From assembly GCF_900637905.1 (NCBI RefSeq), contig NZ_LR134472.1, positions 62,001 through 126,000 on the forward strand: a stretch of DNA of 64,000 nucleotides, given 5' to 3'. This document shows positions 1 through 64,000 of this stretch, piece after piece. A program made the translations under genes and the position numbers. Within the stretch, counting starts at the first letter, position 1; the number at the start of each line of letters is the position of its first letter. This stretch comes from Parvimonas micra. GTDB lineage: Bacteria > Bacillota > Clostridia > Tissierellales > Peptoniphilaceae. The notes below the pieces were generated by a model that ran no database searches, was not told where the DNA came from, and saw nothing but the letters and a program-made list of their open reading frames with translations.

Positions 1-782
1 ACGAAGAATATTACTCCTATCAGTATTATTATAAAAGCAGCTCCTATAAAATACACTTCACTTTTGTCTTCAAAAATCATTAAATTAAAAACTTTTATTC
101 CAAAAATATTACTTTTTTCAGTCAGAATAGGAGATATATTAAAATCTTTTTTCAAATATTCTTTAAGTCTAACAGTAGCAGTAATTCCTTTTAATCCATA
201 TTCCAAAAAAGTATTAACAAATATTGCAATAAACATTACAATGTATTGTTTTTTATTACATCTTATTAAAAACTTATAAAGAGCTAATATAAGCAAAACT
301 CCAGTTAGAATTCCAAGAATATAGCCACTAACTCTAAATAAAGTAACTGTGCTTACAGAATCTTCTCCAAATGCGATAAATTCCATTGCTTGAGTTAAAA
401 GCTTTGGTATTATTAGATAAATCATACAGGAAATAGATATAAACATAAATAATAAATTCAAAGAAGTAAGTATTTTAGAAATTTTCTTATGATTTTTTAC
501 AAAAATACTCAAAAATAAAAAAATACTCATTAAAATAAAAATAAATAAACATAATGCAAATACATATCTATTCAATTTTGTAACTGTGTGTATCATTTCT
601 TTTTTATTCTTCACTCTAAGTATATGTATGTATAAACCTAGAACTATTCCTATCACAAGAACTGAAAATGAAATTATTTTATTTGTCAAAGACATATTTT
701 CTTTTAAAAAAGACAACGCTAATGCAAAAAAGAAAGAAAATGTACATATAGCAAAAATTACATCAACATAAAATTTTCCCAA
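1..782 (-). CDS. Polytopic membrane protein, probable N-terminal part of the DUF2318-type partner of FTR1/P19 (partial, 3' end outside window)
   Basis: An uninterrupted minus-strand frame runs from a TTG at 780-782 off the left edge (260 codons visible). TTG is chosen because a GTGAGG ribosome-binding site at 791-796 sits 8 nt upstream and no ATG lies nearby in frame. The protein is almost entirely hydrophobic, with about seven membrane segments and short basic loops. A GEDSVST loop precedes the fifth or so helix. In known bacterial FTR1/P19 iron-uptake clusters a third protein has such a membrane domain followed by a cysteine-rich DUF2318 domain. Position directly after FTR1 and P19 genes and the topology fit that protein. 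The DUF2318 part itself is not in the window, so the family call is inference. Confidence 0.6.
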   Translation of the reverse strand, partial: MGKFYVDVIFAICTFSFFFALALSFLKENMSLTNKIISFSVLVIGIVLGLYIHILRVKNKKEMIHTVTKLNRYVFALCLFIFILMSIFLFLSIFVKNHKKISKILTSLNLLFMFISISCMIYLIIPKLLTQAMEFIAFGEDSVSTVTLFRVSGYILGILTGVLLILALYKFLIRCNKKQYIVMFIAIFVNTFLEYGLKGITATVRLKEYLKKDFNISPILTEKSNIFGIKVFNLMIFEDKSEVYFIGAAFIIILIGVIFF

Positions 783-810
783 AATAAAAACCTCACTTCT
801 AAAATATGGC

Positions 811-838
811 AAAACCTCTCTTAAGATTTTAAGAGAGG
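811..838 (-). terminator. Stem-loop between the P19-like gene and the downstream membrane gene
   Basis: On the minus strand, perfect 10-bp arms (CCTCTCTTAA and TTAAGAGAGG, 4-nt loop) are followed by a short TTTTG run. The U-tract is short, so this is more likely a partial terminator or attenuator that lowers expression of the next gene than a full stop. The ribosome-binding site of the downstream gene follows within 15 nt. Confidence 0.6.
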
Positions 839-887
839 ATTTGTCCGTTTGTCATATATTAATACTAATATTATTCATATATTAATA

Positions 888-1610
888 TTATTTATTTTGT
901 AATTGTTGTCCTGTATAGTTCCATTCAAATTCAACAGTTTGTTTTTCATAATATTTTGAAGCAGCAGCTTTTCCACCATCTTTAATTGCAGGAACACCTG
1001 TTTCTTCATCAGTGTGTAATAAGTAATCAGCTGAAGGTTGAATTTCGATAACTAATTTATACTTACCAACTTTAAGAACATTCTTTTTGATATTTGTTCC
1101 ATAATGAGCACCATCATCAGCATTCATTGGCATCATTGATCCTGAAGTAACTTCTTTTCCATCAGTTGATAATACTTTATAATTTACTGTTAAATATGCA
1201 GGCCAAATATCTTTTCCACTACCGAAACCATATTTTTTACCGGCTTCTTTAGTCAAATGAATGTCAGCTTCCAAGTGCATATCTGATTCTGCAGCACTAG
1301 GTTGTCTTCCTTCAGGAATCATATCAACTCCTTGAAAATAAACTGTAGCAACTTGGAAAGGACCTACAATTTTTTCTTCTCCGATTTTTATTTCTTCAAA
1401 TCCTGATTCACCTGGTTTTTCAGCATCTTCAGCTTTTTCATCTTCGGCTCCGGCTTCTTTTAATTTGTCATTTAACTCAGCAATCTTTTTATCTTTTTCT
1501 TCAATTGATTTTTGTAATTCATTTATTTTTGCTGTGTCATTTTTTTGACAGCCAACTAAACCTACTGACGCTAATAATGCTAATGTTACAACCATTTTTG
1601 ATTTTTTCAT
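888..1610 (-). CDS. P19/Tp34-family iron-transport lipoprotein
   Basis: 240-residue lipoprotein: basic start, hydrophobic stretch and LVGC lipobox (Cys about 21), so it should be anchored to the outer face of the membrane. Residues about 26-60 are a charged coiled coil acting as a spacer. The rest matches the P19/Tp34/FetP family, which binds copper and iron outside the cytoplasmic membrane and works with FTR1 permease. The metal-site signature is visible as SGSMMPMNADDGAHYG (Met, Asp and His ligands), plus the MHLEADIHL segment. A consensus AGGAGG lies upstream of the ATG. It sits 43 bp after the FTR1 gene on the same strand, as in described P19-FTR1 operons. Family call is firm; metal specificity is inferred. 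Confidence 0.9.
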   Translation of the reverse strand: MKKSKMVVTLALLASVGLVGCQKNDTAKINELQKSIEEKDKKIAELNDKLKEAGAEDEKAEDAEKPGESGFEEIKIGEEKIVGPFQVATVYFQGVDMIPEGRQPSAAESDMHLEADIHLTKEAGKKYGFGSGKDIWPAYLTVNYKVLSTDGKEVTSGSMMPMNADDGAHYGTNIKKNVLKVGKYKLVIEIQPSADYLLHTDEETGVPAIKDGGKAAASKYYEKQTVEFEWNYTGQQLQNK

Positions 1611-1653
1611 AAAATAAATCCTCCTAATTTTTTAACTTTAATAAAATAGAAAT

Positions 1654-2943
1654 TTAACTTTCCTTTTTTATTTTTCTTAATTTTAAATAGTGACCTAACA
1701 ATATCCAAACAGTAATTATTACCAACATAACTTGTGGAATTAAAGTTTCGGCTCTATCATAAATATTCAAAATTGGAATACTCCAACCTTGCATTGCAGG
1801 TATAACTGTTGAACCAGAAATAACTCCGGCTTCAGTTAACTCAATAACCCCTTTTCCCATAAACGAGATACACATTAGATATAATAATATACTTGTAAAC
1901 AAGAAAAATGGTTTAAGCGGTAATTTAACTGATGTGAATCTAAAAAGTAAAAATATTATAACCAAAACAACAGAGGCTGCAACAAGCCCTCCCATTGGAT
2001 ACAAAATCTTACCTCCACCCGAAAATGAGGCCTTATAAAATAAAATAAGCTCTGCTCCTTCTCTTAGTACAGCTAAAAAAGCAGCAAAAACCAAAGTCCA
2101 CTTACTTCTGTTATCTATTGATTTTTGAACTTTAGATTGAATATAATTTTCCCATGCTTCTTCTTCAGATTTAGATAAAATCCAGTTACTAACATAGAAT
2201 AAAACAATAACCGCTAAAAACATAGTCCAGCCTTCAAGTAGTTCCTGTCCAACTCCTCCTAATAAATAGTTTATTATTATGGCTAAACCAAAACTACATA
2301 CAACGGCAGCACCCATTCCCAAATAAACTGACTTACAAAGATGCTTATTCCCTGTTTTAACAAGATAAGCAATAATTGCAACACAAACAAGAATTGCTTC
2401 CAATCCCTCTCTAAGCATCAATCCGAATGATGTTAAAAAATCTTGGATATTTTTAGCTTTCTCATCTCCCTGTTTAATTTCAGTATCTCCAAATACAGCT
2501 TTACCTTCCGAATCCGGTGCATTTTTTGAAATTACTTTATCCAAAACAAGTGCATCTCTATAAACTTTCATATCAAGTTCATCTATTGATGCTTTAATTT
2601 TTTCAACAGAATCACTTGTATTTCCTAAAAAAGTATGCTTAATTTCTCTAAATGCCGCCTCAATTTCATTTACTCTACTATTAGAAATTGCAACCATAAC
2701 ATTTTTTTCAAAACCTTGAACTTCATAATAATCAAAATATGCAGAATCCATTGCCTTATAAGCACTTTTGAAATCTTTTTTATCAGCATACTCCTTCGCT
2801 TCTGTAAATTTTTTGTGCATATCTTTAGCAACTTCTTGCCAATTAGAATACTTTTTCTTTTCTACTTTGGCATCAACATTACCAACATTGCATACAAATA
2901 AAACACTACAAAATATTAGAAAAAAAGAAAATAATTTTTTTAT
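1654..2943 (-). CDS. FTR1-family iron permease with N-terminal extracytosolic domain (probable non-canonical ATA start)
   Basis: FTR1-type high-affinity iron permease. The two REXXE iron-permeation motifs are REGLEAILVC and REGAELILF (about residues 137 and 253 counted from the first ATG at 2818-2820), inside a domain of about seven helices; residues before it form a soluble domain as in other bacterial FTR1 proteins. The frame stays open 41 codons upstream of that ATG and encodes a textbook signal peptide (KKLFSFFLIFCSVLFVC then a DA site). The only initiator with a ribosome-binding site (GGAGGT, 8 nt away) is ATA at 2941-2943; an in-frame stop precedes it. I therefore extend to 2943. A conventional caller would start at 2820 and lose the signal peptide. 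First gene of the FTR1-P19-DUF2318 unit. Confidence 0.88.
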   Translation of the reverse strand: MKKLFSFFLIFCSVLFVCNVGNVDAKVEKKKYSNWQEVAKDMHKKFTEAKEYADKKDFKSAYKAMDSAYFDYYEVQGFEKNVMVAISNSRVNEIEAAFREIKHTFLGNTSDSVEKIKASIDELDMKVYRDALVLDKVISKNAPDSEGKAVFGDTEIKQGDEKAKNIQDFLTSFGLMLREGLEAILVCVAIIAYLVKTGNKHLCKSVYLGMGAAVVCSFGLAIIINYLLGGVGQELLEGWTMFLAVIVLFYVSNWILSKSEEEAWENYIQSKVQKSIDNRSKWTLVFAAFLAVLREGAELILFYKASFSGGGKILYPMGGLVAASVVLVIIFLLFRFTSVKLPLKPFFLFTSILLYLMCISFMGKGVIELTEAGVISGSTVIPAMQGWSIPILNIYDRAETLIPQVMLVIITVWILLGHYLKLRKIKKES

Positions 2944-2974
2944 AACTTAGCACCTCCCTAAAAACAATAATATA

Positions 2975-2995
2975 TGATAAAGATAATACATATCA
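2975..2995 (-). promoter_or_regulatory. Candidate metalloregulator operator in the FTR1 leader
   Basis: Imperfect dyad TGATAAAGATAATACATATCA lies between a -10-like TATAAT (minus strand, 3023-3028; no good -35) and the FTR1 ribosome-binding site. It contains GATAATACATAT, nearly identical to the site at the promoter of the FMN-binding gene (8175-8192). A Fur-family regulator is encoded at 47733-48176, but binding here is inference and the site is only a partial match to known Fur boxes. Confidence 0.35.
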
Positions 2996-3005
2996 CATAG
3001 TGAAC

Positions 3006-3266
3006 AAAAAAGTTAAGCACCAATTATACATAATCAATGCTTTAAATTAAATATTAAATTTATCAAGTATATATTAACATATTTGCAAAAAAATTTCAAT
3101 GAATTAATAAAACTTTTTATTATTAATTTTAAAAATTTTTTAACTGATTTTAACATACAAACATAGTATATAACTGAACATACAGAAATTGAGATTATAA
3201 TTTTAATAAGAAAATCTCCCTCATACAATGCTTTATATCGAGTATAGATATTGAGATGTTTTACAA
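3006..3266. other. Non-coding AT-rich spacer between the FTR1 unit and the upstream terminator
   Basis: About 260 bp with a possible minus-strand -10 hexamer at 3023-3028. A 64-codon frame on the minus strand (3034-3228) has no ribosome-binding site and a low-complexity Ile/Lys/Phe composition, so I do not call it. Nothing else recognisable. Confidence 0.5.
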
Positions 3267-3305
3267 CAAAAAAAAGACTATTGTAATTTAACTTTACAAT
3301 AGTCT
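3267..3305 (-). terminator. Intrinsic terminator after the heme membrane protein gene
   Basis: Minus-strand stem AGACTATTGTAA / TTACAATAGTCT followed directly by eight T residues. It starts 7 nt after the stop codon and separates the FMN-binding/heme unit from the FTR1 unit, so the two are probably separate transcripts. Confidence 0.92.
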
Positions 3306-3311
3306 AAATTT

Positions 3312-3992
3312 TTATCTTTGTCTTTTTTTGGTTATTAAACATTTTCTAATTCTAAGAACCGTATATAACATATAAATAACAGTATATAATACTATTGACA
3401 GCATATGTTTTTCAGGTTTATGCATAAACAAAACCATCAAGTGAACATATATCAAGTAAAAAAACGGATATGCTAATTTTTGTAAATTTTTCCAATTTTT
3501 AGCTTTCATTTTCTTTCTTACACACTTGAATGAAGTTATCATAAGCGGAATCATCATAGCTATAAGAATTAAACTTATTATTGTTGCCGTCTTAGTATAT
3601 ACATTCATTTTTGATGCATTTGTAAAAAATTCTACAAAGTATCTTATTCCAAAAGCCACATTATGACAAAGCGCAGCAAAACAACCGATAATCGACATTT
3701 CACCTCTTATACTCATAAGTTTTCGTGTATATTTGTTATGAGTTGTAATAACTCCTAGAAACATTACTATCATAAATGTTACTGTTGAAAATATACCTCT
3801 TTGAAAAATATCCATGACATATCTTGTAAACCAAATCGGCATATTTTTATAAAACTTTGTTTGATAATACAATACAACCGGAATTATTAATACATAAGTT
3901 GCCATATAAAACAACACCGGATATTTTTTTATAATATCTGCAAATAAAATGTAAAATAATGTTATTGCAATTAATCCTACTATTAAATTCAT
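3312..3992 (-). CDS. Ferric-reductase-like / MsrQ-like heme b membrane protein
   Basis: 226 residues, about six membrane helices. The segment RGEMSIIGCFAALCHN (His110) and NWKNLQKLAYPFFYLIYVHL (His184) match the layout of the ferric-reductase-like transmembrane domain found in MsrQ/YedZ proteins, where histidines hold heme and pass electrons across the membrane. In many relatives the second motif reads W-x-x-L-H-R-L; here that histidine is Gln171, so the heme set may be reduced or different. The ATG abuts the stop codon of the FMN-binding gene (TAGATG), showing tight translational coupling. I infer it delivers electrons from membrane donors to the flavins of its partner. Family call is moderately sure. 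Confidence 0.75.
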   Translation of the reverse strand: MNLIVGLIAITLFYILFADIIKKYPVLFYMATYVLIIPVVLYYQTKFYKNMPIWFTRYVMDIFQRGIFSTVTFMIVMFLGVITTHNKYTRKLMSIRGEMSIIGCFAALCHNVAFGIRYFVEFFTNASKMNVYTKTATIISLILIAMMIPLMITSFKCVRKKMKAKNWKNLQKLAYPFFYLIYVHLMVLFMHKPEKHMLSIVLYTVIYMLYTVLRIRKCLITKKRQR

Positions 3993-6900
3993 CTAATCTT
4001 CCTTTTCATTGGTTTTTAAATTTTGTTTTTCCGATGAGTCATCAGATAATTTTCCTCCACTATCCGAATCTTTTCTTTGCACTTTATCCTTAGTTGTATT
4101 TTCAGATTCAATAGTTTTATTTTTTTCAGAAGTATTATCTAGGTTATCAACATTTTTAATTTCTTTTTTTGAGGCCATAACTTTTCCTGTTTTATTAGAG
4201 TCATCTGCTTTTTTAGAATTTTTCTCATCTTTAATTTCTACAATATTTTTTTTAGACTCTTTCCATTCATCAATATTTGTTATTTTTATATTGAAAATTT
4301 CTACCAATTTCTTTCCGCTTTCATAATTATTTTTTTGAATTAGATTTTCGCAATATGCTCCAACTGATAATTTTTTATTTTTAATAAGTGTACTTATTAT
4401 ACTATTATTTTCAATTTCTTTTTTCGAATCCAAATCCACAACTTTAATTCCAAACAAATAAAAATCTGAATAAGGTATGTTTAAAACAGGTGTTCCGGTA
4501 GTATCCCAGTCGGATTCATTTTCCAGTTTGTTGGAAATAAATAATGTTACTTTTAAATCATTTAAATTAAACTTATCTTCTAATCTATACTGTGTCTTAT
4601 TTGATGTTAATCTAAATATTTTATACACAGGATATGGAACTATTTTAACAGAAATTTCCAATTCAAGTTTAGAACCGTCATTAAAGCTTAATCTTATCTT
4701 GCCTTTTTGATCTCCAAGCTTTGATCTATCCGGTTCTTTTAACACTTCGATACGTGAAATATCTGCGGAACGTGATTTCAATTTTAAATCTCTATTTATA
4801 GCAAAGTCTGAAAATGCACCCCATTTAACGGTTTCTGCAAAATTTTTCATATTTCCATATTTAGGGTCTTTTACCACTACATTTACTATTTCATTTTTTA
4901 TTTCAGGATACAAAATCTTAAATTCTTCTGCTTTGTTTGGAGCAGTATCTTTTACTACAACATTAATTGAAATATCCTTTGTACTCTTATCAGTAAATTC
5001 AAGACTTACTTTCATTAAAGTACCTGTCTCATTTACTTCACTTACATTTGCCTTTTCAATAATTTCAATTTTAGTACCTTCCGGTAAGTCATCAAGATGA
5101 TTTTTTAAATGGCTTAACTCTACTTCTTTACCTTTAATTGTAATCAAATCTTTTGGCTTGTAAACATATTTATCTGCCATAGAAATAACTTTTTCTTTTA
5201 CAATAACATCTATTTCTATCTCTTTTTCACTGCCATCATCAAATTTAAGTTTAATTAAAAGTTTTTGTAGAACAGTTTCATTTACTTTATTTACATCGAC
5301 TCCTCTTAAAACCGAAATATCAGTTTTGTCAGGTAAATTTTTAAGAACACTTCTTATTTTACTTTCTGTTATTTCTGTTCCTTTTGATATAATCAAAGTT
5401 TCCGGCGTTTCTTTGTATAAAAATGCTTTAGGAATCTTTCCTTCAACTTTTGTTTTGATACGGAAAGTATTATTGAATAATACACCTTTATACTTTTCAA
5501 TAACGTCTAATGTATATTCTCCACTAACAAAATCCGCGATTAAAGTCTTATTTTGTGCTTGTCTTAATGGAATTTCGATTTCTTCAGAAGACTTTTTGTC
5601 TTTAGCAATTATTTTAAACTCAATTTCTTTGTTATTAAGTTTTTCGGCAACCTCTTTTGAAACAGTTAGATTTTGAATAAAGTCTGTTGTATTATAGCCT
5701 TTAGTATCATACCATTCAGAACCATCTTTAGCTTTTATCTTAATTCCGGAAATTTCAAAATTCTTAGTCGTGCTTTTAGATATAAGAATAGTATTTAAAA
5801 ATTTAAAACTTTTACTTTCTTCATGAACTACTTTGAGCCTCAATCCGTCCGTAACATTATAGCCTAAGTTTTCTTTATTCAAAACTAATCCGTCTTTAAG
5901 CTCTTTATTATACTCATCAACCACTTTTAAACCATATTTGCCAAAGTCAGAATATGAAACTGTAATTTTCTGATTATTTTTTTTATATATAGTAACTTTT
6001 AAATCTTTTAAATCAAGCTTATCGCCTTCTTTATAAGAAGTTTTAAAGTTACTATCATCAACTCTCATATCATAAAAATCAAAGTTTTTAGCTTTTAATA
6101 ATGCATTTTTAATAGATGTAGCGGTTCCTGTTGCAGTGAAAGTAGCACCACTTACTGCATCATAATCACTACCGTCATAACCAAGTTCTTCTTTAACATA
6201 TACTTTTAACAATGAAAATATCCTGTCATGAATATTTCTTTCTCCTTTTAAATGTGATTCATCTATACTAAGTCCCCATTTACCGAAATTATGTTTTCCA
6301 ATTACTTTATCCAATGCAGCTCTATAAACTTCTACTGTTTGTTCTTTTCCACGTGCTTCTTCCATAACCTTGCTAGTTGCATCTCTTAACACTTCAAATT
6401 TATATATCAAGGATTCAAATTTTTGCATATTTTTAATTCTATCAATTATAGTATAAAATTTTTCTTGGAATATTCCGCCATCATCTACATTTCCGGGTGA
6501 TGTTACGCCCTTTAATCTGTTTAATTCTTCTTTAACAAGCTCTACATTTTCAATTTTATTGTTCTTGATAGTGACTTTTACAGGTATAGGTTTATTAGAA
6601 ACAAATCCATAACTGTCGCCATAATAAACTCCATCAGGATAATTTACATTTTTATCAAGATTTTTAACTTCTTCTGCTGATAAAAATTTATAACTTCCAT
6701 CCACTTTAGAATTTACCAATACAGGAATTTCTACAATCTTTTTACTGTTATCCTTGAATATAAGTTCAACTACAATTTTCGTTTTGCCTTCAGAACTTGT
6801 ATCTGCATTATTTTTTATATTAATTTGTACATCTTCGGGTAACTTTTCTAATGCATCTCGTATCTTTTGTAATCCGATAGTTTCCCCAACATTTGCAATT

Positions 6901-8117
6901 ATAGTCTTAGGAGAATAAATATATTTATCAGCATCACTTCCATTAGAATCAACAGCTTTTTCTAAAGCATTAACAACAGCATTTATAAAACCTTTTGATG
7001 ACGTTGTAGCTCCTGAAATTGTATCTATATTTGTAGATTGATTTGAAATAATCCTTTCTCCTAATATACCTGCTTTTTTATTATCAAAATATGATTCATC
7101 ATCATCATTTTTGGTTAATTCTATTTTTGCTATTTTACCATCTTTAACCGTTACTTTAACTTCAATTGAATTTGTATAATATCCATTTGACTTTCCAAAA
7201 TAAACACCATCCTTTAAACCTTTAAAATATTTCTTTATCTGTTCAATTTCACGTCTATTTTGTCTTGGAATATTTTGTTCCGTTTCATCAGGCGAATTGA
7301 TATCCAAACTGTTATTACCATTACTTGCCTTTCTTAAAGCATCTTTTACAGCATTTAATATTCCTCTACTTGAAACTGTTGCTCCTGACACTGTATCAAT
7401 ATTGGTGCTTCCGCTTATAACCTTATTAAGCACACTGGATGCCCAAGTAAAATATGGATAATCATCACTATGACTTATAACTCTCGCATCATAAATTACT
7501 CCATTTTTTATAGAAATAGAAACTTTGATTAGTCCGTTATATCCACGTCCAACGCCAATAAATGTACCATCTTTAAGATTATTTCTATTAAATCCGACTT
7601 TACCGGCAACAGCTGAAGACTGTTTTGCTAATAATTTTGCTTTTTCTTTATCTCTTAATTCTTCATTTTCCTTTTCAAGACCTTCAGCTACATCACTTGT
7701 TTTTGCACCGGCTTGAACAAGTGCTTTATAAACAGCTACTTTAATTGCATCAGAAGTAACCGTAGCGCCGGAAATTGAATCAACATTAAAAGTATTTTTT
7801 TCTACAATAGTTTGTAAAATTTTCTTTGCCATTTCATAGTATTCAGGCGTTTCATTATGTGAAAGCACTTCAACTGAAAAAATTTTGCCTTCTTTAATTA
7901 CAACTTTTACTGTTATAGGACCTTCATACCCTTCAGCACTGGCAGTATATTCTCCATCTTTCAATTCATTTGGAGCCTTTGCACTGTCAAGTTTTGCAGT
8001 TTCGTTTATCCTATGTTTTTGTCTATCAGAATAAACACTATTGTAAACAGTGTAACCTATTCCTGCCGTTGTAATACAAAAAACAAATAAACCGGCAATA
8101 ATACTATTTTTTTTCAT
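3993..8117 (-). CDS. Exported multidomain flavoprotein with four FMN-binding (flavinylation) domains and Rib-like modules
   Basis: 1374 residues starting at the second ATG (8115-8117); an ATG 15 nt upstream has the AGGAGG ribosome-binding site inside its own first codons and is rejected. An N-terminal hydrophobic segment acts as signal peptide or anchor. Four FMN_bind domains follow, each with the D-x-[IV]-S-G-A-T motif whose last Thr receives FMN from ApbE in this family: T119, T247, T371 and T659. Between and after them lie three Rib-like modules (about 398-468, 898-975, 985-1057) and two repeated Ig-like modules with the YSDF-x-x-[YF]-G-[IL]-KVVD core (about 690-760, 1170-1240). The last 80 residues are charged and disordered; no LPXTG is seen. 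Likely an extracellular electron carrier coupled to the heme protein that follows; the iron connection is inferred from context. Confidence 0.9.
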   Translation of the reverse strand: MKKNSIIAGLFVFCITTAGIGYTVYNSVYSDRQKHRINETAKLDSAKAPNELKDGEYTASAEGYEGPITVKVVIKEGKIFSVEVLSHNETPEYYEMAKKILQTIVEKNTFNVDSISGATVTSDAIKVAVYKALVQAGAKTSDVAEGLEKENEELRDKEKAKLLAKQSSAVAGKVGFNRNNLKDGTFIGVGRGYNGLIKVSISIKNGVIYDARVISHSDDYPYFTWASSVLNKVISGSTNIDTVSGATVSSRGILNAVKDALRKASNGNNSLDINSPDETEQNIPRQNRREIEQIKKYFKGLKDGVYFGKSNGYYTNSIEVKVTVKDGKIAKIELTKNDDDESYFDNKKAGILGERIISNQSTNIDTISGATTSSKGFINAVVNALEKAVDSNGSDADKYIYSPKTIIANVGETIGLQKIRDALEKLPEDVQINIKNNADTSSEGKTKIVVELIFKDNSKKIVEIPVLVNSKVDGSYKFLSAEEVKNLDKNVNYPDGVYYGDSYGFVSNKPIPVKVTIKNNKIENVELVKEELNRLKGVTSPGNVDDGGIFQEKFYTIIDRIKNMQKFESLIYKFEVLRDATSKVMEEARGKEQTVEVYRAALDKVIGKHNFGKWGLSIDESHLKGERNIHDRIFSLLKVYVKEELGYDGSDYDAVSGATFTATGTATSIKNALLKAKNFDFYDMRVDDSNFKTSYKEGDKLDLKDLKVTIYKKNNQKITVSYSDFGKYGLKVVDEYNKELKDGLVLNKENLGYNVTDGLRLKVVHEESKSFKFLNTILISKSTTKNFEISGIKIKAKDGSEWYDTKGYNTTDFIQNLTVSKEVAEKLNNKEIEFKIIAKDKKSSEEIEIPLRQAQNKTLIADFVSGEYTLDVIEKYKGVLFNNTFRIKTKVEGKIPKAFLYKETPETLIISKGTEITESKIRSVLKNLPDKTDISVLRGVDVNKVNETVLQKLLIKLKFDDGSEKEIEIDVIVKEKVISMADKYVYKPKDLITIKGKEVELSHLKNHLDDLPEGTKIEIIEKANVSEVNETGTLMKVSLEFTDKSTKDISINVVVKDTAPNKAEEFKILYPEIKNEIVNVVVKDPKYGNMKNFAETVKWGAFSDFAINRDLKLKSRSADISRIEVLKEPDRSKLGDQKGKIRLSFNDGSKLELEISVKIVPYPVYKIFRLTSNKTQYRLEDKFNLNDLKVTLFISNKLENESDWDTTGTPVLNIPYSDFYLFGIKVVDLDSKKEIENNSIISTLIKNKKLSVGAYCENLIQKNNYESGKKLVEIFNIKITNIDEWKESKKNIVEIKDEKNSKKADDSNKTGKVMASKKEIKNVDNLDNTSEKNKTIESENTTKDKVQRKDSDSGGKLSDDSSEKQNLKTNEKED

Positions 8118-8174
8118 AAATTCCTCCTGCATTTATTTTGTTAAATTTATAAATTTGTCACTTATTTATAAATA

Positions 8175-8192
8175 TAACAATACGTATTATCA
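8175..8192 (-). promoter_or_regulatory. Candidate metalloregulator operator next to the flavoprotein -10 box
   Basis: Near-palindrome TGATAATACGTATTGTTA (7 of 9 arm positions pair) abuts the -10 hexamer, where a bound protein would block RNA polymerase. It shares GATAATAC-R-TAT with the site upstream of FTR1. A Fur-type regulator is plausible, but this is inferred. Confidence 0.45.
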
Positions 8193-8221
8193 ATTCTACT
8201 AAAATTAATATTTTTTTTCAA
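8193..8221 (-). promoter_or_regulatory. Sigma-A-type promoter of the flavoprotein operon
   Basis: Minus strand TTGAAA, 17-nt spacer, TAGAAT. About 75 nt upstream of the flavoprotein start codon. It drives the FMN-binding gene and the coupled heme membrane gene. Confidence 0.6.
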
Positions 8222-8557
8222 CTAAAATTACTGATTTTAATATTAAAATTTCTTATCATTATTCTATAATTAAATATAATAAGTAACTAATTGCATATTT
8301 TACTATATTATTTTTAAAAAATTTTTTAAAAGATTTCTATATTTTTTTATATTTTTAAAAATATTTATCATATTCAAATATTATTAGATGAATTTATACC
8401 TAATTTAGTGTACTTTTTTATATATAAAAAATTTTTATTAAAAATATTAAGTTTTTATCATTTTACTAATAGCATTTTTATAAATTTATTAACTATAATT
8501 GTATTCCATTTATTATATCCTCAAATGATAATCTCATATAATTTATTTTTTTACAAT
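8222..8557. other. AT-rich non-coding spacer
   Basis: About 335 bp, extremely A+T-rich, with no frame longer than a few dozen codons, no RNA fold I recognise and no repeat. It separates the iron/flavin island from the rseC unit. Confidence 0.5.
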
Positions 8558-8597
8558 AAAAAAGTCAGGGAGTGATTTTTTAAAATTCACTCTCCAA
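8558..8597 (-). terminator. Intrinsic terminator after rseC
   Basis: Minus-strand GAGTGAATTTT / AAAATCACTC stem extended by G-C pairs at its base, then TTTTTT. Ends the aspS-tcdA-rseC transcript. Confidence 0.85.
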
Positions 8598-8611
8598 CTT
8601 TGTTACTGAAT

Positions 8612-9037
8612 CTATTTTTTTGAAATTATTTCTTCCATATACATTGCTTTTGCAGATAGATGTGCATATTTATTATCTACAAATTTTATTATTAAAAATG
8701 CCAAAAACATTGTAAATATACCAACTACAAATCCAATCAAATCAATTCCTTTTAAATTAGGAAAAGCAATATTGATTAACAATATTGAAAGGATAAACAT
8801 TAAAATAGGAAAACCATATAAGAAAATAGAATATTTTAATACAACACTACTATCAACTCCTATTTTTACATAATCCCCAACCGAAACATCTAATGTTTTT
8901 TTCATAACTATATGCATAGTCGGAGTTGGACATCCTCCACAAGTTTTACAAGTTCCCTTACAACCACTTATCCTTGAAATCAAAACTTTGCATTTATCTT
9001 CAGGTAAAATTTTTGTTATATATCCTACTTGTTCCAT
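8612..9037 (-). CDS. rseC: RseC/MucC-family (SoxR-reducing system) membrane protein
   Basis: 141 residues. The N-terminal part holds a cysteine cluster, GCKGTCKTCGGC, followed by a short basic region; the C-terminal half has two membrane helices (about 70-90 and 95-115). This is the RseC layout: a small membrane protein thought to take part in membrane redox control together with Rnf-type complexes. Its ATG overlaps the 3' end of tcdA by 13 bp, so it is translated with it. The partner system is not in the window. Family call is confident, role is not. Confidence 0.85.
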   Translation of the reverse strand: MEQVGYITKILPEDKCKVLISRISGCKGTCKTCGGCPTPTMHIVMKKTLDVSVGDYVKIGVDSSVVLKYSIFLYGFPILMFILSILLINIAFPNLKGIDLIGFVVGIFTMFLAFLIIKFVDNKYAHLSAKAMYMEEIISKK

Positions 9038-9738
9038 AATATCAAATCCTTTACTACTTCTGATGTAATAATTAGTCCCATAGTTGAAGGAATAAAGCTT
9101 ATACTTGAAGGGGATGATTTTCTAATTTTATCTGATTCAATTATTTCTCCACTAGAAATTTCATCAGAACAAACACATTTTAATTTTTTTATTCCTAGCT
9201 TTTTCAATTCTCTTCTCATTACCCTTGCAAGCGGACAGCCTGATGTTTTATAAATGTCTACTACTTTAAATCCTGTAGGATCCAATTTGTTACCGGCTCC
9301 CATTGCACTAATTACATTTATATTATTTTCATAACAACATTTTATCAGATAAATTTTTGAAGTAATAATATCTATCGCATCTACAACATAATCATAATAT
9401 TTCAAATTAAAGTTTTCGACATTATTTTTATCTAGCTTTTTTTTAAATGTATTTACTTTTATATCGGGATTGATAAGTTCTATTCTCTTTTTCATTTCAT
9501 CAACTTTGTATTTTCCGATATTATTTGACATTGCATGAATTTGCCTATTTATATTAGTTATATCAATAGTATCAAAATCCACGAGTGAAATTTCGCCTAT
9601 TCCGCATCTACAAAGAGATTCAACCGTAAAACTTCCAACTCCACCAATTCCAAATACGATAACTTTAGAATTTTTTAAAATATTAAGTGAATCCTTCCCT
9701 ATTAAACTTTCAGTTCTTGAATAAATATTATTTTCCAA
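9025..9738 (-). CDS. tcdA: tRNA threonylcarbamoyladenosine dehydratase (TcdA/CsdL, ThiF/E1-like fold)
   Basis: 237 residues with the nucleotide-binding loop VFGIGGVGSF near residue 30, DFDTIDITNINRQ and the C-terminal CxxC-like PLARVMRRELKKLGI region of YgdL/TcdA proteins. TcdA uses ATP to cyclise t6A37 to ct6A in ANN-decoding tRNAs. The start is a TTG at 9736-9738 that overlaps the last codons of aspS; a GAGGAG lies 13 nt upstream. Downstream of aspS, as yrvM is in Bacillus, which supports the call. Forms one transcript with aspS and rseC. Confidence 0.88.
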   Translation of the reverse strand: MENNIYSRTESLIGKDSLNILKNSKVIVFGIGGVGSFTVESLCRCGIGEISLVDFDTIDITNINRQIHAMSNNIGKYKVDEMKKRIELINPDIKVNTFKKKLDKNNVENFNLKYYDYVVDAIDIITSKIYLIKCCYENNINVISAMGAGNKLDPTGFKVVDIYKTSGCPLARVMRRELKKLGIKKLKCVCSDEISSGEIIESDKIRKSSPSSISFIPSTMGLIITSEVVKDLILWNK

Positions 9739-11500
9739 TTTTTAAATTTAACTCCTCAAGTTGTGCCTCTGATACAATACATGGTGCATCTGTTAATAAA
9801 TCAGATGCTGATTGTGTCTTTGGAAATGCTATTACATCCTTTATATTGTTTGTACCCGCAAGTAGCATAATCAATCTATCAAGTCCAAATGCAAGACCTC
9901 CATGTGGTGGTGTTCCATATTTTAAAGCTTCCAGTAAAAATCCAAATTTTATTTCAGTTTCCTCTTTAGTAAGTCCTAAAGCTTTAAACATTCTATTTTG
10001 TAAATCAGAATTGTTAATTCTAATTGAACCTCCACCTAGTTCATCTCCGTTTATTACAATGTCGTATGCTTTTGCATAAACTTTTTCGGGATTGCTTTCT
10101 AAGTATTTAATATCTTCATCTTTCGGATGAGTAAAAGGATGATGTTTTGAAACATATCTTTTTTCTTCTTCGTCATATTCAAAAAGCGGAAAATCTACAA
10201 TCCAGCATAAGTTATATTCATTAGGATTTAATAAATTCATTTCTTTTGCAATAACACATCTTAAAGCTCCTAGTGAATTTAAAACAATATCATTTTTATC
10301 TGCAAGCATTAAAATCAAATCATCATCTTTAGCTTCCACTTTTGTTTTTATATTAGAGATAATTTCTTCATTTAAAAACTTTGAAATAGAAGATGTAACT
10401 TCTCCATCAGTTATTTTTATCCAGAATAAATTTTTTGCACCATAATCTCTAATTGAATCAATTAATTTATCAATTTTCTTTCTAGTATATTCCTTTGAAT
10501 ATTTTCCGATTGAAATTGCTCTTACACTCCCACCAGAAGCAATTGCATTTTTAAATAAATCAAATTCAACTTCCTTAACACAATCTGTAATATTTCTAAT
10601 TTCAAAACCAAAACGCAAATCCGGTTTATCACTTCCATATTTTTCCATTGCATCATCATATTTCATTCTTTTTATAGGTAATTCAATATCAATTCCTTTA
10701 ATTTCTTTAAATAATTTTTTTAACATTCTTTCATTTACATCAATAACATCTTCAACATCAACGAAACTCATTTCAAGGTCAACTTGAGTAAATTCAGGTT
10801 GTCTATTAGCTCTTAAATCCTCATCTCTAAAGCATTTAACTATCTGAAAATATCTATCCATTCCTGAAATCATTAAAAGTTGTTTCATAATTTGTGGAGA
10901 TTGTGGAAGAGCATAAAAATTTCCCGGATTTACTCTAGATGGTACGAGATAATCTCTTGCTCCCTCTGGTGTAGGTTTATTAAGATATGGAGTTTCTATT
11001 TCCACAAAATTATTTTCAGTGTAAAAATCTCTGATAACCTTACATACTTTAGCTCTTAATTTTAAATTATTTTGTAAACTTTCTTTTCTTAAATCCAAAA
11101 ATCTATATTTTAATCTTAGACTTTCAGAAACATTATCGTCATCTTTAATATAAATTGGAGGTGTTTGTGCAGTATCTAAAATCACAAGTTCACTTACTTC
11201 AACTTCAATATCACCAGTAGGTATTTTTGGATTTTTACTTTCCCTTTCAGAAACAATTCCTTTAACAGCCAAAACAAATTCAGATCTTATCTCTTTAGCG
11301 CAATTAAATATAGTTTCTCCTAAAGTATCTCTCACAACTATTTGTGAAATTCCTGTTGTATCTCTCAAATCCATAAAAATTAATGAACCCAAATTTCTTT
11401 CTTTAGCAACCCAGCCCATCAAAATTACTTCTTTACCAATATCCTCTTTTCTTAAATTTCCACACATATGTGTTCTTCTTAAATTTCCCATTTGTGCCAT
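9728..11500 (-). CDS. aspS: Aspartyl-tRNA synthetase
   Basis: 590 residues, the usual bacterial length. N-terminal OB-fold anticodon-binding domain (about 10-115), class II core with motif 2 region around CFRDEDLRANRQPEFTQVD, the bacterial GAD insertion (about 300-400) and motif 3 GLDRLIMLLAG. The start is the ATG of MAQMGNLRR with AAGGAGG upstream; ten further codons upstream belong to the leader terminator and are excluded. Charges tRNA-Asp with aspartate in the cytoplasm. Expression is set by the T-box leader immediately upstream. Confidence 0.97.
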   Translation of the reverse strand: MAQMGNLRRTHMCGNLRKEDIGKEVILMGWVAKERNLGSLIFMDLRDTTGISQIVVRDTLGETIFNCAKEIRSEFVLAVKGIVSERESKNPKIPTGDIEVEVSELVILDTAQTPPIYIKDDDNVSESLRLKYRFLDLRKESLQNNLKLRAKVCKVIRDFYTENNFVEIETPYLNKPTPEGARDYLVPSRVNPGNFYALPQSPQIMKQLLMISGMDRYFQIVKCFRDEDLRANRQPEFTQVDLEMSFVDVEDVIDVNERMLKKLFKEIKGIDIELPIKRMKYDDAMEKYGSDKPDLRFGFEIRNITDCVKEVEFDLFKNAIASGGSVRAISIGKYSKEYTRKKIDKLIDSIRDYGAKNLFWIKITDGEVTSSISKFLNEEIISNIKTKVEAKDDDLILMLADKNDIVLNSLGALRCVIAKEMNLLNPNEYNLCWIVDFPLFEYDEEEKRYVSKHHPFTHPKDEDIKYLESNPEKVYAKAYDIVINGDELGGGSIRINNSDLQNRMFKALGLTKEETEIKFGFLLEALKYGTPPHGGLAFGLDRLIMLLAGTNNIKDVIAFPKTQSASDLLTDAPCIVSEAQLEELNLKIGK

Positions 11501-11512
11501 ATTTTCCTCCTT

Positions 11513-11690
11513 ATAAAAAAATCCCTGCAAAAATGCAGGGACGAATTAAATCCGCGGTACCACCCTAATTATAGGTATCTCTCTTTAATATAACAGCTCC
11601 AGATTGTCCCATTTTGTATTAATTAGTAACTTTCACCAAATATTACCTCTCTAAAAATCTTAACAAAACTTTTTTCCTTCATCGCTTACT
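11513..11690 (-). promoter_or_regulatory. T-box riboswitch, Asp specifier, upstream of aspS
   Basis: The minus strand carries the T-box antiterminator AGGGTGGTACCGCGG at 11552-11566, then a terminator stem CCCTGCA-TTTT-TGCAGGG and a run of T residues (11513-11534). Upstream, an AGAGAG-type stem I element and a GAC codon (11606-11608) followed by A sit before CTGGAGC, the usual place of the specifier loop. GAC reads aspartate, matching aspS. Uncharged tRNA-Asp should stabilise the antiterminator and switch aspS on. The 5' limit is approximate. Confidence 0.92.
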
Positions 11691-11706
11691 ATTTTAATTT
11701 TTATTA

Positions 11707-11735
11707 ATTATAACAACAAAACAAAAAAAAGTCAA
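11707..11735 (-). promoter_or_regulatory. Promoter of the aspS T-box transcript
   Basis: Minus strand TTGACT, 17-nt spacer, TATAAT, placed just upstream of the T-box 5' end. Confidence 0.8.
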
Positions 11736-11763
11736 TAAAATTAAATATAAACATCTTATAACT

Positions 11764-11803
11764 AAAAATATAAAAGGAGCAAATAATAAATTATTAACTC
11801 CTT
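11764..11803 (-). terminator. Terminator after the acidic-tail membrane protein gene
   Basis: Minus strand AAGGAG-TTAATAAT loop region ATTATT-CTCCTT stem followed by TTATATTTTT. Confidence 0.75.
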
Positions 11804-11825
11804 AATTTTTAAATATTTTTTTCTT

Positions 11826-12371
11826 TTACTCAATAGATTTATCTTCTTTTACAACATCTTCGCTGTCATCTTCAACGTCATCTTCAGCATCATCTCCAAA
11901 GTCATCGTCTTCAATAACTTCTTCACTTTCTTCCGCGTCATTATCTATAAGTTCAACATCATTTTTGTTTTTACCAACTAAATATCCAAATCCACCTATT
12001 AAAACAAATGCACATGCTATAACCGGATATATCCAAAATGAAAACTTATTAGTTATTTTAGGATATATCTTTAAAAAGTTTTTAAAAACTTCAAAAAACG
12101 GGAAGTGATAGCGATTAGCTATATTAATGGATGTTACAATTACCTCTGCTAAAATCATTGATGCACATGAAACTATAATTGATATAACAACTCCCAATTT
12201 TGTTATTTTTCTTGAAAATAAAGTATACATAAAAATTGCACAATATAGAGCAACAAATCCTGACCATGAACTGAACACTCTTAACATAGCCACTCCTACA
12301 TATAGTGCTACTCCTGCTAAACTACCAATTATTGCACCAATCGTTCCAAATAAAGCATTTCCTTTTTTCAT
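11826..12371 (-). CDS. Membrane protein with acidic cytoplasmic tail, function unknown
   Basis: 181 residues from the ATG at 12369-12371, which has AAGGAG 6 nt upstream; an ATG 15 nt earlier would place that site inside the gene. Four hydrophobic helices (about 6-30, 36-55, 60-85, 115-138) separated by short loops, then a 45-residue tail made almost entirely of Asp and Glu. I do not recognise the family. It lies 22 bp downstream of murJ in the same direction and before a terminator, so it is the last gene of the murJ transcript; a cell-envelope role would be a guess from position only. Confidence 0.7.
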   Translation of the reverse strand: MKKGNALFGTIGAIIGSLAGVALYVGVAMLRVFSSWSGFVALYCAIFMYTLFSRKITKLGVVISIIVSCASMILAEVIVTSINIANRYHFPFFEVFKNFLKIYPKITNKFSFWIYPVIACAFVLIGGFGYLVGKNKNDVELIDNDAEESEEVIEDDDFGDDAEDDVEDDSEDVVKEDKSIE

Positions 12372-12393
12372 AATTTCTCCTTTCATAAATTAT

Positions 12394-13905
12394 TTATATT
12401 TTTAATTTTTTTAAAATAACCTTTAAAATATCCAATGCTTGTCTAGTTCTAAGTAAAATAGAACTTACTGCATAAATTATTACGGCAAAAATAATTGATA
12501 TAATTAAACTAAAATTACCAGAAAATTTTAGATGTAATAAATAGAATATAATTCTTGAACCTATAGCCATCAAAAGTCCGGAAATTAACATCTTATATAC
12601 ATTTTTAACCATAACTCTACATTTTATTTTTCCAATTTTCTTTTCCAATTTCATATAAAGGTTAAACGCTCCAAAAAATGATGCTATTGTTGAACCTAAA
12701 GCCAAACCGTTAAGTCCCATAAATTTTGATAAAATTATAGATGCAACTACATTTAAAACAACCATCTGAATTGAATTTATTAAAGGAATTTTTGTTAATT
12801 TTAATGCATAAAAAGAAGATGATAAGACATCCCTAATTCCGAGTCCAATCAATCCAGAAGCATAATAGAATAATGCTCCTGAAACCAATATAACATCACT
12901 TTCGTCAAATTTCCCTCTCTTATATATTAAAGTTACAATTTCCTTTGAAAAAAGCATGATTCCTATGGTTGAAGGAATAACTAAATACAAAATTGTAGAA
13001 ATAGTTTTAGTTATCTGAACTTTAAATTTTATAGTGGATTCTATTGCAAGTCTACTTAATGTAGGATAAATTGCAGTAGTTATTGAAACAATCATTATTC
13101 CCCAAACGAACTCATAAAGTCTTAATGAATAAGTTAAAACTGAAATACCTTTAACAGAAATAAATGATGCTAAATTTTGATCTATAAGTATATTAATCTG
13201 ATTTACTGCCACCCCAAAAATAATTGGAAGTGCTAAAATCAGCATTCTTTTAATATTTTCATCTTTAAAATTTACAATAAATCTGTGTTTATATCCTGTG
13301 TTTCTAATTGCAGGAATGTATGGAATATATTGAAAAATCGTCGCAGCAGCAACCCCTATAGGTGCTAATATTGGATTTATCTTATAACTTACAATTAAAA
13401 ATAATATTATAATAATATTATATAGAAATCCTGTTGATCCCGGAACTACAAAATTTCCTTTTATATTTAAGTATCCTTTTAAAATAGAATTTAAAAGTTG
13501 AGCAAACATTCCAAGTATAGTAATTCTTGTAAATCTAACAGATAATTCAAAAATTTCACCGGAATATCCCATTGCAAAAATAAATACAATTTGTCTTGCA
13601 AAAATATAAGCTAAAATAGTTGCAAAAATTGCTATTATAAAAATTATATTCAAAATATTATTTGTAAATTTGTCAGACTCGTTTCTTCCTTTTTTATTTT
13701 CTAAAGAAGTGTATGTCGGAATAAAATTTGTAGAAAGCCCCGACATTACAAAGCCTAAAATTGTATAAGGAACCAAAAATGAAATTTGAAATGCTGTTGC
13801 TATTTCTCCGGTTCCATAAAAATAGGATAACAATATTTCTCTAAAAAATCCCAAAATTTTAGATAAAATATTTATAACCATAAGTAAAAAAGCGGTATAA
13901 CCCAT
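12394..13905 (-). CDS. murJ: Lipid II flippase MurJ (MviN family)
   Basis: 503 residues, about 14 membrane helices, with the MOP-superfamily start (ILSKILGFFREILLSYFYG) and conserved Arg residues of MurJ in helix 1 and the loop after it. MurJ turns lipid II from the inner to the outer face of the membrane for peptidoglycan synthesis. Length and the NQINILIDQNLAS segment in helix 7 fit the family. AGGAG precedes the ATG. A terminator lies just upstream (13922-13951), so it probably has its own promoter, although I cannot see a clear one. Confidence 0.92.
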   Translation of the reverse strand: MGYTAFLLMVINILSKILGFFREILLSYFYGTGEIATAFQISFLVPYTILGFVMSGLSTNFIPTYTSLENKKGRNESDKFTNNILNIIFIIAIFATILAYIFARQIVFIFAMGYSGEIFELSVRFTRITILGMFAQLLNSILKGYLNIKGNFVVPGSTGFLYNIIIILFLIVSYKINPILAPIGVAAATIFQYIPYIPAIRNTGYKHRFIVNFKDENIKRMLILALPIIFGVAVNQINILIDQNLASFISVKGISVLTYSLRLYEFVWGIMIVSITTAIYPTLSRLAIESTIKFKVQITKTISTILYLVIPSTIGIMLFSKEIVTLIYKRGKFDESDVILVSGALFYYASGLIGLGIRDVLSSSFYALKLTKIPLINSIQMVVLNVVASIILSKFMGLNGLALGSTIASFFGAFNLYMKLEKKIGKIKCRVMVKNVYKMLISGLLMAIGSRIIFYLLHLKFSGNFSLIISIIFAVIIYAVSSILLRTRQALDILKVILKKLKI

Positions 13906-13921
13906 AAAATTCTCCTATCAT

Positions 13922-13951
13922 AAAAAAGGTCAAAAACATAAGTTTTTGACT
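13922..13951 (-). terminator. Intrinsic terminator before murJ
   Basis: Minus strand GTCAAAAAC-TTAT-GTTTTTGAC perfect 9-bp stem followed by CTTTTTT. Begins at the stop codon of the upstream unknown gene. Confidence 0.9.
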
Positions 13952-14680
13952 TTAGTTTTTATATCTACTTGTTACTTTATCATTAAGCCCATACCATATA
14001 AATATTCTTGAAGTTTTGTTTAAATGTTCCATAAAAATTTTATTTATATGATTATAAAGTTCTTCCAGTTCTTTCTTTGTCAAAAATTTTTCTTTTTGCA
14101 GAACATAATAACTATTGCCTTTAAATTCCAATTTTAATTGTTTTACAATATAATTGTTAAGATTAAAAATATATTCTTTTATTACATTTTCAAAAAAGTC
14201 ATTAGTTTTTTCTTCAAATTTTTTATTTAGATTGTAATAATCTATAACATTATTTATAAGCCTATTTCTAAATCTATAATCTTTAGAAGATAATTTTCTA
14301 ACTATAAGTTTTTGTTTTCTACTAATCTTTAAATTAGGATAATTAACTAAAAAATAATTCTCTAATTCATTAGCAAAAACATTTGATTTTTTTCCATACA
14401 TATAAGAATTAACCGCCAATACTATTTCTAGACGATTTATATCATCATACACAAGTTTTTGAACAGCACTCTTTATGTATTCTCTATCAGATCTATTTTT
14501 GTAAAAAATATCTAAACTCTTAGAAATTTTATTGAAAATTGCTTGTCTAAATCTTACATTAAACCCACGTTGTTCTATTGAGAGTGAGGAAATAAAAATA
14601 TCAAAAGCTACTGAATCTTTTAAGTACAAAAAACTATACTCTAAAGCAAGTCTGGTATCTCTATCTAATAAAGTATTCAT
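13952..14680 (-). CDS. Conserved-looking hypothetical protein, helical, function unknown
   Basis: 242 residues, rich in Lys, Asn, Tyr and Phe, predicted mainly helical, with no signal peptide or membrane segment and no motif I can name. A strong purine-rich ribosome-binding site (AGGGGGAGGGG) precedes the ATG, and a good terminator follows at once, so the gene looks real and expressed. Residues about 85-125 carry a basic patch (KISRKQKLIVRKL) that could contact nucleic acid, but that is speculation. Neighbours are the macro-domain gene and murJ. Confidence 0.7.
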   Translation of the reverse strand: MNTLLDRDTRLALEYSFLYLKDSVAFDIFISSLSIEQRGFNVRFRQAIFNKISKSLDIFYKNRSDREYIKSAVQKLVYDDINRLEIVLAVNSYMYGKKSNVFANELENYFLVNYPNLKISRKQKLIVRKLSSKDYRFRNRLINNVIDYYNLNKKFEEKTNDFFENVIKEYIFNLNNYIVKQLKLEFKGNSYYVLQKEKFLTKKELEELYNHINKIFMEHLNKTSRIFIWYGLNDKVTSRYKN

Positions 14681-14732
14681 ATTCCCCTCCCCCTATAAAT
14701 TTTAATCTACTACATTCTATAAAAAATATAAC

Positions 14733-15164
14733 CTATTTACACATAAAAACAACAACGTCATCACTTACATATCTTAAAAATTTTTTTAAAATTTCACTAT
14801 GTTTAGAACTATAACTATTGGAAAGTCTTGTAACATCAACAGCAACAGTGTTGAATTTATGCCTTTCAATTTCAACCAAAATATCAGAAAAAATCTCCTC
14901 TAAAAACTTTTCATCTTCTTCATTTTCAATTTTTGGTGGAATTGAACAAAGAACAACATAGGTTGCTTTAAGATTAAATGCCGGAACTGTCTTAAACTCT
15001 CCGGTTGCTAATGAACTTATTTTACTAAAAACATCAAGTAATCTGTTTCCGGCTTTAGTGATAATTTCCATAGTATCCTCATTTGAAAAAGCATTATCAA
15101 CAAAATAAACAATGCAGTCGGATTCAATATTGAAAATACTTTCGCTAACCACTCTAATGTCCAT
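14733..15164 (-). CDS. Small stand-alone macro-domain-like protein
   Basis: 143 residues from the ATG with GGAGG 6 nt upstream; a longer frame to 15233 runs back into the promoter and is rejected. The central part, LATGEFKTVPAFNLKATYVV, matches the macro-domain core (G-x-[AF]-x-x-T-x-[AG]-[FY]-N-L-x-A-x-Y-V) and the preceding GNRLLDVF resembles the ribose-binding helix start. Macro domains bind ADP-ribose or related nucleotides. The usual early Asn-Ala-Ala motif reads VDNAFSNED here, so hydrolase activity is uncertain. Family call rests on motif reading by eye. Confidence 0.72.
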   Translation of the reverse strand: MDIRVVSESIFNIESDCIVYFVDNAFSNEDTMEIITKAGNRLLDVFSKISSLATGEFKTVPAFNLKATYVVLCSIPPKIENEEDEKFLEEIFSDILVEIERHKFNTVAVDVTRLSNSYSSKHSEILKKFLRYVSDDVVVFMCK

Positions 15165-15204
15165 AACAAACCTCCAAAAGTATACGTAAAAAAATAGTAC
15201 AATT

Positions 15205-15233
15205 ATTATATATTTTTTTTTAGATTTAGTCAA
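15205..15233 (-). promoter_or_regulatory. Promoter of the macro-domain gene
   Basis: Minus strand TTGACT, 17-nt spacer, TATAAT, about 40 nt upstream of the start codon. Confidence 0.75.
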
Positions 15234-15369
15234 TAATTACAGGCATATAAAATTGATAATTTTCTGATTAATAAATTATTTTTCAATTACCCCAATGATA
15301 TGATATAATAAAAGCAGTAAAAAATAATTATGTTATAGTAAAATTAGAAAATTTTTCAAAGGAGTATTT

Positions 15370-16581
15370 ATGAAGACTTCAGGAATAATAGCTGAATACA
15401 ATCCATTTCATTTAGGACATAAATATCAAATAAATAAAATTAAAAAAGAATTGAATACTAATATAATTGCAATAATGAGCGGAGATTTTGTTCAGCGTGG
15501 AGAATGTGCAATCTTAGATAAATATACAAGAGCTAAAATTGCAGTAAATAATGGAGTTGATCTTGTAATAGAGCTTCCATTTTATTACAGTTTACAAAGT
15601 GCTGAAAATTTTGCAAAAGGTGGAATATCTATTCTAAATAAACTAAATATCGTTGATTATCTTTGTTTTGGCTTTGAATGTGAAAAAAAAGAGGATATAA
15701 TAGAAATTGCAAAATTCCAACTTAAATACAAAAATGAAATTGAAGAACTCTTAAACTTTGAAATAAAACTTGGAAAAAGTTATGCGGTTGCATATAAAAA
15801 TGCTTGTATAGAAATCAACAAAAAATATAAGGTTTTAGAAATACAAGATAACTTTTTTATTTCAAATAATATTCTATCAATTGAATATGTCAAAAACTTA
15901 ATACTATCAAAATCTCAAATAACTCCATTTCCTATAAAAAGAAAAGGAAAAAATTATAATGATGAAGATTATAATTCACAGGATCAATTAAGTGCTTCAG
16001 CAATAAGAAAAGCAATTTATGAAAATAATTTTGAAAAAATTAAAAACTTTATAGATAAAAATACTTTTGACGAATTAAAAAATTCAGTAAAAAATAATAT
16101 TTTACCTAATGAAAAAATTATTTTAAAAATTTTAAAATACAATATTTTAATAAATCAAATAAATCCTGAAAATATTGTAAATTACGAAAATGGAATTTTA
16201 AATTTAATTAAGAAAAATATATATTCAGTAAACTCTATAGAAGAATTAGCAGAAAAAATACAGAGTAAAAGATATAAAAAAGTTAGAATAAAAAGATTTA
16301 TTTACAATTATCTATTAAATATAAATAATGAAATAAAGGAAATTTATTCAAAAGATATTGAATATATAACTGTTTTAGGCTTTAATAAAAAAGGACAAGA
16401 ATTGCTTAAAGAAATTAAAAATAAAACTAATCTAGAAATTGTAACAACAAATAAAAGCACACAAAATCTATCGAATTTTCAAAAAAACAAATTTGAAATT
16501 GAACAAAATTCAAGAAAACTTTATAAGCTATTCACAAATAACAAAAATCAAACTGAGTTTATATCTTTTTTGCAAAAATAA
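15370..16581 (+). CDS. tmcAL: tRNA(Met) cytidine acetate ligase TmcAL (DUF795)
   Basis: 403 residues. The N-terminus GIIAEYNPFHLGH carries the HxGH-type nucleotidyltransferase motif, and MSGDFVQRGE and ELPFYYSLQSAENFA are signatures of TmcAL. The enzyme activates acetate with ATP and makes N4-acetylcytidine at the wobble position of elongator tRNA-Met. AAAGGAG lies 7 nt before the ATG. Very high Lys/Asn/Ile content in the second half follows the base composition. It is one of the few plus-strand genes; a weak TATAAT at 15304-15309 may be its -10. A terminator follows directly. Confidence 0.93.
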   Translation: MKTSGIIAEYNPFHLGHKYQINKIKKELNTNIIAIMSGDFVQRGECAILDKYTRAKIAVNNGVDLVIELPFYYSLQSAENFAKGGISILNKLNIVDYLCFGFECEKKEDIIEIAKFQLKYKNEIEELLNFEIKLGKSYAVAYKNACIEINKKYKVLEIQDNFFISNNILSIEYVKNLILSKSQITPFPIKRKGKNYNDEDYNSQDQLSASAIRKAIYENNFEKIKNFIDKNTFDELKNSVKNNILPNEKIILKILKYNILINQINPENIVNYENGILNLIKKNIYSVNSIEELAEKIQSKRYKKVRIKRFIYNYLLNINNEIKEIYSKDIEYITVLGFNKKGQELLKEIKNKTNLEIVTTNKSTQNLSNFQKNKFEIEQNSRKLYKLFTNNKNQTEFISFLQK

Positions 16582-16606
16582 CTACCGAATTTTCGGTAGT
16601 TATTTT
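16581..16606 (+). terminator. Intrinsic terminator of tmcAL
   Basis: Plus-strand ACTACCGAA-TT-TTCGGTAGT stem followed by TATTTT, overlapping the stop codon region. Confidence 0.85.
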
Positions 16607-16673
16607 AAAATTACATAATATTAAATTTTATAGCTATCAACATAAAACTAGCTTTTTACTATACTTCTATTAA
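16607..16673. other. AT-rich spacer
   Basis: Part of a 390-bp gap between tmcAL and lrgB. No feature recognised here apart from the decayed frame that fills most of the rest (16674-16923). Confidence 0.4.
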
Positions 16674-16923
16674 TTAAAACTTATTTAGAAACTCTAATTT
16701 CACAATATAATCAAGAAAACTTATCAAAAAAAGTCTATAAACAATATGTTTAAAATTACTATTATATTTTTCACTAACAATTTTCTTAAATATTTATTTT
16801 CTTCTATCGAAATTGTATCATCTCTTTTTAATCTTTCTAAAAGAATACTTCATCTATTAAACTAAATAAAATACTATCTAATGATATAATACTAGTAAAA
16901 GCAAAATAAACATTATTCGGCAT
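16674..16923 (-). pseudogene. Decayed small gene with two apparent frameshifts
   Basis: From an ATG at 16921-16923 (weak GAGAG upstream) the minus strand reads 28 codons, then continues in a second frame for about 38 codons of gene-like composition (LLERLKRDDTISIEENKY), then in a third frame for about 18 codons ending at TAA 16674-16676. Each switch falls at a T homopolymer. Together they would give one protein of about 85 residues. It follows lrgB on the same strand with no terminator between. I do not recognise the family; chance open frames in AT-rich DNA remain possible. Confidence 0.35.
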
Positions 16924-16971
16924 ATAAGAATTCTCTCTTCTTAATGTATTTTTATATTTTATTTAATGGTC

Positions 16972-17661
16972 TTACATAAAATTCAATATTAAAGGAATTA
17001 AAATTACAGCTAAAAATCCTGAAATTGAAATTGAAACAGTTGAAACTGAACCTTCAATTTCTCCAAGTTCCATTGCTTTTGCAGTTCCTAATACATGACT
17101 ACATGATCCAAGTGCAACTCCTCTTGCAACTTTATCATCTATTTTAAAAATCTTAAAAATCAATTCTCCTACACTATAACCTATAATTCCACAAATAACT
17201 ATGAATACCATCGAAATTTCCGTAATTGCTCCTATTTTTTTAGAAATTTCATATCCTATTGCAGATGTTACAGACTTCGGCAACATCGAAAGTAAAATCT
17301 CTTTATTTATTCCAAAAATATTGCACAAAACGACTCCAATAATAACTCCAACCCCAATTCCAACTAAGCATCCAAGTAATATTGGAAGAAAATATTTTTT
17401 TATAATCTCTAAATTTTTATATAGTGGTACTGCCAGTACAACAGTTGCCGGTGCAACAAAAAAAGTTAATATATCCGCTCCTTGCTTATAATTAGTATAT
17501 GGAATTTTAAAAATCAAGAGAACTAAGATAATTAAGACTGAAGATGTAACCATTGGACTTAAAAATTTCAATCCTAATTTTACTTGAATTTCATACCCTA
17601 TAATAAATGTTATAATTGTTAGAAAAATTCCAAAAAGCGAATTGTTAATTATTAGCTCCAT
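16972..17661 (-). CDS. lrgB: LrgB/CidB-family membrane protein
   Basis: 229 residues, about six to seven membrane helices, with the LrgB signatures LLSMLPKSVTSAIGYEIS and ARGVALGSCSHVLGTAKA. Family members work with an LrgA-type holin-like partner; roles include control of murein hydrolase activity and, in several species, pyruvate or glycolate transport. AAAGGAG precedes the ATG, which overlaps the end of the lrgA-like gene by 17 bp, so the pair is coupled. The distinction between lrg and cid cannot be made from sequence alone. Confidence 0.9.
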   Translation of the reverse strand: MELIINNSLFGIFLTIITFIIGYEIQVKLGLKFLSPMVTSSVLIILVLLIFKIPYTNYKQGADILTFFVAPATVVLAVPLYKNLEIIKKYFLPILLGCLVGIGVGVIIGVVLCNIFGINKEILLSMLPKSVTSAIGYEISKKIGAITEISMVFIVICGIIGYSVGELIFKIFKIDDKVARGVALGSCSHVLGTAKAMELGEIEGSVSTVSISISGFLAVILIPLILNFM

Positions 17662-18028
17662 TTTCTTCTCCTTTTACAAAAATTTTCAAAAAAAAGGTTG
17701 TAACAAAAGCTGTAACAGTTATAGATACAACTACACTTATAAACAAAATTAAAAATATTTGTAAAAATTTTCCGTTAAAATGATGGAATTTATCTATAAC
17801 TCCAATTACTAACGGTGTCATAAACAATGTAATACTTTCTAGTAAAAACCCTGAAACTTTTTCTATTTTCTTTAACTCAATTACTTTAAAATATAATAAT
17901 GCAACTAAAAGTAACATTGACAAAATTGTAGCCGGAATTGGAGATTTAAAAATAACCTCCAAAATAGTTCCAATAAATAAAAAAATTAAAATAATTAAGA
18001 ATTCATAAATATGTTTAATACTAATCAT
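17645..18028 (-). CDS. lrgA: LrgA/CidA-family holin-like membrane protein
   Basis: 127 residues with four membrane helices; the segment LEVIFKSPIPATILSMLLL is typical of CidA/LrgA. Small membrane protein acting with the LrgB partner downstream. The start is uncertain: the ATG at 18026-18028 touches its AGGAG (1-nt gap), and an ATT three codons on would have better spacing. A stem-loop sits immediately upstream, between degV and this gene, and could hold the ribosome-binding site partly back. Confidence 0.85.
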   Translation of the reverse strand: MISIKHIYEFLIILIFLFIGTILEVIFKSPIPATILSMLLLVALLYFKVIELKKIEKVSGFLLESITLFMTPLVIGVIDKFHHFNGKFLQIFLILFISVVVSITVTAFVTTFFLKIFVKGEENGANN

Positions 18029-18038
18029 CTCCTAAAAT

Positions 18039-18068
18039 AATTTAAGGGTTATCTCTAACCCTTAAATT
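18039..18068 (-). terminator. Stem-loop at the end of degV, partial terminator
   Basis: Minus strand AATTTAAGGGTT / AACCCTTAAATT, a 12-bp stem overlapping the degV stop codon, followed by ATTTTA rather than a full U-tract. Probably lets some transcripts run on into lrgAB. Confidence 0.6.
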
Positions 18069-18946
18069 TCAAACTTATCATATTTTCCATATAATTCATC
18101 AAGATAAACCATAGCTAAAACAGTCGGACCTGTATGGCATCCTATTACTGCATCTACTCCGCTAATTAAAATATCGTCATTATTAAATTCACTCATCAAT
18201 AATTCTTTTAACTCATTTGCCTTATCTTCACAATCTCCATGAAAAATAACAAGAGTTTGTTTATCTAAAACATTTGATCTGTTACTAATTATATCTACAA
18301 GTTTCTTTTTAAATGCCTTATGACCTCTGACTTTATCAAAAAAATTAAGTTTCCCCTCATCTTTCGAAACATCTAATATAGGGCAAATATTTAATAAATT
18401 GCCTATTATAAATTTAGCTTTATTTAATCTTCCTCCTCTATAAAGATAAGTTAAATCATCAACAGTAAAAATATAATTAATGTGTTTTTTATAAAAATCA
18501 ATATATTTTAAAATTTCTTCTATACTTTCATTTTCTTCAATCATCTTTGCAATTTTTATTACAAGAATACCGTATCCAAAACTGGCACCTAAACTATCTA
18601 TCACATGAATCTTTGCATTTGAAAATTCGTCTAATAAATCATTTTTTACCATATTAGCAGTATTGAAAGTTCCTGAAAGTCCAGAAGACAAAGAAATATA
18701 AATAATTTCATTTCCAGCTAAAATTTCTTCCTTAAAAGTATCATAAAAATCTTTATATGATACCTGAGAAGTTTTATAATTGATTCCCTTAGCCATATTT
18801 TCAAATAATTTATATTTATCTATATCGTAATTTAAAATATATTCATTTTCTCCATCAGTAACAACCATATTAAAAATTCGGATTTTATATTTTTTTGCAA
18901 TTTCTACAGGAATATCTGCTCCCATATCAGAAAATAACTTTATCAT
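18062..18946 (-). CDS. degV: DegV-family fatty-acid-binding protein
   Basis: 294 residues from the ATG at 18944-18946 with GGAGG upstream; the ATG 12 nt earlier overlaps that site and is rejected. DegV fold: N-terminal domain starting with the SDMGADIP stretch, central SLSSGLSGTFNTA and VIDSLGASFGYG motifs that line the lipid pocket, and VGCHTGP-like VIGCHTGPTVLA near the end. DegV/FakB proteins present fatty acids, in some species to the FakA kinase for phospholipid synthesis. No fakA is in this window. Confidence 0.9.
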   Translation of the reverse strand: MIKLFSDMGADIPVEIAKKYKIRIFNMVVTDGENEYILNYDIDKYKLFENMAKGINYKTSQVSYKDFYDTFKEEILAGNEIIYISLSSGLSGTFNTANMVKNDLLDEFSNAKIHVIDSLGASFGYGILVIKIAKMIEENESIEEILKYIDFYKKHINYIFTVDDLTYLYRGGRLNKAKFIIGNLLNICPILDVSKDEGKLNFFDKVRGHKAFKKKLVDIISNRSNVLDKQTLVIFHGDCEDKANELKELLMSEFNNDDILISGVDAVIGCHTGPTVLAMVYLDELYGKYDKFEI

Positions 18947-18982
18947 ATTTACCTCCATTTTTAAAAAACCTACCTAGTTTAT

Positions 18983-19011
18983 ATAATATACTATTTTTGA
19001 ATTTTTTGCAA
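18983..19011 (-). promoter_or_regulatory. Promoter of degV-lrgAB
   Basis: Minus strand TTGCAA, 17-nt spacer, TATTAT, starting directly after the folate operon terminator. Confidence 0.65.
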
Positions 19012-19044
19012 GAAAAAAATAGCTTTAAAATAAAACTATTTTTT
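19012..19044 (-). terminator. Terminator of the one-carbon folate operon
   Basis: Minus strand AAAAAATAG / CTATTTTTT stem with an AT-rich loop and T run, just after the cyclo-ligase gene. Confidence 0.75.
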
Positions 19045-19056
19045 AAAATCCAATGT

Positions 19057-19599
19057 TTAATTTGTTATTACTAAATCCACAGGTAAATCAAATTCATTTG
19101 TTGGAACTTTTTCCACTATTTGCTCTTTAAAAGCTAAAGATATTGTATATCCTTTAAAATCTTTTAAATACCTATCATAATAGCCCCCACCAAATCCAAT
19201 TCTATAATTATTTTTATCAAATCCTACTCCCGGAACTAATATTAAATCAATCTCGTCTTTTTTGATAATATTTTCTTCTATTTTAGGGGGAGTTTTTATA
19301 CCATAATATCCTTCAACTAACTCATCCAAAGAATTTATTTTATAAAAAGTCATTTTTCTACTTTCTTTTTCACAAATAGGCGAACATACTATTTTTCCGT
19401 TTTTCAACAATTTTTCAATTATTGGATAAGTATTTATTTCCGTACCAAACGGAATTGTCAGTGCAATACAATTTGCATTTTTAAAATTTTCGTTTTCAAA
19501 TAATTTTTTATATAAAATTTCTTCAAAACTTTTTCTATCTTTATCTGATATTTTTTTTAGTTTCTCTTGAATTTGTTTTCTTATAATTTTTTTATCCAT
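19057..19599 (-). CDS. 5-formyltetrahydrofolate cyclo-ligase
   Basis: 180 residues, usual for the family. N-terminal Lys-rich ATP-contacting start (DKKIIRKQIQEKLKK), central LTIPFGTEINTYP, and the family signature LVPGVGFDKNNYRIGFGGGYYDRYL region at about 117-142. Converts 5-formyl-THF, a stable side product of serine hydroxymethyltransferase, to 5,10-methenyl-THF with ATP. Last gene of the fhs operon; its ATG overlaps the folC stop codon (TAATG), so it is translationally coupled. Confidence 0.93.
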   Translation of the reverse strand: MDKKIIRKQIQEKLKKISDKDRKSFEEILYKKLFENENFKNANCIALTIPFGTEINTYPIIEKLLKNGKIVCSPICEKESRKMTFYKINSLDELVEGYYGIKTPPKIEENIIKKDEIDLILVPGVGFDKNNYRIGFGGGYYDRYLKDFKGYTISLAFKEQIVEKVPTNEFDLPVDLVITN

Positions 19600-20876
19600 T
19601 AATAATCACTCACTCCCAAAAGTTTACGAATCTCTCCTACAAAATACAAAGATCCAAATGCTGAAATAACATCATCTTTACTTGATATTTCAAATGCTTT
19701 ATCTATTGCTTCTTGATAATTTTCAAAACTATAAACTTTTTTTTCAGTTAATGCTTCAATTTTTTCTTTTAATTCATAAGCTTCCATTGCTCTTTCAGAA
19801 TCCGGTCTAACAGTCAAAAACACATCAAAACATGGAACAATTTTTTCGAGCATTTCATTATAATCTTTATCTGCTAAAACGCCAAAAATGGCAATCTTTT
19901 TATTATTTTTGTAATAAAAATTCATATTTGAAACAAATTTTTCAATCCCATCAATATTATGAGCTCCATCCAAAATAAAATCCGGACTTTTTGAAACCAG
20001 TTCAAATCTGCAAGGCCAAGTAACTGTTGAAAATCCATTATATATACTTTCATTTGAAATTTCAAAACCTATTTTTCTAAGCTCTAAAAGTAGCTCAAGA
20101 GAAATTGTAGCATTTTTAACTTGATGTGATCCAAGTAAATTTATTTTTAAATTTTTAAAATCTTTATAGTCAATAACTTGCCCTGATTTTTTATTTTCCA
20201 ATACTTTAATTTTAGATAAATCATTTACTATAACTTTGGAATTCTTGCTTTTTGCAACTCCCATTATATTATCCATAATTTCAGTATCTTGAGAATATAG
20301 AACTAGAGGAACACCATCTTTAATTATTCCTGCTTTTTCCAATGCTATTTCTTTTATTGTATTTCCCAAAAATTGTTGATGATCAAAACTTATAGATGTA
20401 ATTAATGTAATTAAAGGTTTGTTTATTACATTTGTAGCATCAAGTCTTCCACCTAATCCTACTTCCATAATAGCAAAATCACAATTTTCTCTATAAAAAT
20501 ACAAAAATGCTAAAGCCGTTACAAGTTCAAAATCGGCTGGAAAAACTTCAAGAGTATTTGCAATTTCTCTTACCTCATTCATTAATTCTATTAATTTATC
20601 TTCTGGAATATTTTTATTATTTATTCTAATTCTTTCTTCAAAATTGTAAATAGAGGGAGAAGTAAACATCCCAACTTTATACCCTTGTGAAACTAAAACA
20701 GAATTTACAAAAGAAGTGCAGGAACCCTTACCATTGGTTCCTGCAATATGAATAATTTTTAATTTATCTTGTGGATTTCCTAATTTTTCCATAAGATTTT
20801 TTATATTTTGTAAACCTAATTTAACTCCACTGCAAACTTCTCCTCTGAGTTTTATCATTGCAGTTTCATAATTCAT
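19599..20876 (-). CDS. folC: Folylpolyglutamate synthase / dihydrofolate synthase
   Basis: 425 residues of the Mur-ligase superfamily. P-loop HIAGTNGKGS at about 43-52, the omega-loop region MFTSPSIYNFEERIRIN, MEVGLGGRLDATN, SFDHQQFLG and FILDGAHN are all present. Adds glutamates to folates, retaining them in the cell and improving binding to folate enzymes; many bacterial copies also make dihydrofolate from dihydropteroate, and sequence alone does not decide this. It follows folD by 1 bp and overlaps the cyclo-ligase start, all in one operon. Confidence 0.95.
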   Translation of the reverse strand: MNYETAMIKLRGEVCSGVKLGLQNIKNLMEKLGNPQDKLKIIHIAGTNGKGSCTSFVNSVLVSQGYKVGMFTSPSIYNFEERIRINNKNIPEDKLIELMNEVREIANTLEVFPADFELVTALAFLYFYRENCDFAIMEVGLGGRLDATNVINKPLITLITSISFDHQQFLGNTIKEIALEKAGIIKDGVPLVLYSQDTEIMDNIMGVAKSKNSKVIVNDLSKIKVLENKKSGQVIDYKDFKNLKINLLGSHQVKNATISLELLLELRKIGFEISNESIYNGFSTVTWPCRFELVSKSPDFILDGAHNIDGIEKFVSNMNFYYKNNKKIAIFGVLADKDYNEMLEKIVPCFDVFLTVRPDSERAMEAYELKEKIEALTEKKVYSFENYQEAIDKAFEISSKDDVISAFGSLYFVGEIRKLLGVSDY

Positions 20877-20877
20877 A

Positions 20878-21729
20878 TTATTTTACCTTTTTTCTAGCAG
20901 CGATTAAACATTTTTCAGCTAAAACTGAAGTAGTTATTGATCCGATACCACCGGGTACAGGATTAATATAACTTGCAATTTCAGAAACTTCATCAAAATC
21001 AACATCGCCTGTTACCTTTCCGTTTTCATCATAATTTGTTCCAACGTCAACTACTATAGCCCCTTCTTTTACAAGTTCTTTTGTAACAAAATGAGCTTTC
21101 CCAATAGCTGAAACTAAGACATCTGCATTCTTACAAACTTCTTTCAAATTTTGAGTTCTACTATGACATACAGTAACTGTTGCATTTTTTGCCAATAACA
21201 GCATTGCAACAGGTTTTCCGATTACATTGCTACGACCTAATACAACTGCATTTTTACCTGTTAAATCTAAATCATAAAATTCTAACATTTTTATAACAGC
21301 AGCAGCGGTACAAGGAATGAAACTATCTTCTTTCGGATAGAAAACTTCTCCAATATTATATGGACTTACTCCATCAATATCTTTTTTAGGATTAATTTTC
21401 ATTCCAACCAAATCATCGTCAATATGTGCAGGTAATGGTCTTAAAAGTAAAAAACCATCAACACTATCATCATTTCCAATTTTTTCAAGTTCAGATATAA
21501 AATCAGCTTCAGTAATATCTTCTGGATAGTGAAATTGAACACATTCAATTCCTAAAGAAGATAAAACTTTAATTGCTGCATTTTCATAACCTATAGAATC
21601 ACTTCTATCTCCAACTCTAATAAAACCACAAGTAGTAACTTTTCCTTTTTCTTTAAGTTCAGCAACCCCTGCTTTAATCTTTTCCTTTAAAGCAATTGCT
21701 ACTTCTTTACCTTTCATTATTGTTGTCAT
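20878..21729 (-). CDS. folD: Methylenetetrahydrofolate dehydrogenase / methenyl-THF cyclohydrolase
   Basis: 283 residues. Conserved FolD motifs: YEN-A-like IGYENAAIKVLSSLGI (near residue 50), DGFLLLRPLPAHID, the Rossmann segment VVLGRSNVIGKPVAMLL, and the C-terminal NPVPGGIGSITTSVLAEK (PGGVGP-type). Interconverts 5,10-methylene-, methenyl- and 10-formyl-THF. Most orthologues have PLP in the RPLP motif as here, and P-G-G-x-G-P; the second Pro is Ser here. In the operon it links fhs and fchA products to the methylene-THF pool. Confidence 0.95.
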   Translation of the reverse strand: MTTIMKGKEVAIALKEKIKAGVAELKEKGKVTTCGFIRVGDRSDSIGYENAAIKVLSSLGIECVQFHYPEDITEADFISELEKIGNDDSVDGFLLLRPLPAHIDDDLVGMKINPKKDIDGVSPYNIGEVFYPKEDSFIPCTAAAVIKMLEFYDLDLTGKNAVVLGRSNVIGKPVAMLLLAKNATVTVCHSRTQNLKEVCKNADVLVSAIGKAHFVTKELVKEGAIVVDVGTNYDENGKVTGDVDFDEVSEIASYINPVPGGIGSITTSVLAEKCLIAARKKVK

Positions 21730-21739
21730 AATAGTCTCC

Positions 21740-22378
21740 TTATTTTAAAAATCCATTAAATATTTCTTCAAACGCCTTGTTAGCAAGTTTCGTTCCGTCT
21801 TTTAATAATTTCATAGATTTTTCATTTATCATCTTAATATTATCTTCATTTTTCATTGAAGAAGTATTCGCAAAGACACTAAGACTTGCCCCTTTAAGAG
21901 CGGATTCTAAAAATACAGCTCCAGTTGCAACATCTCCAATAAGATTTTTATTCCCAATTCTAATAAGTCTATCTACTAAGCAAAGTGCCTCATAAGATTT
22001 TTCCATTATTTGTAAAGGAATCATAGCAGCATTATAAAGGTTTTCTTCTAATGCTTCTCTCTTTAATCTCTTTTCTTCGTCAGTATTTCTTGGCATCTTA
22101 TAACATTGAGAAAGTGGATAAAAAGCATCTGCATCGCCTTGAACTAATTCTTTTAAGTAAATAATTAATTCATTGTACTTTTTAATTTGTTCTTTAATTT
22201 CTTCTTCAACATCTTTAAATTTTTCATTACCAGTAGTATAAATTGCATCCATATTTAAAAGGGCAACTCCCAAAGCACCTACAAGGGCGGATGCTCCTCC
22301 GCCCCCTGGTACCGGTTGTTTATCTGATAATTCTTGAATAAATAAATTTATGGTTTTATCACACATTTTTTGTTCCAT
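21740..22378 (-). CDS. fchA: Formiminotetrahydrofolate cyclodeaminase / methenyl-THF cyclohydrolase family protein
   Basis: 212 residues. The family start FIQELSDKQPVPGGGGASALVGALG (split motif PVPGGGGASA) and the following helical bundle with DADAFYPL-like DADAFYPLSQCYKMP are typical of FchA. FchA releases ammonia from 5-formimino-THF, giving methenyl-THF, or acts as a cyclohydrolase next to fhs and folD. Its place between fhs and folD suggests use in glycine, purine or histidine-linked one-carbon metabolism; no hut genes are present here. AGGAGG precedes the ATG. Confidence 0.92.
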   Translation of the reverse strand: MEQKMCDKTINLFIQELSDKQPVPGGGGASALVGALGVALLNMDAIYTTGNEKFKDVEEEIKEQIKKYNELIIYLKELVQGDADAFYPLSQCYKMPRNTDEEKRLKREALEENLYNAAMIPLQIMEKSYEALCLVDRLIRIGNKNLIGDVATGAVFLESALKGASLSVFANTSSMKNEDNIKMINEKSMKLLKDGTKLANKAFEEIFNGFLK

Positions 22379-22394
22379 AAATTCCTCCTATTAA

Positions 22395-24065
22395 CTAGAA
22401 TAATCCAACTATCTTTCCATCATCAGTTATGTCAATATTATTTGCAGCAGGAACTTTTGGTAATCCAGGCATAGTCATAATATCTCCACTATAAGCAACA
22501 GCAAATCCTGCACCTGCAGCAATTTTTATATTTTTGATATTTACCTTAAATCCTTCTGGTCTACCAACCTTATTCTTATCATCAGAGAATGAGTATTGTG
22601 TTTTCGCCATACAGATAGGAACATTTCTAAATCCTAATTCTTCAATAGTTTTAATTTTCTTTTTTACTCCTGGAGAGAATGTTATACCAGATCCTCCATA
22701 AACTTTTTGAACAATTTTATTTAATTTTTCTTCTAAAGAATCTTCAATATCATAAATTTGATTAATTGGTTTGTCATTTTCAGCAAGTCTTACAACTTCA
22801 TGAGCAAGATCGATAGCACCTTCTCCACCTTTTGCCCAAACGTCTGAAAGAACTACATTAACGCCTAATTCTTTACACTTTGTTTCAATCAATTTGATTT
22901 CCGCATCAGTATCTAATGGGAATTTATTAATTGCAACTACACAAGGAATACCAAATAGATTTTGCATATTTTCAACATGCTTTAATAAGTTTGGAAGTCC
23001 TTTTTCCAATGCAACTAAATCTTCATTTCCTAATTCAGTCTTAGCAAGTCCACCGTGCATTTTTAATGCTCTTACAGTAGCAACAACTACGACTGCATTA
23101 GGATTTAAACCTGCAAATCTACATTTTATATCTAAGAATTTTTCAGCTCCTAAATCAGCTCCAAAACCTGCTTCAGTTACAACATAATCTGAGTATTTTA
23201 AAGCTAATTTTGTAGCAATTATACTATTGCAACCATGTGCTATATTTGCAAAAGGTCCTCCATGAATAAAAGCAGGAGTATGTTCTAATGTTTGAACAAG
23301 ATTTGGTTTTATAGCATCTTTCAATAAAGCCGCCATAGCTCCTTGAGCATTCAAATCTTTTGCGGTTACTGGTTCACCTTTTCTATTATAAGCAACGATG
23401 ATTTTTCCTAATTTTTCCTTTAAATCTTTTAAATCATTTGATAGACATAAAATAGCCATTACTTCTGAAGCAACTACTATTTCAAAACCATCTTCTCTTG
23501 GAACACCATTAGCTTTTCCGTTTAATCCATCTACAATGAAACGAAGTTGCCTATCGTTCATATCAACAACTCTTTTTAAAGTGATAGTTCTCGCATCAAT
23601 ATCTAATTCATTTCCGTGATTAATATGATTATCCAACATTGCAGCAAGTAAATTATTTGCCGCACCAATAGCATTAAAATCTCCTGTAAAATGTAAATTT
23701 ATATCTTCCATAGGAACTACTTGAGCATATCCTCCACCTGCAGCTCCACCTTTAACTCCAAAAACCGGTCCTAAAGAAGGTTCTCTAAGTGCAAGAGATG
23801 TTCTTTTCCCTATTCTATTTAATCCGTCACCAAGTCCTACAACAGTTGTAGTTTTTCCTTCCCCTGCAGGAGTTGGAGTAATAGCAGTTACCAAAATTAA
23901 TTTTCCATTTGGTCTATCTTTATAATCTTTCAATTCATGAATATTTAACTTTGCCTTATAATTTCCATAAAGCTCTATAGCTTCTTCCGGAAATCCTAAA
24001 TAATCAGCTACTTCTTTGATAGGTTTCATTTTCGCTTCTTGAGCAATTTGCACATCTGTCTTCAT
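22395..24065 (-). CDS. fhs: Formate-tetrahydrofolate ligase
   Basis: 556 residues, exactly the usual length, from the ATG of [10 protein letters not shown] with AAGGAGG 7 nt upstream; eight further codons upstream are excluded. P-loop [18 protein letters not shown] (about 65-80), [21 protein letters not shown] and the C-terminal [13 protein letters not shown] match the family. Uses ATP and formate to make 10-formyl-THF in the cytoplasm. First gene of the operon fhs-fchA-folD-folC-cyclo-ligase, which supplies one-carbon units for purines, thymidylate and methionine. Confidence 0.97.
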
Positions 24066-24099
24066 AAAAGTCCTCCTTTTTATTAACAAAACATTTATT

Positions 24100-24115
24100 A
24101 GGAATCGTTATTCCT
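24100..24115 (-). promoter_or_regulatory. Perfect small dyad at the start of the fhs transcript
   Basis: AGGAAT-AACG-ATTCCT on the minus strand, six-base arms, begins about where transcription from the promoter at 24122-24150 should start. Could be an operator or a 5' stabilising stem; too short to name. Confidence 0.3.
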
Positions 24116-24121
24116 TCTTTC

Positions 24122-24150
24122 AGTATACAATTTATTTAAGAATATGTCAA
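24122..24150 (-). promoter_or_regulatory. Promoter of the fhs folate operon
   Basis: Minus strand consensus TTGACA, 17-nt spacer, TATACT. One of the strongest promoters in the window, matching a highly expressed pathway. Confidence 0.88.
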
Positions 24151-24336
24151 TATCTTTTACTCTAAAAAGAATCCTATATCGATGTAAAATAAACTACATA
24201 CTTAAATTATAAGATACCCTTATAAATAAATTGCAAAACACTCTTTTTTGTTTGTGTTTAGCAAAATAAATATTTTAACCATAGTTGGTAATTCAATTTA
24301 TAATAACTAATTACAATTAACTCAAAATTTATCGTA

Positions 24337-24381
24337 TAAAAAAACTGCCGGATTTTTTATTACATATAATCCGGCTGTTTT
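24337..24381 (-). terminator. Terminator of the P-type ATPase gene
   Basis: Minus strand GCCGGATT / AATCCGGC stem with A-tract before and TTTTTTT after, 12 nt downstream of the stop codon. Confidence 0.9.
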
Positions 24382-24392
24382 TACAATATTTT

Positions 24393-27074
24393 TTATTTTT
24401 TCCTCATAACTTTTGAAACTTCTGCAACTATAAAAGGTAAAAATGCTAGTGGAATTGCAACTGCTAACTCTTTTATTCCTAAAGAAACAGTATCAAAGTA
24501 TGGTTGTAAGAAAGGTACATATACAACTACTAACATCATAAAGAAAGATAAAGTTGTTCCATAAACTAATGTTTTATTTGAGAATACTCCAATATGGAAT
24601 AAGGTAAATCTACTACTTCTAACAGAGTAACTTCTTAAAAGCTCTGCTGTTATAAGTGTGAAAAATGCAACTGTTCTTGCTCCTTCAATATGATTAGGAT
24701 AATGATACATTCCATAAAAATACGCTACAAGTGTTGCTGTAGTAATTGCCAATGACTGAGAAATTATACTATATACCATCTCTTTATCCAAAATTGGCTC
24801 ATTTGGATTTCTAGGAGAAACATGCATAATATCTTCATCACCTTTTTCAACTCCAAGTGCAAGTGCCGGAAAACTATCTGTAACTAAATTCAACCAAAGC
24901 AATTGAATTGGAACAAAAGGCACCGGTATGTTTAATAATATTGAAATTAAAACTATTAATATTTCTCCAACATTACAAGATAACAAGAAAGATACAAATT
25001 TTTTAATATTTGAATAAATTATACGTCCTTCATGAACTGCTGAAACTATTGTTGCAAAATTATCATCTGTTAAAATTACATCTGAAGTATTTTTTGCAAC
25101 ATCTGTTCCGGTAATTCCCATTGAAACGCCAATATCTGCTCTCTTAATTGCAGGCGCATCATTTACTCCATCTCCTGTCATTGCAACAATATGTCCATTT
25201 TTCTTTAAGGCACTAACTATTTGTACTTTGTTTTCAGGACTTACTCTTGCAAAAACTCTTGTAGTTTTAACAACTTCACAAATTTCTTCTTCAGTCATCT
25301 TATTAAGTTCACGACCCATAATTGCTTTTGAATGTTCATCTAAAATTCCTAAATCTTTCGCAATGGCTACTGCGGTTTCAAGATAATCTCCTGTTATCAT
25401 TATTGGAATTATTCCGGCATTTCTACATTCCTTAATTGCTTCTTTTGCTTCAGGTCTTGCAGGGTCAATCATTCCCATCAATCCAACAAAAATCATATCC
25501 TTTTCAATATTTTCTGAAGTTCTGTCTCCAGGTAATGAATCAAATTTTCTATAAGCAAAAGCTAACACACGAAGAGCTTGTTTAGCAAATTGACTATTTT
25601 GTAAAAGAACTTTATCTTTCAACTCAGAAGTAAACTCTTCTTCTTTTCCATTTATTAGAACATATTTACAATTACCTATTACAATATCCGGAGCTCCTTT
25701 TGTAGCAGAAATGATATTTGATGAAAATACATTTTCATTAAAAGTTGTCATCATCTTTCTAGTAGAATCAAAAGGTATTTCAGCAATTCTTTTATGTTTA
25801 TTACTTAAATCATCTTTTGAAATATCAACTTTTTCAGAAAGAGTAAGCAATGCTCCTTCCGTAGGATCTCCTACAATTTTATACATATTTCCATCTTTAA
25901 TAAGTTTTGCATCATTAACAAGAGTTGAAATTTTAGAAATTGAAATAAAATCATCTATTTCTTTAGCATAAACTTTTTCTCCGTCTAAAAGCACATCTCC
26001 AACAGGTTCATAACCAGTTCCTTCTACATCATAAACTAAATTATTTACGAAAACTTTTTTTACAGTCATTTCATTTTGAGTAAGAGTTCCTGTTTTATCT
26101 GAACAAATTACTGTTGTAGTTCCTAATGTTTCAACTGCTAAAAGTTTCTTTACTATTGCATTCTTTTTAACCATCTTTGTCATACCAAGTGATAACACTA
26201 TCGTAACTATTGCCGGTAATCCTTCAGGAACCGCTGCAACAGCAAGTGAAATAGCAGTTAAAAGCATAAGTAAGAATTTCTGTCTATATAGAAGTCCAAC
26301 TATAAAAACTACAACACAAACTCCTATTGTTATCAGTCCAAGAGATTTTGAAAGACCAGCTAGCTTCTTTTGTAATGGAGTGTCTTCATCTTCAAAAGAA
26401 TCAAGAGTTGTTGCAATTTTACCAATTTCTGTACTTTCTCCAGTAGAAACTACTACTCCTTTTCCTCTACCATAAGACACAATAGTTGATGAATAAGCCA
26501 TATTTTCTCTATCGCCAATTTCAATTTCTCCATCATAAATTTTATCAGCAAATTTTTCAACAGGCACTGATTCTCCTGTCAAAGACGCTTCATCAATTTT
26601 TAAAATAAAACTCTCAATCAATCTTAAATCTGCCGGAACGATGTCTCCTGTTTCAAGTTCAACAATGTCTCCAACAACAATTTCCGGAGAAGGAATATGC
26701 AATAACTTTCCGTCTCTATAAACTTTAGCCATAGGACTTGCCATTTTTTGCAAGGCTTCTATTGCCTTTTCAGCTTTTCCTTCTTGATTAAGCGAAAGAA
26801 TTGCATTCACAATTACAATTGCAATAATTATAAAAGCATCAGTTATTTCTCCAACAACAGCAGACATAATACAAGCTCCAATTAGAATTAAAATCATCGG
26901 ATCTTTGAATTGGTCAATAATTTTTGAAAGAAGTGATTTTTTATTCTTCTGTTTTAATTCGTTTCTTCCATTTTTCTCTAAAAGCTCTATAGCTTTCTCG
27001 CTTGAAAGACCATTTTCCGCATCACTTCCAAGCTCATTGATACATTCATTAACACTTTTGTTGTACCAAAACAT
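24393..27074 (-). CDS. P-type cation-transporting ATPase (P2 type, Ca2+/Mn2+ exporter)
   Basis: 893 residues. Cation-ATPase N domain, SLTGESVPVEK actuator motif, helix 4 AAVPEGLPA, phosphorylation site CSDKTGTLTQNE, hinge MTGDGVNDAPA and helix 6 LLWLNLVTDSFPA are all intact; ten membrane helices are expected. These match SERCA/PMCA-like bacterial calcium ATPases. The gene lies behind a yybP-ykoY manganese riboswitch, so the physiological substrate is probably Mn2+ export, perhaps with Ca2+; this is inferred from regulation. AAGGAGG precedes the ATG. It is a one-gene transcript between promoter 27233-27261 and terminator 24337-24381. Confidence 0.95.
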   Translation of the reverse strand: MFWYNKSVNECINELGSDAENGLSSEKAIELLEKNGRNELKQKNKKSLLSKIIDQFKDPMILILIGACIMSAVVGEITDAFIIIAIVIVNAILSLNQEGKAEKAIEALQKMASPMAKVYRDGKLLHIPSPEIVVGDIVELETGDIVPADLRLIESFILKIDEASLTGESVPVEKFADKIYDGEIEIGDRENMAYSSTIVSYGRGKGVVVSTGESTEIGKIATTLDSFEDEDTPLQKKLAGLSKSLGLITIGVCVVVFIVGLLYRQKFLLMLLTAISLAVAAVPEGLPAIVTIVLSLGMTKMVKKNAIVKKLLAVETLGTTTVICSDKTGTLTQNEMTVKKVFVNNLVYDVEGTGYEPVGDVLLDGEKVYAKEIDDFISISKISTLVNDAKLIKDGNMYKIVGDPTEGALLTLSEKVDISKDDLSNKHKRIAEIPFDSTRKMMTTFNENVFSSNIISATKGAPDIVIGNCKYVLINGKEEEFTSELKDKVLLQNSQFAKQALRVLAFAYRKFDSLPGDRTSENIEKDMIFVGLMGMIDPARPEAKEAIKECRNAGIIPIMITGDYLETAVAIAKDLGILDEHSKAIMGRELNKMTEEEICEVVKTTRVFARVSPENKVQIVSALKKNGHIVAMTGDGVNDAPAIKRADIGVSMGITGTDVAKNTSDVILTDDNFATIVSAVHEGRIIYSNIKKFVSFLLSCNVGEILIVLISILLNIPVPFVPIQLLWLNLVTDSFPALALGVEKGDEDIMHVSPRNPNEPILDKEMVYSIISQSLAITTATLVAYFYGMYHYPNHIEGARTVAFFTLITAELLRSYSVRSSRFTLFHIGVFSNKTLVYGTTLSFFMMLVVVYVPFLQPYFDTVSLGIKELAVAIPLAFLPFIVAEVSKVMRKK

Positions 27075-27108
27075 AAATTTTCCTCCTTGAATTAAGGCTT
27101 TTTTACAT

Positions 27109-27142
27109 AAAAAAAACCTTGTTTAATAAAATTAAACAAAGG
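27109..27142 (-). terminator. Riboswitch expression-platform terminator
   Basis: Minus strand CCTTTGTTTAAT / ATTAAACAAGG stem followed by eight T residues. The 5' arm reuses the CCTTT that closes aptamer helix P1, so aptamer folding and the terminator exclude each other: ligand should turn the gene on. Confidence 0.88.
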
Positions 27143-27225
27143 TCTTGCTTCCTATTGAAATAGTTAGGTGTTTAGCCGGGATAAACCGTATTGACGACCA
27201 AACAAAATTAGCTACTCCCCTTTAT
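27137..27225 (-). promoter_or_regulatory. yybP-ykoY (manganese) riboswitch aptamer
   Basis: Minus strand has the family hallmarks in order: AAAGGGGAGTAGC, GGTCGTCAATACGG, CCGGCTAAACACC, and GCAAGACCTTT closing P1. yybP-ykoY RNAs bind Mn2+ and commonly control Mn2+ exporters, including P-type ATPases. It directly precedes the ATPase gene. Confidence 0.93.
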
Positions 27226-27232
27226 TGAATAC

Positions 27233-27261
27233 ATTATACTAAATTTTAAAAATTTTTTCAA
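27233..27261 (-). promoter_or_regulatory. Promoter of the riboswitch-controlled ATPase
   Basis: Minus strand TTGAAA, 17-nt spacer, TATAAT, seven or so bases before the aptamer. Confidence 0.8.
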
Positions 27262-27293
27262 GTAAAATAAATTAAATTTAAAAACTTAAAACG

Positions 27294-27325
27294 AAAAAGG
27301 TGTTTTAAAAAATTTTAAAACACCT
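27294..27325 (-). terminator. Terminator of the YbjQ-family gene
   Basis: Minus strand AGGTGTTTTAAAA / TTTTAAAACACCT stem followed by TTTTC, just after the stop codon. Confidence 0.88.
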
Positions 27326-27330
27326 AAAAT

Positions 27331-27657
27331 CTATTTTTTTACAATTCTAACAGCAGTACCAGAACAGGTAACCATCATCATGCTATTCGATGCCCCAAGC
27401 ATCTCATAATCCATCTTAAGTCCAACGACAGCATTTGCTCCAATTTCTGTCGCTCTTTCTACAATTTCATCTACGCTCTCTTCTCTCGCTTCCATCAATT
27501 CTTCTTCATAAGAAGACGAACGTCCTCCAAAAATATCTCTAAGTCCCGCCTTAAAATCTTTTACAAAATTTACTCCTGTAATTACTTCGCCAAAAACAAC
27601 TCCTTTATATTCAACAATTTCATATCCTTCAATACTATTTGTAGTTGTAATTATCAC
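27331..27657 (-). CDS. YbjQ-family (UPF0145) protein
   Basis: 108 residues starting at GTG 27655-27657. The upstream ATG (27661-27663) is only 2 nt from GGAG, whereas the GTG has 8-nt spacing and yields the family start M-I-I-T-T-T-x-S-I-E-G. The protein has the YbjQ layout: [16 protein letters not shown], a variable [12 protein letters not shown] loop, A[11 protein letters not shown] and a C-terminal beta strand with SGTAVRI. The fold forms pentameric rings; the function is unknown and the older metal-binding label is not supported by obvious ligands. Lies downstream of clpC and has its own terminator. Confidence 0.88.
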
Positions 27658-27740
27658 AAACATCTCTCCTTTTTTATGATATTAACATATTTTCTAAATA
27701 TTATCAAGATATTCTATTATCTTAAGAATAAAAAATATAT

Positions 27741-30164
27741 TTACTTAGTTTTGACTTTTACTTTTTCCAATACAATATTGCCTTTTTTAACATCTAAAAA
27801 TAGTTTTTCATCACTGAGAATTTGATTCTTTAAAATTTCATCTGCAATTTTATTTTCAAGCTCAGATTTAATAATTCTTTCAAGAGGTCTTGCTCCATAA
27901 GACTTATCATATCCCATATCGGATAATTTTTTAATAATCTTATTACTATATCCAACATTTAGACCAATATTTTTAAGTCTTTTTTTCAATTTTTCAAGTA
28001 AAAGCTCTGTAATCTTAAATATATCTTTTTCGTCAAGTCTTGAAAATACTATTATATCATCTACTCTGTTTAAAAATTCAGGTTTGAACATAATCTTAAG
28101 TTCAGAATTTACAATATCTTTAATCCTATCGTATTCTTTTTCTACTTCATCCTTTTTTGAAGAAAAACCTAAAGTGTTTTTCTTTTCAATTGCAGATGCT
28201 CCTACATTTGAAGTCATAATGATTACTGTGTTTTTAAAATTTACGGTTTTTCCTTGTGAATCCGTAAGTCTTCCATCATCAAGAATTTGAAGTAACATAT
28301 TAAATACATCCGGATGAGCTTTTTCAATTTCATCAAACAATACAACACTATATGGTCTTCTTCTAACTGCTTCAGTTAAATATCCACCTTCTCCATATCC
28401 GACATATCCGGGAGGAGAGCCTACAAGTTTGGAAACAGTATGTTTTTCCATATACTCACTCATATCTATCCTAATCATATTTTCTTCAGATTCAAATAAA
28501 AGATTTGCCAAAGATTTTGCAAGATATGTTTTACCAACTCCTGTTGCTCCGACGAAAATAAAACTACCTATAGGCTTACTACCCAAAGATACTCCTGCTC
28601 TAGATCTTTTTATCGCACTTGTAACTCTGTCAATTGCTGTTCCTTGACCAATAACAATATTTTTTAAATTATCTGAAAGGGACAAATATTTTTGACTTTC
28701 CTCAACAGTTAATTTGTTAACCGGAACCTTACTCCAATCTGAAACAACTTTTGCAATATCATCATATTTTAAAGTTAAATTCTCATTATTTTTTTTGTCT
28801 TTTTTTATCTCTTTAAGCTTTTTAATCTCTTCTAAATTTTGTTCATATCTGTTTTTATATTCCTGAGCTTTTAAAAATTCCTGATTTGCAACAAATTTCT
28901 TTATATCAGCTTTTAATTTAGAATTTTCATCTTTCAAAAAAATTATATCATCCGGATTCAAATATGATTTTATTCTTAACATAGATCCAGCTTCATCTAT
29001 CAAATCAATAGCTTTATCCGGCAAAAATCTATCCGTCAAATATCTATTAGATAATTCTACAGCTGCTTTTATAGCTTCATCTGTTATTACTATCCCGTGA
29101 TGTTTTTCGTATTTTTCTCTTAGACCCAATAATATATTTATAGTCTGACTAATCGTTGGTTCAGAAACTTCTATAGGTTGTAATCTCCTTTCAAGTGCAG
29201 AATCTTTTTCAATATATTTTCTATATTCATCAGTAGTTGTGGCACCAATTAATTGAACTTCTCCTCTAGCTAAAAATGGTTTTAAAATATTTGCCGCATC
29301 AATGGAACCTTCACTACCCCCAGTTCCAACTATATTATGAAATTCATCTATGAATACAATTACATTTTTATTTTTCATAATTTCATCTAAAGTATCCTTT
29401 ACTCTTTTTTCAAAATCTCCACGATACTTACTTCCTGCAAGCATAGCCGGTAAATCTAGGCTATAAATAGTTTTATTTTCTAAAAATTCGGGAACTTTCC
29501 CCTCTACAATCCTAAGAGCAAGACCTTCTACAATGGCAGTTTTTCCAACTCCTGCCTCTCCAATTAAAATTGGATTATTTTTTGTTCTTCTGAGTAAAAT
29601 TTGTAAAATTCTATCTATTTCTTTATCTCTACCTATTACTTGATCTATCTTTCCGTTTTTTGCTCTTTCATTCAAATTTACAGTGTATTTTTCTAGGGTT
29701 TCTGTTGTTACTTCCCCTGTAATATCCGAATCATTTTCAAAATGTATCTTTTCTTTTATATCTGCTAAAACACTTTCAGGACTGACATTAGTTTCAATAA
29801 GCATTTTATATGCAAGGCTTACTTTTAATTCCATTAAAGAAATCAAAAGATGACAAGGTAAAACTTGAATATTATCTGAATTCATTGCAATATCCATAGC
29901 ATTATCTACAACTTTCTTTGCATTTTTAGATAACTTACTAGCAACATTAGAAAAGTTTCCAAAACCTCTCTTATCTATTAAATAACTTTTTAAAGAATTA
30001 TAATTTGCACCTGCTGAAATAAGACTTTCAGTTTCTCTACTATTTATTTTTAAAAAAGCTAATAAAATATGTTCAGTTCCAATATAATCATCCTTAAGAT
30101 AAAATGCTTCATTTACTGCATATCGGATAAACTCATCAACGCTTCTAATTACATTTTCATACAT
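27741..30164 (-). CDS. clpC: ClpC-type AAA+ unfoldase
   Basis: 807 residues. Clp_N repeats (about 5-140), first AAA domain with GEAGVGKTAIVEG, a coiled UVR-like middle domain (about 400-450), second AAA domain with GATGVGKTYLAKS and a C-terminal D2-small domain. The LGF tripeptide at about 665-667 is in the position of the ClpP-docking loop, so it should feed ClpP. Degrades misfolded and regulatory proteins. Last gene of the ctsR-mcsA-mcsB-clpC operon, 11 bp after mcsB. In Bacillus ClpC needs adaptors such as MecA or McsB; the McsB here looks catalytically altered. No clear terminator follows. Confidence 0.95.
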   Translation of the reverse strand: MYENVIRSVDEFIRYAVNEAFYLKDDYIGTEHILLAFLKINSRETESLISAGANYNSLKSYLIDKRGFGNFSNVASKLSKNAKKVVDNAMDIAMNSDNIQVLPCHLLISLMELKVSLAYKMLIETNVSPESVLADIKEKIHFENDSDITGEVTTETLEKYTVNLNERAKNGKIDQVIGRDKEIDRILQILLRRTKNNPILIGEAGVGKTAIVEGLALRIVEGKVPEFLENKTIYSLDLPAMLAGSKYRGDFEKRVKDTLDEIMKNKNVIVFIDEFHNIVGTGGSEGSIDAANILKPFLARGEVQLIGATTTDEYRKYIEKDSALERRLQPIEVSEPTISQTINILLGLREKYEKHHGIVITDEAIKAAVELSNRYLTDRFLPDKAIDLIDEAGSMLRIKSYLNPDDIIFLKDENSKLKADIKKFVANQEFLKAQEYKNRYEQNLEEIKKLKEIKKDKKNNENLTLKYDDIAKVVSDWSKVPVNKLTVEESQKYLSLSDNLKNIVIGQGTAIDRVTSAIKRSRAGVSLGSKPIGSFIFVGATGVGKTYLAKSLANLLFESEENMIRIDMSEYMEKHTVSKLVGSPPGYVGYGEGGYLTEAVRRRPYSVVLFDEIEKAHPDVFNMLLQILDDGRLTDSQGKTVNFKNTVIIMTSNVGASAIEKKNTLGFSSKKDEVEKEYDRIKDIVNSELKIMFKPEFLNRVDDIIVFSRLDEKDIFKITELLLEKLKKRLKNIGLNVGYSNKIIKKLSDMGYDKSYGARPLERIIKSELENKIADEILKNQILSDEKLFLDVKKGNIVLEKVKVKTK

Positions 30165-30175
30165 AAAACTACCCC

Positions 30176-31153
30176 CTATATTAATTTAAAAACTACATTT
30201 AAAAGTTCTTCATCTCTCTCTTTTTCATTTAAAAAAGTTGAACTTCTAACAGTCATAAGATATTCATACAACTCCTTTATATCATAATCAACTATAAGTT
30301 CCAAACTTTGTAATAATATACAAAGTGAAATAAATTTACTAATTATATATGGACTTATATTTTCTCTATTTTTCAAAATTTTCTTATATCTTTCAAATTT
30401 TTCTCTATAATAGTCAGTTTTTATACCCAAAAGTTTTCTACGATTATCTATTTCCAAATTAACAATTTCTGTAATATATTTGTCCATTTTTCTAATAGCA
30501 GAAAACTCTTCTGCATTGTGATTACAAAATTCTGCTATATAAAAATCCTCACAAAGACCTATTTTGGATAAAGAATAAAAGTTAATTCCTAATTTTTTCG
30601 TTTTATTTTCTAAAAATTCAGTCATTTTATAATATTTTAATGACGGGATATGTAAAACTCCAATCATTTTTAATCCATTCCCAACTAAATTCACATCTTT
30701 AAAAACATAGCCGAAATTTGTATTAAATGAGAATTTCAGTCTCTCATCTAAATCTGACTCCAACCCATAAGCAAAATGTCCACATCTAAAAAAATTAACT
30801 CCCGGAAGTTTCCCAGTCAACCTAAGATGTTCCCCAATGTTTATATTCATAAAAACAAACTCATCATCTCTTGAAGCTATATATGAATTTTCTCTAAAAA
30901 TATCATTTGAATACAAAAATATCCCTTTATTATAATATTTTAATATTTGTTTTTTTGTATTTACCTTTTCAAATGTAAACCTATCACTGTAATACAATTT
31001 ATAGAATTGAGAACAAATTTTATTATATAAATTAATTTCATCTTCAAAAGTTAACATACAATTAAATTTGAATCCCTTTATATTTCTATAAACATCAACT
31101 TGACTTGAAAGAGAAACATACTTTTCAGAAATTTTTCCTAAGAAACTACTCAT
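30176..31153 (-). CDS. mcsB: McsB homologue, divergent arginine-kinase-like protein, probably inactive
   Basis: 325 residues in the mcsB position, recognisable by SSQVDVYRN (normally S-S-R-V-R-L-A-R-N), GEHLRLTGK (normally E-E-D-H-I-R-I), GYVFKDVNLVGNGLK (normally G-Y-L-T-x-C-P-[ST]-N-x-G-T-G-L-R) and a C-terminal helical domain. By this eye alignment the catalytic-loop Cys is Asp153, TGLR Arg is Lys162, and the two Arg of the first motif are Gln18 and Asp20. McsB normally phosphorylates arginines to mark proteins for ClpC-ClpP and to inactivate CtsR. Here the fold seems kept but phosphotransfer unlikely. Its ATG overlaps the end of mcsA and clpC follows, so the operon is intact. Confidence 0.85.
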   Translation of the reverse strand: MSSFLGKISEKYVSLSSQVDVYRNIKGFKFNCMLTFEDEINLYNKICSQFYKLYYSDRFTFEKVNTKKQILKYYNKGIFLYSNDIFRENSYIASRDDEFVFMNINIGEHLRLTGKLPGVNFFRCGHFAYGLESDLDERLKFSFNTNFGYVFKDVNLVGNGLKMIGVLHIPSLKYYKMTEFLENKTKKLGINFYSLSKIGLCEDFYIAEFCNHNAEEFSAIRKMDKYITEIVNLEIDNRRKLLGIKTDYYREKFERYKKILKNRENISPYIISKFISLCILLQSLELIVDYDIKELYEYLMTVRSSTFLNEKERDEELLNVVFKLI

Positions 31154-31640
31154 TTATTCTCCTCCTAAATTTCAGATTTTTCTTTTTTAAATCTTCAATA
31201 GCATTTTTTAAAATATCACATTTTAAAAATTCTTCCGTCTCTATACTATGCTCCAGCTCTCTTTCTAAATCTGAAATTTTTATTTCGTTTTCAAAAAACT
31301 CCTTAGCATATTCAGGTTTTTTGCCTCTATATTTTCTAAAATCATTGCATAATAGTCTTTTGATAAAATTTGAATAAATAAGTGTAGGTTTCAATTTCTT
31401 GTTTTCTATAAGTTTATAAATTGTCTCAAAACAACAAGGACAAACAAGTAAATTTGTATGAACAATATCCTTTACAGAAGTTTTACACTTTTTACACTTA
31501 ATATTTGAATTGGAAATTTGACCTTTAAAGTTACAAAACAGTTCATCTTTTTCATAAGATTTTAATGAATTGAATAAATTATCATATTCAATATCTGTAA
31601 TTTCTTTTTCATAACTAATCGTTGCAATTCTCTTACTCAT
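31146..31640 (-). CDS. mcsA: McsA-like zinc-finger/UVR protein, divergent
   Basis: 164 residues. A four-cysteine zinc site, CKKC at about 49-52 and CPCC at about 68-71, corresponds to the second zinc site of McsA; the usual N-terminal CxxC pair is absent, leaving only one early Cys (FCNFKG). The C-terminal part (about 120-155) is a UVR-type helical hairpin. McsA normally activates McsB and steadies CtsR. Overlaps ctsR by 8 bp and mcsB by 8 bp, a fully coupled operon. Identity rests mainly on gene order and the cysteine pattern. Confidence 0.8.
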   Translation of the reverse strand: MSKRIATISYEKEITDIEYDNLFNSLKSYEKDELFCNFKGQISNSNIKCKKCKTSVKDIVHTNLLVCPCCFETIYKLIENKKLKPTLIYSNFIKRLLCNDFRKYRGKKPEYAKEFFENEIKISDLERELEHSIETEEFLKCDILKNAIEDLKKKNLKFRRRINE

Positions 31641-32097
31641 TTTCCCTCCCGAAAGAATACAAAATATTAAGCAAAATATTAGCTCTTAACTTATCTCTAA
31701 CTTTATTATCTACACAAAGAGAATTATCGCTTATAGCGTGTAAAATAATAAATCTTTCTCTTTTTGTGATATATCCCAATTCAAATATTCTATCTATAAT
31801 TCTTCGACCTTCATTAAAAGTTATATTATTTTGTTCTAAATACTCAATAACTGAATTTAAAAATACATCTTCATTTGAAAGAGTTGAAATTCTTATATAA
31901 CCACTCCCTCCTCGACGACTTTCAATATAATATCCTTTTGTTGAAGAAAATCTTGTTGTCAAAACATAATTTATTTGAGAAGGAGCACAAGAAAATCTAC
32001 TTGCTAAATCATTTCTACCTATCTCAATAATCCCATTCTCCGAATTATCTAACATTTCTTTCAAAAATTTTTCTATAATATCACTGATACCTGCCAA
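31633..32097 (-). CDS. ctsR: CtsR transcriptional repressor of class III heat-shock genes
   Basis: 154 residues beginning with TTG (32095-32097), which has AGGAGG 7 nt upstream. Winged-helix DNA-binding half with the well conserved CAPSQINYVLTTRFS and YYIESRRGGSGYIRI, where the Arg-Gly-Gly wing contacts the heptad repeats; the C-terminal half dimerises. CtsR represses clp genes and loses DNA binding at high temperature. It leads the ctsR-mcsA-mcsB-clpC operon and should bind the site at 32109-32124, repressing itself. Confidence 0.95.
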   Translation of the reverse strand: MAGISDIIEKFLKEMLDNSENGIIEIGRNDLASRFSCAPSQINYVLTTRFSSTKGYYIESRRGGSGYIRISTLSNEDVFLNSVIEYLEQNNITFNEGRRIIDRIFELGYITKRERFIILHAISDNSLCVDNKVRDKLRANILLNILYSFGRENE

Positions 32098-32108
32098 AAG
32101 AACACCTC

Positions 32109-32124
32109 CTGACCTACTTTGACT
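32109..32124 (-). promoter_or_regulatory. CtsR operator
   Basis: Minus strand AGTCAAA-GTA-GGTCAGG: two direct heptads of the CtsR box type ([AG]GTCAAA-N3-[AG]GTCAAA), the second slightly degenerate. It lies between a TATAAT (minus strand, 32133-32138) and the ribosome-binding site, so bound CtsR would block the start of transcription. Confidence 0.8.
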
Positions 32125-32282
32125 TTTATTATATTATACCCAACGAATGAGATTATTTTACTTTTGAAAAATTTTTTTATAATTTAAAGATTGTTAACAT
32201 AAACAAAAAAGTTGATTAAAATGTTTAAATTTCTCTCAACTTCAACTCTTAAATTAATATAATTTAAATTTAATATAGTTTT

Positions 32283-32657
32283 TTATCCCACAGCAGTCAT
32301 TATCTTGCCAATATAATATATTCCATAAACTAATGCTCCAATAAACAATAATCTGAACAAGGAAAACAAAGTAATAAAAAAGTATTTCCTTTTTTCTTTT
32401 GTATCTCTTCGAAGACTTAAAATAAAAGCTACAAACTTAAGTATAATGCTTATTATAAATAGAATTAATCCATATCTAAAAATAATTCCAATCATAAAGA
32501 ATCCTATTTCAGAACTTCCCATTCCAAGCGCAAAACCAATAACAAAACATAATACTAAAAAAATATCTAAAGCTACTGATCCCCAAAGTAAAATTCTCAT
32601 TAATTTTTCTCTATCATTTATAAAATTTTTCATAAATTCAATCTTTTTATTTTCCAT
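32283..32657 (-). CDS. Small membrane protein, function unknown
   Basis: 124 residues from the ATG of MENKKIEF, which has GGGGAT upstream; an earlier in-frame ATG has no such site. Charged N-terminus of about 28 residues, then three hydrophobic segments (about 22-45, 52-80, 92-118) joined by a basic loop SLRRDTKEKRK. No family recognised. It stands alone between the CtsR operon promoter and the coaE-slt fusion terminator. Confidence 0.65.
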   Translation of the reverse strand: MENKKIEFMKNFINDREKLMRILLWGSVALDIFLVLCFVIGFALGMGSSEIGFFMIGIIFRYGLILFIISIILKFVAFILSLRRDTKEKRKYFFITLFSLFRLLFIGALVYGIYYIGKIMTAVG

Positions 32658-32744
32658 AATTATCCCCAAAATATTATTATAAAATCGCATTGATTATATC
32701 ATATATATTAGTTAGAATCAATTTTTGAATCTTTTTTAATTTCA

Positions 32745-32773
32745 TAAAAAACAACGGACTTCGTTGTCCGTTG
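32745..32773 (-). terminator. Terminator of the polA-coaE/slt operon
   Basis: Minus strand CAACGGAC-AACGAA-GTCCGTTG perfect stem followed by TTTTTT. Confidence 0.93.
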
Positions 32774-32808
32774 CTATTTGTATCCAGTACTATAATTTTA
32801 CTTTTTTA

Positions 32809-34518
32809 TTAAAAATTTCTAAAAATATATCTAACTGCATTCTTCACATTATCTATAAATTTTGCAAATCCTTTAGTTTTTTTAGTTGGAAATTCCTTTC
32901 CATATAAAATTTCATAAGCTTTTAATGCTTTATTCACTTTATTTACATAATTTTTAGTTTCTGCTGAAGGAATATTGTAAAGACTAACTCCATCATTTGA
33001 ATATTTTGAATCCTTTAGCCAAGTATTTACATTTCCTATTCCACCATTATATGCTGCATAAACCGTATCCATATTGCTAAAATTTTGCATTAAATATTTT
33101 AAATAATATGTTCCAAATTTTACATTCGTTTCGGGATCGTTTAAGTCAACAGAATTTACATTAACATTTAACAACTTTGCAACATGTTTAGCAGTATCCG
33201 GTAAAACTTGCATCAAACCTTTAGCATTAACTTTACTTACTGCATCACTTTTGAAATTACTTTCAACTCTCATAATGGCTAAAACTACCTTCGGATCTAC
33301 TCCATACTCATTAGAATATTTTTGAATTTCTTCAATATAATTTATAGGATAATTTTTCCCGCCATAATATACGGCTCCCAAAAATAACGCCTTACATATA
33401 ATTAATACTGTTATTATTGTTATTAATATTTTTTTCCACATTTTCATCTTTTTTTTCTTTTTTTTGCCTTTATCTTTTTTTGTATCTTCTACAGCTTCTT
33501 CCTCAAAAAATTCTCCATCAGAATTATTAATACTATTCTGAGCAGAATCAGTAGAATCTAATTTTTCTTCACGCAAAGGACTTAAATCTGTTAATTTAGT
33601 CTTTTCCATATTTAATGAATTTTGATTTTTCAAATTTTTTAAATCGACATTTTCAGTACTTTGTTCATTTGCGAATACTGACTGCATAAAGCCATCCAAA
33701 TTTTCATTATTGTTTAAGTTTTCTTTCTCTAAAGGATGATCATTAAAAACTTCCTCAGCCGTATTCATCGCTTTTAATTCATCTTCAGTTAATTTTCTAA
33801 CTACATCTACATCTTCAGTTTTGTCTTCGACAATTGCTTTGTCTTCTTCAGTTTCTTCTTGTTTACTCTTCTTCAACTTTCCAAAAAATCCAACTTTTTT
33901 TCCTTCATTTATACAACTGTTTTTAAAAAATAAATCAAGTTTAACTTTTAATTCCTCAAAATCACCATTATTTTCGACAGATAAAATATCATAATTTTCG
34001 TTTTCAAACTCTGATTGAATTTCCATAATTCTACGAGCAATTTCTTCTGTAATGCCCTTTCTTTCCATTAGCCTTTTAAATCTAACTTCATCATTTGCAG
34101 TTACATTCCATATTTCATCAATATCAATTAATTTTTCTAATCTGTCTATTGATTCGTTTAAAAGAGGAATTTGTAAAAACACAACTTCTGCATCAGAATT
34201 TTTAGCAAGATTGACCATATTCTTCAAAATAACAGGATGAGTCAAAGAATTAAGCTTTTCTCTATTTTCATCATTCAAAAATACAATTTTTCTTAATTTT
34301 GACTTTGAAATATTGCCTTTTTCATTTAGAATACTGTCTCCAAACTCATTTACTAAAACTTTATAAAGTTCAGCACCTCTTTTATATAATTCTTTAATTT
34401 GATCATCTGCATCTAAAACTAAATAATTTTCGTTCCTCTCTTTAATTAGCTCGGCTAGACTGCTCTTACCACTGGCAATTTGTCCTGTGATAACAATAAA
34501 TTTTTTATTTCGACTCAT
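32809..34518 (-). CDS. coaE: Dephospho-CoA kinase fused to a membrane-anchored lytic transglycosylase
   Basis: 569 residues from the ATG with AGGGGAG 8 nt upstream (the GTG at 34536 is too early). Residues about 5-195 are a CoaE kinase: P-loop GQIASGKSS at 12-20, DADDQIKELY, THPVI and IPLLNES. It makes CoA from dephospho-CoA in the cytoplasm. About 205-355 is an acidic linker; a basic stretch and one membrane helix follow (about 362-387). Residues 390-545 are a Slt/GH23 domain with catalytic Glu419 in RVESNF, then KGLMQVLP and YAAYNGG, which would lie outside and cleave glycan strands. The two are normally separate adjacent genes after polA in clostridia, so this is a fusion. It overlaps the polA stop by 14 bp. 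Confidence 0.93.
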   Translation of the reverse strand: MSRNKKFIVITGQIASGKSSLAELIKERNENYLVLDADDQIKELYKRGAELYKVLVNEFGDSILNEKGNISKSKLRKIVFLNDENREKLNSLTHPVILKNMVNLAKNSDAEVVFLQIPLLNESIDRLEKLIDIDEIWNVTANDEVRFKRLMERKGITEEIARRIMEIQSEFENENYDILSVENNGDFEELKVKLDLFFKNSCINEGKKVGFFGKLKKSKQEETEEDKAIVEDKTEDVDVVRKLTEDELKAMNTAEEVFNDHPLEKENLNNNENLDGFMQSVFANEQSTENVDLKNLKNQNSLNMEKTKLTDLSPLREEKLDSTDSAQNSINNSDGEFFEEEAVEDTKKDKGKKKKKKMKMWKKILITIITVLIICKALFLGAVYYGGKNYPINYIEEIQKYSNEYGVDPKVVLAIMRVESNFKSDAVSKVNAKGLMQVLPDTAKHVAKLLNVNVNSVDLNDPETNVKFGTYYLKYLMQNFSNMDTVYAAYNGGIGNVNTWLKDSKYSNDGVSLYNIPSAETKNYVNKVNKALKAYEILYGKEFPTKKTKGFAKFIDNVKNAVRYIFRNF

Positions 34519-37135
34519 ACCAATTTCTCCCCTCACAAATATCGACTTTCAACGGTAAATCCAATTTATATACATTTTCCATAGAATTTTTTAAAATCTT
34601 CTTAACAGTTTCTTTTTCACTTTCTTCGCATTCTACTATAAGCTCATCGTGAATTTGTAAAATCAACTTCGCATTAACTTTTTCAATTTTCAGTCTTTCA
34701 TAAACTTTAATCATAGCAAGTTTTATGATATCAGCTGCACTGCCTTGTATTGGAGTATTCAAAGCAATCCTCTCTCCAAAACTTCTAATATTAAAATTTT
34801 TGGAGTTAATTTCCGGAATATATCTCTTTCTATCCAAAATCGTTGTTACAAAACCATCTTTCTTAGCTTTATTAACTATTTCTTCCATATAACTTTTTAT
34901 ACTAGGATAAGTATTCAAATATCCATCAATATACTGCCTTGCTTCATTTCTGGTAATATTCAAATCCTTTGAAAGACCATAATCACTTATCCCATAAACT
35001 ATTCCAAAATTTACAGCTTTTGCACTTCGTCTTTGATTATCAGTAACTTCATTAATCGGAACGCCAAAAACTTCACTTGCAGTTTTATAATGTATATCCA
35101 AATCATTTTTAAAAGAATCAATCATAACTGAATCCTTAGACAAATGAGCTAAAACTCTAAGTTCAATTTGTGAATAATCCGCATCAATAAAAACTTTGTT
35201 TTTATCTGCTACAAATACTTTTCTAATATTTTTTCCTTCTTCGCTCCTTATTGGAATATTTTGTAAATTAGGATCTACAGAGCTAAGTCTTCCTGTTGCG
35301 GTAATCATCTGCTTAAAAGAAGTTCTAACTCTACCGTCATCCATAATATACTCCAATATTCCATCTAAATAAGTTGAAATTAATTTATTCAAAGACCTAT
35401 ATTTTAAGATATAATCTACAATTTCATGCTTTTTAGATAATTTTTCTAAAACTTCAACGTCTGTCGAATATCCTGTTTTTGTCTTTTTTACTACAGGTAA
35501 TCCTATTTTTTCAAATAAAATTACACCAAGCTGTTTTGGAGAATTCAAATTAAATACTTCTCCTGCAAGTTCATAAACTTTTTGTTCATACAAATATGCA
35601 AGTTTTGAATATTCCTCATTTAACTCAATAATCTTATTTCTATCTACTAAAACTCCTGTTTTTTCCATATCTGCAAGAACCTTAACAAGAGGTTTTTCAA
35701 CATTTTCATATAATGAAATCAGATTATTTTCTTTAGCTTTTTCTATAAAAATATCATATAAAGCTGAAATTGCAAATACATTTTGTGAAATAAATTTAAA
35801 AATAATGTCCTCTTCCAATTCAAAAAAAGTCTTCTTATTTTTACCTTTTCCAAGCATTTCTTTTAAATCTAAAATTTCTAGATTTAAAAATTCATTACTA
35901 ACTTTTAGAATATCATAATTTCCTTTATTAGAGTCAATTAAATATTCTAAAATCATTACATCTTCATAATTTTTAAATTCTAAATTGTTTTTTAATGCAA
36001 AAAACAATTCTTCCTTTATATCATAACCAATTATCTTTATATCTAAATTACAAAACTTTTCAAAATCTGATAGCTTAAAATTTTTACAAATATAAGCTTT
36101 CTTATTAAAATTCGAATAAATTCCGATATAAAATTTCTTCCTATAGATATACCCTTTATCAGAGAAAAATTTAATTGATATCTCATCATCATTTTTTATC
36201 TTTTCAAAAATTTCTGAAAAATTAATTACTTCAAAATCAATATTTTGATTTGATTTTACTGTACTTTCTTTTTTTATATCTTTAAAATGCTTATTTATAA
36301 TACTATTAAATTCTAATTTTTCTAACTTTTTAAGATATTCATTATAATTTACATCTTTAATTTCAAAATCTTCAATATTTCTCTCAATAGGAACTCTCAA
36401 AAAAATCTCTCCAAGATATCTACTTAAATAAGCCTTATCTTTTTCATTAACAAGATTTTCCTTTAATTTTCCTTTAAGATTATCTATATTTTCATATAAG
36501 TTTTCAAGATTACCATATTCTTGAATTAATTTTAATGCAGTTTTTTCTCCAACTCCCTTAACTCCGGGTATATTATCGGAGCTATCTCCCTGAAGAGCTT
36601 TAACATCAATCAGTTGTTTAGGAGAAAGATCATATTCCTCTAAAATTGATTCTGTATTCATAAGTTTAATTTCACTAATACCCTTTTTTGTCAAATAAAC
36701 AAGAATATTATCATCAACTAATTGTAAATAATCTCTATCTCCCGTAAAAATATCTACTTCAAAGCCTTCTTTTTGAGCAAGTTTTGCAATTGTTCCTATA
36801 ATATCATCTGCTTCATATTCATCAAGCTCCAAATAATTTACATTCATAGAAGATAGTAAATCTTTTAAGATTCCAAACTGATAAGTTATTTCATTAGGAG
36901 CATTATCACGAGTTCCCTTATAATCTGCAAACTCATTATGTCTAAAAGTTTTTGAACCCTTATCAAAAGCTACAAAAATATGAGTAGGATTTATTAATTC
37001 CAATGCTTTGTAGTACATATTTAAAAAACCATACACTCCATTTACAAAAACTCCATCTTTAGTTGTTAAATTTCTTATCGCATAAAAAGCCCTAAAAATA
37101 AGACTTGAACCGTCGATTAAAAGTATTTTTTTCAT
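34505..37135 (-). CDS. polA: DNA polymerase I
   Basis: 876 residues from the ATG of MKKILLIDGSS with GGAG upstream; 12 earlier codons are not used. N-terminal 5'-3' nuclease (about 1-290) with DGSSLIFRAFYA, EYEADDII and FTGDRDYLQL; a middle 3'-5' exonuclease-like domain (about 300-470) in which the D-x-E motif is not visible (ISIKFFSDKG), so proofreading is probably absent as in other Gram-positive Pol I; polymerase domain with RRSAKAVNFGIVYG, motif A DYSQIELRVLAHLS and motif C QIHDELIVE. Fills gaps in repair and removes primers. First gene of an operon with the coaE-slt fusion. Confidence 0.96.
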   Translation of the reverse strand: MKKILLIDGSSLIFRAFYAIRNLTTKDGVFVNGVYGFLNMYYKALELINPTHIFVAFDKGSKTFRHNEFADYKGTRDNAPNEITYQFGILKDLLSSMNVNYLELDEYEADDIIGTIAKLAQKEGFEVDIFTGDRDYLQLVDDNILVYLTKKGISEIKLMNTESILEEYDLSPKQLIDVKALQGDSSDNIPGVKGVGEKTALKLIQEYGNLENLYENIDNLKGKLKENLVNEKDKAYLSRYLGEIFLRVPIERNIEDFEIKDVNYNEYLKKLEKLEFNSIINKHFKDIKKESTVKSNQNIDFEVINFSEIFEKIKNDDEISIKFFSDKGYIYRKKFYIGIYSNFNKKAYICKNFKLSDFEKFCNLDIKIIGYDIKEELFFALKNNLEFKNYEDVMILEYLIDSNKGNYDILKVSNEFLNLEILDLKEMLGKGKNKKTFFELEEDIIFKFISQNVFAISALYDIFIEKAKENNLISLYENVEKPLVKVLADMEKTGVLVDRNKIIELNEEYSKLAYLYEQKVYELAGEVFNLNSPKQLGVILFEKIGLPVVKKTKTGYSTDVEVLEKLSKKHEIVDYILKYRSLNKLISTYLDGILEYIMDDGRVRTSFKQMITATGRLSSVDPNLQNIPIRSEEGKNIRKVFVADKNKVFIDADYSQIELRVLAHLSKDSVMIDSFKNDLDIHYKTASEVFGVPINEVTDNQRRSAKAVNFGIVYGISDYGLSKDLNITRNEARQYIDGYLNTYPSIKSYMEEIVNKAKKDGFVTTILDRKRYIPEINSKNFNIRSFGERIALNTPIQGSAADIIKLAMIKVYERLKIEKVNAKLILQIHDELIVECEESEKETVKKILKNSMENVYKLDLPLKVDICEGRNWYESK

Positions 37136-37196
37136 TTTATTCTCCAAAATATATTTTATCACAAAAACCATTAAATTAATTCTTTTTATCTGTTAA

Positions 37197-37261
37197 TGTT
37201 ATTATGCTGAATTTATCATAGTTTTACCATACGGCGTAAAACTATATTAATTATAGCATAT
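37197..37261. repeat. 64-bp palindromic element, copy 1
   Basis: Nearly identical to copy 2, which starts exactly 84 bp further on. The core at 37219-37244 is TAGTTTTAC-CATACGGC-GTAAAACTA with perfect 9-base arms, and outer flanks (TTATGCT and AGCATA) also pair. On the minus strand the element carries TGCTATAAT, an extended -10, a few bases before the core, directed at polA. Confidence 0.85.
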
Positions 37262-37280
37262 TTCCCTTACTATAACTCAT

Positions 37281-37345
37281 TGTTATTATGCTGAAATTAT
37301 TATAGTTTTACCATACGGCGTAAAACTACATTAATTATAACATAA
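37281..37345. repeat. 64-bp palindromic element, copy 2
   Basis: Second copy with an identical 26-bp core at 37303-37328; only a handful of flank bases differ from copy 1. On the minus strand it carries TGTTATAAT before the core. It lies just upstream of the plus-strand promoter of the secreted protein. Two tandem copies suggest either duplicated promoter/operator units or a structured element. Confidence 0.85.
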
Positions 37346-37378
37346 AGTTAAGCATTTTAAAAATATTATTAATATATA

Positions 37379-37407
37379 TTGACAAATATTTTTTAAAACA
37401 GTATAAT
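37379..37407 (+). promoter_or_regulatory. Promoter of the small secreted protein gene
   Basis: TTGACA, 17-nt spacer, TATAAT on the plus strand: perfect consensus, about 85 nt before the start codon, so a fairly long untranslated leader is made. Confidence 0.9.
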
Positions 37408-37493
37408 GATGTTGTAAGAAAGTATATTTAATAACTTAATTGCTGAATAAACGCGTAATATTAATTTTAAAAGGTATAACAACGGAGGTTAAT

Positions 37494-37991
37494 ATGAAAA
37501 AATTTTTAATAGTTTGTACATTGATTTTATCAATGGGATTAGGATTCAATATAGTAACGGCAAGTGAACATTTTGAACCTACACACAGCAATACTAAATC
37601 AGGTAAAGAATATGGGATTAAAGAAGAATATAGAGTTAGAGAACTAGAAAATGGAAAATTAGAAATTGAATTTAAAAAAGGTTTTTTTACAATTGTAGAT
37701 AAAGATGAAATTTCTATGATTTGTGATTTAGATTGTGATGAATATACTGAAATACCTGATGACACAGATGAAGTTTATAATGAATATAATAATAGCGCAG
37801 TAACAAGATTTAAAACTTTAAAAGTATCTGGTATTTCACCAAACTTCCCATATAGTAGATATTATGATGAATATAACGATGATTTTGAAGCATGGTATGG
37901 TGGTACTTTAGTTTTAGATAACGTAGTATGTAAAAATTCAAAAACTTATATTGCTACCTACAAAGAAATAATGTATTTGCTGTTTAAGTAA
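37494..37991 (+). CDS. Small secreted protein of unknown function
   Basis: 165 residues from the ATG with CGGAGG 6 nt upstream; 18 earlier in-frame codons lie in the leader. Classic signal peptide: MKK, hydrophobic core to about residue 22, cleavage expected after NIVTA. The mature part is acidic and Tyr-rich with three cysteines (CDLDC near 83 and VVC near 145) and no motif I can name. The consensus promoter and the terminator at 38003-38028 make it a strongly expressed single-gene unit. It could be a surface or released protein; function is open. Confidence 0.8.
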   Translation: MKKFLIVCTLILSMGLGFNIVTASEHFEPTHSNTKSGKEYGIKEEYRVRELENGKLEIEFKKGFFTIVDKDEISMICDLDCDEYTEIPDDTDEVYNEYNNSAVTRFKTLKVSGISPNFPYSRYYDEYNDDFEAWYGGTLVLDNVVCKNSKTYIATYKEIMYLLFK

Positions 37992-38002
37992 ATATATATA
38001 TT

Positions 38003-38028
38003 AATGGGAAGTTTTTTCCCGTTTTTTA
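38003..38028 (+). terminator. Terminator of the secreted protein gene
   Basis: Plus-strand AATGGGAA-GTTT-TTCCCGTT stem followed by TTTTT. Confidence 0.88.
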
Positions 38029-38043
38029 ATTTTCATAAAAAAT

Positions 38044-38073
38044 TTGGCATATATATATTTTTTATGTTATAAT
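38044..38073 (+). promoter_or_regulatory. Promoter of murC
   Basis: TTGGCA, 18-nt spacer, TATAAT with an extended TG element (TGTTATAAT), about 30 nt before the start codon. Confidence 0.75.
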
Positions 38074-38106
38074 TACAGTGATTATATTATTTTGAATGGA
38101 GTTATT

Positions 38107-39507
38107 ATGTTTAAGTTTGATTTTAATGATAAAAAATACAAAAATATACATTTCATCGGAATTGGTGGAATTAGTATGAGTGGGATTGCTAAACTACTTT
38201 TAAAGAAAGGATATAATATTTCTGGAAGTGACAGAAATACTTCTAAAGAAATTCAAATATTGGAAAAAAATGGTGCAAAAATATTTATAGGTCAAAAAAA
38301 GGAAAATATTGAAAATCCTGATTTAATTGTATATACAGATGCAATTTTACCGGATAATGAAGAGTTAATTAAAGCAAAATCAATTGGAGTTCCTTGCGTA
38401 ACAAGAGGACAATTTTTAGGTGCCTTAATGAGAAATTATACCCATTCCATTGCAATTTCCGGTTCACATGGAAAGAGTACAACAACGAGTATGATCTCAA
38501 AAATTTTAATTAATTCACCATTTGACCCATCAATTTTAATTGGTGGAAATTTAGATGAAATTGATGGAAATGTTTTGTGTGGAAATGAAGATTATCTTGT
38601 AACAGAAGCCTGTGAATTTAAGGCTAATATTCTTCACTATTATCCTAGTATGGCTATTATTTTAAATATAGATGAAGATCATTTAGATTTCTATAAAAAC
38701 TTGGATCATATTGTAGATACATTTATAGGATATATGAAAAACTTGGATGAAAATTCAAAAGCTATCATTAATATTGATGATCCAAACTGTCTTCCACTAT
38801 TAGAACATATCAAAGGAGAAACTATTACATTTGGTATAAATAATGAAAATGCTACTTATAACATTACAAATATAAGTTTTGATAAAGTTGGTCATCCTTG
38901 TTTTGATATTGAAAATGAAAAATTTGGAAAACATCATTTTTGTTTAAATATAATAGGAAGACATAATATTTACAATGCAGCTGCTGCTATTATAGCTACT
39001 TATGAAACAGGAATAGATGTTGAATATATTAAGAATGCTATTTCAAAATATAAAAATTTACACAGAAGAATGGAAGTTTATGGAGTAATCGGTAATGGTA
39101 AAAAAGCTACTATTCTAACTGATTATGGACATCATCCAAGAGAAATTAAAAGTTGTCTAAGTTCAATTGCTGAACATAAAGAAGGCAGACTTGTGTGTAT
39201 TTTCCAGCCACATACTTATTCAAGAACAAAAGCTTTATTAAATGACTTTGCAAAATGTTTTGATGATTGTGATGAAGTTATTGTTACTGAGATTTATGCT
39301 GCAAGAGAAAAATTCGATCCTACTATTCATTCAATAGATTTAGTTGAAAAACTAAATAAAAACGGAGTGAATGCTATATACCTAAAAACATTTGAAGAAG
39401 CAAGAGATTATATATTTGAAACATTTAAAGATAAAGATACTATAATTACAACAGGATGTGGAAATCCACATGAACTTGCAAAAATGATTGTAGAAGATTA
39501 TAAATAA
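38107..39507 (+). CDS. murC: UDP-N-acetylmuramate--L-alanine ligase
   Basis: 466 residues from the ATG with TGGAG upstream; earlier in-frame codons lie inside the promoter. Mur-ligase architecture: UDP-binding FIGIGGISMSGIA (about 17-29), ATP-binding GSHGKSTTT (119-127), NIDEDHLDFYKNLDHI and the C-terminal DYGHHPREI region. Adds L-alanine to UDP-MurNAc, the first residue of the peptidoglycan stem, in the cytoplasm. It stands alone on the plus strand, ending in a terminator shared with trpS. Confidence 0.96.
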   Translation: MFKFDFNDKKYKNIHFIGIGGISMSGIAKLLLKKGYNISGSDRNTSKEIQILEKNGAKIFIGQKKENIENPDLIVYTDAILPDNEELIKAKSIGVPCVTRGQFLGALMRNYTHSIAISGSHGKSTTTSMISKILINSPFDPSILIGGNLDEIDGNVLCGNEDYLVTEACEFKANILHYYPSMAIILNIDEDHLDFYKNLDHIVDTFIGYMKNLDENSKAIINIDDPNCLPLLEHIKGETITFGINNENATYNITNISFDKVGHPCFDIENEKFGKHHFCLNIIGRHNIYNAAAAIIATYETGIDVEYIKNAISKYKNLHRRMEVYGVIGNGKKATILTDYGHHPREIKSCLSSIAEHKEGRLVCIFQPHTYSRTKALLNDFAKCFDDCDEVIVTEIYAAREKFDPTIHSIDLVEKLNKNGVNAIYLKTFEEARDYIFETFKDKDTIITTGCGNPHELAKMIVEDYK

Positions 39508-39510
39508 TTA

Positions 39511-39553
39511 AAAGAAAGAGACAGAAAATATAAAATTTTCTGTCTCTTTTTTA
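39511..39553. terminator. Bidirectional terminator between murC and trpS
   Basis: AAAGAGACAGAAAAT / ATTTTCTGTCTCTTT stem with T-tract on the plus side and a C-interrupted T-tract on the minus side. It serves the convergent genes murC and trpS. Confidence 0.92.
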
Positions 39554-40540
39554 TCTTGGTAAAAAACCAACTTTTTTATAAACTTTTCTAAGTGTTTTAG
39601 TTGCATAATAGGATGCTTTATCTGCTCCTTCTTTCATAACTTTTTCAAGATATGCCTTATCTGAAATAAATTCTTTGTAGTTATCTCTTAGCGGTTTTAA
39701 ACTGTCTGCAATTAATTGTCCTAAATCTTCTTTAAACACCGAATAATTTTCAGTTTTATATTTTGCCACAATTTCATCACTTGTTTTTCCACTAAAAGCA
39801 ATATACATATTTATTAAGTTTTTTAGTCCTTTTTGTTCATCATTATAATCGAAATTTCCAAGGCTATCAGTTACAGATTTTTTAATTTTTCTCTTGATAG
39901 TTTCTTCATCATCAAGAAGTAGTATAAATGAATTAACATCTTCATCAGATTTGCTCATCTTCTTTTCAGGATTTTTAAGACTCATAATTTTACCAGTTTC
40001 TTTTCCAATTATTCCTTCAGGAACTACAAAAGTATCTGAATATTTATTGTTAAATCTTTCAGCTAAGTCTCTTGCAAGCTCTAAATGTTGTTTTTGATCA
40101 ACACCAACAGGAACTAAATCTGTTTGATATAGTAAAATATCTGCAGCCATTAAAACGGGATAAGTAAATAAACCTGCATTTAGATTTTCTTCAGATTTTT
40201 GTGATTTTTCTTTAAATTGAGTCATTCTATTAAGCTGTCCCATATAACTCATACAACTTAAAACCCAAGATAATTCAGCATGTTGAGGTACATGTGACTG
40301 AACAAAAAGAGTAGATTTATCAGGTTCTAATCCTGATGCTAAAAATATAGCCATTAAGTCCAATGTTCTTTCTCTAAGTAATTTAGGTTCTTGTGGTACA
40401 GTTATAGAATGTAAATCTGCAACATTAAAAAAACATTCATATTGATCTTGTAACCTCTTAAAATTTCTTATAGAACCTAAATAATTTCCTATTGTTAGTT
40501 GACCTGAAGGCTGTAATGCACTATAAACTATTTTTCCCAT
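39551..40540 (-). CDS. trpS: Tryptophanyl-tRNA synthetase
   Basis: 329 residues from the ATG with TTGGAGG upstream; a TTG 15 nt earlier overlaps that site. Class I synthetase with the HIGH-equivalent SGQLTIGNYLGSI near residue 10-22 and the KMSKS loop at KKMSKSDED (about 195-203). Charges tRNA-Trp. No T-box can fit in the 80-bp gap before it, which holds only the pnp terminator and a ribosome-binding site, so it is either read through from pnp or driven by a promoter I cannot see. Confidence 0.96.
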   Translation of the reverse strand: MGKIVYSALQPSGQLTIGNYLGSIRNFKRLQDQYECFFNVADLHSITVPQEPKLLRERTLDLMAIFLASGLEPDKSTLFVQSHVPQHAELSWVLSCMSYMGQLNRMTQFKEKSQKSEENLNAGLFTYPVLMAADILLYQTDLVPVGVDQKQHLELARDLAERFNNKYSDTFVVPEGIIGKETGKIMSLKNPEKKMSKSDEDVNSFILLLDDEETIKRKIKKSVTDSLGNFDYNDEQKGLKNLINMYIAFSGKTSDEIVAKYKTENYSVFKEDLGQLIADSLKPLRDNYKEFISDKAYLEKVMKEGADKASYYATKTLRKVYKKVGFLPR

Positions 40541-40570
40541 ATTCAAATCCTCCAATCATAAGATTTTAAT

Positions 40571-40609
40571 AAAAAAGGTCAATCCTAATCTAATTAGAAT
40601 ATTGACCTA
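40571..40609 (-). terminator. Terminator of rpsO-pnp
   Basis: Minus strand AGGTCAAT ... ATTGACCT stem with an inner AT-rich helix, followed by TTTTTT, 11 nt after the pnp stop codon. Confidence 0.9.
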
Positions 40610-40619
40610 TTTCTGTTAT

Positions 40620-42728
40620 TTATTTTTCTTCTTTTTCTTTTTTAGGTTTTTCAAGTAAGGCTTTTCTTGACAATTTAATCTTTCCTTGATTGTCAATTTC
40701 TATTACTTTAACTTCAACTACATCTCCAACTTTAAATAAATCTTCGACTTTATTTAATCTTTCGTGAGTCATATTTGAGATATGAAGTAAGCCTTCCTTA
40801 CCTTTAATAAGTTCAACGAATGCTCCAAAATTTGTGATTGTCGTAATTACACCACTGTAAATTTCTCCAACCTCAATTTCTTTAACAATTTCATTAATCA
40901 TTTCTATTGCTCTTTCACCATTTTTTCTTGAATCAGCTGTAATTGCAATACGTCCATCATCAAAAGTATCAATTTTAACACCAGTTTCATCAATAATCTT
41001 ATTGATAACTTTTCCACCAGGTCCAATTACTTCTCTAATTTTTTCTGGTAAAATTTGCATAGTAAATATTTTTGGAGCATATTTTGACATTTCTTCACTT
41101 GGAGTTGCAATACAATCATTCATAATTGATAAAATATGAAGTCTTGCTCTTTTAGCTTTTTCTAGTGCGGTTGCCAAAATTTCTCTACTAATACCATCAA
41201 TTTTAATATCCATTTGCAAAGCAGTGATTCCATCTTTAGTACCAGCAACTTTAAAGTCCATATCTCCAAAATGGTCTTCTAAACCTTGAATATCTGTTAA
41301 AATAGCAATTTTGTTAGTTTTTTCATCTTTTATAAGTCCCATTGCAATACCTGCAACAGAATCTTTAATTGGAACACCTGCATCCAATAATGAAAGTGTT
41401 GAGCCACAAATACTTGCTTGTGAACTTGATCCATTTGAAGATAAAACTTCTGAAACTAATCTCATTGTATATGGAAATTCTTCCTCACTTGGTAAAACAG
41501 GAACTAAAGCTCTTTCAGCTAAAGCACCATGACCAATTTCACGTCTTCCCGGACTTCTTAAAGGTCTAACATCTCCAACACTAAAAGGAGGGAAATTGTA
41601 TTGATGCATATATCTCTTATCATCTTCATCAATAACTCCATCTAAAACTTGAACTTCTCCAGGAGCTCCTAAAGTTGTTAAAGTTAAAACTTGAGTTTGT
41701 CCTCTAGTAAATAACCCTGAACCATGAGTTCTTGGTAAAAGTCCTCTTTCACAAGAAATTTTTCTAACTTCATCAAGTTCTCTATCATCTGGTCTAATTC
41801 CTTCTTCTATTATTAATCTTCTAACTTCATCAACTATAACTGATTCTATAGCAGAATTAATTTCACCTTTTTTATCTTCATAATCAGGTAAGAATTTTTC
41901 AAAAATTTCTTTAGTAATTTTATCAAGATTTTCTTCTCTTTCCATTTTGTTTGGAGTTCTAAGAGCAGAAATAATTTGTTCTTTACTAAATTCAATAATT
42001 GAGTTGAATAAATCTTCATCTCTTTGTTTTATTATAACTTCAGATTTTTCTTTTCCAACTTCTTCTCTTATTGTTTCTATAAAATTACAAATTGATTTGA
42101 TTTCTTCATGTGCAAAAAGAATTGCATTTAAAACTTCTTCTTCACTTAAAATATCAGCACCTGCTTCAACCATCATAATAGCATCTTTTGTTCCTGATAC
42201 TGTAATATTAAGTCTTGATTTTTCTCTTTGTGCAATTGTTGGATTTATTACATATTCTCCATCAACATAACCAACATTAACAGATCCAGTAGGTCCGTTA
42301 AAAGGAATATCTGAAATTGTAAGTGCAATAGAAGAACCTATCATTGCAAGTATATCTGGTTGATTATCTTGTTCAACAGATAATGCTGTTGCAATAACTT
42401 GAACATCATTTCTATATCCTTCCGGAAAAAGTGGACGTAACGGTCTATCTATAAGTCTAGATGTCAATATTGATTTTTCACTTGGACGTCCTTCCCTTTT
42501 AATAAATCCACCAGGAATTTTTCCTACTGAATAAAGTTTTTCTTCAAAATCACAACTTAATGGAAAAAAGTCAACTCCTTCTCTAGGTTCTTTAGAAGCA
42601 CATGCATTTACTAAAACAACTGTTTCTCCACATTGCACAAGGCAGGAACCATTAGCTTGTTCTGCTACTTTTCCAATTGTTACTTTAAGTTCTCTACCAC
42701 TTAAGTCATATATAAATTCTCTAACCAT
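40620..42728 (-). CDS. pnp: Polyribonucleotide nucleotidyltransferase (PNPase)
   Basis: 702 residues. Two RNase PH domains, the second with [23 protein letters not shown], then a KH domain ([17 protein letters not shown], about 555-610) and an S1 domain (about 620-690) ending in the basic tail KPKKEKEEK. Degrades RNA from the 3' end with phosphate in the cytoplasm. Downstream of rpsO, the near-universal bacterial order; a partial terminator in the 55-bp gap may set the ratio of the two. Confidence 0.97.
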
Positions 42729-42750
42729 TTAATCCTCCTATGGTCTTCTA

Positions 42751-42779
42751 AAAATAAAGAGCGAATAAATCGCCCTTTA
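42751..42779 (-). terminator. Imperfect stem-loop between rpsO and pnp
   Basis: Minus strand AAAGGGCGA-TTTAT-TCGCTCTTT followed by ATTTTT. One mismatch in the stem; probably a leaky terminator or processing site. Confidence 0.6.
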
Positions 42780-42783
42780 ATAA

Positions 42784-43050
42784 TTATCCTCTTATTTGTA
42801 ATTTACTAGTTAATTCACGGTATCTTTCGATATCAACATTACTAAGATATTTTAAAAGACCTTTTCTTTGTCCGATTAATTTGAATAAACCTCTTCTTGT
42901 AGCATGGTCTTTTTTATGTTCTTTTAAGTGTTCAGTTAAATATTTAATTCTGAAACTTAATAATGCAATTTGAACTTCTGGAGAACCTGTATCTCCTTCA
43001 CTTCTTTTAAATTCATCAATAATTCTTAATTTGTCTTCTTTAGTTATCAT
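42784..43050 (-). CDS. rpsO: 30S ribosomal protein S15
   Basis: 88 residues, full length. The 16S rRNA binding segments ([36 protein letters not shown]) are conserved. Central-domain primary binder that nucleates the 30S platform. AGGAGG upstream. First gene of rpsO-pnp, with about 80 nt of leader that may hold an S15 autoregulatory fold. Confidence 0.97.
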
Positions 43051-43130
43051 TGTAACTACCTCCTAAAATATAATTCACCGTAGCAATGTAAAGGTCGGAG
43101 TTTCCATAAACATAGCAACAGTACTTGATA

Positions 43131-43159
43131 AGTATAACATAAAACACAACAAAAGTAAA
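43131..43159 (-). promoter_or_regulatory. Promoter of rpsO-pnp
   Basis: Minus strand TTTACT, 17-nt spacer, TATACT with an extended TG (TGTTATACT). Leaves a leader of roughly 75 nt before rpsO containing GTTGCTATG and CATTGCTAC near-repeats, a possible S15 autoregulation site. Confidence 0.6.
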
Positions 43160-43231
43160 CTATTTTTAAAAAATTTTACCGGTTATCATCGAATTTTTAT
43201 GTTATCGTATATTATAAATTTACAATTATTA

Positions 43232-43768
43232 TTAATTCTTAACTTGTTTTGCCCACTCATCTTTTAAAATTCCATACTTCATTGAATCATAAAATATATT
43301 ATTATGGTATCTAACTTTTCTAATTCTTCCTTCAAGTATCATACCGGTTTTTAAGCTACATTTCATCATTCCTATATTTCCGCTCCAAGTTGTTAGAGCG
43401 ATATGTTCTAAATTATCTTCAGTATTAAAAATTTCATCTATCCATAACGAAAGTGCCTTCGAGCCGATTCCTTTACTCCAGAAATTATCATCAAAAATTA
43501 CAATTCCTATTTCAAGCCATCTAGTTTTTTCGTTTTCCCAATATTTTGAAACTATTCCTACTAGAATATCGTTAAAATAAATTCCTTTTACTCTTTCTCC
43601 CAAAAAGAATTCTATTTCGCTTGATAGAATAAATTCATCATAAGTTTTAAATTCAAAATCATCAAAATATGGAGCATCATATTCTTTCCATTTAGGTGTT
43701 TTACTTGAATATTCTATATCATATAATCGTCTTAATTCATCTCTTTGAATTCTTTTTAGTTCAATCAT
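43232..43768 (-). CDS. GNAT-family N-acetyltransferase (RimJ/RimL-like)
   Basis: 178 residues with the GNAT layout of the Acetyltransf_3 group: N-terminal IELKRIQRDEL, central WLEIGIVIFDDNFWSKGIGSKAL (acetyl-CoA loop G-I-G-S) and ALTTWSGNIGMMKCSLKTGM with the conserved Asn and Gly-Met after it. Transfers acetyl from acetyl-CoA to an amine; the substrate is unknown. AGGAG precedes the ATG, 15 bp after trhP, so it ends the alaS-to-U32 gene run. Confidence 0.88.
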   Translation of the reverse strand: MIELKRIQRDELRRLYDIEYSSKTPKWKEYDAPYFDDFEFKTYDEFILSSEIEFFLGERVKGIYFNDILVGIVSKYWENEKTRWLEIGIVIFDDNFWSKGIGSKALSLWIDEIFNTEDNLEHIALTTWSGNIGMMKCSLKTGMILEGRIRKVRYHNNIFYDSMKYGILKDEWAKQVKN

Positions 43769-43783
43769 AAATTTCTCCTGAAT

Positions 43784-45013
43784 TTATTCATCAGATAATT
43801 GCTTTCTAATTATATCCCAAGGCTTTACTTCAAATGGTAAAGGCATTTTTATAATTTGTTTTGCTCTTGGAGCAACATCTATTTCTTCGCCTTTATCATC
43901 ATACATTTTTTCTATTTTAAAAGTTTCAAAACCATCTCTAGGTCCGAAAATTTCAACTTCATCTCCAACAAAAATTCTATTTCTCTGTTCTATTGTTGCG
44001 ATTTTCGTTTTCTTATCGTAATCTAAAACAAGTCCAACAAAATCATAAGTCCTTATATATGAGCTTGAATTGTAAAGTTGATCATTTTCATCAGGTTTTT
44101 TATAATAAAATCCTTTTGTAAAATCTCTATGACTTGCTTTTTTTATTTCAAGTAAAAGTCTTTCTGCCATTTCTTTTGTATAAGTTCCGTTATTTATTGC
44201 ATCAAGTGCAATCCTATAACTCCTTATAACAGTTGCAACATAGTATTGAGTTTTTACTCTTCCTTCAATTTTTAAACTATGAACTCCTGCTTTGATAACA
44301 TCTTCAAGAGAATCCAACATACATAAATCTTTACTATTATATATAAAAGTTCCTTGTTCTGTTTCTTCAATAGGATAATACTCTCCTGGTCTTCTCTCTT
44401 CAACTAAATTATATTTCCATCTACAAGCATGAGCACAATCTCCCTTGTTTGCATCTCTTCCACACATATAGTTGCTCAATAAGCATCTTCCTGAATATGA
44501 AATACACATTGCACCATGGACAAAAGCTTCAATATCAACTTCAGGTACTTCCTTATGTATTAAATTAATTTCTTCTAAAGATAATTCTCTTGCCATTACA
44601 ATTCGTTTAATACCTAAATCATACCAAAATTTTACAGTTCTATAATTTGTAACACTCGCCTGTGTGCTCATATGTACTTCAATATCTTTACTTACAGAAC
44701 GAACAGCAGTGTATATTCCAGCATCTGCAACGATTAATGCATCTACACCTATATCAACTAGAATTCTTACATATTCTTCAAGACCTATTAAATCATCATT
44801 ATGAGGAATAATATTCATTGTTATATATATTTTTTTACCTCTTTCATGAACAAAATCAGTAGCTTCTTTTAGTTGTTCAACTGTAAAATTCTTAGATGCT
44901 TTTCTTAAACCGAATGATTCACCTGCAAGATAAACTGCATCTGCCCCATATATAATTGCCATTTTTAATTTTTCTATATCCCCTGCGGGGGCTAATAGTT
45001 CAACTTCTTTCAT
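43784..45013 (-). CDS. Peptidase U32-family protein, TrhP-type tRNA U34 hydroxylation factor
   Basis: 409 residues. U32 family signatures: [50 protein letters not shown] (as [11 protein letters not shown] here) and the four-cysteine FeS site C-x6-C-x6-7-C with [20 protein letters not shown]. TrhP proteins use prephenate to hydroxylate U34 of certain tRNAs; despite the name they are not proteases. The neighbour trmR methylates that hydroxyl to mo5U, so the pair forms a pathway. In Bacillus the yrrM-yrrN-yrrO genes have the same order; only one U32 gene is present here. Confidence 0.88.
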   Translation of the reverse strand: [409 protein letters not shown]

Positions 45014-45042
45014 TAATTATTTTCTCCTTTAACTATTAAATA

Positions 45043-45065
45043 GGAATCCAAGAAAATCGGATTCC
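45043..45065 (-). terminator. Stem-loop between trmR and the U32 gene
   Basis: Minus strand GGAATCC / GGATTCC seven-base arms, followed by TATTTAAT. Short U-run, so likely attenuation or mRNA processing within the operon. Confidence 0.5.
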
Positions 45066-45079
45066 CATTTATATTTAGT

Positions 45080-45718
45080 CTATTTTTTATAACATATAGC
45101 CATACCATCGTCTATTGGTATTATAGTAGTTGAAAATTTATCACTATTCGTTATAATTTTCAAAAATTCTTTCAATCTTTTAACTATTGTATTTTTTCTT
45201 CTTATATTATTTTTCTCTTTTGCAACAAGACCTCTGAATAAAATATTATCAGAAACTAATATTCCTCCATGATTTAATCTTTCAATGGATTTTTCAAAAA
45301 AACTTATATACTGTCCCTTTGCTGCATCCATAAAAATCATATCATATTCGTCTGTAATAAAATCTAGAGCGTCATTTGCGTCGGCATATATGAGATCAAT
45401 ATTCTTTTCACAACCTGCTCTTTTTATAAACTCTTTAGCTTTTAAAAAATTTTTCTCATCAATCTCAATAGTTGTGATAATAGAATCAGGATAAGCTCTA
45501 TTCATAATTATAGATGAATAGCCAATTGCTGTTCCAATCTCTAATATTCTTTTTGGCTTTTTTAACATTACCAAAAATTCTAAAAATCTGGCAACTTCTA
45601 CCTCTATAATTGGCACTTTATTTATGCTAGCATATTCTTCCATTTCAATTAATATAGGCTCTTTACTTTGTTCTAAACTCCTGATATATTCAGAAACATA
45701 ATTTGCAACTATTTCCAT
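45080..45718 (-). CDS. trmR: O-methyltransferase, probable tRNA 5-hydroxyuridine methyltransferase TrmR
   Basis: 212 residues. SAM-dependent methyltransferase of the YrrM group: RILEIGTAIGYSSIIM (SAM motif I), TIEIDEKNFLKAKEF, YDMIFMDAAKGQYISFFE and LVSDNILFRG. TrmR methylates 5-hydroxyuridine at tRNA position 34, giving 5-methoxyuridine. Its ATG overlaps the ylbF stop (TAATG). Next to the U32 gene that would make its substrate, which supports this role over a generic catechol methyltransferase. Confidence 0.87.
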   Translation of the reverse strand: MEIVANYVSEYIRSLEQSKEPILIEMEEYASINKVPIIEVEVARFLEFLVMLKKPKRILEIGTAIGYSSIIMNRAYPDSIITTIEIDEKNFLKAKEFIKRAGCEKNIDLIYADANDALDFITDEYDMIFMDAAKGQYISFFEKSIERLNHGGILVSDNILFRGLVAKEKNNIRRKNTIVKRLKEFLKIITNSDKFSTTIIPIDDGMAICYKK

Positions 45719-46041
45719 TATTCCGCTATTGTTTCTTCTAACATTTTTACAATATCATTCATTATAGTTGAAATCCTAACTTCAGCAGCCATAAATTCTG
45801 ATATTTCAGAATTGCTCATCAAAATAGAGTTCAATTCATTTAATTGCTTTTCTTTTTCAGCAACATCTTCTCCATTTTGTTTTGCAATTTGATAATCATA
45901 TAATTTCTTATGAAAATCATCTATAATTTTTTTGTTTTCAGGATTTTCATCAATCTTTTTCTTTAATTTCTTAAATTCTTTAACTTCATCACAATTTTTA
46001 AAATCATTTGAAAAAGTTAAAATACTATTATAAATATTCAT
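45718..46041 (-). CDS. ylbF: YlbF/YmcA-family protein
   Basis: 107 residues, all helical, with the family pattern of a first helix ending SxEFKxxKxKIDENPE and a C-terminal helix AEVRISTIMNDI. In Bacillus YlbF, YmcA and YaaT form a complex that steers RNase Y. Here the gene is 8 bp after RNase J and coupled to trmR, so an RNA-processing link is plausible by context. Whether it corresponds to YlbF or YmcA cannot be told. Confidence 0.8.
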   Translation of the reverse strand: MNIYNSILTFSNDFKNCDEVKEFKKLKKKIDENPENKKIIDDFHKKLYDYQIAKQNGEDVAEKEKQLNELNSILMSNSEISEFMAAEVRISTIMNDIVKMLEETIAE

Positions 46042-46049
46042 AATCCCTC

Positions 46050-47723
46050 CTAAAGTTCTGTAATTATAGGAATAATCATTGGACCTCTTTTTATTTCATG
46101 ATAGATATAAGAATTTAGATCTTTCCTTATATTATATCTCATAGTTCCAATATCTGTTATAGAATCTTCCTTACAAATATTCAAGGTGTTTTCAACAACT
46201 TTTCTCATTTCAGAAACAAGATCTAAATTTTCCTTTACGTAGATAAATCCTCTTGAAACTATTTCAGGTCCGGAAATTATTTCTTTAGTAGATTTTTCAA
46301 GAACTACCATAACGATTATAATACCATCTTCTGATAGATGTTTTCTATCTCTTAAAACTGCACTACCTACATCACCAACTCCAAGACCGTCAACCAAAAT
46401 ATTTCCGGATTCAACAGTGCCCGATATAAAACCTTCTTGCTTATAATTAAATTCAAAAACAGTTCCATTTCTTCCTATGAATATATTTTCTTCAGGCATC
46501 CCCATCTCGACAGCTAATTTTGCATGTCTTTTTAAATGTCTTGATTCTCCATGAACTGGAATAAAATACTTTGGTTTTACTAAAGTATGAATTAACTTTA
46601 ATTCTTCCTGACAAGCATGACCTGAAACATGAACATCTGCAAGTGAAGAATGAATAACCTTAACTCCCATTTCAACAAGGCGATTTACAAGTCCGAAAAA
46701 GATTTTTTCATTTCCAGGAATTGGTGATGCTGAAATAATTACGGTATCATTTTCAGTCAATACAAGTTTTCTATGTTCACCATAAGCCATTCTGTTTAAT
46801 GCGCTCATAGGTTCACCTTGGCTTCCTGTCATCAAAAGCACAATTTCCGATTCATCATATTTATTAATATCTTTTAAGTCAATAAGAGTTCCTTTTTTTA
46901 TTTCTAATTTGTTGAGTTCAGTAGCAACTTTAATAACATTAACCATAGAACGTCCTGAAACTGCAACTTTTCGTTTAAATTTTTCTGCAGCTTTTATTAT
47001 TTGTTGTACACGATGTAAGTTAGATGCAAACGTCGCAACAATAATTCTTCCATAAGCTTTACTAAAAAGTTCTATAAAGGTATCGCCGACGGAACTTTCA
47101 CTAAGAGTATAACCGGGTCTTTCAACATTGGTACTGTCTGCACATAAGAGCATAACTCCATCCATTCCCCATTGAGCAATACGATGTAAATCCATTTTAT
47201 CTCCATCAATAGGCGTATAATCAATTTTAAAATCTCCTGTAAAAATAATATTCCCGACCGGCGTTTTTATTCCGAAACTTACACTGTCAGGAATACTATG
47301 ACATGCTCTTATATATTCAACAGAAAAATGCTTAGTTTTTACGGTTTCTCCTGCATTTACCAAGTGCAAATTTTCCTTACTAATATTATGTTCCTGCAGT
47401 TTACTTTCAACAAGCCCTAAAGTCAATTTAGTTCCATAAACCGGTACATTTATTTTTTTTAGTATATATGGGACGGCTCCGATGTGATCTTCATGTCCAT
47501 GTGTCAAAAAAAGTGCTTTTACCCTATCAATATTTTTCATTAAATAGGTAATATCGGGAATTACAATATCTATTCCTGGCATATCATCATCCGGAAAAGT
47601 CATACCACAATCCAAAATGATAATTTCATCATCATATTCCAAAATAGACATATTTTTACCTATTTCACCAACGCCTCCTAAGGGTATCATCTTTAAAGTT
47701 TTCTTTTTATTTTTTTGCACCAC
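46050..47723 (-). CDS. rnj: Ribonuclease J
   Basis: 557 residues starting at GTG. Metallo-beta-lactamase core with LTHGHEDHIGAVPY (H75, H77, D79, H80), beta-CASP domain with ADSTNVERPGYT and TGSQGEP-x-x-A (MTGSQGEPMSALNRMA), HVSGHACQEEL and the C-terminal domain. Acts as 5'-3' exo- and endoribonuclease in mRNA decay and rRNA maturation. Full length. Sits between a Fur-family gene and ylbF on one strand. The ribosome-binding site is weak (AGGG 10-12 nt upstream). Confidence 0.95.
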   Translation of the reverse strand: MVQKNKKKTLKMIPLGGVGEIGKNMSILEYDDEIIILDCGMTFPDDDMPGIDIVIPDITYLMKNIDRVKALFLTHGHEDHIGAVPYILKKINVPVYGTKLTLGLVESKLQEHNISKENLHLVNAGETVKTKHFSVEYIRACHSIPDSVSFGIKTPVGNIIFTGDFKIDYTPIDGDKMDLHRIAQWGMDGVMLLCADSTNVERPGYTLSESSVGDTFIELFSKAYGRIIVATFASNLHRVQQIIKAAEKFKRKVAVSGRSMVNVIKVATELNKLEIKKGTLIDLKDINKYDESEIVLLMTGSQGEPMSALNRMAYGEHRKLVLTENDTVIISASPIPGNEKIFFGLVNRLVEMGVKVIHSSLADVHVSGHACQEELKLIHTLVKPKYFIPVHGESRHLKRHAKLAVEMGMPEENIFIGRNGTVFEFNYKQEGFISGTVESGNILVDGLGVGDVGSAVLRDRKHLSEDGIIIVMVVLEKSTKEIISGPEIVSRGFIYVKENLDLVSEMRKVVENTLNICKEDSITDIGTMRYNIRKDLNSYIYHEIKRGPMIIPIITEL

Positions 47724-47732
47724 AACAATACC

Positions 47733-48176
47733 CTACTTTTTTTCAAGATTTGAACAATCTGAACACTTTCCATAGAATTTTAAATCATGGTTTATAATTT
47801 TAAATTTGTATTTTTCTTCTATTATTTGTTCCAAAGTTTCTAAATAATCTTCTTCTACTTCAATTATCTTACCACAATCCTTACATAAAAGATGATGATG
47901 TTGATGTTTGTCATCATCTCTTATTATTTCATATCTGTATCTTTTATCATCAAAATCCAATTTATGAACTATATTCATCTTATCAAAAATAACAAGAGTA
48001 CGGTAAACTGTAGCAATTCCCAAATCTTTGTCATATTTACTTGCTATTTCATGTAGTTCTTCAGGACTTAAATGATTACCTTTGTTTTCGTTTAAAACAT
48101 TAAAAACAATTTCTCTTTGTTTAGTAATCTTATAGTTGTTTTCAACTAACAATTTTTTCATATCTTTTACTTCCAT
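47733..48176 (-). CDS. Fur-family metalloregulator, probably Fur
   Basis: 147 residues. Winged-helix half with KITKQREIVFNVL and IATVYRTLVIFDKMNIV, hinge, then metal sites: His-rich KHQHHHLLC (H91, H93-H95), and the structural zinc cysteines C98/C101 and C138/C141. Fur, PerR and Zur share this layout; the lack of obvious PerR features and iron genes nearby in the window favour Fur, but this is not proven. AAAGGAG before the ATG. Candidate regulator of sites at 2975-2995 and 8175-8192. Confidence 0.9.
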   Translation of the reverse strand: MEVKDMKKLLVENNYKITKQREIVFNVLNENKGNHLSPEELHEIASKYDKDLGIATVYRTLVIFDKMNIVHKLDFDDKRYRYEIIRDDDKHQHHHLLCKDCGKIIEVEEDYLETLEQIIEEKYKFKIINHDLKFYGKCSDCSNLEKK

Positions 48177-48191
48177 AACAATTCTCCTTTT

Positions 48192-48434
48192 CTAAATTTT
48201 TTCTTTTTCTGACTTTAATTCTTCATAAATTTCTATCGCATCGGAAAGTTCATCATCATCAATACCTTCCAGATTAATGTTTCCATCCTTATCATATATA
48301 ATTTTCAAAATATACGTATTTACATCATTATTTGAATTTAAAACTGCATATTCACTATCATTCATACCAAAAGTTTCAACTAATTCAAAAATAATTTTTT
48401 TCCCATTTTCGTCAAAAGCTTCAAAACGCTCCAA
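48192..48434 (-). CDS. DUF1292 family protein
   Basis: 80 residues, TTG start with AGGAG 6 nt upstream. Acidic small protein with the DUF1292 pattern: F-x-x-x-x-ETF-x-x-x-D-x-EYAVL ... I-L-K-I-x-x-D-x-x-G. Function unknown. Gene order ruvX-DUF1292-fur is common in clostridia, which confirms the frame is real despite its size. Confidence 0.9.
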   Translation of the reverse strand: MERFEAFDENGKKIIFELVETFGMNDSEYAVLNSNNDVNTYILKIIYDKDGNINLEGIDDDELSDAIEIYEELKSEKEKI

Positions 48435-48444
48435 AATATCACTC

Positions 48445-48870
48445 CTATTTTCTATCCAAATATGACTGTAAAATGTAAGTGGCAGCGACTTTATCTATCA
48501 CTTTTTTTCTCTTTTTTCTACTCATATTTCCTTCAATTAAAATTCTTTCAGCGCTAACGGTTGTAAGTCTTTCATCTTGCATAACTATTTCTATATCAAA
48601 ACTATTTTTAACTAAAAAATCTTTCAACTCGTCTACAAAAGATAAAACTTTTTCGCCTTGTGGTCCAATTGTGTTATTCATATTCTTAGGAAGTCCAACA
48701 ACAACTTTAATTATATTTTCTTTAACAATTATGTTTTTTAAAGACTCTAAATCTTTCTCAATACTTTCCCTAAAAATTGTACTATACCCTTCCGCCATAA
48801 TAAACAAAGGATCGCTAACAGCTACTCCTATAGTTCTATCGCCTACATCTAAAGCCATATATCTATTCAT
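48445..48870 (-). CDS. ruvX: RuvX/YqgF-type Holliday junction resolvase-like protein
   Basis: 141 residues from the ATG of MNRYMALDVG with AGAGGT upstream; seven earlier codons are not used. RNase H-like fold: ALDVGDRTIGVAVSD (first catalytic Asp), VVVGLPKNMNNTIGPQ, VMQDERLTTVSAE (catalytic Glu region) and VDKVAATYILQSYLD (last Asp). YqgF family members have been linked to pre-16S rRNA 5' processing and to junction resolution. Essential in several bacteria. Follows ireB with a terminator in between. Confidence 0.93.
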   Translation of the reverse strand: MNRYMALDVGDRTIGVAVSDPLFIMAEGYSTIFRESIEKDLESLKNIIVKENIIKVVVGLPKNMNNTIGPQGEKVLSFVDELKDFLVKNSFDIEIVMQDERLTTVSAERILIEGNMSRKKRKKVIDKVAATYILQSYLDRK

Positions 48871-48897
48871 AAATACCTCTTTTAATTGCATTATGTA

Positions 48898-48922
48898 AAA
48901 GCCCGGACAATTTGCCGGGAAA
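48898..48922 (-). terminator. Terminator after ireB
   Basis: Minus strand CCCGGC-AAATT-GTCCGGG stem followed by CTTTT, directly after the stop codon. Separates alaS-ireB from ruvX and later genes, although the U-run is short. Confidence 0.75.
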
Positions 48923-48925
48923 AAT

Positions 48926-49177
48926 CTAATCTTTTATATAATTTTCTAAAAATTCTTCAAGTATTTCATCTCTACTAACTTGTCTAATTAAACCTCTAGC
49001 ATTATTATAGCTAGTAATATAAGTAGGATCCCCTGAAAGAATATATCCTATAATTTGGTTTTTAGGATTATATCCCTTAATTTCGAGTGCTGAATACACG
49101 ATTTTTATTATTTCCTTAATACTTTTCTTATCATTTGGTATTTCAATTCTCATTGTTTCATTAAATTCGTTTGACAT
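48926..49177 (-). CDS. ireB: IreB-family regulatory phosphoprotein
   Basis: 83 residues matching UPF0297/IreB along its length: an N-terminal Thr (MSNEFNETMRI) that is phosphorylated by the IreK Ser/Thr kinase in Enterococcus, then VYSALEIKGYNPKNQIIGYILSGDP and the C-terminal R-x-EILEEFL helix. In that system it tunes cephalosporin tolerance. Lies 15 bp downstream of alaS, the usual place. Confidence 0.94.
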   Translation of the reverse strand: MSNEFNETMRIEIPNDKKSIKEIIKIVYSALEIKGYNPKNQIIGYILSGDPTYITSYNNARGLIRQVSRDEILEEFLENYIKD

Positions 49178-49192
49178 ATAATCCCTCCTATT

Positions 49193-51799
49193 TTAAAATT
49201 GAGATTTTAAAATCTCTTCTGCCTGTTTCAAAGCAAAATCAACTTTATCCAAGTCCTTACCTCCAGCTGATGCAATATCCGGTCTACCACCACCGTTACC
49301 GCCAACAAGTTTAGCAATTTCTCTAACAATATTTCCTGCATTAATTTTTCTTGCATTCAAATCTTTACTCACTCCAACTGTAAAGGTAAGTTTTCCCTGA
49401 TAAACATTGGCAAATACTATTACACTTGTACCCAATTTATCTCTTAATTTATCAATTAAATCTCTCAAATCATTTTGATTTTCAAATTCCACTTTTTTAG
49501 CTATGAATGAAATTCCATTTATTTCCTTCTTTTCAGCTATAAAAGAGTCTAAACTGCTCAAAGTTATTTCTAATTTAATTTCTTTTAATTCCTTTTCCAA
49601 TGATTTAATTTCATCAACCATAGAAACCGCTTTAGAAACCATTTCGGCTTTTTTACATTTTAATACATTTGAAACTTCTTCAATTTGATTTTCAGTTTTC
49701 TTTAGATAGTCATAAACTTTTCTTCCTGTTATAGCTTCAATTCTTCTAACTCCGGCAGCAACACTTGATTCAGAAATTATTTTAAACATTTGAATTTCGC
49801 TAACATTTTTTACATGTGTTCCACCACAAAGTTCTATTGACCAACCTCCAAATGAAACCACTCTTACAATATCTTTATATTTATCTTCAAAAAGACCAAT
49901 AGCTCCCATTTTTGAAGATTCTTCTAAAGGCACTTCTTTTATAATTGTTTCAAGATTTAAAGCAATCTTATCATTTACAATTTGTTCCACTCTTTTTAAA
50001 TCTTCTGGACTTATAGCTTCAAAATGAGTGATATCAAACCTTAATTTATTTGCATCTACTAACGAACCTGCTTGATTAATATGATTTCCTAGAACTTCAA
50101 TCAATGCTTGATGTAAAAGATGTGTTGCAGAGTGATTTTTCATAATATCACGTCTGTTATTTACATCTATTTTAAATATCAATTCATCATTTAACTTAAC
50201 ACTTCCCTCAATAACTTCTACACTATGGAAAATTCCATTATTTTTGTTTTTCTTAGTATCTAAAACCTTAAGTTTACAATGCTTACCTTCTATAATTCCG
50301 ACATCTCCTACTTGTCCACCACCTTCTCCATAGAAAACAGTTTTATCAGATACTAAAAGTGCCTTATCTCCTTGATTTAAAATTGAAACTTCCAACTCAT
50401 CTTTAAATAATTTTATAACTTTCCCAATACATACATTTTCTGTATATCCTAAAAATTCAGTAGTTTCCAATGATTTTAAATAGTCAGTATTTTTTTCACT
50501 CCAACCCGCTGATGAAACATTTCTTCCTTGTCTTGCTCTAATTTTTTGTTTTTCCATATTTTTATTAAAGGCCTCTTCATCAACTGTCATTTTTTGTTCT
50601 TCCAAAATTTCTTTTGTCAAGTCCAATGGGAATCCATAAGTATCATACAATTTAAAAGCTTTATCTCCGGATAAAATCTTAGAATTTTTTGATTTTTCAT
50701 CTTCTATATAAGAATTTAAAATACCTAAACCTTGTTCTATTGTTTCTTGAAATTTAGATTCTTCAGCATTTAAAATCTTAAAAATTCTTTCACTATCTTC
50801 CAATAATTCAGGATACTCCGTATTATATGCTTCCATAACAACTTTTGAAACATCTACTAAGAAATTATCCTTAATTCCCAACAATTTGCCATGTCTTGCT
50901 GCACGTCTTATTAGTCTTCTTAAAACATAACCTCTTTGTTCATTACTTGGAATTACACCATCATAGATTAAAAAAGTCATAGCTCTGGCATGATCTGCAA
51001 TTACTCTTATGGAAATATCAGAAATTTCATTTGATTTGTATTTAACTCCTGAAATTTCTTCTATTTTCTTTATTATTGTATCAACCAAGCCTATCTCAAA
51101 TATATTGTCCTTTTCTTCTAAAACTAGAGTAAGTCTTTCAAGTCCCATTCCGGTATCAATGTTTGGATGTTCTAATCTATGATAATTCCCGTCTTTATCT
51201 TTATTAAACTGAGTAAAAACTAAATTCCAAATTTCCATAAATCTATCATCCGGATTTGTATATTTTTCTCCTCTATCATACATAATTTCGGAACATGGGC
51301 CACAGGGTCCAACTTCTAATTCCCAGAAATTATCTTCTTTTCCAAGTCTTTGAATTTTTTCAGCTGAAAGTCCAACTTCATTTCTCCAAATATCATAAGC
51401 TTCATCATCTTCTTCATAAACTGTTACAGACAATAAATTTTTATCCATTTCAAGCTTTTCTGTCAAAAATTCCCAAGCCCAAGTTATAGCTTCTCTCTTA
51501 AAATAATCTCCAAAAGAAAAATTTCCTAACATTTCAAAAAAAGTTCCATGTCTTTGAGTTTTTCCAACGTTGTCAATATCGGCTGTTCTAATACATTTTT
51601 GACTGGAAGTAGCTCTATTTTTACTCATCTTTTTAACTCCGGTAAAATAATCTTTTAACGGAGCCATTCCTGCATTTATAAGTAATAAACTTTTATCGTT
51701 ATTTGGAATTAAAGGATAACTCTTCAAACGCAAATGTCCTTTGCTCTCAAAAAACTCCAAATATTCTTCTCTAATTTCATTTAATCCTAATCTTCTCAT
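49193..51799 (-). CDS. alaS: Alanyl-tRNA synthetase
   Basis: 868 residues, the usual bacterial length. Aminoacylation domain (about 1-440) with motif region [19 protein letters not shown]; editing domain with the zinc ligands [11 protein letters not shown] and CGGTH; C-terminal DHHA1/C-Ala domain with [15 protein letters not shown]. Charges tRNA-Ala and hydrolyses mischarged Ser and Gly. No T-box lies upstream; the AI-2E gene ends 9 bp before. In an operon with cysteine desulfurase, AI-2E transporter and ireB. Confidence 0.97.
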
Positions 51800-51808
51800 A
51801 TATCCCTC

Positions 51809-53011
51809 TTAGTTGTCAATTTTATCTTTATACAAATATTTTTTTACATATGGCTTGGTGTGTTTGTAAATTATCTTTATAACCGCAGCAACCGGTACAG
51901 AGAAAATCATACCTAAAACGCCAAACATTCCTCCACCAATAATCAATAATATCAAAACTATAAGTGGGTGCATTCCTGTACTATCTCCAAGTATTTTTGG
52001 ACCTAAGATATTATTTTCAAGCCATTGAACAAAGCAAAACAGTACTGCAACCCAAAATGCAGTAAATGGACCTTTGAACAATGCAAGTAAAACAGCGGGT
52101 ACAAAACCTAAAAATGGCCCTATATATGGAATAATATCTGCCACACATGTTATAACTCCAATTACAAAAGAGAACTCAATTCCAAAAAGCATTAGATAAA
52201 TCATAGTAGCTACTCCTACAAATATAGCCATTATAATTCTACCTCTTACAAACATGGATAATGATTCATCTATTTCTCTCCAAATTCTTACTAAAAAATT
52301 TTCATACCTATCAGGTACTCTTTTACTTATTGCTTCTAAAATTTTATCTTTTTCAAGCAATAAATAAAATGTTATTACAGGAATTAAAATTAGCTGAATA
52401 ATCACTGCTATAAAACCGGAAATGCCTGCAACCATTCCCGTTACCCAAGATGCTGAAGACGATAATAATGTATTAGCAATTTTTACAAGTTGACCATTTA
52501 TACTACTTATCATATTATTAATAAAAGGTGTATCTGTAAATAAACTTTTTCTAATACTGTCACTATAATCTACAAAATTTTTGACCAAATCAGGCAAAGA
52601 AAACAATAAATGTTTAAATTGCTTAAATGTACTAGGAAATATTCCTATCCCCAAAACAAAAATAGCAAGAGCAATTATAATATAAATAAGTATTATAGCA
52701 TATATTCTCTTTATGTTTTTTCTCTCAAAAAACTTCATAAATGGATTTAAAATATACGCAATAACAACTGATGCCAAAAATGTAACTAAAGTTATCCTTA
52801 AAATTGAATAATTCTTAAATAAAAAAATCATAAAAAATACTGATAACCCATATAACACTATTCTTAAAATTTTAAACTTATTAAACCTTATTTTATCTTC
52901 ATTTTCTAATTTTTTATTTGAAAATTGGATGAATACATAAATTCCAACAATTAACAAAATAGAAACTAAAATTTTTATAGTAATATTTAAAATTAAATTA
53001 AAATCTAACAT
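51809..53011 (-). CDS. AI-2E family transporter
   Basis: 400 residues. N-terminal helix pair, cytoplasmic charged loop, then six more helices; the family signatures GIGIFPSTFKQ and TCVADIIPYIGPFLGFVP-like (ITCVADIIPYIGPFLGF) are present, as is the last PKILGDSTGMHPLIVL segment. Members have been linked to AI-2 export or to Na+/H+ antiport; the substrate here is unknown. GGAGG precedes the ATG; alaS follows after 9 bp. Confidence 0.92.
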   Translation of the reverse strand: MLDFNLILNITIKILVSILLIVGIYVFIQFSNKKLENEDKIRFNKFKILRIVLYGLSVFFMIFLFKNYSILRITLVTFLASVVIAYILNPFMKFFERKNIKRIYAIILIYIIIALAIFVLGIGIFPSTFKQFKHLLFSLPDLVKNFVDYSDSIRKSLFTDTPFINNMISSINGQLVKIANTLLSSSASWVTGMVAGISGFIAVIIQLILIPVITFYLLLEKDKILEAISKRVPDRYENFLVRIWREIDESLSMFVRGRIIMAIFVGVATMIYLMLFGIEFSFVIGVITCVADIIPYIGPFLGFVPAVLLALFKGPFTAFWVAVLFCFVQWLENNILGPKILGDSTGMHPLIVLILLIIGGGMFGVLGMIFSVPVAAVIKIIYKHTKPYVKKYLYKDKIDN

Positions 53012-53022
53012 ATTACCTCCAT

Positions 53023-54165
53023 CTAATCAATTATTTCTTTTAAAGCTAAAATAAACTCATCTATTTCTTCAAAAGTATTATTTTCACCAAAACTAATTCT
53101 AACAGCGCTATTTTTTAATTCCTCTTCAATTCCCATAGCATCTAGAACATGAGATTTTTCAACAGCACCACTACTGCATGCAGATCCTCCGGAAATACAA
53201 ATTCCTCTAAAATCCATACTCATAATTAGCATTTCCTTATCTACTTCGGGAAAAGAAATATTAATATTACCGGAATATCTATTTTCAAGAGAACCATTTA
53301 TATTAAATCTACTAAAGTTTTCATTAAGGATTTTTAAAAAATACTCTCTTAAAGCAAATCTTTTAGAAACATTTTTCTCTCTGGAATCTCTTAAAATGTC
53401 TATAGCTTTTGAAAAACCTACAATCCCTGCAACATTTTCAGTTCCTGCACGTCTTGATCGCTCTTGACTCCCGCCAAATATAAAATTTTCAATTTCTGTC
53501 CCGGATTTTATGTACAATGCACCTATTCCTTTAGGTGCATGAACTTTATGACCGGAAACAGAAAGTAAATCCACATTTAAATCTTTTACATCAATTTTTA
53601 TTTCTGATAAAGCTTGAACTGCATCTGTATGAAAAACTATATTCGGATTTTTTTTCTTGACAAAACTACAAATCTTCTTTATATCTTGAATAGTTCCAAC
53701 TTCATTATTAACATACATAACAGATACTAAAAAAGTATCTTCTCTTATAGCATCAGTCACATCTTTTGCATCTATAAAACCATCTCTATCAGGAAAAATA
53801 TAAGTAACATCAAAACCTCTATTTTTCAAAAATTTTGCAGTTTCTAAAATTGCAGAGTGTTCAAAGGCTGTTAATATAATATGACCATTTTTTCTCCCTT
53901 TAAACAAAGTCATTCCTATAAAAGCCCAATTATCTGCTTCAGTTCCTCCTGATGTAAAAAACAATTCATTTTTATCCGCATTTATGTAATTAGAAATATT
54001 TTCTCTTGATTTTTCAATAGCAACTCTTGACTTTTGTGAAAATTCATAAAGAGATGAAGGATTTGAATAATTATAAATTAAAAAATTCTTCATTGAGTCA
54101 AAAACTTCTTCATTCAAACTTGTAGTTGCAAAATTATCAAAATAAATAATATTATCCATATACAT
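53023..54165 (-). CDS. Cysteine desulfurase (NifS/IscS family)
   Basis: 380 residues. PLP enzyme with FDNFATTSLN, HIILTAFEHSAILE, VHFHTDAVQ-type FHTDAVQALSEI, and the PLP lysine in DLLSVSGHKVHAPKGIGALY; the sulfur-carrying Cys is in GGSACSSGAVEKSHVL (about 320-335), typical of group I enzymes. Provides sulfur for Fe-S clusters or tRNA thiolation. In many clostridia it lies before mnmA or iscU; here neither is adjacent. Start at 54165 is 4 nt from GGAG, while the ATG two codons later has 10-nt spacing, so either may be used. Confidence 0.94.
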   Translation of the reverse strand: MYMDNIIYFDNFATTSLNEEVFDSMKNFLIYNYSNPSSLYEFSQKSRVAIEKSRENISNYINADKNELFFTSGGTEADNWAFIGMTLFKGRKNGHIILTAFEHSAILETAKFLKNRGFDVTYIFPDRDGFIDAKDVTDAIREDTFLVSVMYVNNEVGTIQDIKKICSFVKKKNPNIVFHTDAVQALSEIKIDVKDLNVDLLSVSGHKVHAPKGIGALYIKSGTEIENFIFGGSQERSRRAGTENVAGIVGFSKAIDILRDSREKNVSKRFALREYFLKILNENFSRFNINGSLENRYSGNINISFPEVDKEMLIMSMDFRGICISGGSACSSGAVEKSHVLDAMGIEEELKNSAVRISFGENNTFEEIDEFILALKEIID

Positions 54166-54198
54166 AAAACTCCATTTTTAAAAAAATATATTACTATA

Positions 54199-54227
54199 AT
54201 TATACTCCAAAATGCTATAAATTACAA
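54199..54227 (-). promoter_or_regulatory. Promoter of the cysteine desulfurase-alaS operon
   Basis: Minus strand TTGTAA, 17-nt spacer, TATAAT, about 35 nt before the start codon. Confidence 0.7.
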
Positions 54228-54344
54228 GAAATCATAATAAAAAGTCCTAAAAACTTTCTAAGATTAGTAAATAAATTTTTTATTTTTACACTTATCGTTT
54301 ATCAATTAGGATATATTTTTTGAGTTATCCAATATATTTTCTCA

Positions 54345-54373
54345 TAAAAAAGACACTGAATTTTCAGTGCCTT
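54345..54373 (-). terminator. Terminator of the ribosomal protein operon
   Basis: Minus strand GGCACTGAA-AATTCAGTGTC stem followed by TTTTTT, about 40 nt after rplQ. Confidence 0.9.
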
Positions 54374-54414
54374 TAGTAAACTTTTATTAAAATCTAATAT
54401 TAGCTTTTAAGCAA

Positions 54415-54759
54415 TTATTTTACTAATTCTAAAATCGCCATTTCAGCTGCGTCCCCTTGTCTAGGTCCTAGCTTTAATATTCTTGTATATCCACCATTTC
54501 TTTCTTTATAAAGTGGAGCAATTTCTTCGAATAGCTTATGAACTGTTTCAGTCTTATAAATATAAGCCAAGGCTTGTCTTCTTGAATGAAGATCTCCTTT
54601 TTTACCAAGAGTTATCATTTTTTCAGCTACTCTTCTAGTTTCCTTTGCTCTTGTTAACGTAGTTTCAATCTTTCCGTTTTCAATAAGAGATTGAACTTGA
54701 TTTCTAAGCATCGCATCTCTATGGTCAGCTCTACGTCCAAGTTTTCTTAAATTAGCCAA
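54415..54759 (-). CDS. rplQ: 50S ribosomal protein L17
   Basis: 114 residues, full length. Conserved [14 protein letters not shown] start and [24 protein letters not shown] end. Sits near the exit tunnel of the 50S subunit. Last gene of the alpha operon, following rpoA as usual, then a strong terminator. Confidence 0.97.
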
Positions 54760-54777
54760 AGTACTACCTCCTCTTTT

Positions 54778-55719
54778 TTATTCTTCATTTAAAAATTTTA
54801 ATCCTAATTCATGTATTTTATCTACTACTTCTTCTACAGATTTTTTACCAAAGTTTTTAATTTTCTTCAGTTGTTCTATATCTTGTGAAATAATGTCTTT
54901 AACTGTATCAAGATTTGCTCTTTTCAAACAGTTAAAACTTCTAAGGGATAAATCTAATTCTTCAACACTCTTTGATAAAACACCGTTAGCATCTAAAATT
55001 TTACCATCTTTTATACTTGAATTATCAAGATTAATATCTGGTAGTGATCTAAATAGACTTAAGTAATCTATAAAAATTCCAGCACCTGTTGAAAGAGCCT
55101 CTTGTGGAGTTATTGTTCCATTTGTCCAAACTTCAATTTCAAGTTTATCAAAATCTATACTTTGTCCAACTCTGGTATTTCCCACGATAAAGTTTACTTT
55201 TTTTACAGGAGAAAAAGAAGAGTCAACCGCTATTGAATTAATATCACAATATTCCTTATTCAAGTCACTAACTCTGTAGCCTTTACCATTTAAGACCAAC
55301 AAATCCATTCTAATTTCTCCCTCTTCATTAAGAGTTGTTATATAATGATCTTTATTAGCTATTTCAACATTTTGATTTTCAGAAATATCTCCAGCTGTTA
55401 CAACTTTTGGACCTTTCACATTCAATTCTAATATTACAGGTTCATCATTAAATTTCTTTAATGCAATTCCTTTAATATTTATTAATATTTCAGGAACATC
55501 AGCAATCGAACCTTTAATAGTTGTAAACTCATGTCCAACACCATCAATCTTCACAGTTGCTATGGCAGATCCAGGAAGAGAACCCAAAAGCACTCTCCTC
55601 ATGGAATTCCCTAGTGTAGTACCATATCCTCTATCAAGAGGCATTATAGCAAATTTACCATAGTTTTTCTCAAGATCTATATCTAAAACTTCAATATTTG
55701 TATTTAAATCTTCTGTCAT
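54778..55719 (-). CDS. rpoA: RNA polymerase alpha subunit
   Basis: 313 residues. N-terminal dimerisation domain (GYGTTLGNSMRRVLLGSLPGSA), insert domain, short linker and C-terminal domain (about 245-313) with the SLRSFNCLKRANLDTV and FGKKSVEEV determinants for DNA and activator contact. Core subunit of transcription. Lies directly after rpsK; rpsD, usually between them, is missing here. Confidence 0.97.
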   Translation of the reverse strand: MTEDLNTNIEVLDIDLEKNYGKFAIMPLDRGYGTTLGNSMRRVLLGSLPGSAIATVKIDGVGHEFTTIKGSIADVPEILINIKGIALKKFNDEPVILELNVKGPKVVTAGDISENQNVEIANKDHYITTLNEEGEIRMDLLVLNGKGYRVSDLNKEYCDINSIAVDSSFSPVKKVNFIVGNTRVGQSIDFDKLEIEVWTNGTITPQEALSTGAGIFIDYLSLFRSLPDINLDNSSIKDGKILDANGVLSKSVEELDLSLRSFNCLKRANLDTVKDIISQDIEQLKKIKNFGKKSVEEVVDKIHELGLKFLNEE

Positions 55720-55781
55720 AGACTTTATCCTCCTTAGTCTAATTCATATTGAAACTTTTAAATACCTTTAAAAGTTTACAA

Positions 55782-56177
55782 TTACACTCTTCTTCTCTTT
55801 GGTGGTCTACAACCATTATGTGGAATTGGAGTAACATCCTTAATTAAACTAACTTCAAGTCCAGTAGCTTGTAATGATCTAATAGCAGCTTCTCTACCTG
55901 ATCCAGGTCCTTTAACATAAACCTCTACAACTTTTAGTCCATGTTCCATAGCTTTTTTTGCAGCTTCTTCAGCAGCTTGTTGTGCAGCAAATGGAGTAGA
56001 TTTTCTTGATCCTCTAAAGCCTAATTGTCCAGCACTAGCCCAAGAAATTACATTACCATTTAAGTCACTAAGAGTTACCATAGTGTTATTAAATGAAGAA
56101 ACGATATGAGCTTGTCCTTTTTCAATATTTTTACGCTCTCTTCTTTTAACACGAGCTTTTTGTTTCTTAATTGCCAA
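55782..56177 (-). CDS. rpsK: 30S ribosomal protein S11
   Basis: 131 residues, full length. Conserved [16 protein letters not shown] and C-terminal [16 protein letters not shown] that contacts 16S rRNA on the platform. Between rpsM and rpoA. Confidence 0.97.
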
Positions 56178-56190
56178 TTAAAATCCCTCC

Positions 56191-56559
56191 TTATTTACCT
56201 TTTTTTGTACCAGAAACTTTCTTTGGACCTTTTCTTGTTCTGGCATTATTTTTAGTATTTTGTCCTCTTACAGGTAAACCTCTTCTATGTCTGATTCCTC
56301 TGTAACAGTTAATTTCTCTTAATCTCTTAATATTCATAGCGATTTCTCTACGTAAATCACCTTCAACAAGATATTTATCTATTTCAGCTCTTATTAAAGC
56401 AACTTCAGCTTCAGTTAAATCTTTAACTCTTGTATCTGGGTTGATTCCAGCATTTCTAAGAATATCATTTGAAGTCTTTCTACCTATACCATAGATATAA
56501 GTCAAACCTATTTCTACCCTTTTTTCTCTTGGTAAGTCGACACCTACAATTCTTGCCAC
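56191..56559 (-). CDS. rpsM: 30S ribosomal protein S13
   Basis: 122 residues, GTG start with GGAGGTG upstream. Typical [24 protein letters not shown] start and basic [11 protein letters not shown] tail near the P-site tRNA. Follows rpmJ. Confidence 0.97.
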
Positions 56560-56582
56560 TGTTACCTACACCTCCATCTTCA

Positions 56583-56696
56583 TTAACCTTGTTTTTGTTT
56601 GTGCTTTGGATTTTCACAAATCACCATTACTCTACCTTTTCTTCTGATGATTTTACACTTTTCGCACATTTTTTTCACTGATGGTCTTACTTTCAT
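56583..56696 (-). CDS. rpmJ: 50S ribosomal protein L36
   Basis: 37 residues, too short for most open-frame lists. Reads [20 protein letters not shown] and continues with a second zinc pair: CxxC (residues 11 and 14), Cys27 and His33 form the C3H zinc site of the zinc-containing L36 type. AGGGAC-type site upstream of the ATG. In the standard place between infA and rpsM. Confidence 0.95.
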
Positions 56697-56712
56697 TTAA
56701 GTCCCTCCTATG

Positions 56713-56931
56713 CTACTTGTTTCGCCAAGTTATTCTTCCTTTTGTTAAATCATAAGGTGAAAGTTCAACCAATACCTTATCACCTGGAAGAATTCTTATA
56801 TAATTCATTCTTAATTTTCCTGATATATGAGCTGTTATTTCATGACCATTTGCAAGTTTAACCTTAAATATAGTATTCGGCATAGCATCAATAACAGTTC
56901 CTTCAACTTCTATAACATCCTTTTTGGACAT
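56713..56931 (-). CDS. infA: Translation initiation factor IF-1
   Basis: 72 residues, a single OB-fold of the S1 type, with [22 protein letters not shown] and the end GRITWR. Binds the 30S A site during initiation. AGGAGG upstream; between the KOW-protein gene and rpmJ. Confidence 0.97.
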
Positions 56932-56943
56932 TTAAAGAACCTC

Positions 56944-57225
56944 CTATTTTTCTACATTATCCTGTATATATGATTTTAATAATTTTCTCAAATTAGAATC
57001 ATTAAATGATAATGGATTCAAACTAAAATCTTTAAGCACGTCATTATAAATTTGCAAATGCTTTGACTTTTTAAGTTTAGGTTTAGAAAGAGGTCTGTTA
57101 CTTCCATTAGCAACTTTTACTAATGATGAACTTACCACCTCAACTATGATCATTACTTCGCCCTTGTCCCGGCCCTTAAGTGATTTTACAACCTGACCTA
57201 CTTTAAAATCAAAATTTAGATCCAT
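56944..57225 (-). CDS. KOW-domain RNA-binding protein (L14e/L24-like)
   Basis: 93 residues. N-terminal KOW motif with F-K-V-G-Q-V-V-K-S-L-x-G-R-D-K-G-E, then a basic stretch (RPLSKPKLKKSKHLQ) and a helical tail. In clostridia such genes sit between map and infA in the spc operon; here it follows adk directly because map is absent. Probably binds rRNA or ribosome; exact role unknown. Confidence 0.88.
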   Translation of the reverse strand: MDLNFDFKVGQVVKSLKGRDKGEVMIIVEVVSSSLVKVANGSNRPLSKPKLKKSKHLQIYNDVLKDFSLNPLSFNDSNLRKLLKSYIQDNVEK

Positions 57226-57243
57226 AGTATACTCTCCAAAATG

Positions 57244-57894
57244 TTAGACATTTTTAGAAAGAGACTCCTTAATTTGTGAAAAGACATCCTCAATAGACAA
57301 AGTACCATCAACAGTTAAAACTAATCCTAAATTCTTGTAAAAATCAATTAGTGGAAAAGTCTGATTTTCATATACTTCTATACGATCTAATACAGTTTTT
57401 TCATTATCATCAGCCCTTTGAATAACTTCGCCTGAGCATTTATCACAAACTCCATCTTTTGATGTTGGTTTATTATCTATATGATAAGTTTCTCCACAGT
57501 TTTTACAAACTCTTCTTCCTGAAAGTCTCTTTACTAAAATATTTTTATCAACATCAATGTTAATAACTTTATCTAGTTTAAGACCTCTTTCTTCTAATCC
57601 TTTTTGTAAGGCTTCTGCTTGATTAATTGTTCTTGGAAAACCATCTAATAAAAATCCATTTTTACAGTCTTCCTTTGAAAGTCTATCCCAAACTAAATCA
57701 ATAGTAAGTTCATCAGGTACTAATTGACCTTTGTCTAAGTAAGACTTTACTTTTTTCCCAAGCTCTGTTTCATTTTTAATATTATGTCTAAAAATATCTC
57801 CTGTTGAAATATGAGTTATTCCATATTCCGCAACGATACTTGACGCTTGAGTTCCCTTTCCTGCTCCAGGGGGTCCTAACAAAATTAGTCTCAT
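57244..57894 (-). CDS. adk: Adenylate kinase
   Basis: 216 residues. P-loop GPPGAGKGTQ (7-16), LID domain with a four-Cys zinc site (CKNCGETYH and CDKCSG), and GFPRTINQAEAL. Balances ATP, ADP and AMP. The zinc LID is the Gram-positive type. Follows secY as usual. Confidence 0.97.
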   Translation of the reverse strand: MRLILLGPPGAGKGTQASSIVAEYGITHISTGDIFRHNIKNETELGKKVKSYLDKGQLVPDELTIDLVWDRLSKEDCKNGFLLDGFPRTINQAEALQKGLEERGLKLDKVINIDVDKNILVKRLSGRRVCKNCGETYHIDNKPTSKDGVCDKCSGEVIQRADDNEKTVLDRIEVYENQTFPLIDFYKNLGLVLTVDGTLSIEDVFSQIKESLSKNV

Positions 57895-57911
57895 ATTTTA
57901 TCTCCTATAAA

Positions 57912-59189
57912 CTATTTATTTAAAAAACCTTTATAGTGTCTCATCAACATCATAGATTCTATTTGTTTCATTGTTTCAATTACAACACCAACTATAATTA
58001 TAACTGATGTTCCACCAAAATTTATTTTCATTCCACTCAAACGAGAAAGAACTATTGGAGCTGAAGCAACTAATGCTAATATAATAGAACCTGAGAAAGT
58101 AATTCTATTTGATATTTTTTGTAAATATTCTCCAGTAGGTTTTCCTGGTCTTATTCCAGGAATAAAGCCACCATACTGTTGTAAATTTTTTGCATATTCA
58201 ACAGTATTAAACTGAATTGATGAATAAAAGAATCCGAATAATATTATTAATATAAAATTCATTATTGAATATACATATACACCAACTGAGCCTTCAACAG
58301 TTAAATACGAACTAATCCAACTTGGAGTTCCACCAGAAAATAACAATGAAAGAGTTTGTGGCATAGCCAACAAAGATGATGCAAAGATTACAGGCATTAC
58401 ACCACTCATATTAACCTTTACAGGAATGTGAGTAGCTTGTCCACCATACATCTTTCTTCCAACGACTTTCTTAGCATATTGTACTGTTATTTTTCTTTCA
58501 CCTTCATTTATAAGTACAACTATTACAACTATTAAAACAGCTGCTAGCACAATTCCTATTATTGTCAAAATTCCAACTGTTCCAGTCATAATTCCATAAA
58601 TAAAGGTTCCGATTTGTGTCGGTAAATTTGAAACTATTCCAAGGAAGATAATAATTGAGATACCATTACCAATTCCTTTTTCAGTAATTATTTCACCTAA
58701 CCAAACTAAAAACATTGAACCAGCCAATAAAGATGTAATAATTAATGCTGATTGAATATATCCTTTAGCAACTATTGCCTTAGCAAATAATCCGTTTGCT
58801 ATTGCCATAGCTTCAAAAATTCCAAGAATTACTGCTCCTATTTTAGTATATTTTGCAACTTTCTTTCTACCCATTTCTCCATCTCTTGCAATTTCTCCAA
58901 GTCTTGGAAATGCAATAGTAAGAAGTTGAACAACTATTGATGCTGTAATATATGGATAAATACTAAGAGCAAAAACACTCATTTGTTTTAAACTACCTCC
59001 GGCAAGTAAATCTAACAGATTTACTAAACCTCCAGCATTACTACTCATAAGTTTATTAACAACATTTTTATCCATAAAAGGAATAGGAATAATGTTACCA
59101 AGTCTATAAACAACAATCATCAATAGCGTAAAAATCATTTTACTTCTGATTTCTTTTATTCTCCACGCATTTGATAGAGTCTTGAACAT
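57912..59189 (-). CDS. secY: Protein translocase subunit SecY
   Basis: 425 residues, ten membrane helices. Plug region and family stretches GIFPYITASI-like SIYPYITASIVVQLL, GEITEKGIGNGISIIIF, and PGKPTGEYLQ. Forms the protein-conducting channel with SecE and SecG. Between rplO and adk in the conserved spc order; its start overlaps close behind the rplO stop. Confidence 0.97.
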   Translation of the reverse strand: MFKTLSNAWRIKEIRSKMIFTLLMIVVYRLGNIIPIPFMDKNVVNKLMSSNAGGLVNLLDLLAGGSLKQMSVFALSIYPYITASIVVQLLTIAFPRLGEIARDGEMGRKKVAKYTKIGAVILGIFEAMAIANGLFAKAIVAKGYIQSALIITSLLAGSMFLVWLGEIITEKGIGNGISIIIFLGIVSNLPTQIGTFIYGIMTGTVGILTIIGIVLAAVLIVVIVVLINEGERKITVQYAKKVVGRKMYGGQATHIPVKVNMSGVMPVIFASSLLAMPQTLSLLFSGGTPSWISSYLTVEGSVGVYVYSIMNFILIILFGFFYSSIQFNTVEYAKNLQQYGGFIPGIRPGKPTGEYLQKISNRITFSGSIILALVASAPIVLSRLSGMKINFGGTSVIIIVGVVIETMKQIESMMLMRHYKGFLNK

Positions 59190-59190
59190 A

Positions 59191-59640
59191 CTAGATCACC
59201 TCTACCTTTCCTCCAGTGCTTTCTATTTTTTCGACAGCACTCTTAGTAAATTTACTGCAAGATACAGTTAACTTTTTAGTTAATTCTCCATTACCTAAAA
59301 TTTTAACACCATCTTTTGCCTTTGCCTTTTTAGCTAAATTAACTTCAAATATTAATTCTTCAGTAACTTCTGTACCATCTTCAAAAATATTTAATTGTTC
59401 TACATTTACTTCTGCATATTTTTTTGCAAAAATATTTGTAAAACCTCTTTTTGGAAGCCTTCTAAATAGTGGCATTTGTCCACCTTCAAATCCAGGTCTT
59501 ACTCCACCGCCTGATCTTGAATTTTGACCGTCACGTCCTTTACCACCGTACTTACCAAGTCCGGAACCGTAACCTCTACCAAGTCTTTTTCTTGCCTTTG
59601 AGCCTCCACCTTCAGCAGGTCTTAAATCATGTAACTTCAC
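59191..59640 (-). CDS. rplO: 50S ribosomal protein L15
   Basis: 149 residues, GTG start with AAGGAGG upstream. Gly/Arg-rich N-terminal tail ([19 protein letters not shown]) that threads 23S rRNA, then a globular domain. One bp before secY. Confidence 0.97.
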
Positions 59641-59653
59641 GCTTTATACCTCC

Positions 59654-59833
59654 TTAAATTTCTTCAACTTCAAGCATAAAACTAATTTGATTGATCATAC
59701 CTCTAATTGATGGAGTGTCTTCTTTAACAACTGTTTGACCAACTTTTTTTAAACCTAAAGCTTCAACATTTTTAACATGTTTTTCTATTCTACCAATTTT
59801 ACTCTTTTTAAGTGTTATTTTGAGCTTTGCCAT
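59654..59833 (-). CDS. rpmD: 50S ribosomal protein L30
   Basis: 59 residues, short enough to be missed. Begins [20 protein letters not shown], with GLKKVGQTV and IRGMINQI typical of bacterial L30. Preceded by AGGAGG-type GGAGGGC and ATG at 59831-59833, stop at 59654-59656. Usual place between rpsE and rplO. Confidence 0.95.
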
Positions 59834-59847
59834 TTTAAAAGCCCTCC

Positions 59848-60354
59848 TTAACCTAATATTTCTTCTACGGATTTTCCTCTTAATCTAGCTATATCTTCAG
59901 CTCTTTTAAGATTCTTTAACCCTTCCATAGTTGCATTAACTATATTTCTAGCATTAGTAGTTCCCAAAGATTTACTTCTAACATCTTTAATTCCTGCAAG
60001 TTCACAAACCGCACGAACAGGACCACCAGCGATAACTCCAGTACCGGCTCCAGCAGGTTTTAATAAAACTCTACCTGCTCCAAAAACCCCAACAATTTCA
60101 TGAGGAATTGTAGTATTTACAAGTGGCACTCTAATTACATGTTTCTTAGCGTCTTGTACACCTTTTCTGATAGCTTCAGGAACTTCAAGCGCTTTTCCAA
60201 TACCAACACCAACATGTCCATTACCATCTCCAACTACTACAAGAACACTAAATCTAAAGTTTCTACCACCTTTTACTACTTTAGTAACACGGTTGATGGC
60301 AACTACTCTTTCTTCTAATTCTAATCCTTCTACTTCTTTAATTAAAAGTTCCAT
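59848..60354 (-). CDS. rpsE: 30S ribosomal protein S5
   Basis: 168 residues. N-terminal dsRBD-like fold with [26 protein letters not shown], and the C-terminal RGKSVEEIL. Contributes to decoding accuracy and helicase action at the mRNA entry. Between rplR and rpmD. Confidence 0.97.
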
Positions 60355-60371
60355 TAATTACCCTCCTGATA

Positions 60372-60737
60372 CTAAAATTTAAGTCCAGCTTCTCTGGCAC
60401 CTTCAGCTAATTCCTTAACTTTTCCATGATATAAATATCCGCTTCTATCAAAAACTACTTCTGTAATGCCTTTTTCAATCGCTTTTTTACCAATTGCAAG
60501 ACCAACAGCTTTAGCAGCCTCTTTATTTGATTTTGATTCTAATGAAGCTAATTCTTTATCTAAAGTTGAAGCTGAAACTAAAGTTACACCTTTAGTATCA
60601 TCTATAATTTGAGCATATATATTAGTATTACTTCTATATAAATTTAATCTTGGTTTTTCAGGAGTTCCAGAAACTTTTTTTCTTACTCTAGCATGTCTTG
60701 CTTTTCTATTTTCATTTTTGTTAATTTGCTTTAACAT
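60372..60737 (-). CDS. rplR: 50S ribosomal protein L18
   Basis: 121 residues. Basic start ([22 protein letters not shown]), 5S rRNA-binding domain and the end [15 protein letters not shown]-like [16 protein letters not shown]. Usual place between rplF and rpsE. Confidence 0.97.
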
Positions 60738-60753
60738 TAAATTTCACTCCTTC

Positions 60754-61293
60754 CTATTTACCAGTTTTACCAACTTTACGTCTGATATATTCACCTTCAT
60801 ATCTAACACCTTTACCCTTATAAGGTTCCGGTCTTCTATAAGAACGAATATTTGCTGCAAAGTTTCCAAGTTTTTGTTTATCAATACCATTAATCACAAT
60901 TTTTGTTGGTTCAGGAACTTCAACAGTAATACCTTCCGGATCCATTACTTCAATTGGATGAGAATATCCTAAGTTTAAAGTTAATTTCTTTCCAGATTTT
61001 GCTGCTCTATATCCAGTTCCTTCAATAATCAAAGTTTTAGTAAATCCCTTTGAAACACCATCAATCATGTTAGCAAGTAATGTTCTTGTTAAACCATGAA
61101 GTGATTTATGTCTTTTTATTTCGGAAGGACGTTCTATACTTATTGTATTTCCTTCCATTTTAATGTTCATTTCTCTGCTTAATTGTTGATTTAATTTTCC
61201 TTTAGGTCCTTTTACTTCAACAAAGTTTTCTTCACCTAAGATTACCTCAACTCCAGCAGGAACAACAATTGGTTTTAATCCAATTCTTGACAT
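60754..61293 (-). CDS. rplF: 50S ribosomal protein L6
   Basis: 179 residues with two repeated domains; C-terminal signature [16 protein letters not shown]. Near the sarcin-ricin loop of the large subunit. Between rpsH and rplR. Confidence 0.97.
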
Positions 61294-61326
61294 TGGTTTA
61301 CCTCCTTAGTTTTAATCCTTAAAATG

Positions 61327-61722
61327 TTACCAAACGTAACAAAGAACCTCTCCACCAATACCTTCTTTTCTAGCAACTTTATCAGTTACAACTCCTTTTG
61401 ATGTTGAGATAATTGCAATTCCAAGTCCTCCTAAAACTTTAGGAATTTCGTGGCTTCTAGCATAAACTCTCAAACCCGGTTTTGAAATTCTCTTAAGTCC
61501 TGAAATAACTTTTTCGTTGTTTTTTCCATATTTTAAGTCAACTGTGATGATTCCTTGTTTGTCATCTTCAATTACATTATATCCTTCAATAAAACCTTCA
61601 TCTAATAAAATCTGTACAAGATTTTTCTTCATTTTTGATGCGGGTATTTCAACAGATGAATGTCTTGCGTTATTACCATTTCTAATTCTTGTAAGCATAT
61701 CTGCTATAGGATCAGTCATCAT
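61327..61722 (-). CDS. rpsH: 30S ribosomal protein S8
   Basis: 131 residues. [14 protein letters not shown] start and C-terminal [31 protein letters not shown]. Two ATGs in a row; the first has 8-nt spacing to AGGAGG. In many bacteria S8 regulates the spc operon through the rplE region. Confidence 0.97.
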
Positions 61723-61746
61723 ATAAGCTTCCTCCTTTATCTAATA

Positions 61747-62016
61747 TTACCAACTAGCCTTTTTAACGCCAGGAATTTCTCCCTTGTAAGCTAATTCACG
61801 GAATACAATACGGCTGATTCCATATTTTCCAATGTATCCATGAGGACGTCCAGTTATTTTACAACGGTTGTGTAAACGAGTTGGTGAAGCATTTCTTGGT
61901 AATTTACTTAAACCAACATAGTCCCCTTTGGCTTTTAATTCTGCACGTTTTGCAGCATATTTTTCAACTAACTTTTGACGTTTTAATTCACGTTGTACCA
62001 TTGATTTTTTAGCCAT
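61747..62016 (-). CDS. rpsN: 30S ribosomal protein S14, long zinc-independent form
   Basis: 89 residues. The C-terminal half [20 protein letters not shown] carries one Cys only; the CxxC-x12-CxxC zinc motif of the 61-residue S14 form is absent. So this is the longer zinc-free (C-minus) form. Most Bacillota keep the short zinc form in this operon, which makes the present version notable. Between rplE and rpsH. Confidence 0.96.
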
Positions 62017-62030
62017 TAAATTTCCTCCTA

Positions 62031-62573
62031 CTACTTTTTAAAAGGCATTCCTAATAGCTCTAAAAGTGCTTTTGACTCTTCATCAGTCTTAGCAGTAGTA
62101 ACTATTATAATATCCATTCCTCTTATTTGATCAATCATATCATATACGATTTCTGGGAATATTAATTGTTCTTTTATACCTAATGCATAATTTCCTCTAC
62201 CATCAAAGCTTGAAGCGCTAACACCTCTAAAGTCTCTTACACGTGGAAGAGCTATATTAACTAATCTATCTAGAAAATCATACATTTTTTCCCCTCTAAG
62301 AGTTACTTTAGTACCAATCTTCATACCTTCTCTTAATTTGAAATTAGCAATTGATTTTTTAGCAGTAGTTATTACAGGTTTTTGACCTGAAATAATTTCC
62401 AAATCTCTTAAAGCGCTTTCTAAAACTTTTGGATTATCTTTAGCTGAACCTAAACCAATATTGATAACAATCTTATTTAATTTAGGAACCTCCATAATAT
62501 TTTTATATTTAAAACGTTCCATTAAAGCAGAAACTATTTCTTCTTTATATTTAACTTGCATTCTGGAAGTCAC
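62031..62573 (-). CDS. rplE: 50S ribosomal protein L5
   Basis: 180 residues, GTG start with AGGAGG 8 nt upstream. Conserved [29 protein letters not shown] and [21 protein letters not shown]. Binds 5S rRNA. Between rplX and rpsN. Confidence 0.97.
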
Positions 62574-62592
62574 TTAAGATTCCTCCTTTCAA

Positions 62593-62904
62593 CTATTTAT
62601 CTATTTTTGAACCACTTTTTTTACTGATTCTAACTTTTTTATCTCCTTCAAGAGCATAACCAATTCTAGAAGGTTTATTTACTTTAGTATCAAAATACAT
62701 TACATTTGAAACATCAATACTTCCCTCAATTTTGATTAAACCAGCTTCATCCTTAGGACTCTTAGCTTTCTTGTGTTTAGTTTGAATGTTTACTCCTTGA
62801 ACTATTACTCTGTTTTCTTTAACTAAAGTTTTAAGTACTTTTCCAGTTTTTCCTTTATCTTTTCCTGCAATTACAATAACAGTATCTCCAGATTTTATTT
62901 TCAT
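62593..62904 (-). CDS. rplX: 50S ribosomal protein L24
   Basis: 103 residues. KOW motif near the start (GDTVIVIAGKDKGKTGKVLK) and VQGVNIQTKHKK. Early assembly protein of the 50S subunit. Between rplN and rplE. Confidence 0.97.
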   Translation of the reverse strand: MKIKSGDTVIVIAGKDKGKTGKVLKTLVKENRVIVQGVNIQTKHKKAKSPKDEAGLIKIEGSIDVSNVMYFDTKVNKPSRIGYALEGDKKVRISKKSGSKIDK

Positions 62905-62918
62905 TCTAACACCTCCTA

Positions 62919-63287
62919 TTATAATACTTCAGGTGCAAGAGATATAATTTTCATAAAGTTACCGGCTCTTAGCTCTCTTGTAACTGAACCAAAAATTCTT
63001 GTACCAACTGGATTTTTATCATCTTTTATAATTACTGCTGCATTATCATCGAATCTAATGTAGCTTCCATCATTTCTTTTTATACTATTTGTTGTTCTAA
63101 CGATTACCGCTTTTACAACGTCACTTTTTTTAACAACTCCACCTGGTGTAGCACTTTTAACAGCACAAACTACTATATCGCCAACTTTTGCATATTTCTT
63201 ATTAGTACCACCCAGTACTCTAATAACAAGAAGTTCTTTAGCGCCAGAGTTGTCAGCAACTTTTAAACGACTTTCTGTTTGAATCAT
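62919..63287 (-). CDS. rplN: 50S ribosomal protein L14
   Basis: 122 residues, full length. [19 protein letters not shown] start and [11 protein letters not shown] end. At the subunit interface. Between rpsQ and rplX. Confidence 0.97.
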
Positions 63288-63311
63288 ACGATACTCCTTT
63301 CCAGATGAAAA

Positions 63312-63566
63312 TTATTTTACTCTTTCAAGTATCTCAACAAGTCTCCATCTCTTCTCTCTAGAAAGAGGTCTTGTTTCCATAATTTTAACTCTATCACCAA
63401 TTAAACATTCATTATTTTCATCATGTGCTTTAAATTTTGTAGTTTTTTTCATTTGTTTTTTATAAAGTGGGTGAGATACAAAAGTTGCAACTTCTACAAC
63501 TATAGTCTTATCCATCTTATTAGAAACTACATTTCCTATTATGACTTTTCTACTATTTCTTTCCAT
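63312..63566 (-). CDS. rpsQ: 30S ribosomal protein S17
   Basis: 84 residues, OB-fold. [16 protein letters not shown] and [12 protein letters not shown], ending [20 protein letters not shown]. Primary 16S rRNA binder. Between rpmC and rplN. Confidence 0.97.
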
Positions 63567-63572
63567 ATAGTA

Positions 63573-63779
63573 TTAAGCCTCCTTTCCAGCATTAAGCTCA
63601 CGTTCTCTGATAATAGTCTTAACACGAGCTATATCTTTTTTAATGCCACCAATTCTCATAGGATTCTCTAATTGTCCAGTGGCTAATTGAAAACGTAAAT
63701 TAAATAATTCTACTTTTAAATCCTTTAATTTTGCTTGTAAATCACTATCATTCATTTGGCGAATTTCCTTAATTTTCAT
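63573..63779 (-). CDS. rpmC: 50S ribosomal protein L29
   Basis: 68 residues from the ATG of [11 protein letters not shown]; the GTG three codons earlier lies in the AAGGTGA ribosome-binding site. Two-helix hairpin with [20 protein letters not shown] and [11 protein letters not shown]. Near the tunnel exit. Start overlaps the rplP stop by 11 bp. Confidence 0.96.
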
Positions 63780-64000
63780 TAGCTTCACCTTCCTTCATCT
63801 CACGAGTTATAAATTTAGTCTTTACAGGTAACTTATGAGCAGCAAGTCTCATAGCTTCTCTAGCTACATCAACAGGAACTCCACTCATTTCAAACAATAC
63901 TCTACCTGGTTTAACAACTGCTACCCAGTATTCAGGAGCTCCTTTACCAGAACCCATTCTTACTTCAGCAGGCTTTTTAGTAACAGGCTTATCAGGGAAT
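63769..64000 (-). CDS. rplP: 50S ribosomal protein L16 (partial, 5' end outside window)
   Basis: The frame stays open to the right edge, giving 77 codons of the C-terminal part: [20 protein letters not shown], then [17 protein letters not shown] and [18 protein letters not shown], all characteristic of L16. Contacts A-site tRNA and the L11 stalk base. The internal ATG at 63955-63957 is not the start. Upstream genes (rpsC and so on) are expected beyond the edge. Confidence 0.97.

What the first reader, a model, noticed from the sequence alone, without database searches (positions are those of the whole stretch)
1..8221. Candidate flavin/heme-driven reductive iron uptake island
Two adjacent, co-oriented units carry on one side a giant exported protein with four flavinylation motifs plus a ferric-reductase-like heme membrane protein, and on the other FTR1, P19 and a DUF2318-like membrane partner. 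FTR1/P19 systems need an extracytosolic redox step; in known systems its electron source is often unclear. Here a covalent-FMN wire and heme protein sit next door and share a regulatory motif. The adjacency and motifs are seen; FTR1, P19 and FMN_bind roles are known; the joint pathway is inference.
Basis: partly seen in the sequence, partly recalled or inferred. Interest (0 to 1): 0.8.

Follow-up and report, generated by a model that had tools for sequence, protein, structure and literature searches.

The report
Two neighbouring, probably separate redox modules
A Parvimonas bacterium carries a known iron-uptake gene set, which already has its own flavin protein, next to a separate gene pair for a flavin-and-heme electron wire; comparison with related genomes suggests that the two are neighbours in one small lineage rather than one pathway.

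Summary
The genes are real. In a 1.68-Mb Parvimonas genome a 1374-aa protein with four FMN-attachment motifs and Rib domains is followed without a gap by a 226-aa membrane protein with a STEAP/NOX-like predicted fold and two invariant histidines. FTR1, P19 and an FtrD-like (DUF2318) protein come next. The joint pathway is weakly supported. (1) The iron operon has its own FMN_bind lipoprotein, just outside the window, in 35 of 35 P19 genomes of the family; this flavin link is published (Liu 2018, listing P. micra; Meheust 2021). (2) The flavin/heme pair ends at a strong terminator before the FTR1 leader. (3) It adjoins FTR1 in 4 of those 35, all Parvimonas; a fifth Parvimonas has both units at different loci, the sixth only the iron operon. 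Outside Parvimonas 15 of 124 genomes have the heme protein, 29 have P19, 1 has both. (4) A Fur-box-like site and a covarying hairpin precede FTR1 in 6 of 6 Parvimonas; the Parvimonas flavoprotein promoters show no Fur-like match above chance. Best reading: a known flavin-assisted Fet/Ftr iron importer beside an independent multi-flavin/cytochrome electron-transfer module. A joint role in the P. micra group is not excluded.

The parts
3993..8117 (-). 1374-aa multi-flavin protein (4 FMN_bind, 4 Rib stretches); N-terminal hydrophobic segment read by eye, export inferred
7761..7763 (-). predicted flavinylated Thr119 (DSISGAT)
7377..7379 (-). predicted flavinylated Thr247 (DTVSGAT)
7005..7007 (-). 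predicted flavinylated Thr371 (DTISGAT)
6141..6143 (-). predicted flavinylated Thr659 (DAVSGAT)
8193..8221 (-). promoter-like site of the giant gene (TTGAAA-17-TAGAAT); promoter-like sites in this region are no more than in shuffles (54 against 53.7)
   Evidence: same hexamers in 4 of 4 Parvimonas aligned
3312..3992 (-). 226-aa membrane protein, STEAP/NOX-like predicted fold, likely one heme b (inferred)
3663..3665 (-). invariant His110, candidate heme ligand
3441..3443 (-). invariant His184, candidate heme ligand
3275..3305 (-). intrinsic terminator after the heme gene (12-pair stem, then 7 T), before the FTR1 leader
   Evidence: fold z -5.0
3071..3099 (-). promoter-like site of the FTR1 operon (TTGAAA-17-TAATAT, TG before second hexamer)
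3015..3042 (-). hairpin in the FTR1 leader, followed by AACTTTTTT; 11 pairs, 4 with changes on both sides
2976..2994 (-). Fur-box-like site, 15 of 18, in 6 of 6 Parvimonas
1654..2943 (-). FTR1 permease; likely starts at ATA (2941-2943), as no ATG/GTG/TTG precedes the signal-peptide-like stretch
888..1610 (-). P19 iron-binding protein, lipoprotein-like N-terminus (read by eye)
815..838 (-). hairpin between P19 and the FtrD-like gene
1..812 (-). FtrD-like (DUF2318) membrane protein, cut by the window edge (full: L002:9454-10812); the operon continues outside the window: two FtsX/MacB permeases, ABC ATPase, FMN_bind lipoprotein (L002:5849-6268), DUF4418 protein, FtsX permease, ABC ATPase

Best explanation
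Two neighbouring, separately transcribed modules (separate transcription inferred from the terminator). Module A is a Fet/Ftr-type iron importer: P19 captures iron outside the membrane; FTR1 carries it in; the FtrD-like CxxC protein, the FtsX/ABC pair and the operon's own FMN lipoprotein, flavinylated by ApbE, supply or relay the redox step (roles inferred from homology and published models, not shown here). Module B is an independent electron-transfer pair: the STEAP/MsrQ-like membrane protein would pass electrons through one heme to the four-FMN cell-wall protein. Its inner donor is unknown: no UbiA-family prenyltransferase was found, so the cell is not expected to make menaquinone, and the 226-aa protein has no room for an NAD(P)H domain. 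Its acceptor is unknown too. B came to lie beside A in the P. micra group.
For: A carries its own FMN_bind lipoprotein in 35 of 35 P19 genomes of the family. Terminator between B and A. B adjoins FTR1 in 4 of those 35; a multi-FMN protein adjoins the heme gene in 16 of 20 genomes that have it. Outside Parvimonas: heme protein 15, P19 29, both 1 of 124, expected 3.5. One clade of the five Parvimonas heme proteins is rejected, p-AU 0.0038, and the G103 and window copies are 50% identical while FTR1 and P19 of the same two genomes are 83% and 81%. Cis element of A: one match per Parvimonas genome, 6 of 6, before FTR1. No UbiA match in the genome, all 14 controls positive.
Against: The adjacency is kept in 4 Parvimonas genomes with the same orientation, and a STEAP-like fold beside an iron permease is suggestive (STEAPs as metalloreductases: recalled). 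The giant's promoter has a GATAATnnnTATTGTTA-type stretch at about -61 to -73 in those four genomes (12-13 of 18), and in G054 and G055, two genomes of one genus, the giant has a 14/18 Fur-like site that only 2 to 3.5% of shuffles reach. The leader model has a weak match (E 0.04, 0.096) about 225 nt upstream of the giant in G085, on the opposite strand, and weak matches in 14 other non-Parvimonas genomes that I did not place. So an iron response of B is not excluded. The Fur consensus is recalled. Outside the family a crude scan saw an FMN gene in only 3 of 16 P19 loci.
Confidence: 0.72

Rival explanations
1. One reading: electrons cross by the 226-aa heme protein, run along the four-FMN protein and reduce Fe(III) at the cell surface for P19/FTR1.
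For: Adjacency and orientation in 4 Parvimonas genomes; STEAP chains rank first in the fold comparison (Z 12.6 STEAP4, 12.3 STEAP1); ApbE present, with a lipoprotein-like N-terminus.
Against: Terminator between the units; 31 of 35 P19 genomes of the family do without it beside FTR1; 14 of 15 non-Parvimonas genomes with the heme protein lack P19; no Fur-like site above chance before the giant in 5 Parvimonas and no second copy of the FTR1 leader element in 6 Parvimonas; the operon has its own flavin protein.
Confidence: 0.18
2. A sharper form of module B: it is a respiratory or extracellular electron-disposal wire serving soluble or surface acceptors, unrelated to iron nutrition.
For: The heme protein occurs in 15 family genomes outside Parvimonas, 14 of them without P19, beside varied genes such as nrdEF; multi-flavinylated Rib proteins with membrane electron-transfer partners are a known class of unclear role (PMC8238504, passages).
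Against: No reductase domain or named acceptor was seen beside it; no donor identified; a 583-aa FMN_bind protein elsewhere could serve such a role without it.
Confidence: 0.5
3. The 226-aa protein is not a cytochrome, and the pair is a structural or adhesive surface unit.
For: The window copy has no Pfam match at E 0.1, and the family profile finds no related solved structure by sequence; Rib domains are surface-protein domains (recalled).
Against: Two invariant His, an R-x-E and a W-K-x-x-Q motif in 17 of 17; PF01794 hits in 3 of 17; STEAP/NOX chains at the top of both fold lists.
Confidence: 0.08

Closest known systems
FetMP-FetABCDEF / P19 iron uptake cluster (C. jejuni; Liu 2018 PMC6083913, Richardson-Sanchez 2023 PMC10783030)
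   Same: FTR1, P19, DUF2318/FtrD-like, two FtsX-type permeases and ABC ATPase in the same order; P. micra KCOM 1535 is one of the 33 species listed in Liu 2018, which states that Firmicutes carry a predicted FMN-binding protein as seventh gene.
   Different: Here an FMN lipoprotein instead of thioredoxins (as Liu 2018 says for Firmicutes), plus a DUF4418 protein and a second FtsX/ABC pair; hairpin leader in Parvimonas.
P19-associated flavinylation clusters (Meheust 2021, PMC8238504)
   Same: P19/FTR1 cluster with an FMN_bind gene, mostly in Gram-positives (260 clusters reported).
   Different: The passages read here do not mention an adjoining multi-flavin/heme pair; the supplementary tables were not readable.
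Multi-flavinylated proteins with wall-binding (Rib, SLH) domains (PMC8238504; PMC11334425; PMC10339131)
   Same: Several FMN_bind domains in an extracytosolic Gram-positive protein; Meheust 2021 reports Rib and other wall-binding domains in such clusters.
   Different: Here paired with a short STEAP-like protein; the papers call the function of the class unclear.
MsrQ-like / PF01794 ferric-reductase-like membrane cytochromes, STEAP
   Same: Predicted fold, two invariant histidines, multi-flavin partner.
   Different: No NAD(P)H or FAD domain; window copy below Pfam detection; the genome shows no UbiA-family enzyme, so no quinone is expected.

Membership tests
Fet/Ftr (P19/FTR1) iron uptake system | FTR1-family permease | tested here: met
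   PF03239 3.2e-26, 92.7 bits over the cut-off of 25.3
Fet/Ftr (P19/FTR1) iron uptake system | P19 extracytosolic iron-binding protein | tested here: met
   PF10634 8.5e-49; solved P19/FtrA chains match
Fet/Ftr (P19/FTR1) iron uptake system | DUF2318/FtrD-like membrane protein with CxxC pairs | tested here: met
   PF10080 1e-32; CQIC and CKRC
Fet/Ftr (P19/FTR1) iron uptake system | two permeases and an ABC ATPase in order | tested here: met
Fet/Ftr (P19/FTR1) iron uptake system | extracytosolic redox protein in the operon (FMN or thioredoxin) | tested here: met
   FMN_bind 3.9e-7; 35 of 35 family genomes by blastp to it
Fet/Ftr (P19/FTR1) iron uptake system | iron/Fur regulation | tested here: inconclusive
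   Fur-box-like site 15/18 in 6 of 6 Parvimonas, two Fur-family genes; no expression data; of the 29 other family operons, 27 have a best score of 10 to 13, one 14 and one 15
Multi-flavinylated protein | two or more FMN_bind domains with ApbE motif | tested here: met
   four motifs
Multi-flavinylated protein | ApbE in the genome | tested here: met
   one ApbE, lipoprotein-like N-terminus read by eye
Multi-flavinylated protein | covalent FMN actually bound | not testable with these tools
   needs protein
PF01794/MsrQ-like membrane cytochrome | match to PF01794 over cut-off | tested here: inconclusive
   window copy none at E 0.1; 3 of 17 relatives match, best 8.5e-8 (cut-off not shown there)
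PF01794/MsrQ-like membrane cytochrome | STEAP/NOX-like helical fold | tested here: met
   STEAP4 Z 12.6, rmsd 5.6, 187 aligned; SpNOX Z 11.0, rmsd 3.8, 162 aligned; the tool warns that helical bundles can reach about 13 without kinship, and Foldseek's best E is only 1.1e-3, but rows 1 to 9 are all STEAP/NOX
PF01794/MsrQ-like membrane cytochrome | paired heme-ligand histidines | tested here: inconclusive
   H110 and H184 invariant in 17 of 17; whether they face each other in the model was not examined
PF01794/MsrQ-like membrane cytochrome | heme binding and electron transfer | not testable with these tools
   needs protein

The most novel reading that the evidence does not exclude
In the P. micra group a wall-spanning four-flavin protein fed by a STEAP-like one-heme membrane protein was recruited beside the Fet/Ftr importer and reduces ferric iron at the cell surface, giving the importer a second, long-reach electron source besides its own flavin lipoprotein.
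Probability: 0.18. Interest if true: 0.65.

Novelty: new member of a known kind. Interest (0 to 1): 0.35.

Why it matters
It moves the electron-source question for FTR1/P19 here from a tempting neighbour to the operon's own flavin lipoprotein, and shows that the multi-flavin/STEAP-like pair is a module of its own, with unknown donor and acceptor, in several genera of one family of anaerobes. P. micra is genetically tractable (PMC9045310, abstract), so both ideas can be tested by gene removal.

Tried and rejected
Searched and not found: an Rfam family in window 1-9000 at E 1; plasmid records where one place covers 80% of the giant (0; 6 records match in part); solved structures related by sequence to the heme family (one chance hit at E 0.6); a heme-family match at E 1 in the stretches around the 16 other P19 genomes of a 398-genome phylum sample. 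Considered and rejected: one operon across both units (terminator); ApbE presence as a test (129 of 130 genomes); the FTR1 leader element as shared with the giant in Parvimonas (one match per genome). A first Fur-site control drew random sequence from the whole window (13/18 or more in 16%, 14 or more in 2.8%, 15 or more in 0.2%); since the promoters are richer in A+T, I replaced it by shuffles of each promoter. Weak leader-model hits in 6 other P19 loci (E 0.02-0.3) lie about 0.7-1.4 kb upstream of the operon's first gene and are nearly identical to each other; I took them for an unrelated hairpin and did not pursue them. In the family scan 15 non-Parvimonas genomes have weak matches (E 9e-4 to 0.1), not followed up. 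An empty-site check was only partly possible: in G100 the block before the giant (AspRS-like, ThiF-like and RseC genes; the first two named by eye) is followed by other genes over the 3.2 kb to the contig end; in G103 the contig ends at that place. Rows left out: the clade test used 13 of the 17 aligned heme proteins (four long branches left out); the alignment used 17 of 21 copies (three more of genus g3 and one split gene left out). One search's printout was cut in the middle, so parts of the L054 and L055 maps were not seen; the ends of those genes nearest the heme gene were. The second structure job was not used.

Papers: PMC8238504 outline, passages and section 10; PMC11334425 outline and one of three parts of section 4; PMC10339131 passages; PMC10783030 outline with abstract, introduction and discussion; PMC6083913 passages and section 10; PMC9045310 outline with abstract. 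That the giant/heme pair beside FTR1 is undescribed rests on searches only; supplementary tables could not be read, and Meheust 2021 supplementary file 1 may list this locus.
Full report
What is there. The window lies at 62,001-126,000 of a one-contig 1,677,398-base genome. The nearest named relatives of the 226-aa protein are in Parvimonas sp. oral taxon 393 (93%) and P. micra SYY (89%). On the minus strand a 1374-aa protein with four FMN_bind and four Rib stretches and four attachment motifs (mean 0.01 in shuffles) is followed without a gap by a 226-aa membrane protein. A strong intrinsic terminator follows (3275-3305, 12 pairs and 7 T; fold z -5.0). Then come the FTR1 leader, FTR1, P19 and the FtrD-like protein cut by the window edge.

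Beyond the window. The operon continues with two FtsX/MacB-type permeases, an ABC ATPase, a 139-aa FMN_bind lipoprotein (3.9e-7), a DUF4418 protein, a third FtsX permease and a second ATPase.

Comparison. In 130 family genomes the heme family occurs in 20 and P19 in 35, both in 6 against 5.4 expected. Outside Parvimonas it is 15, 29 and 1 of 124 (P of 1 or fewer, 0.09): no positive association. Gene maps show the FMN lipoprotein in 35 of 35 P19 genomes; in G052 its motif reads EAIAGAT. The giant/heme pair adjoins FTR1 in 4: G000, G101, G102 and G104; in G102 the giant's frame is broken near its start. G103 (Tissierellia bacterium KA00581, by equal contig length) has both units at different loci; G100 has P19 and no heme-family match. 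A multi-FMN protein adjoins the heme gene in 16 of 20 genomes; the other four (G050, G087 with two copies, G105, G108) have the heme gene without it. A sample of 398 genomes of the phylum gave 16 further P19 genomes; no heme-family gene was found in the stretches fetched, and a crude scan saw an FMN gene in 3 of 16.

History. The heme proteins of the P. micra group and of G103 do not form one clade (p-AU 0.0038, 13 rows; the tree tool warns of long branches). They are 50% identical, while FTR1 and P19 of the same two genomes are 83% and 81%. In G100 the block that precedes the giant in the window is followed by other genes for the 3.2 kb to the contig end. The adjacency therefore looks like a feature of one small lineage.

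The heme protein. The window copy matches no Pfam family at E 0.1; 3 of 17 relatives match PF01794, and the MamZ model matches at 4.1e-6, far below its cut-off. Two histidines are invariant in 17 of 17. The AF2 model (pLDDT 91.4, pTM 0.88) ranks STEAP chains first, then SpNOX and NOX5. Foldseek E-values are weak (best 1.1e-3) and helical bundles can reach Z near 13 without kinship, so 'STEAP-like' is a reading of fold and motifs together. No UbiA-family enzyme was found in the genome while all 14 controls were positive, so menaquinone made by the cell is an unlikely donor.

Regulation. All six Parvimonas share, before FTR1, a hairpin with AACTTTT after it (98.5% of cells paired, 4 pairs changed on both sides, slid controls at most 47%) and a Fur-box-like site of 15/18 that 0 to 1.5% of shuffles of the same leaders reach. 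The leader element has one match per Parvimonas genome at E 0.1, before FTR1. Before the giant gene, 11 promoters were examined: the best sites are 12 to 14 of 18; shuffles reach them in 10 to 95% for the 5 Parvimonas, 23 to 82% for G010, G012, G036 and G085, and 2 to 3.5% for G054 and G055, which share one site. A weak match to the leader model lies about 225 nt before the giant in G085, on the opposite strand. The genome has two Fur-family genes, one inside this window.

Literature. Liu 2018 (PMC6083913, section 10) lists P. micra KCOM 1535 among 33 species with this cluster, states that Firmicutes carry a predicted FMN-binding protein as seventh gene, and suggests it as a source of reducing power. 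Meheust 2021 (PMC8238504, passages and section 10) reports 260 P19 clusters with an FMN_bind gene, MsrQ-like cytochromes, and multi-flavinylated proteins, some in clusters with Rib-domain proteins, of generally unclear role. The central idea of the finding is thus known; the neighbouring pair is a member of a known, unexplained class.

Verdict. Observation partly confirmed; the joint pathway is a minority reading (0.18). Best explanation: two modules, 0.72.

Noticed in passing
window 3006-3046 (-) and 2976-2994: Leader hairpin with T-tract and compensatory changes before FTR1 in 6 of 6 Parvimonas, one match per genome at E 0.1, no Rfam match at E 1: a candidate attenuator of the iron operon. 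Weak matches in 15 other family genomes not placed, but for one near the giant of G085.
   Followed up: partly
window 2941-2957 (-): FTR1 has no ATG/GTG/TTG before its signal-peptide-like stretch; a conserved GTT-ATA-AAA, 9 nt after GGAGG in the window, suggests an AUA start in 5 of 6 Parvimonas; in G103 an in-frame TTG/GTG lies upstream. The ATG-based 388-aa ORF loses the N-terminus.
   Followed up: partly
window 815-838 (-): Stable hairpin between P19 and the FtrD-like gene in 6 of 6 Parvimonas; Richardson-Sanchez 2023 (discussion) names the matching fetP-fetA gap as one possible place of regulation.
   Followed up: partly
L013, L048, L049, L114, L115, L116, L014: In six genomes of genus g3 (Anaerococcus hydrogenalis among them) the giant/heme pair lies beside nrdEF-like genes (named by eye); in KA00581 they are about 5 kb away. 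Unexplained.
   Followed up: no
L062 9274-10000; L114; L011 5865-6359: Split heme gene in G107 and broken giant genes in G038 and G102, by sequencing error or decay.
   Followed up: no
L113: G128 carries FTR1 and P19 twice in tandem within one operon.
   Followed up: no
window 47772-48140 (-): Fur-family regulator inside the same window.
   Followed up: no
G000:C1:1437880 (L008) and C1:1091029 (L005): Two other FMN_bind proteins: a 583-aa lipoprotein-like protein and an RnfG-like protein beside RnfE/RnfA-like genes (names by eye).
   Followed up: partly

Follow-up and report, generated by a model that had tools for sequence, protein, structure and literature searches.

The mcsB-like gene of the 64,000-nucleotide stretch of Parvimonas DNA analysed here (the window) is predicted, with good support from sequence comparison, to encode a McsB pseudokinase that is unable to phosphorylate arginine. 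McsB normally tags damaged proteins for destruction. The gene lies in a canonical McsB operon, ctsR-mcsA-mcsB-clpC, with all four genes on the minus strand:

27741..30164 (-): clpC unfoldase gene, 807 aa
30176..31153 (-): mcsB-like gene, putative pseudokinase, 325 aa; PF00217 49 bits, NF002194 80 bits against a cut-off of 385
31146..31640 (-): mcsA-like gene, 164 aa; NF053706 27 bits, CxxC count
31633..32097 (-): ctsR, heat-shock repressor gene, TTG start; PF05848 116 bits, PF17727 55 bits
32110..32124 (-): CtsR-box-like operator AGTCAAAGTAGGTCA, immediately upstream of ctsR

The mcsB-like open reading frame is intact and begins with ATG. Its 8 bp overlap with mcsA (ctsR and mcsA also overlap by 8 bp) and the 11 bp gap to the clpC start bear out the initial annotation, which described an intact gene coupled to mcsA and followed by clpC. 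The mcsA product of Parvimonas has lost zinc finger 1 and retains finger 2 and C-terminal UVR-like helices. A CtsR-box-like sequence (RGTCAAAGTAGGTCA) follows the -10 region and precedes ctsR in 6/6 Parvimonas genomes; the operator half-site used for comparison was taken from published work (PMC12634643), and the evidence for the site is its conserved position, because loose matches in the window alone occur at chance level. On this evidence the CtsR circuit appears to be intact in Parvimonas. Among named genomes, the closest mcsB-like proteins (81-86% identity) are those of Parvimonas micra, P. parva and Parvimonas oral taxon 393, and that of 'Tissierellia bacterium KA00581' shares 52% identity with the window protein. 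Elsewhere in the window, a 575-aa open reading frame (32809-34536, minus strand) encodes a CoaE dephospho-CoA kinase in residues 14-179 and a lytic transglycosylase SLT domain in residues 404-512; this fusion is also full-length in two further Parvimonas genomes.

The window protein matches PF00217 at 49 bits (cut-off 22.4) and scores 40-80 bits with the NCBIfam McsB models, against cut-offs of 381-679; with NF053707 it scores 56 bits against a cut-off of 500, so that the curated McsB cut-offs are not reached. A phmmer search of solved structures gave significant matches to McsB and one phosphagen kinase, and to nothing else. An AlphaFold2 model built on 58 family sequences (pLDDT 92.4, pTM 0.90) was aligned with phospho-arginine-bound G. 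stearothermophilus McsB (6FH3_A) at a VIA-align Z score of 30.8 over 318 residues, and with McsA-bound S. aureus McsB (8GQD) at a Z score of 24.1. As the structural match spans model residues 6-325, both the phosphagen-kinase fold and the C-terminal dimerisation domain are predicted to be retained.

The catalytic segments and the McsA-contact loop are located as follows:

31082..31108 (-): SSQVDVYRN, residues 16-24, in place of SSRVRLARN (SSRIRLARN in G. stearothermophilus)
30827..30838 (-): IGEH, residues 106-109, in place of EEDH
30707..30727 (-): FNTNFGY, residues 143-149, counterpart of the S. aureus McsB loop Y147-Y153
30668..30697 (-): DVNLVGNGLK, residues 153-162, in place of CPTNVGTGLR

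The initial annotation had read the first, second and fourth of these motifs by eye, and all three readings are correct in their profile and structural context. In G. stearothermophilus numbering, R28 and R30 are replaced by Q18 and D20 in the first segment (R23 and N24 are retained), the catalytic base E121 is replaced by G107 in IGEH (H109 is retained), and C167 and R176 are replaced by D153 and K162. At the eight positions R28, R30, E121, R125, C167, R176, R207 and E212 the window protein has Q18, D20, G107, R111, D153, K162, Y193 and I198, R125 being the only one kept (1/8); the catalytic Cys167, Glu121 and Glu212 and four of the five phosphate-binding arginines are absent. The alignment is anchored by R23, N24, H109 and G158, invariant in 58/58 aligned relatives, and by the almost invariant G148 and Y149. 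Structure-based comparison, which the initial annotation had named as able to overturn its reading, does not recover the catalytic Cys and Arg residues, and the Cys167 position is occupied by Asp153. A sequencing or assembly artefact was rejected, as the same degenerate gene is present in five other Parvimonas-group genomes. No second, active arginine kinase was found by PF00217 search, which returned one match per genome both in the window genome, a single contig of 1.68 Mb, and in the family genomes. Lacking the defining catalytic features, the window protein is not properly classed with the protein arginine kinases.

The degenerate state extends well beyond Parvimonas. A survey of 100 genomes of Peptoniphilaceae, the family to which Parvimonas belongs, from which 92 ctsR loci were retrieved, gave a PF00217 match in 72, and the 72 McsB proteins were aligned together with those of Listeria and Monoglobus and a G. 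stearothermophilus segment. McsB is intact in 22 genomes from 10 genera (21 match at 10/10 scored positions, and one at 8/10) and degenerate in 50 genomes from 14 genera, within the same ctsR-mcsA-mcsB-clpC operon. Degenerate proteins match at 1-4 of the 10 scored positions, of which the histidine is the only one kept throughout (49 proteins scored, one truncated). About 19-20 further family genomes have deleted mcsB and kept ctsR-mcsA-clpC. One family genome (G014, locus L094) encodes an otherwise canonical McsB with Ser in place of the catalytic Cys, and YwlE is present there. No degenerate McsB was found outside Peptoniphilaceae when 249 genomes of the order and 199 of the phylum were sampled; the trait is confined to the family in these samples, because every PF00217 match outside it reaches an E-value of 1e-53 or below, whereas the values of degenerate members range from 1e-10 to 1e-37.

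A single ancestral loss of the active site was rejected by approximately unbiased (AU) tests, a result to be taken with caution given the long branches. In the McsB tree the degenerate group requires at least two changes on supported branches (one origin rejected, AU p=0.007), and in a tree of the ClpC AAA-region, a partly independent marker located in the mcsB operon, the degenerate state requires five changes, at least two of them on starred branches (one origin rejected, AU p=8.8e-5). From these trees the degenerate state appears to have arisen at least twice; no exact number is claimed because of the long branches. The observation made for one gene in the initial annotation holds, with a wider scope than was given to it, as the state is shared by much of the family and has at least two origins.

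Other components of the phospho-arginine pathway are altered in the same genomes. YwlE, the phosphatase that the initial annotation proposed to look for, was recognised by its CTGNTCRSPMA motif and its own clade; it is present in 21/22 genomes with intact McsB and in 0/50 with degenerate McsB, as well as in one fragmentary genome (G016) in which the state of mcsB is not assessable. The window genome has no match to the low-molecular-weight phosphatase domain (LMWPc). Those low-molecular-weight phosphatases of degenerate genomes that were read were rejected as YwlE candidates, being ArsC-like (CVHNSCRSQ) and forming a separate clade; the others are covered by a genome-wide motif scan, which found no YwlE motif in degenerate genomes, its four matches there reading CMGNTCS or CSGNTGS or containing a stop codon. 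ClpC has two phospho-arginine sites, which need E32 and E106, the latter being the main site for activation (PMC12583610). Their counterparts in the window are:

29853..29855 (-): ClpC C104, counterpart of E106, main phospho-arginine site residue
30072..30074 (-): ClpC E31, counterpart of E32, retained

The E32+E106 receptor pair is thus incomplete in the window ClpC, with E31 present and E106 lost, and in 6/6 Parvimonas ClpC proteins the E106 position is Cys and TPR 81-83 reads SKN. Residue numbering follows what we take to be the B. subtilis ClpC N-terminal domain, which agrees with the Listeria row. The ClpC site features (E32, E106-H107 and TPR 81-83) are all intact in 22/22 genomes with intact McsB, 18/50 with degenerate McsB and 3/19 without mcsB, and on these counts the ClpC site erodes only where the kinase has been lost. 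With the McsB active site, YwlE and ClpC site features lost, the degenerate genomes would have dispensed with the writer and the eraser of the mark and, in part, with its reader. The loss of arginine-kinase chemistry put forward for the single gene is accordingly supported across 50 genomes and 14 genera, by the co-loss of YwlE and by the erosion of the ClpC site.

These data bear on two readings in which phospho-arginine or the catalytic pocket would still be in use. It is very unlikely that the protein is still an active kinase with non-canonical chemistry, or an enzyme repurposed in the same pocket: the fold is intact and Asp153 and Lys162 are constant among Parvimonas, but a single phosphate-binding arginine of five remains in the window protein, pocket positions 107 (G/R/K) and 111 (R/E) vary even among Parvimonas, the degenerate genera have no common replacement pattern at pocket positions, and YwlE is gone wherever McsB is degenerate. 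It is extremely unlikely that the protein reads phospho-arginine instead of writing it. Canonical McsB does have a separate phospho-arginine receptor site, R337/D338 (PMC8370763), and an R-D or R-N pair occurs near the C-terminus in some degenerate relatives; however, the single PF00217 protein per genome leaves these cells with no known writer, and the reader site of ClpC itself is eroding.

The degenerate gene is retained under purifying selection, a conclusion well supported by substitution rates. A comparison among relatives, as the initial annotation had suggested, gave pairwise NG86 dN/dS estimates for mcsB of 0.11-0.16 when Parvimonas species were paired with each other. Pairs from other degenerate genera gave 0.04-0.18, and the range for intact pairs, limited to those with finite dS, was 0.03-0.12. 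McsB is constant at 325 aa, with 77-83% identity, in close Parvimonas species; drift is faster in the degenerate group, and identity between Parvimonas and other genera is about 20%. The window protein thus combines a homologous fold, lost catalytic residues and purifying selection, the features by which a pseudokinase is recognised.

In S. aureus, zinc finger 2 of McsA contacts the McsB loop Y147-Y153 (PMC12467219), and both sides of this interface have been kept. Pairwise identity of the McsA-contact loop goes from 0.46 in intact to 0.52 in degenerate McsB, mean pairwise identity of the active-site columns falls from 0.96 to 0.30, and the background falls from 0.43 to 0.25, the pattern that would be expected if McsA binding were still selected and catalysis were not. 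The corresponding finger of the window McsA is:

31431..31496 (-): McsA finger 2, CKKC...CPCC, residues 49-70, McsB-binding finger with four Cys at canonical spacing

Finger 2 is present in 22/22 genomes with intact McsB, 50/50 with degenerate McsB and 3/19 without mcsB (Fisher p=5e-13, relatedness ignored); most of the mcsB-less genomes form one clade, leaving about three independent comparisons for finger 2 (three usable pairs on supported branches), and when the ClpC and McsA associations were tested with correction for phylogeny, just three independent pairs were available and the tests had no power. In 6/6 Parvimonas genomes finger 1 is absent and finger 2 present; in the mcsB-less genera McsA retains finger 1, mostly without finger 2. 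The open reading frame in the McsA position of one family genome (G081, locus L072) is 323 aa long, about twice the usual length, with a finger near residue 241.

The low dN/dS values, the retained McsA-McsB interface and the presence of the degenerate state in 50 genomes of 14 genera agree with the view of the initial annotation that the gene is kept for something. It is very improbable that it is decaying on the way to deletion, with the constraint on the kinase lost first and the reading frame persisting for a while. About 19 relatives have indeed taken the step of deleting mcsB while keeping ctsR-mcsA-clpC, and the draft genome of Parvimonas oral taxon 393 carries an mcsB frameshift (locus L077, about 5115-5120). 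The draft assembly is one A short in a 7-A run at this place, which is possibly a sequencing error. Decay was already disfavoured by dN/dS far below 1 in each degenerate genus tested, and it fits poorly with the constant length and high identity in close Parvimonas species, the persistence of the degenerate state across 14 genera, and the constraint still acting on McsA finger 2 and the McsA-contact loop.

We consider it rather probable that the pseudokinase, bound to McsA, serves ClpC and CtsR as an adaptor or regulator that needs no phosphorylation. The protein would keep the McsB fold and the McsA contact and join McsA in a complex resembling that of McsA and McsB, acting through binding only; in this complex CtsR, perhaps along with damaged proteins, would be held for or presented to the unfoldase ClpC, and ClpC capacity would be coupled to derepression of the CtsR operon with no phospho-arginine tag involved. 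Sequence comparison shows the lost active site, the selection on the gene, the kept McsA interface, the missing YwlE and MecA and the conserved CtsR operator; that McsA and the pseudokinase form a physical complex, that this complex binds ClpC or CtsR and that degradation is affected we infer. An adaptor for ClpC or CtsR, as suggested in the initial annotation, is compatible with the data and is the mechanism we prefer. Against it stand the best known outputs of McsB in B. subtilis, which require the kinase, the faster drift of McsB in the degenerate group, the poor conservation in Parvimonas of the C-terminal phospho-arginine receptor pair, and the small number of independent events behind the finger 2 contrast. 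A McsA-bound adaptor acting by binding alone is proposed because MecA, a phosphorylation-independent ClpC adaptor, is absent from 100/100 Peptoniphilaceae genomes, and because the C167S form of B. subtilis McsB keeps part of McsB's effect on MgsR: the half-life of MgsR rises less with C167S than with deletion, and the authors interpret this as an adaptor role that does not need the kinase (PMC7235348). Any adaptor role would be dispensable on an evolutionary scale, as several genera of the family have done away with mcsB. The mcsB-less genomes of the family are also without MecA.

A role centred on CtsR is unlikely, although appreciably less so than the active-enzyme, reader and decay readings: the pseudokinase would then be a structural component of a co-repressor or anti-repressor complex, act mainly by way of McsA on CtsR, and hand over no substrates to ClpC. 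In B. subtilis, McsA helps CtsR to dimerise and to repress (PMC12634643); CtsR and the upstream CtsR-box are retained, and the ClpC N-terminal domain is diverging in Parvimonas, so that contact between McsB and ClpC may be unconstrained. Nevertheless, clpC still closes the operon in every degenerate genome and, with MecA absent, ClpC would then be without a known adaptor. For the family as a whole, we regard as evenly balanced the proposition that arginine-phosphate tagging was abandoned more than once and that the kinase was kept each time as a McsA-bound, binding-only adaptor for ClpC and CtsR.

The Parvimonas protein resembles McsB of B. subtilis, G. stearothermophilus and S. aureus (PF00217, NF053707) in its two-domain fold, operon position, McsA-binding loop and a partner McsA with finger 2, and differs from the McsB arginine kinase in lacking the catalytic Cys, both catalytic Glu and four of five phosphate-binding Arg, in a genome without YwlE. 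Loss of the catalytic Cys is shared with the C167S mutant, which keeps part of the effect on MgsR turnover (PMC7235348), but that is a single laboratory change, whereas in Peptoniphilaceae the whole pocket has been lost naturally in many genera. Like MecA, the pseudokinase would be a binding-only ClpC adaptor, although the two proteins are unrelated and MecA itself is missing from the family. Bacterial Ser/Thr pseudokinases likewise keep a kinase fold after catalysis has been lost (PMC12599244), but the fold here is that of phosphagen kinases, not protein-kinase-like, and the pathway is another. No description of a McsB pseudokinase lineage was found in the literature searched, mostly without subscription papers, which does not prove novelty.

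The case for a kinase-independent role of McsB has reportedly rested on modest differences between a deletion and a point mutant in B. subtilis. Many Peptoniphilaceae species appear to answer the question of such a role by evolution, having lost the active site and kept the partner interface; if true, this would be a natural and repeated separation of the scaffold function of McsB from catalysis. Species with degenerate McsB would allow the function of McsB to be studied apart from its kinase and would serve proteomics as natural controls lacking phospho-arginine, and Peptoniphilaceae genes that carry the label 'protein arginine kinase' through homology often probably encode no kinases. That these oral and skin anaerobes have repeatedly lost the tagging residues of McsB and kept the protein together with its grip on McsA makes a second, activity-free job for McsB probable.
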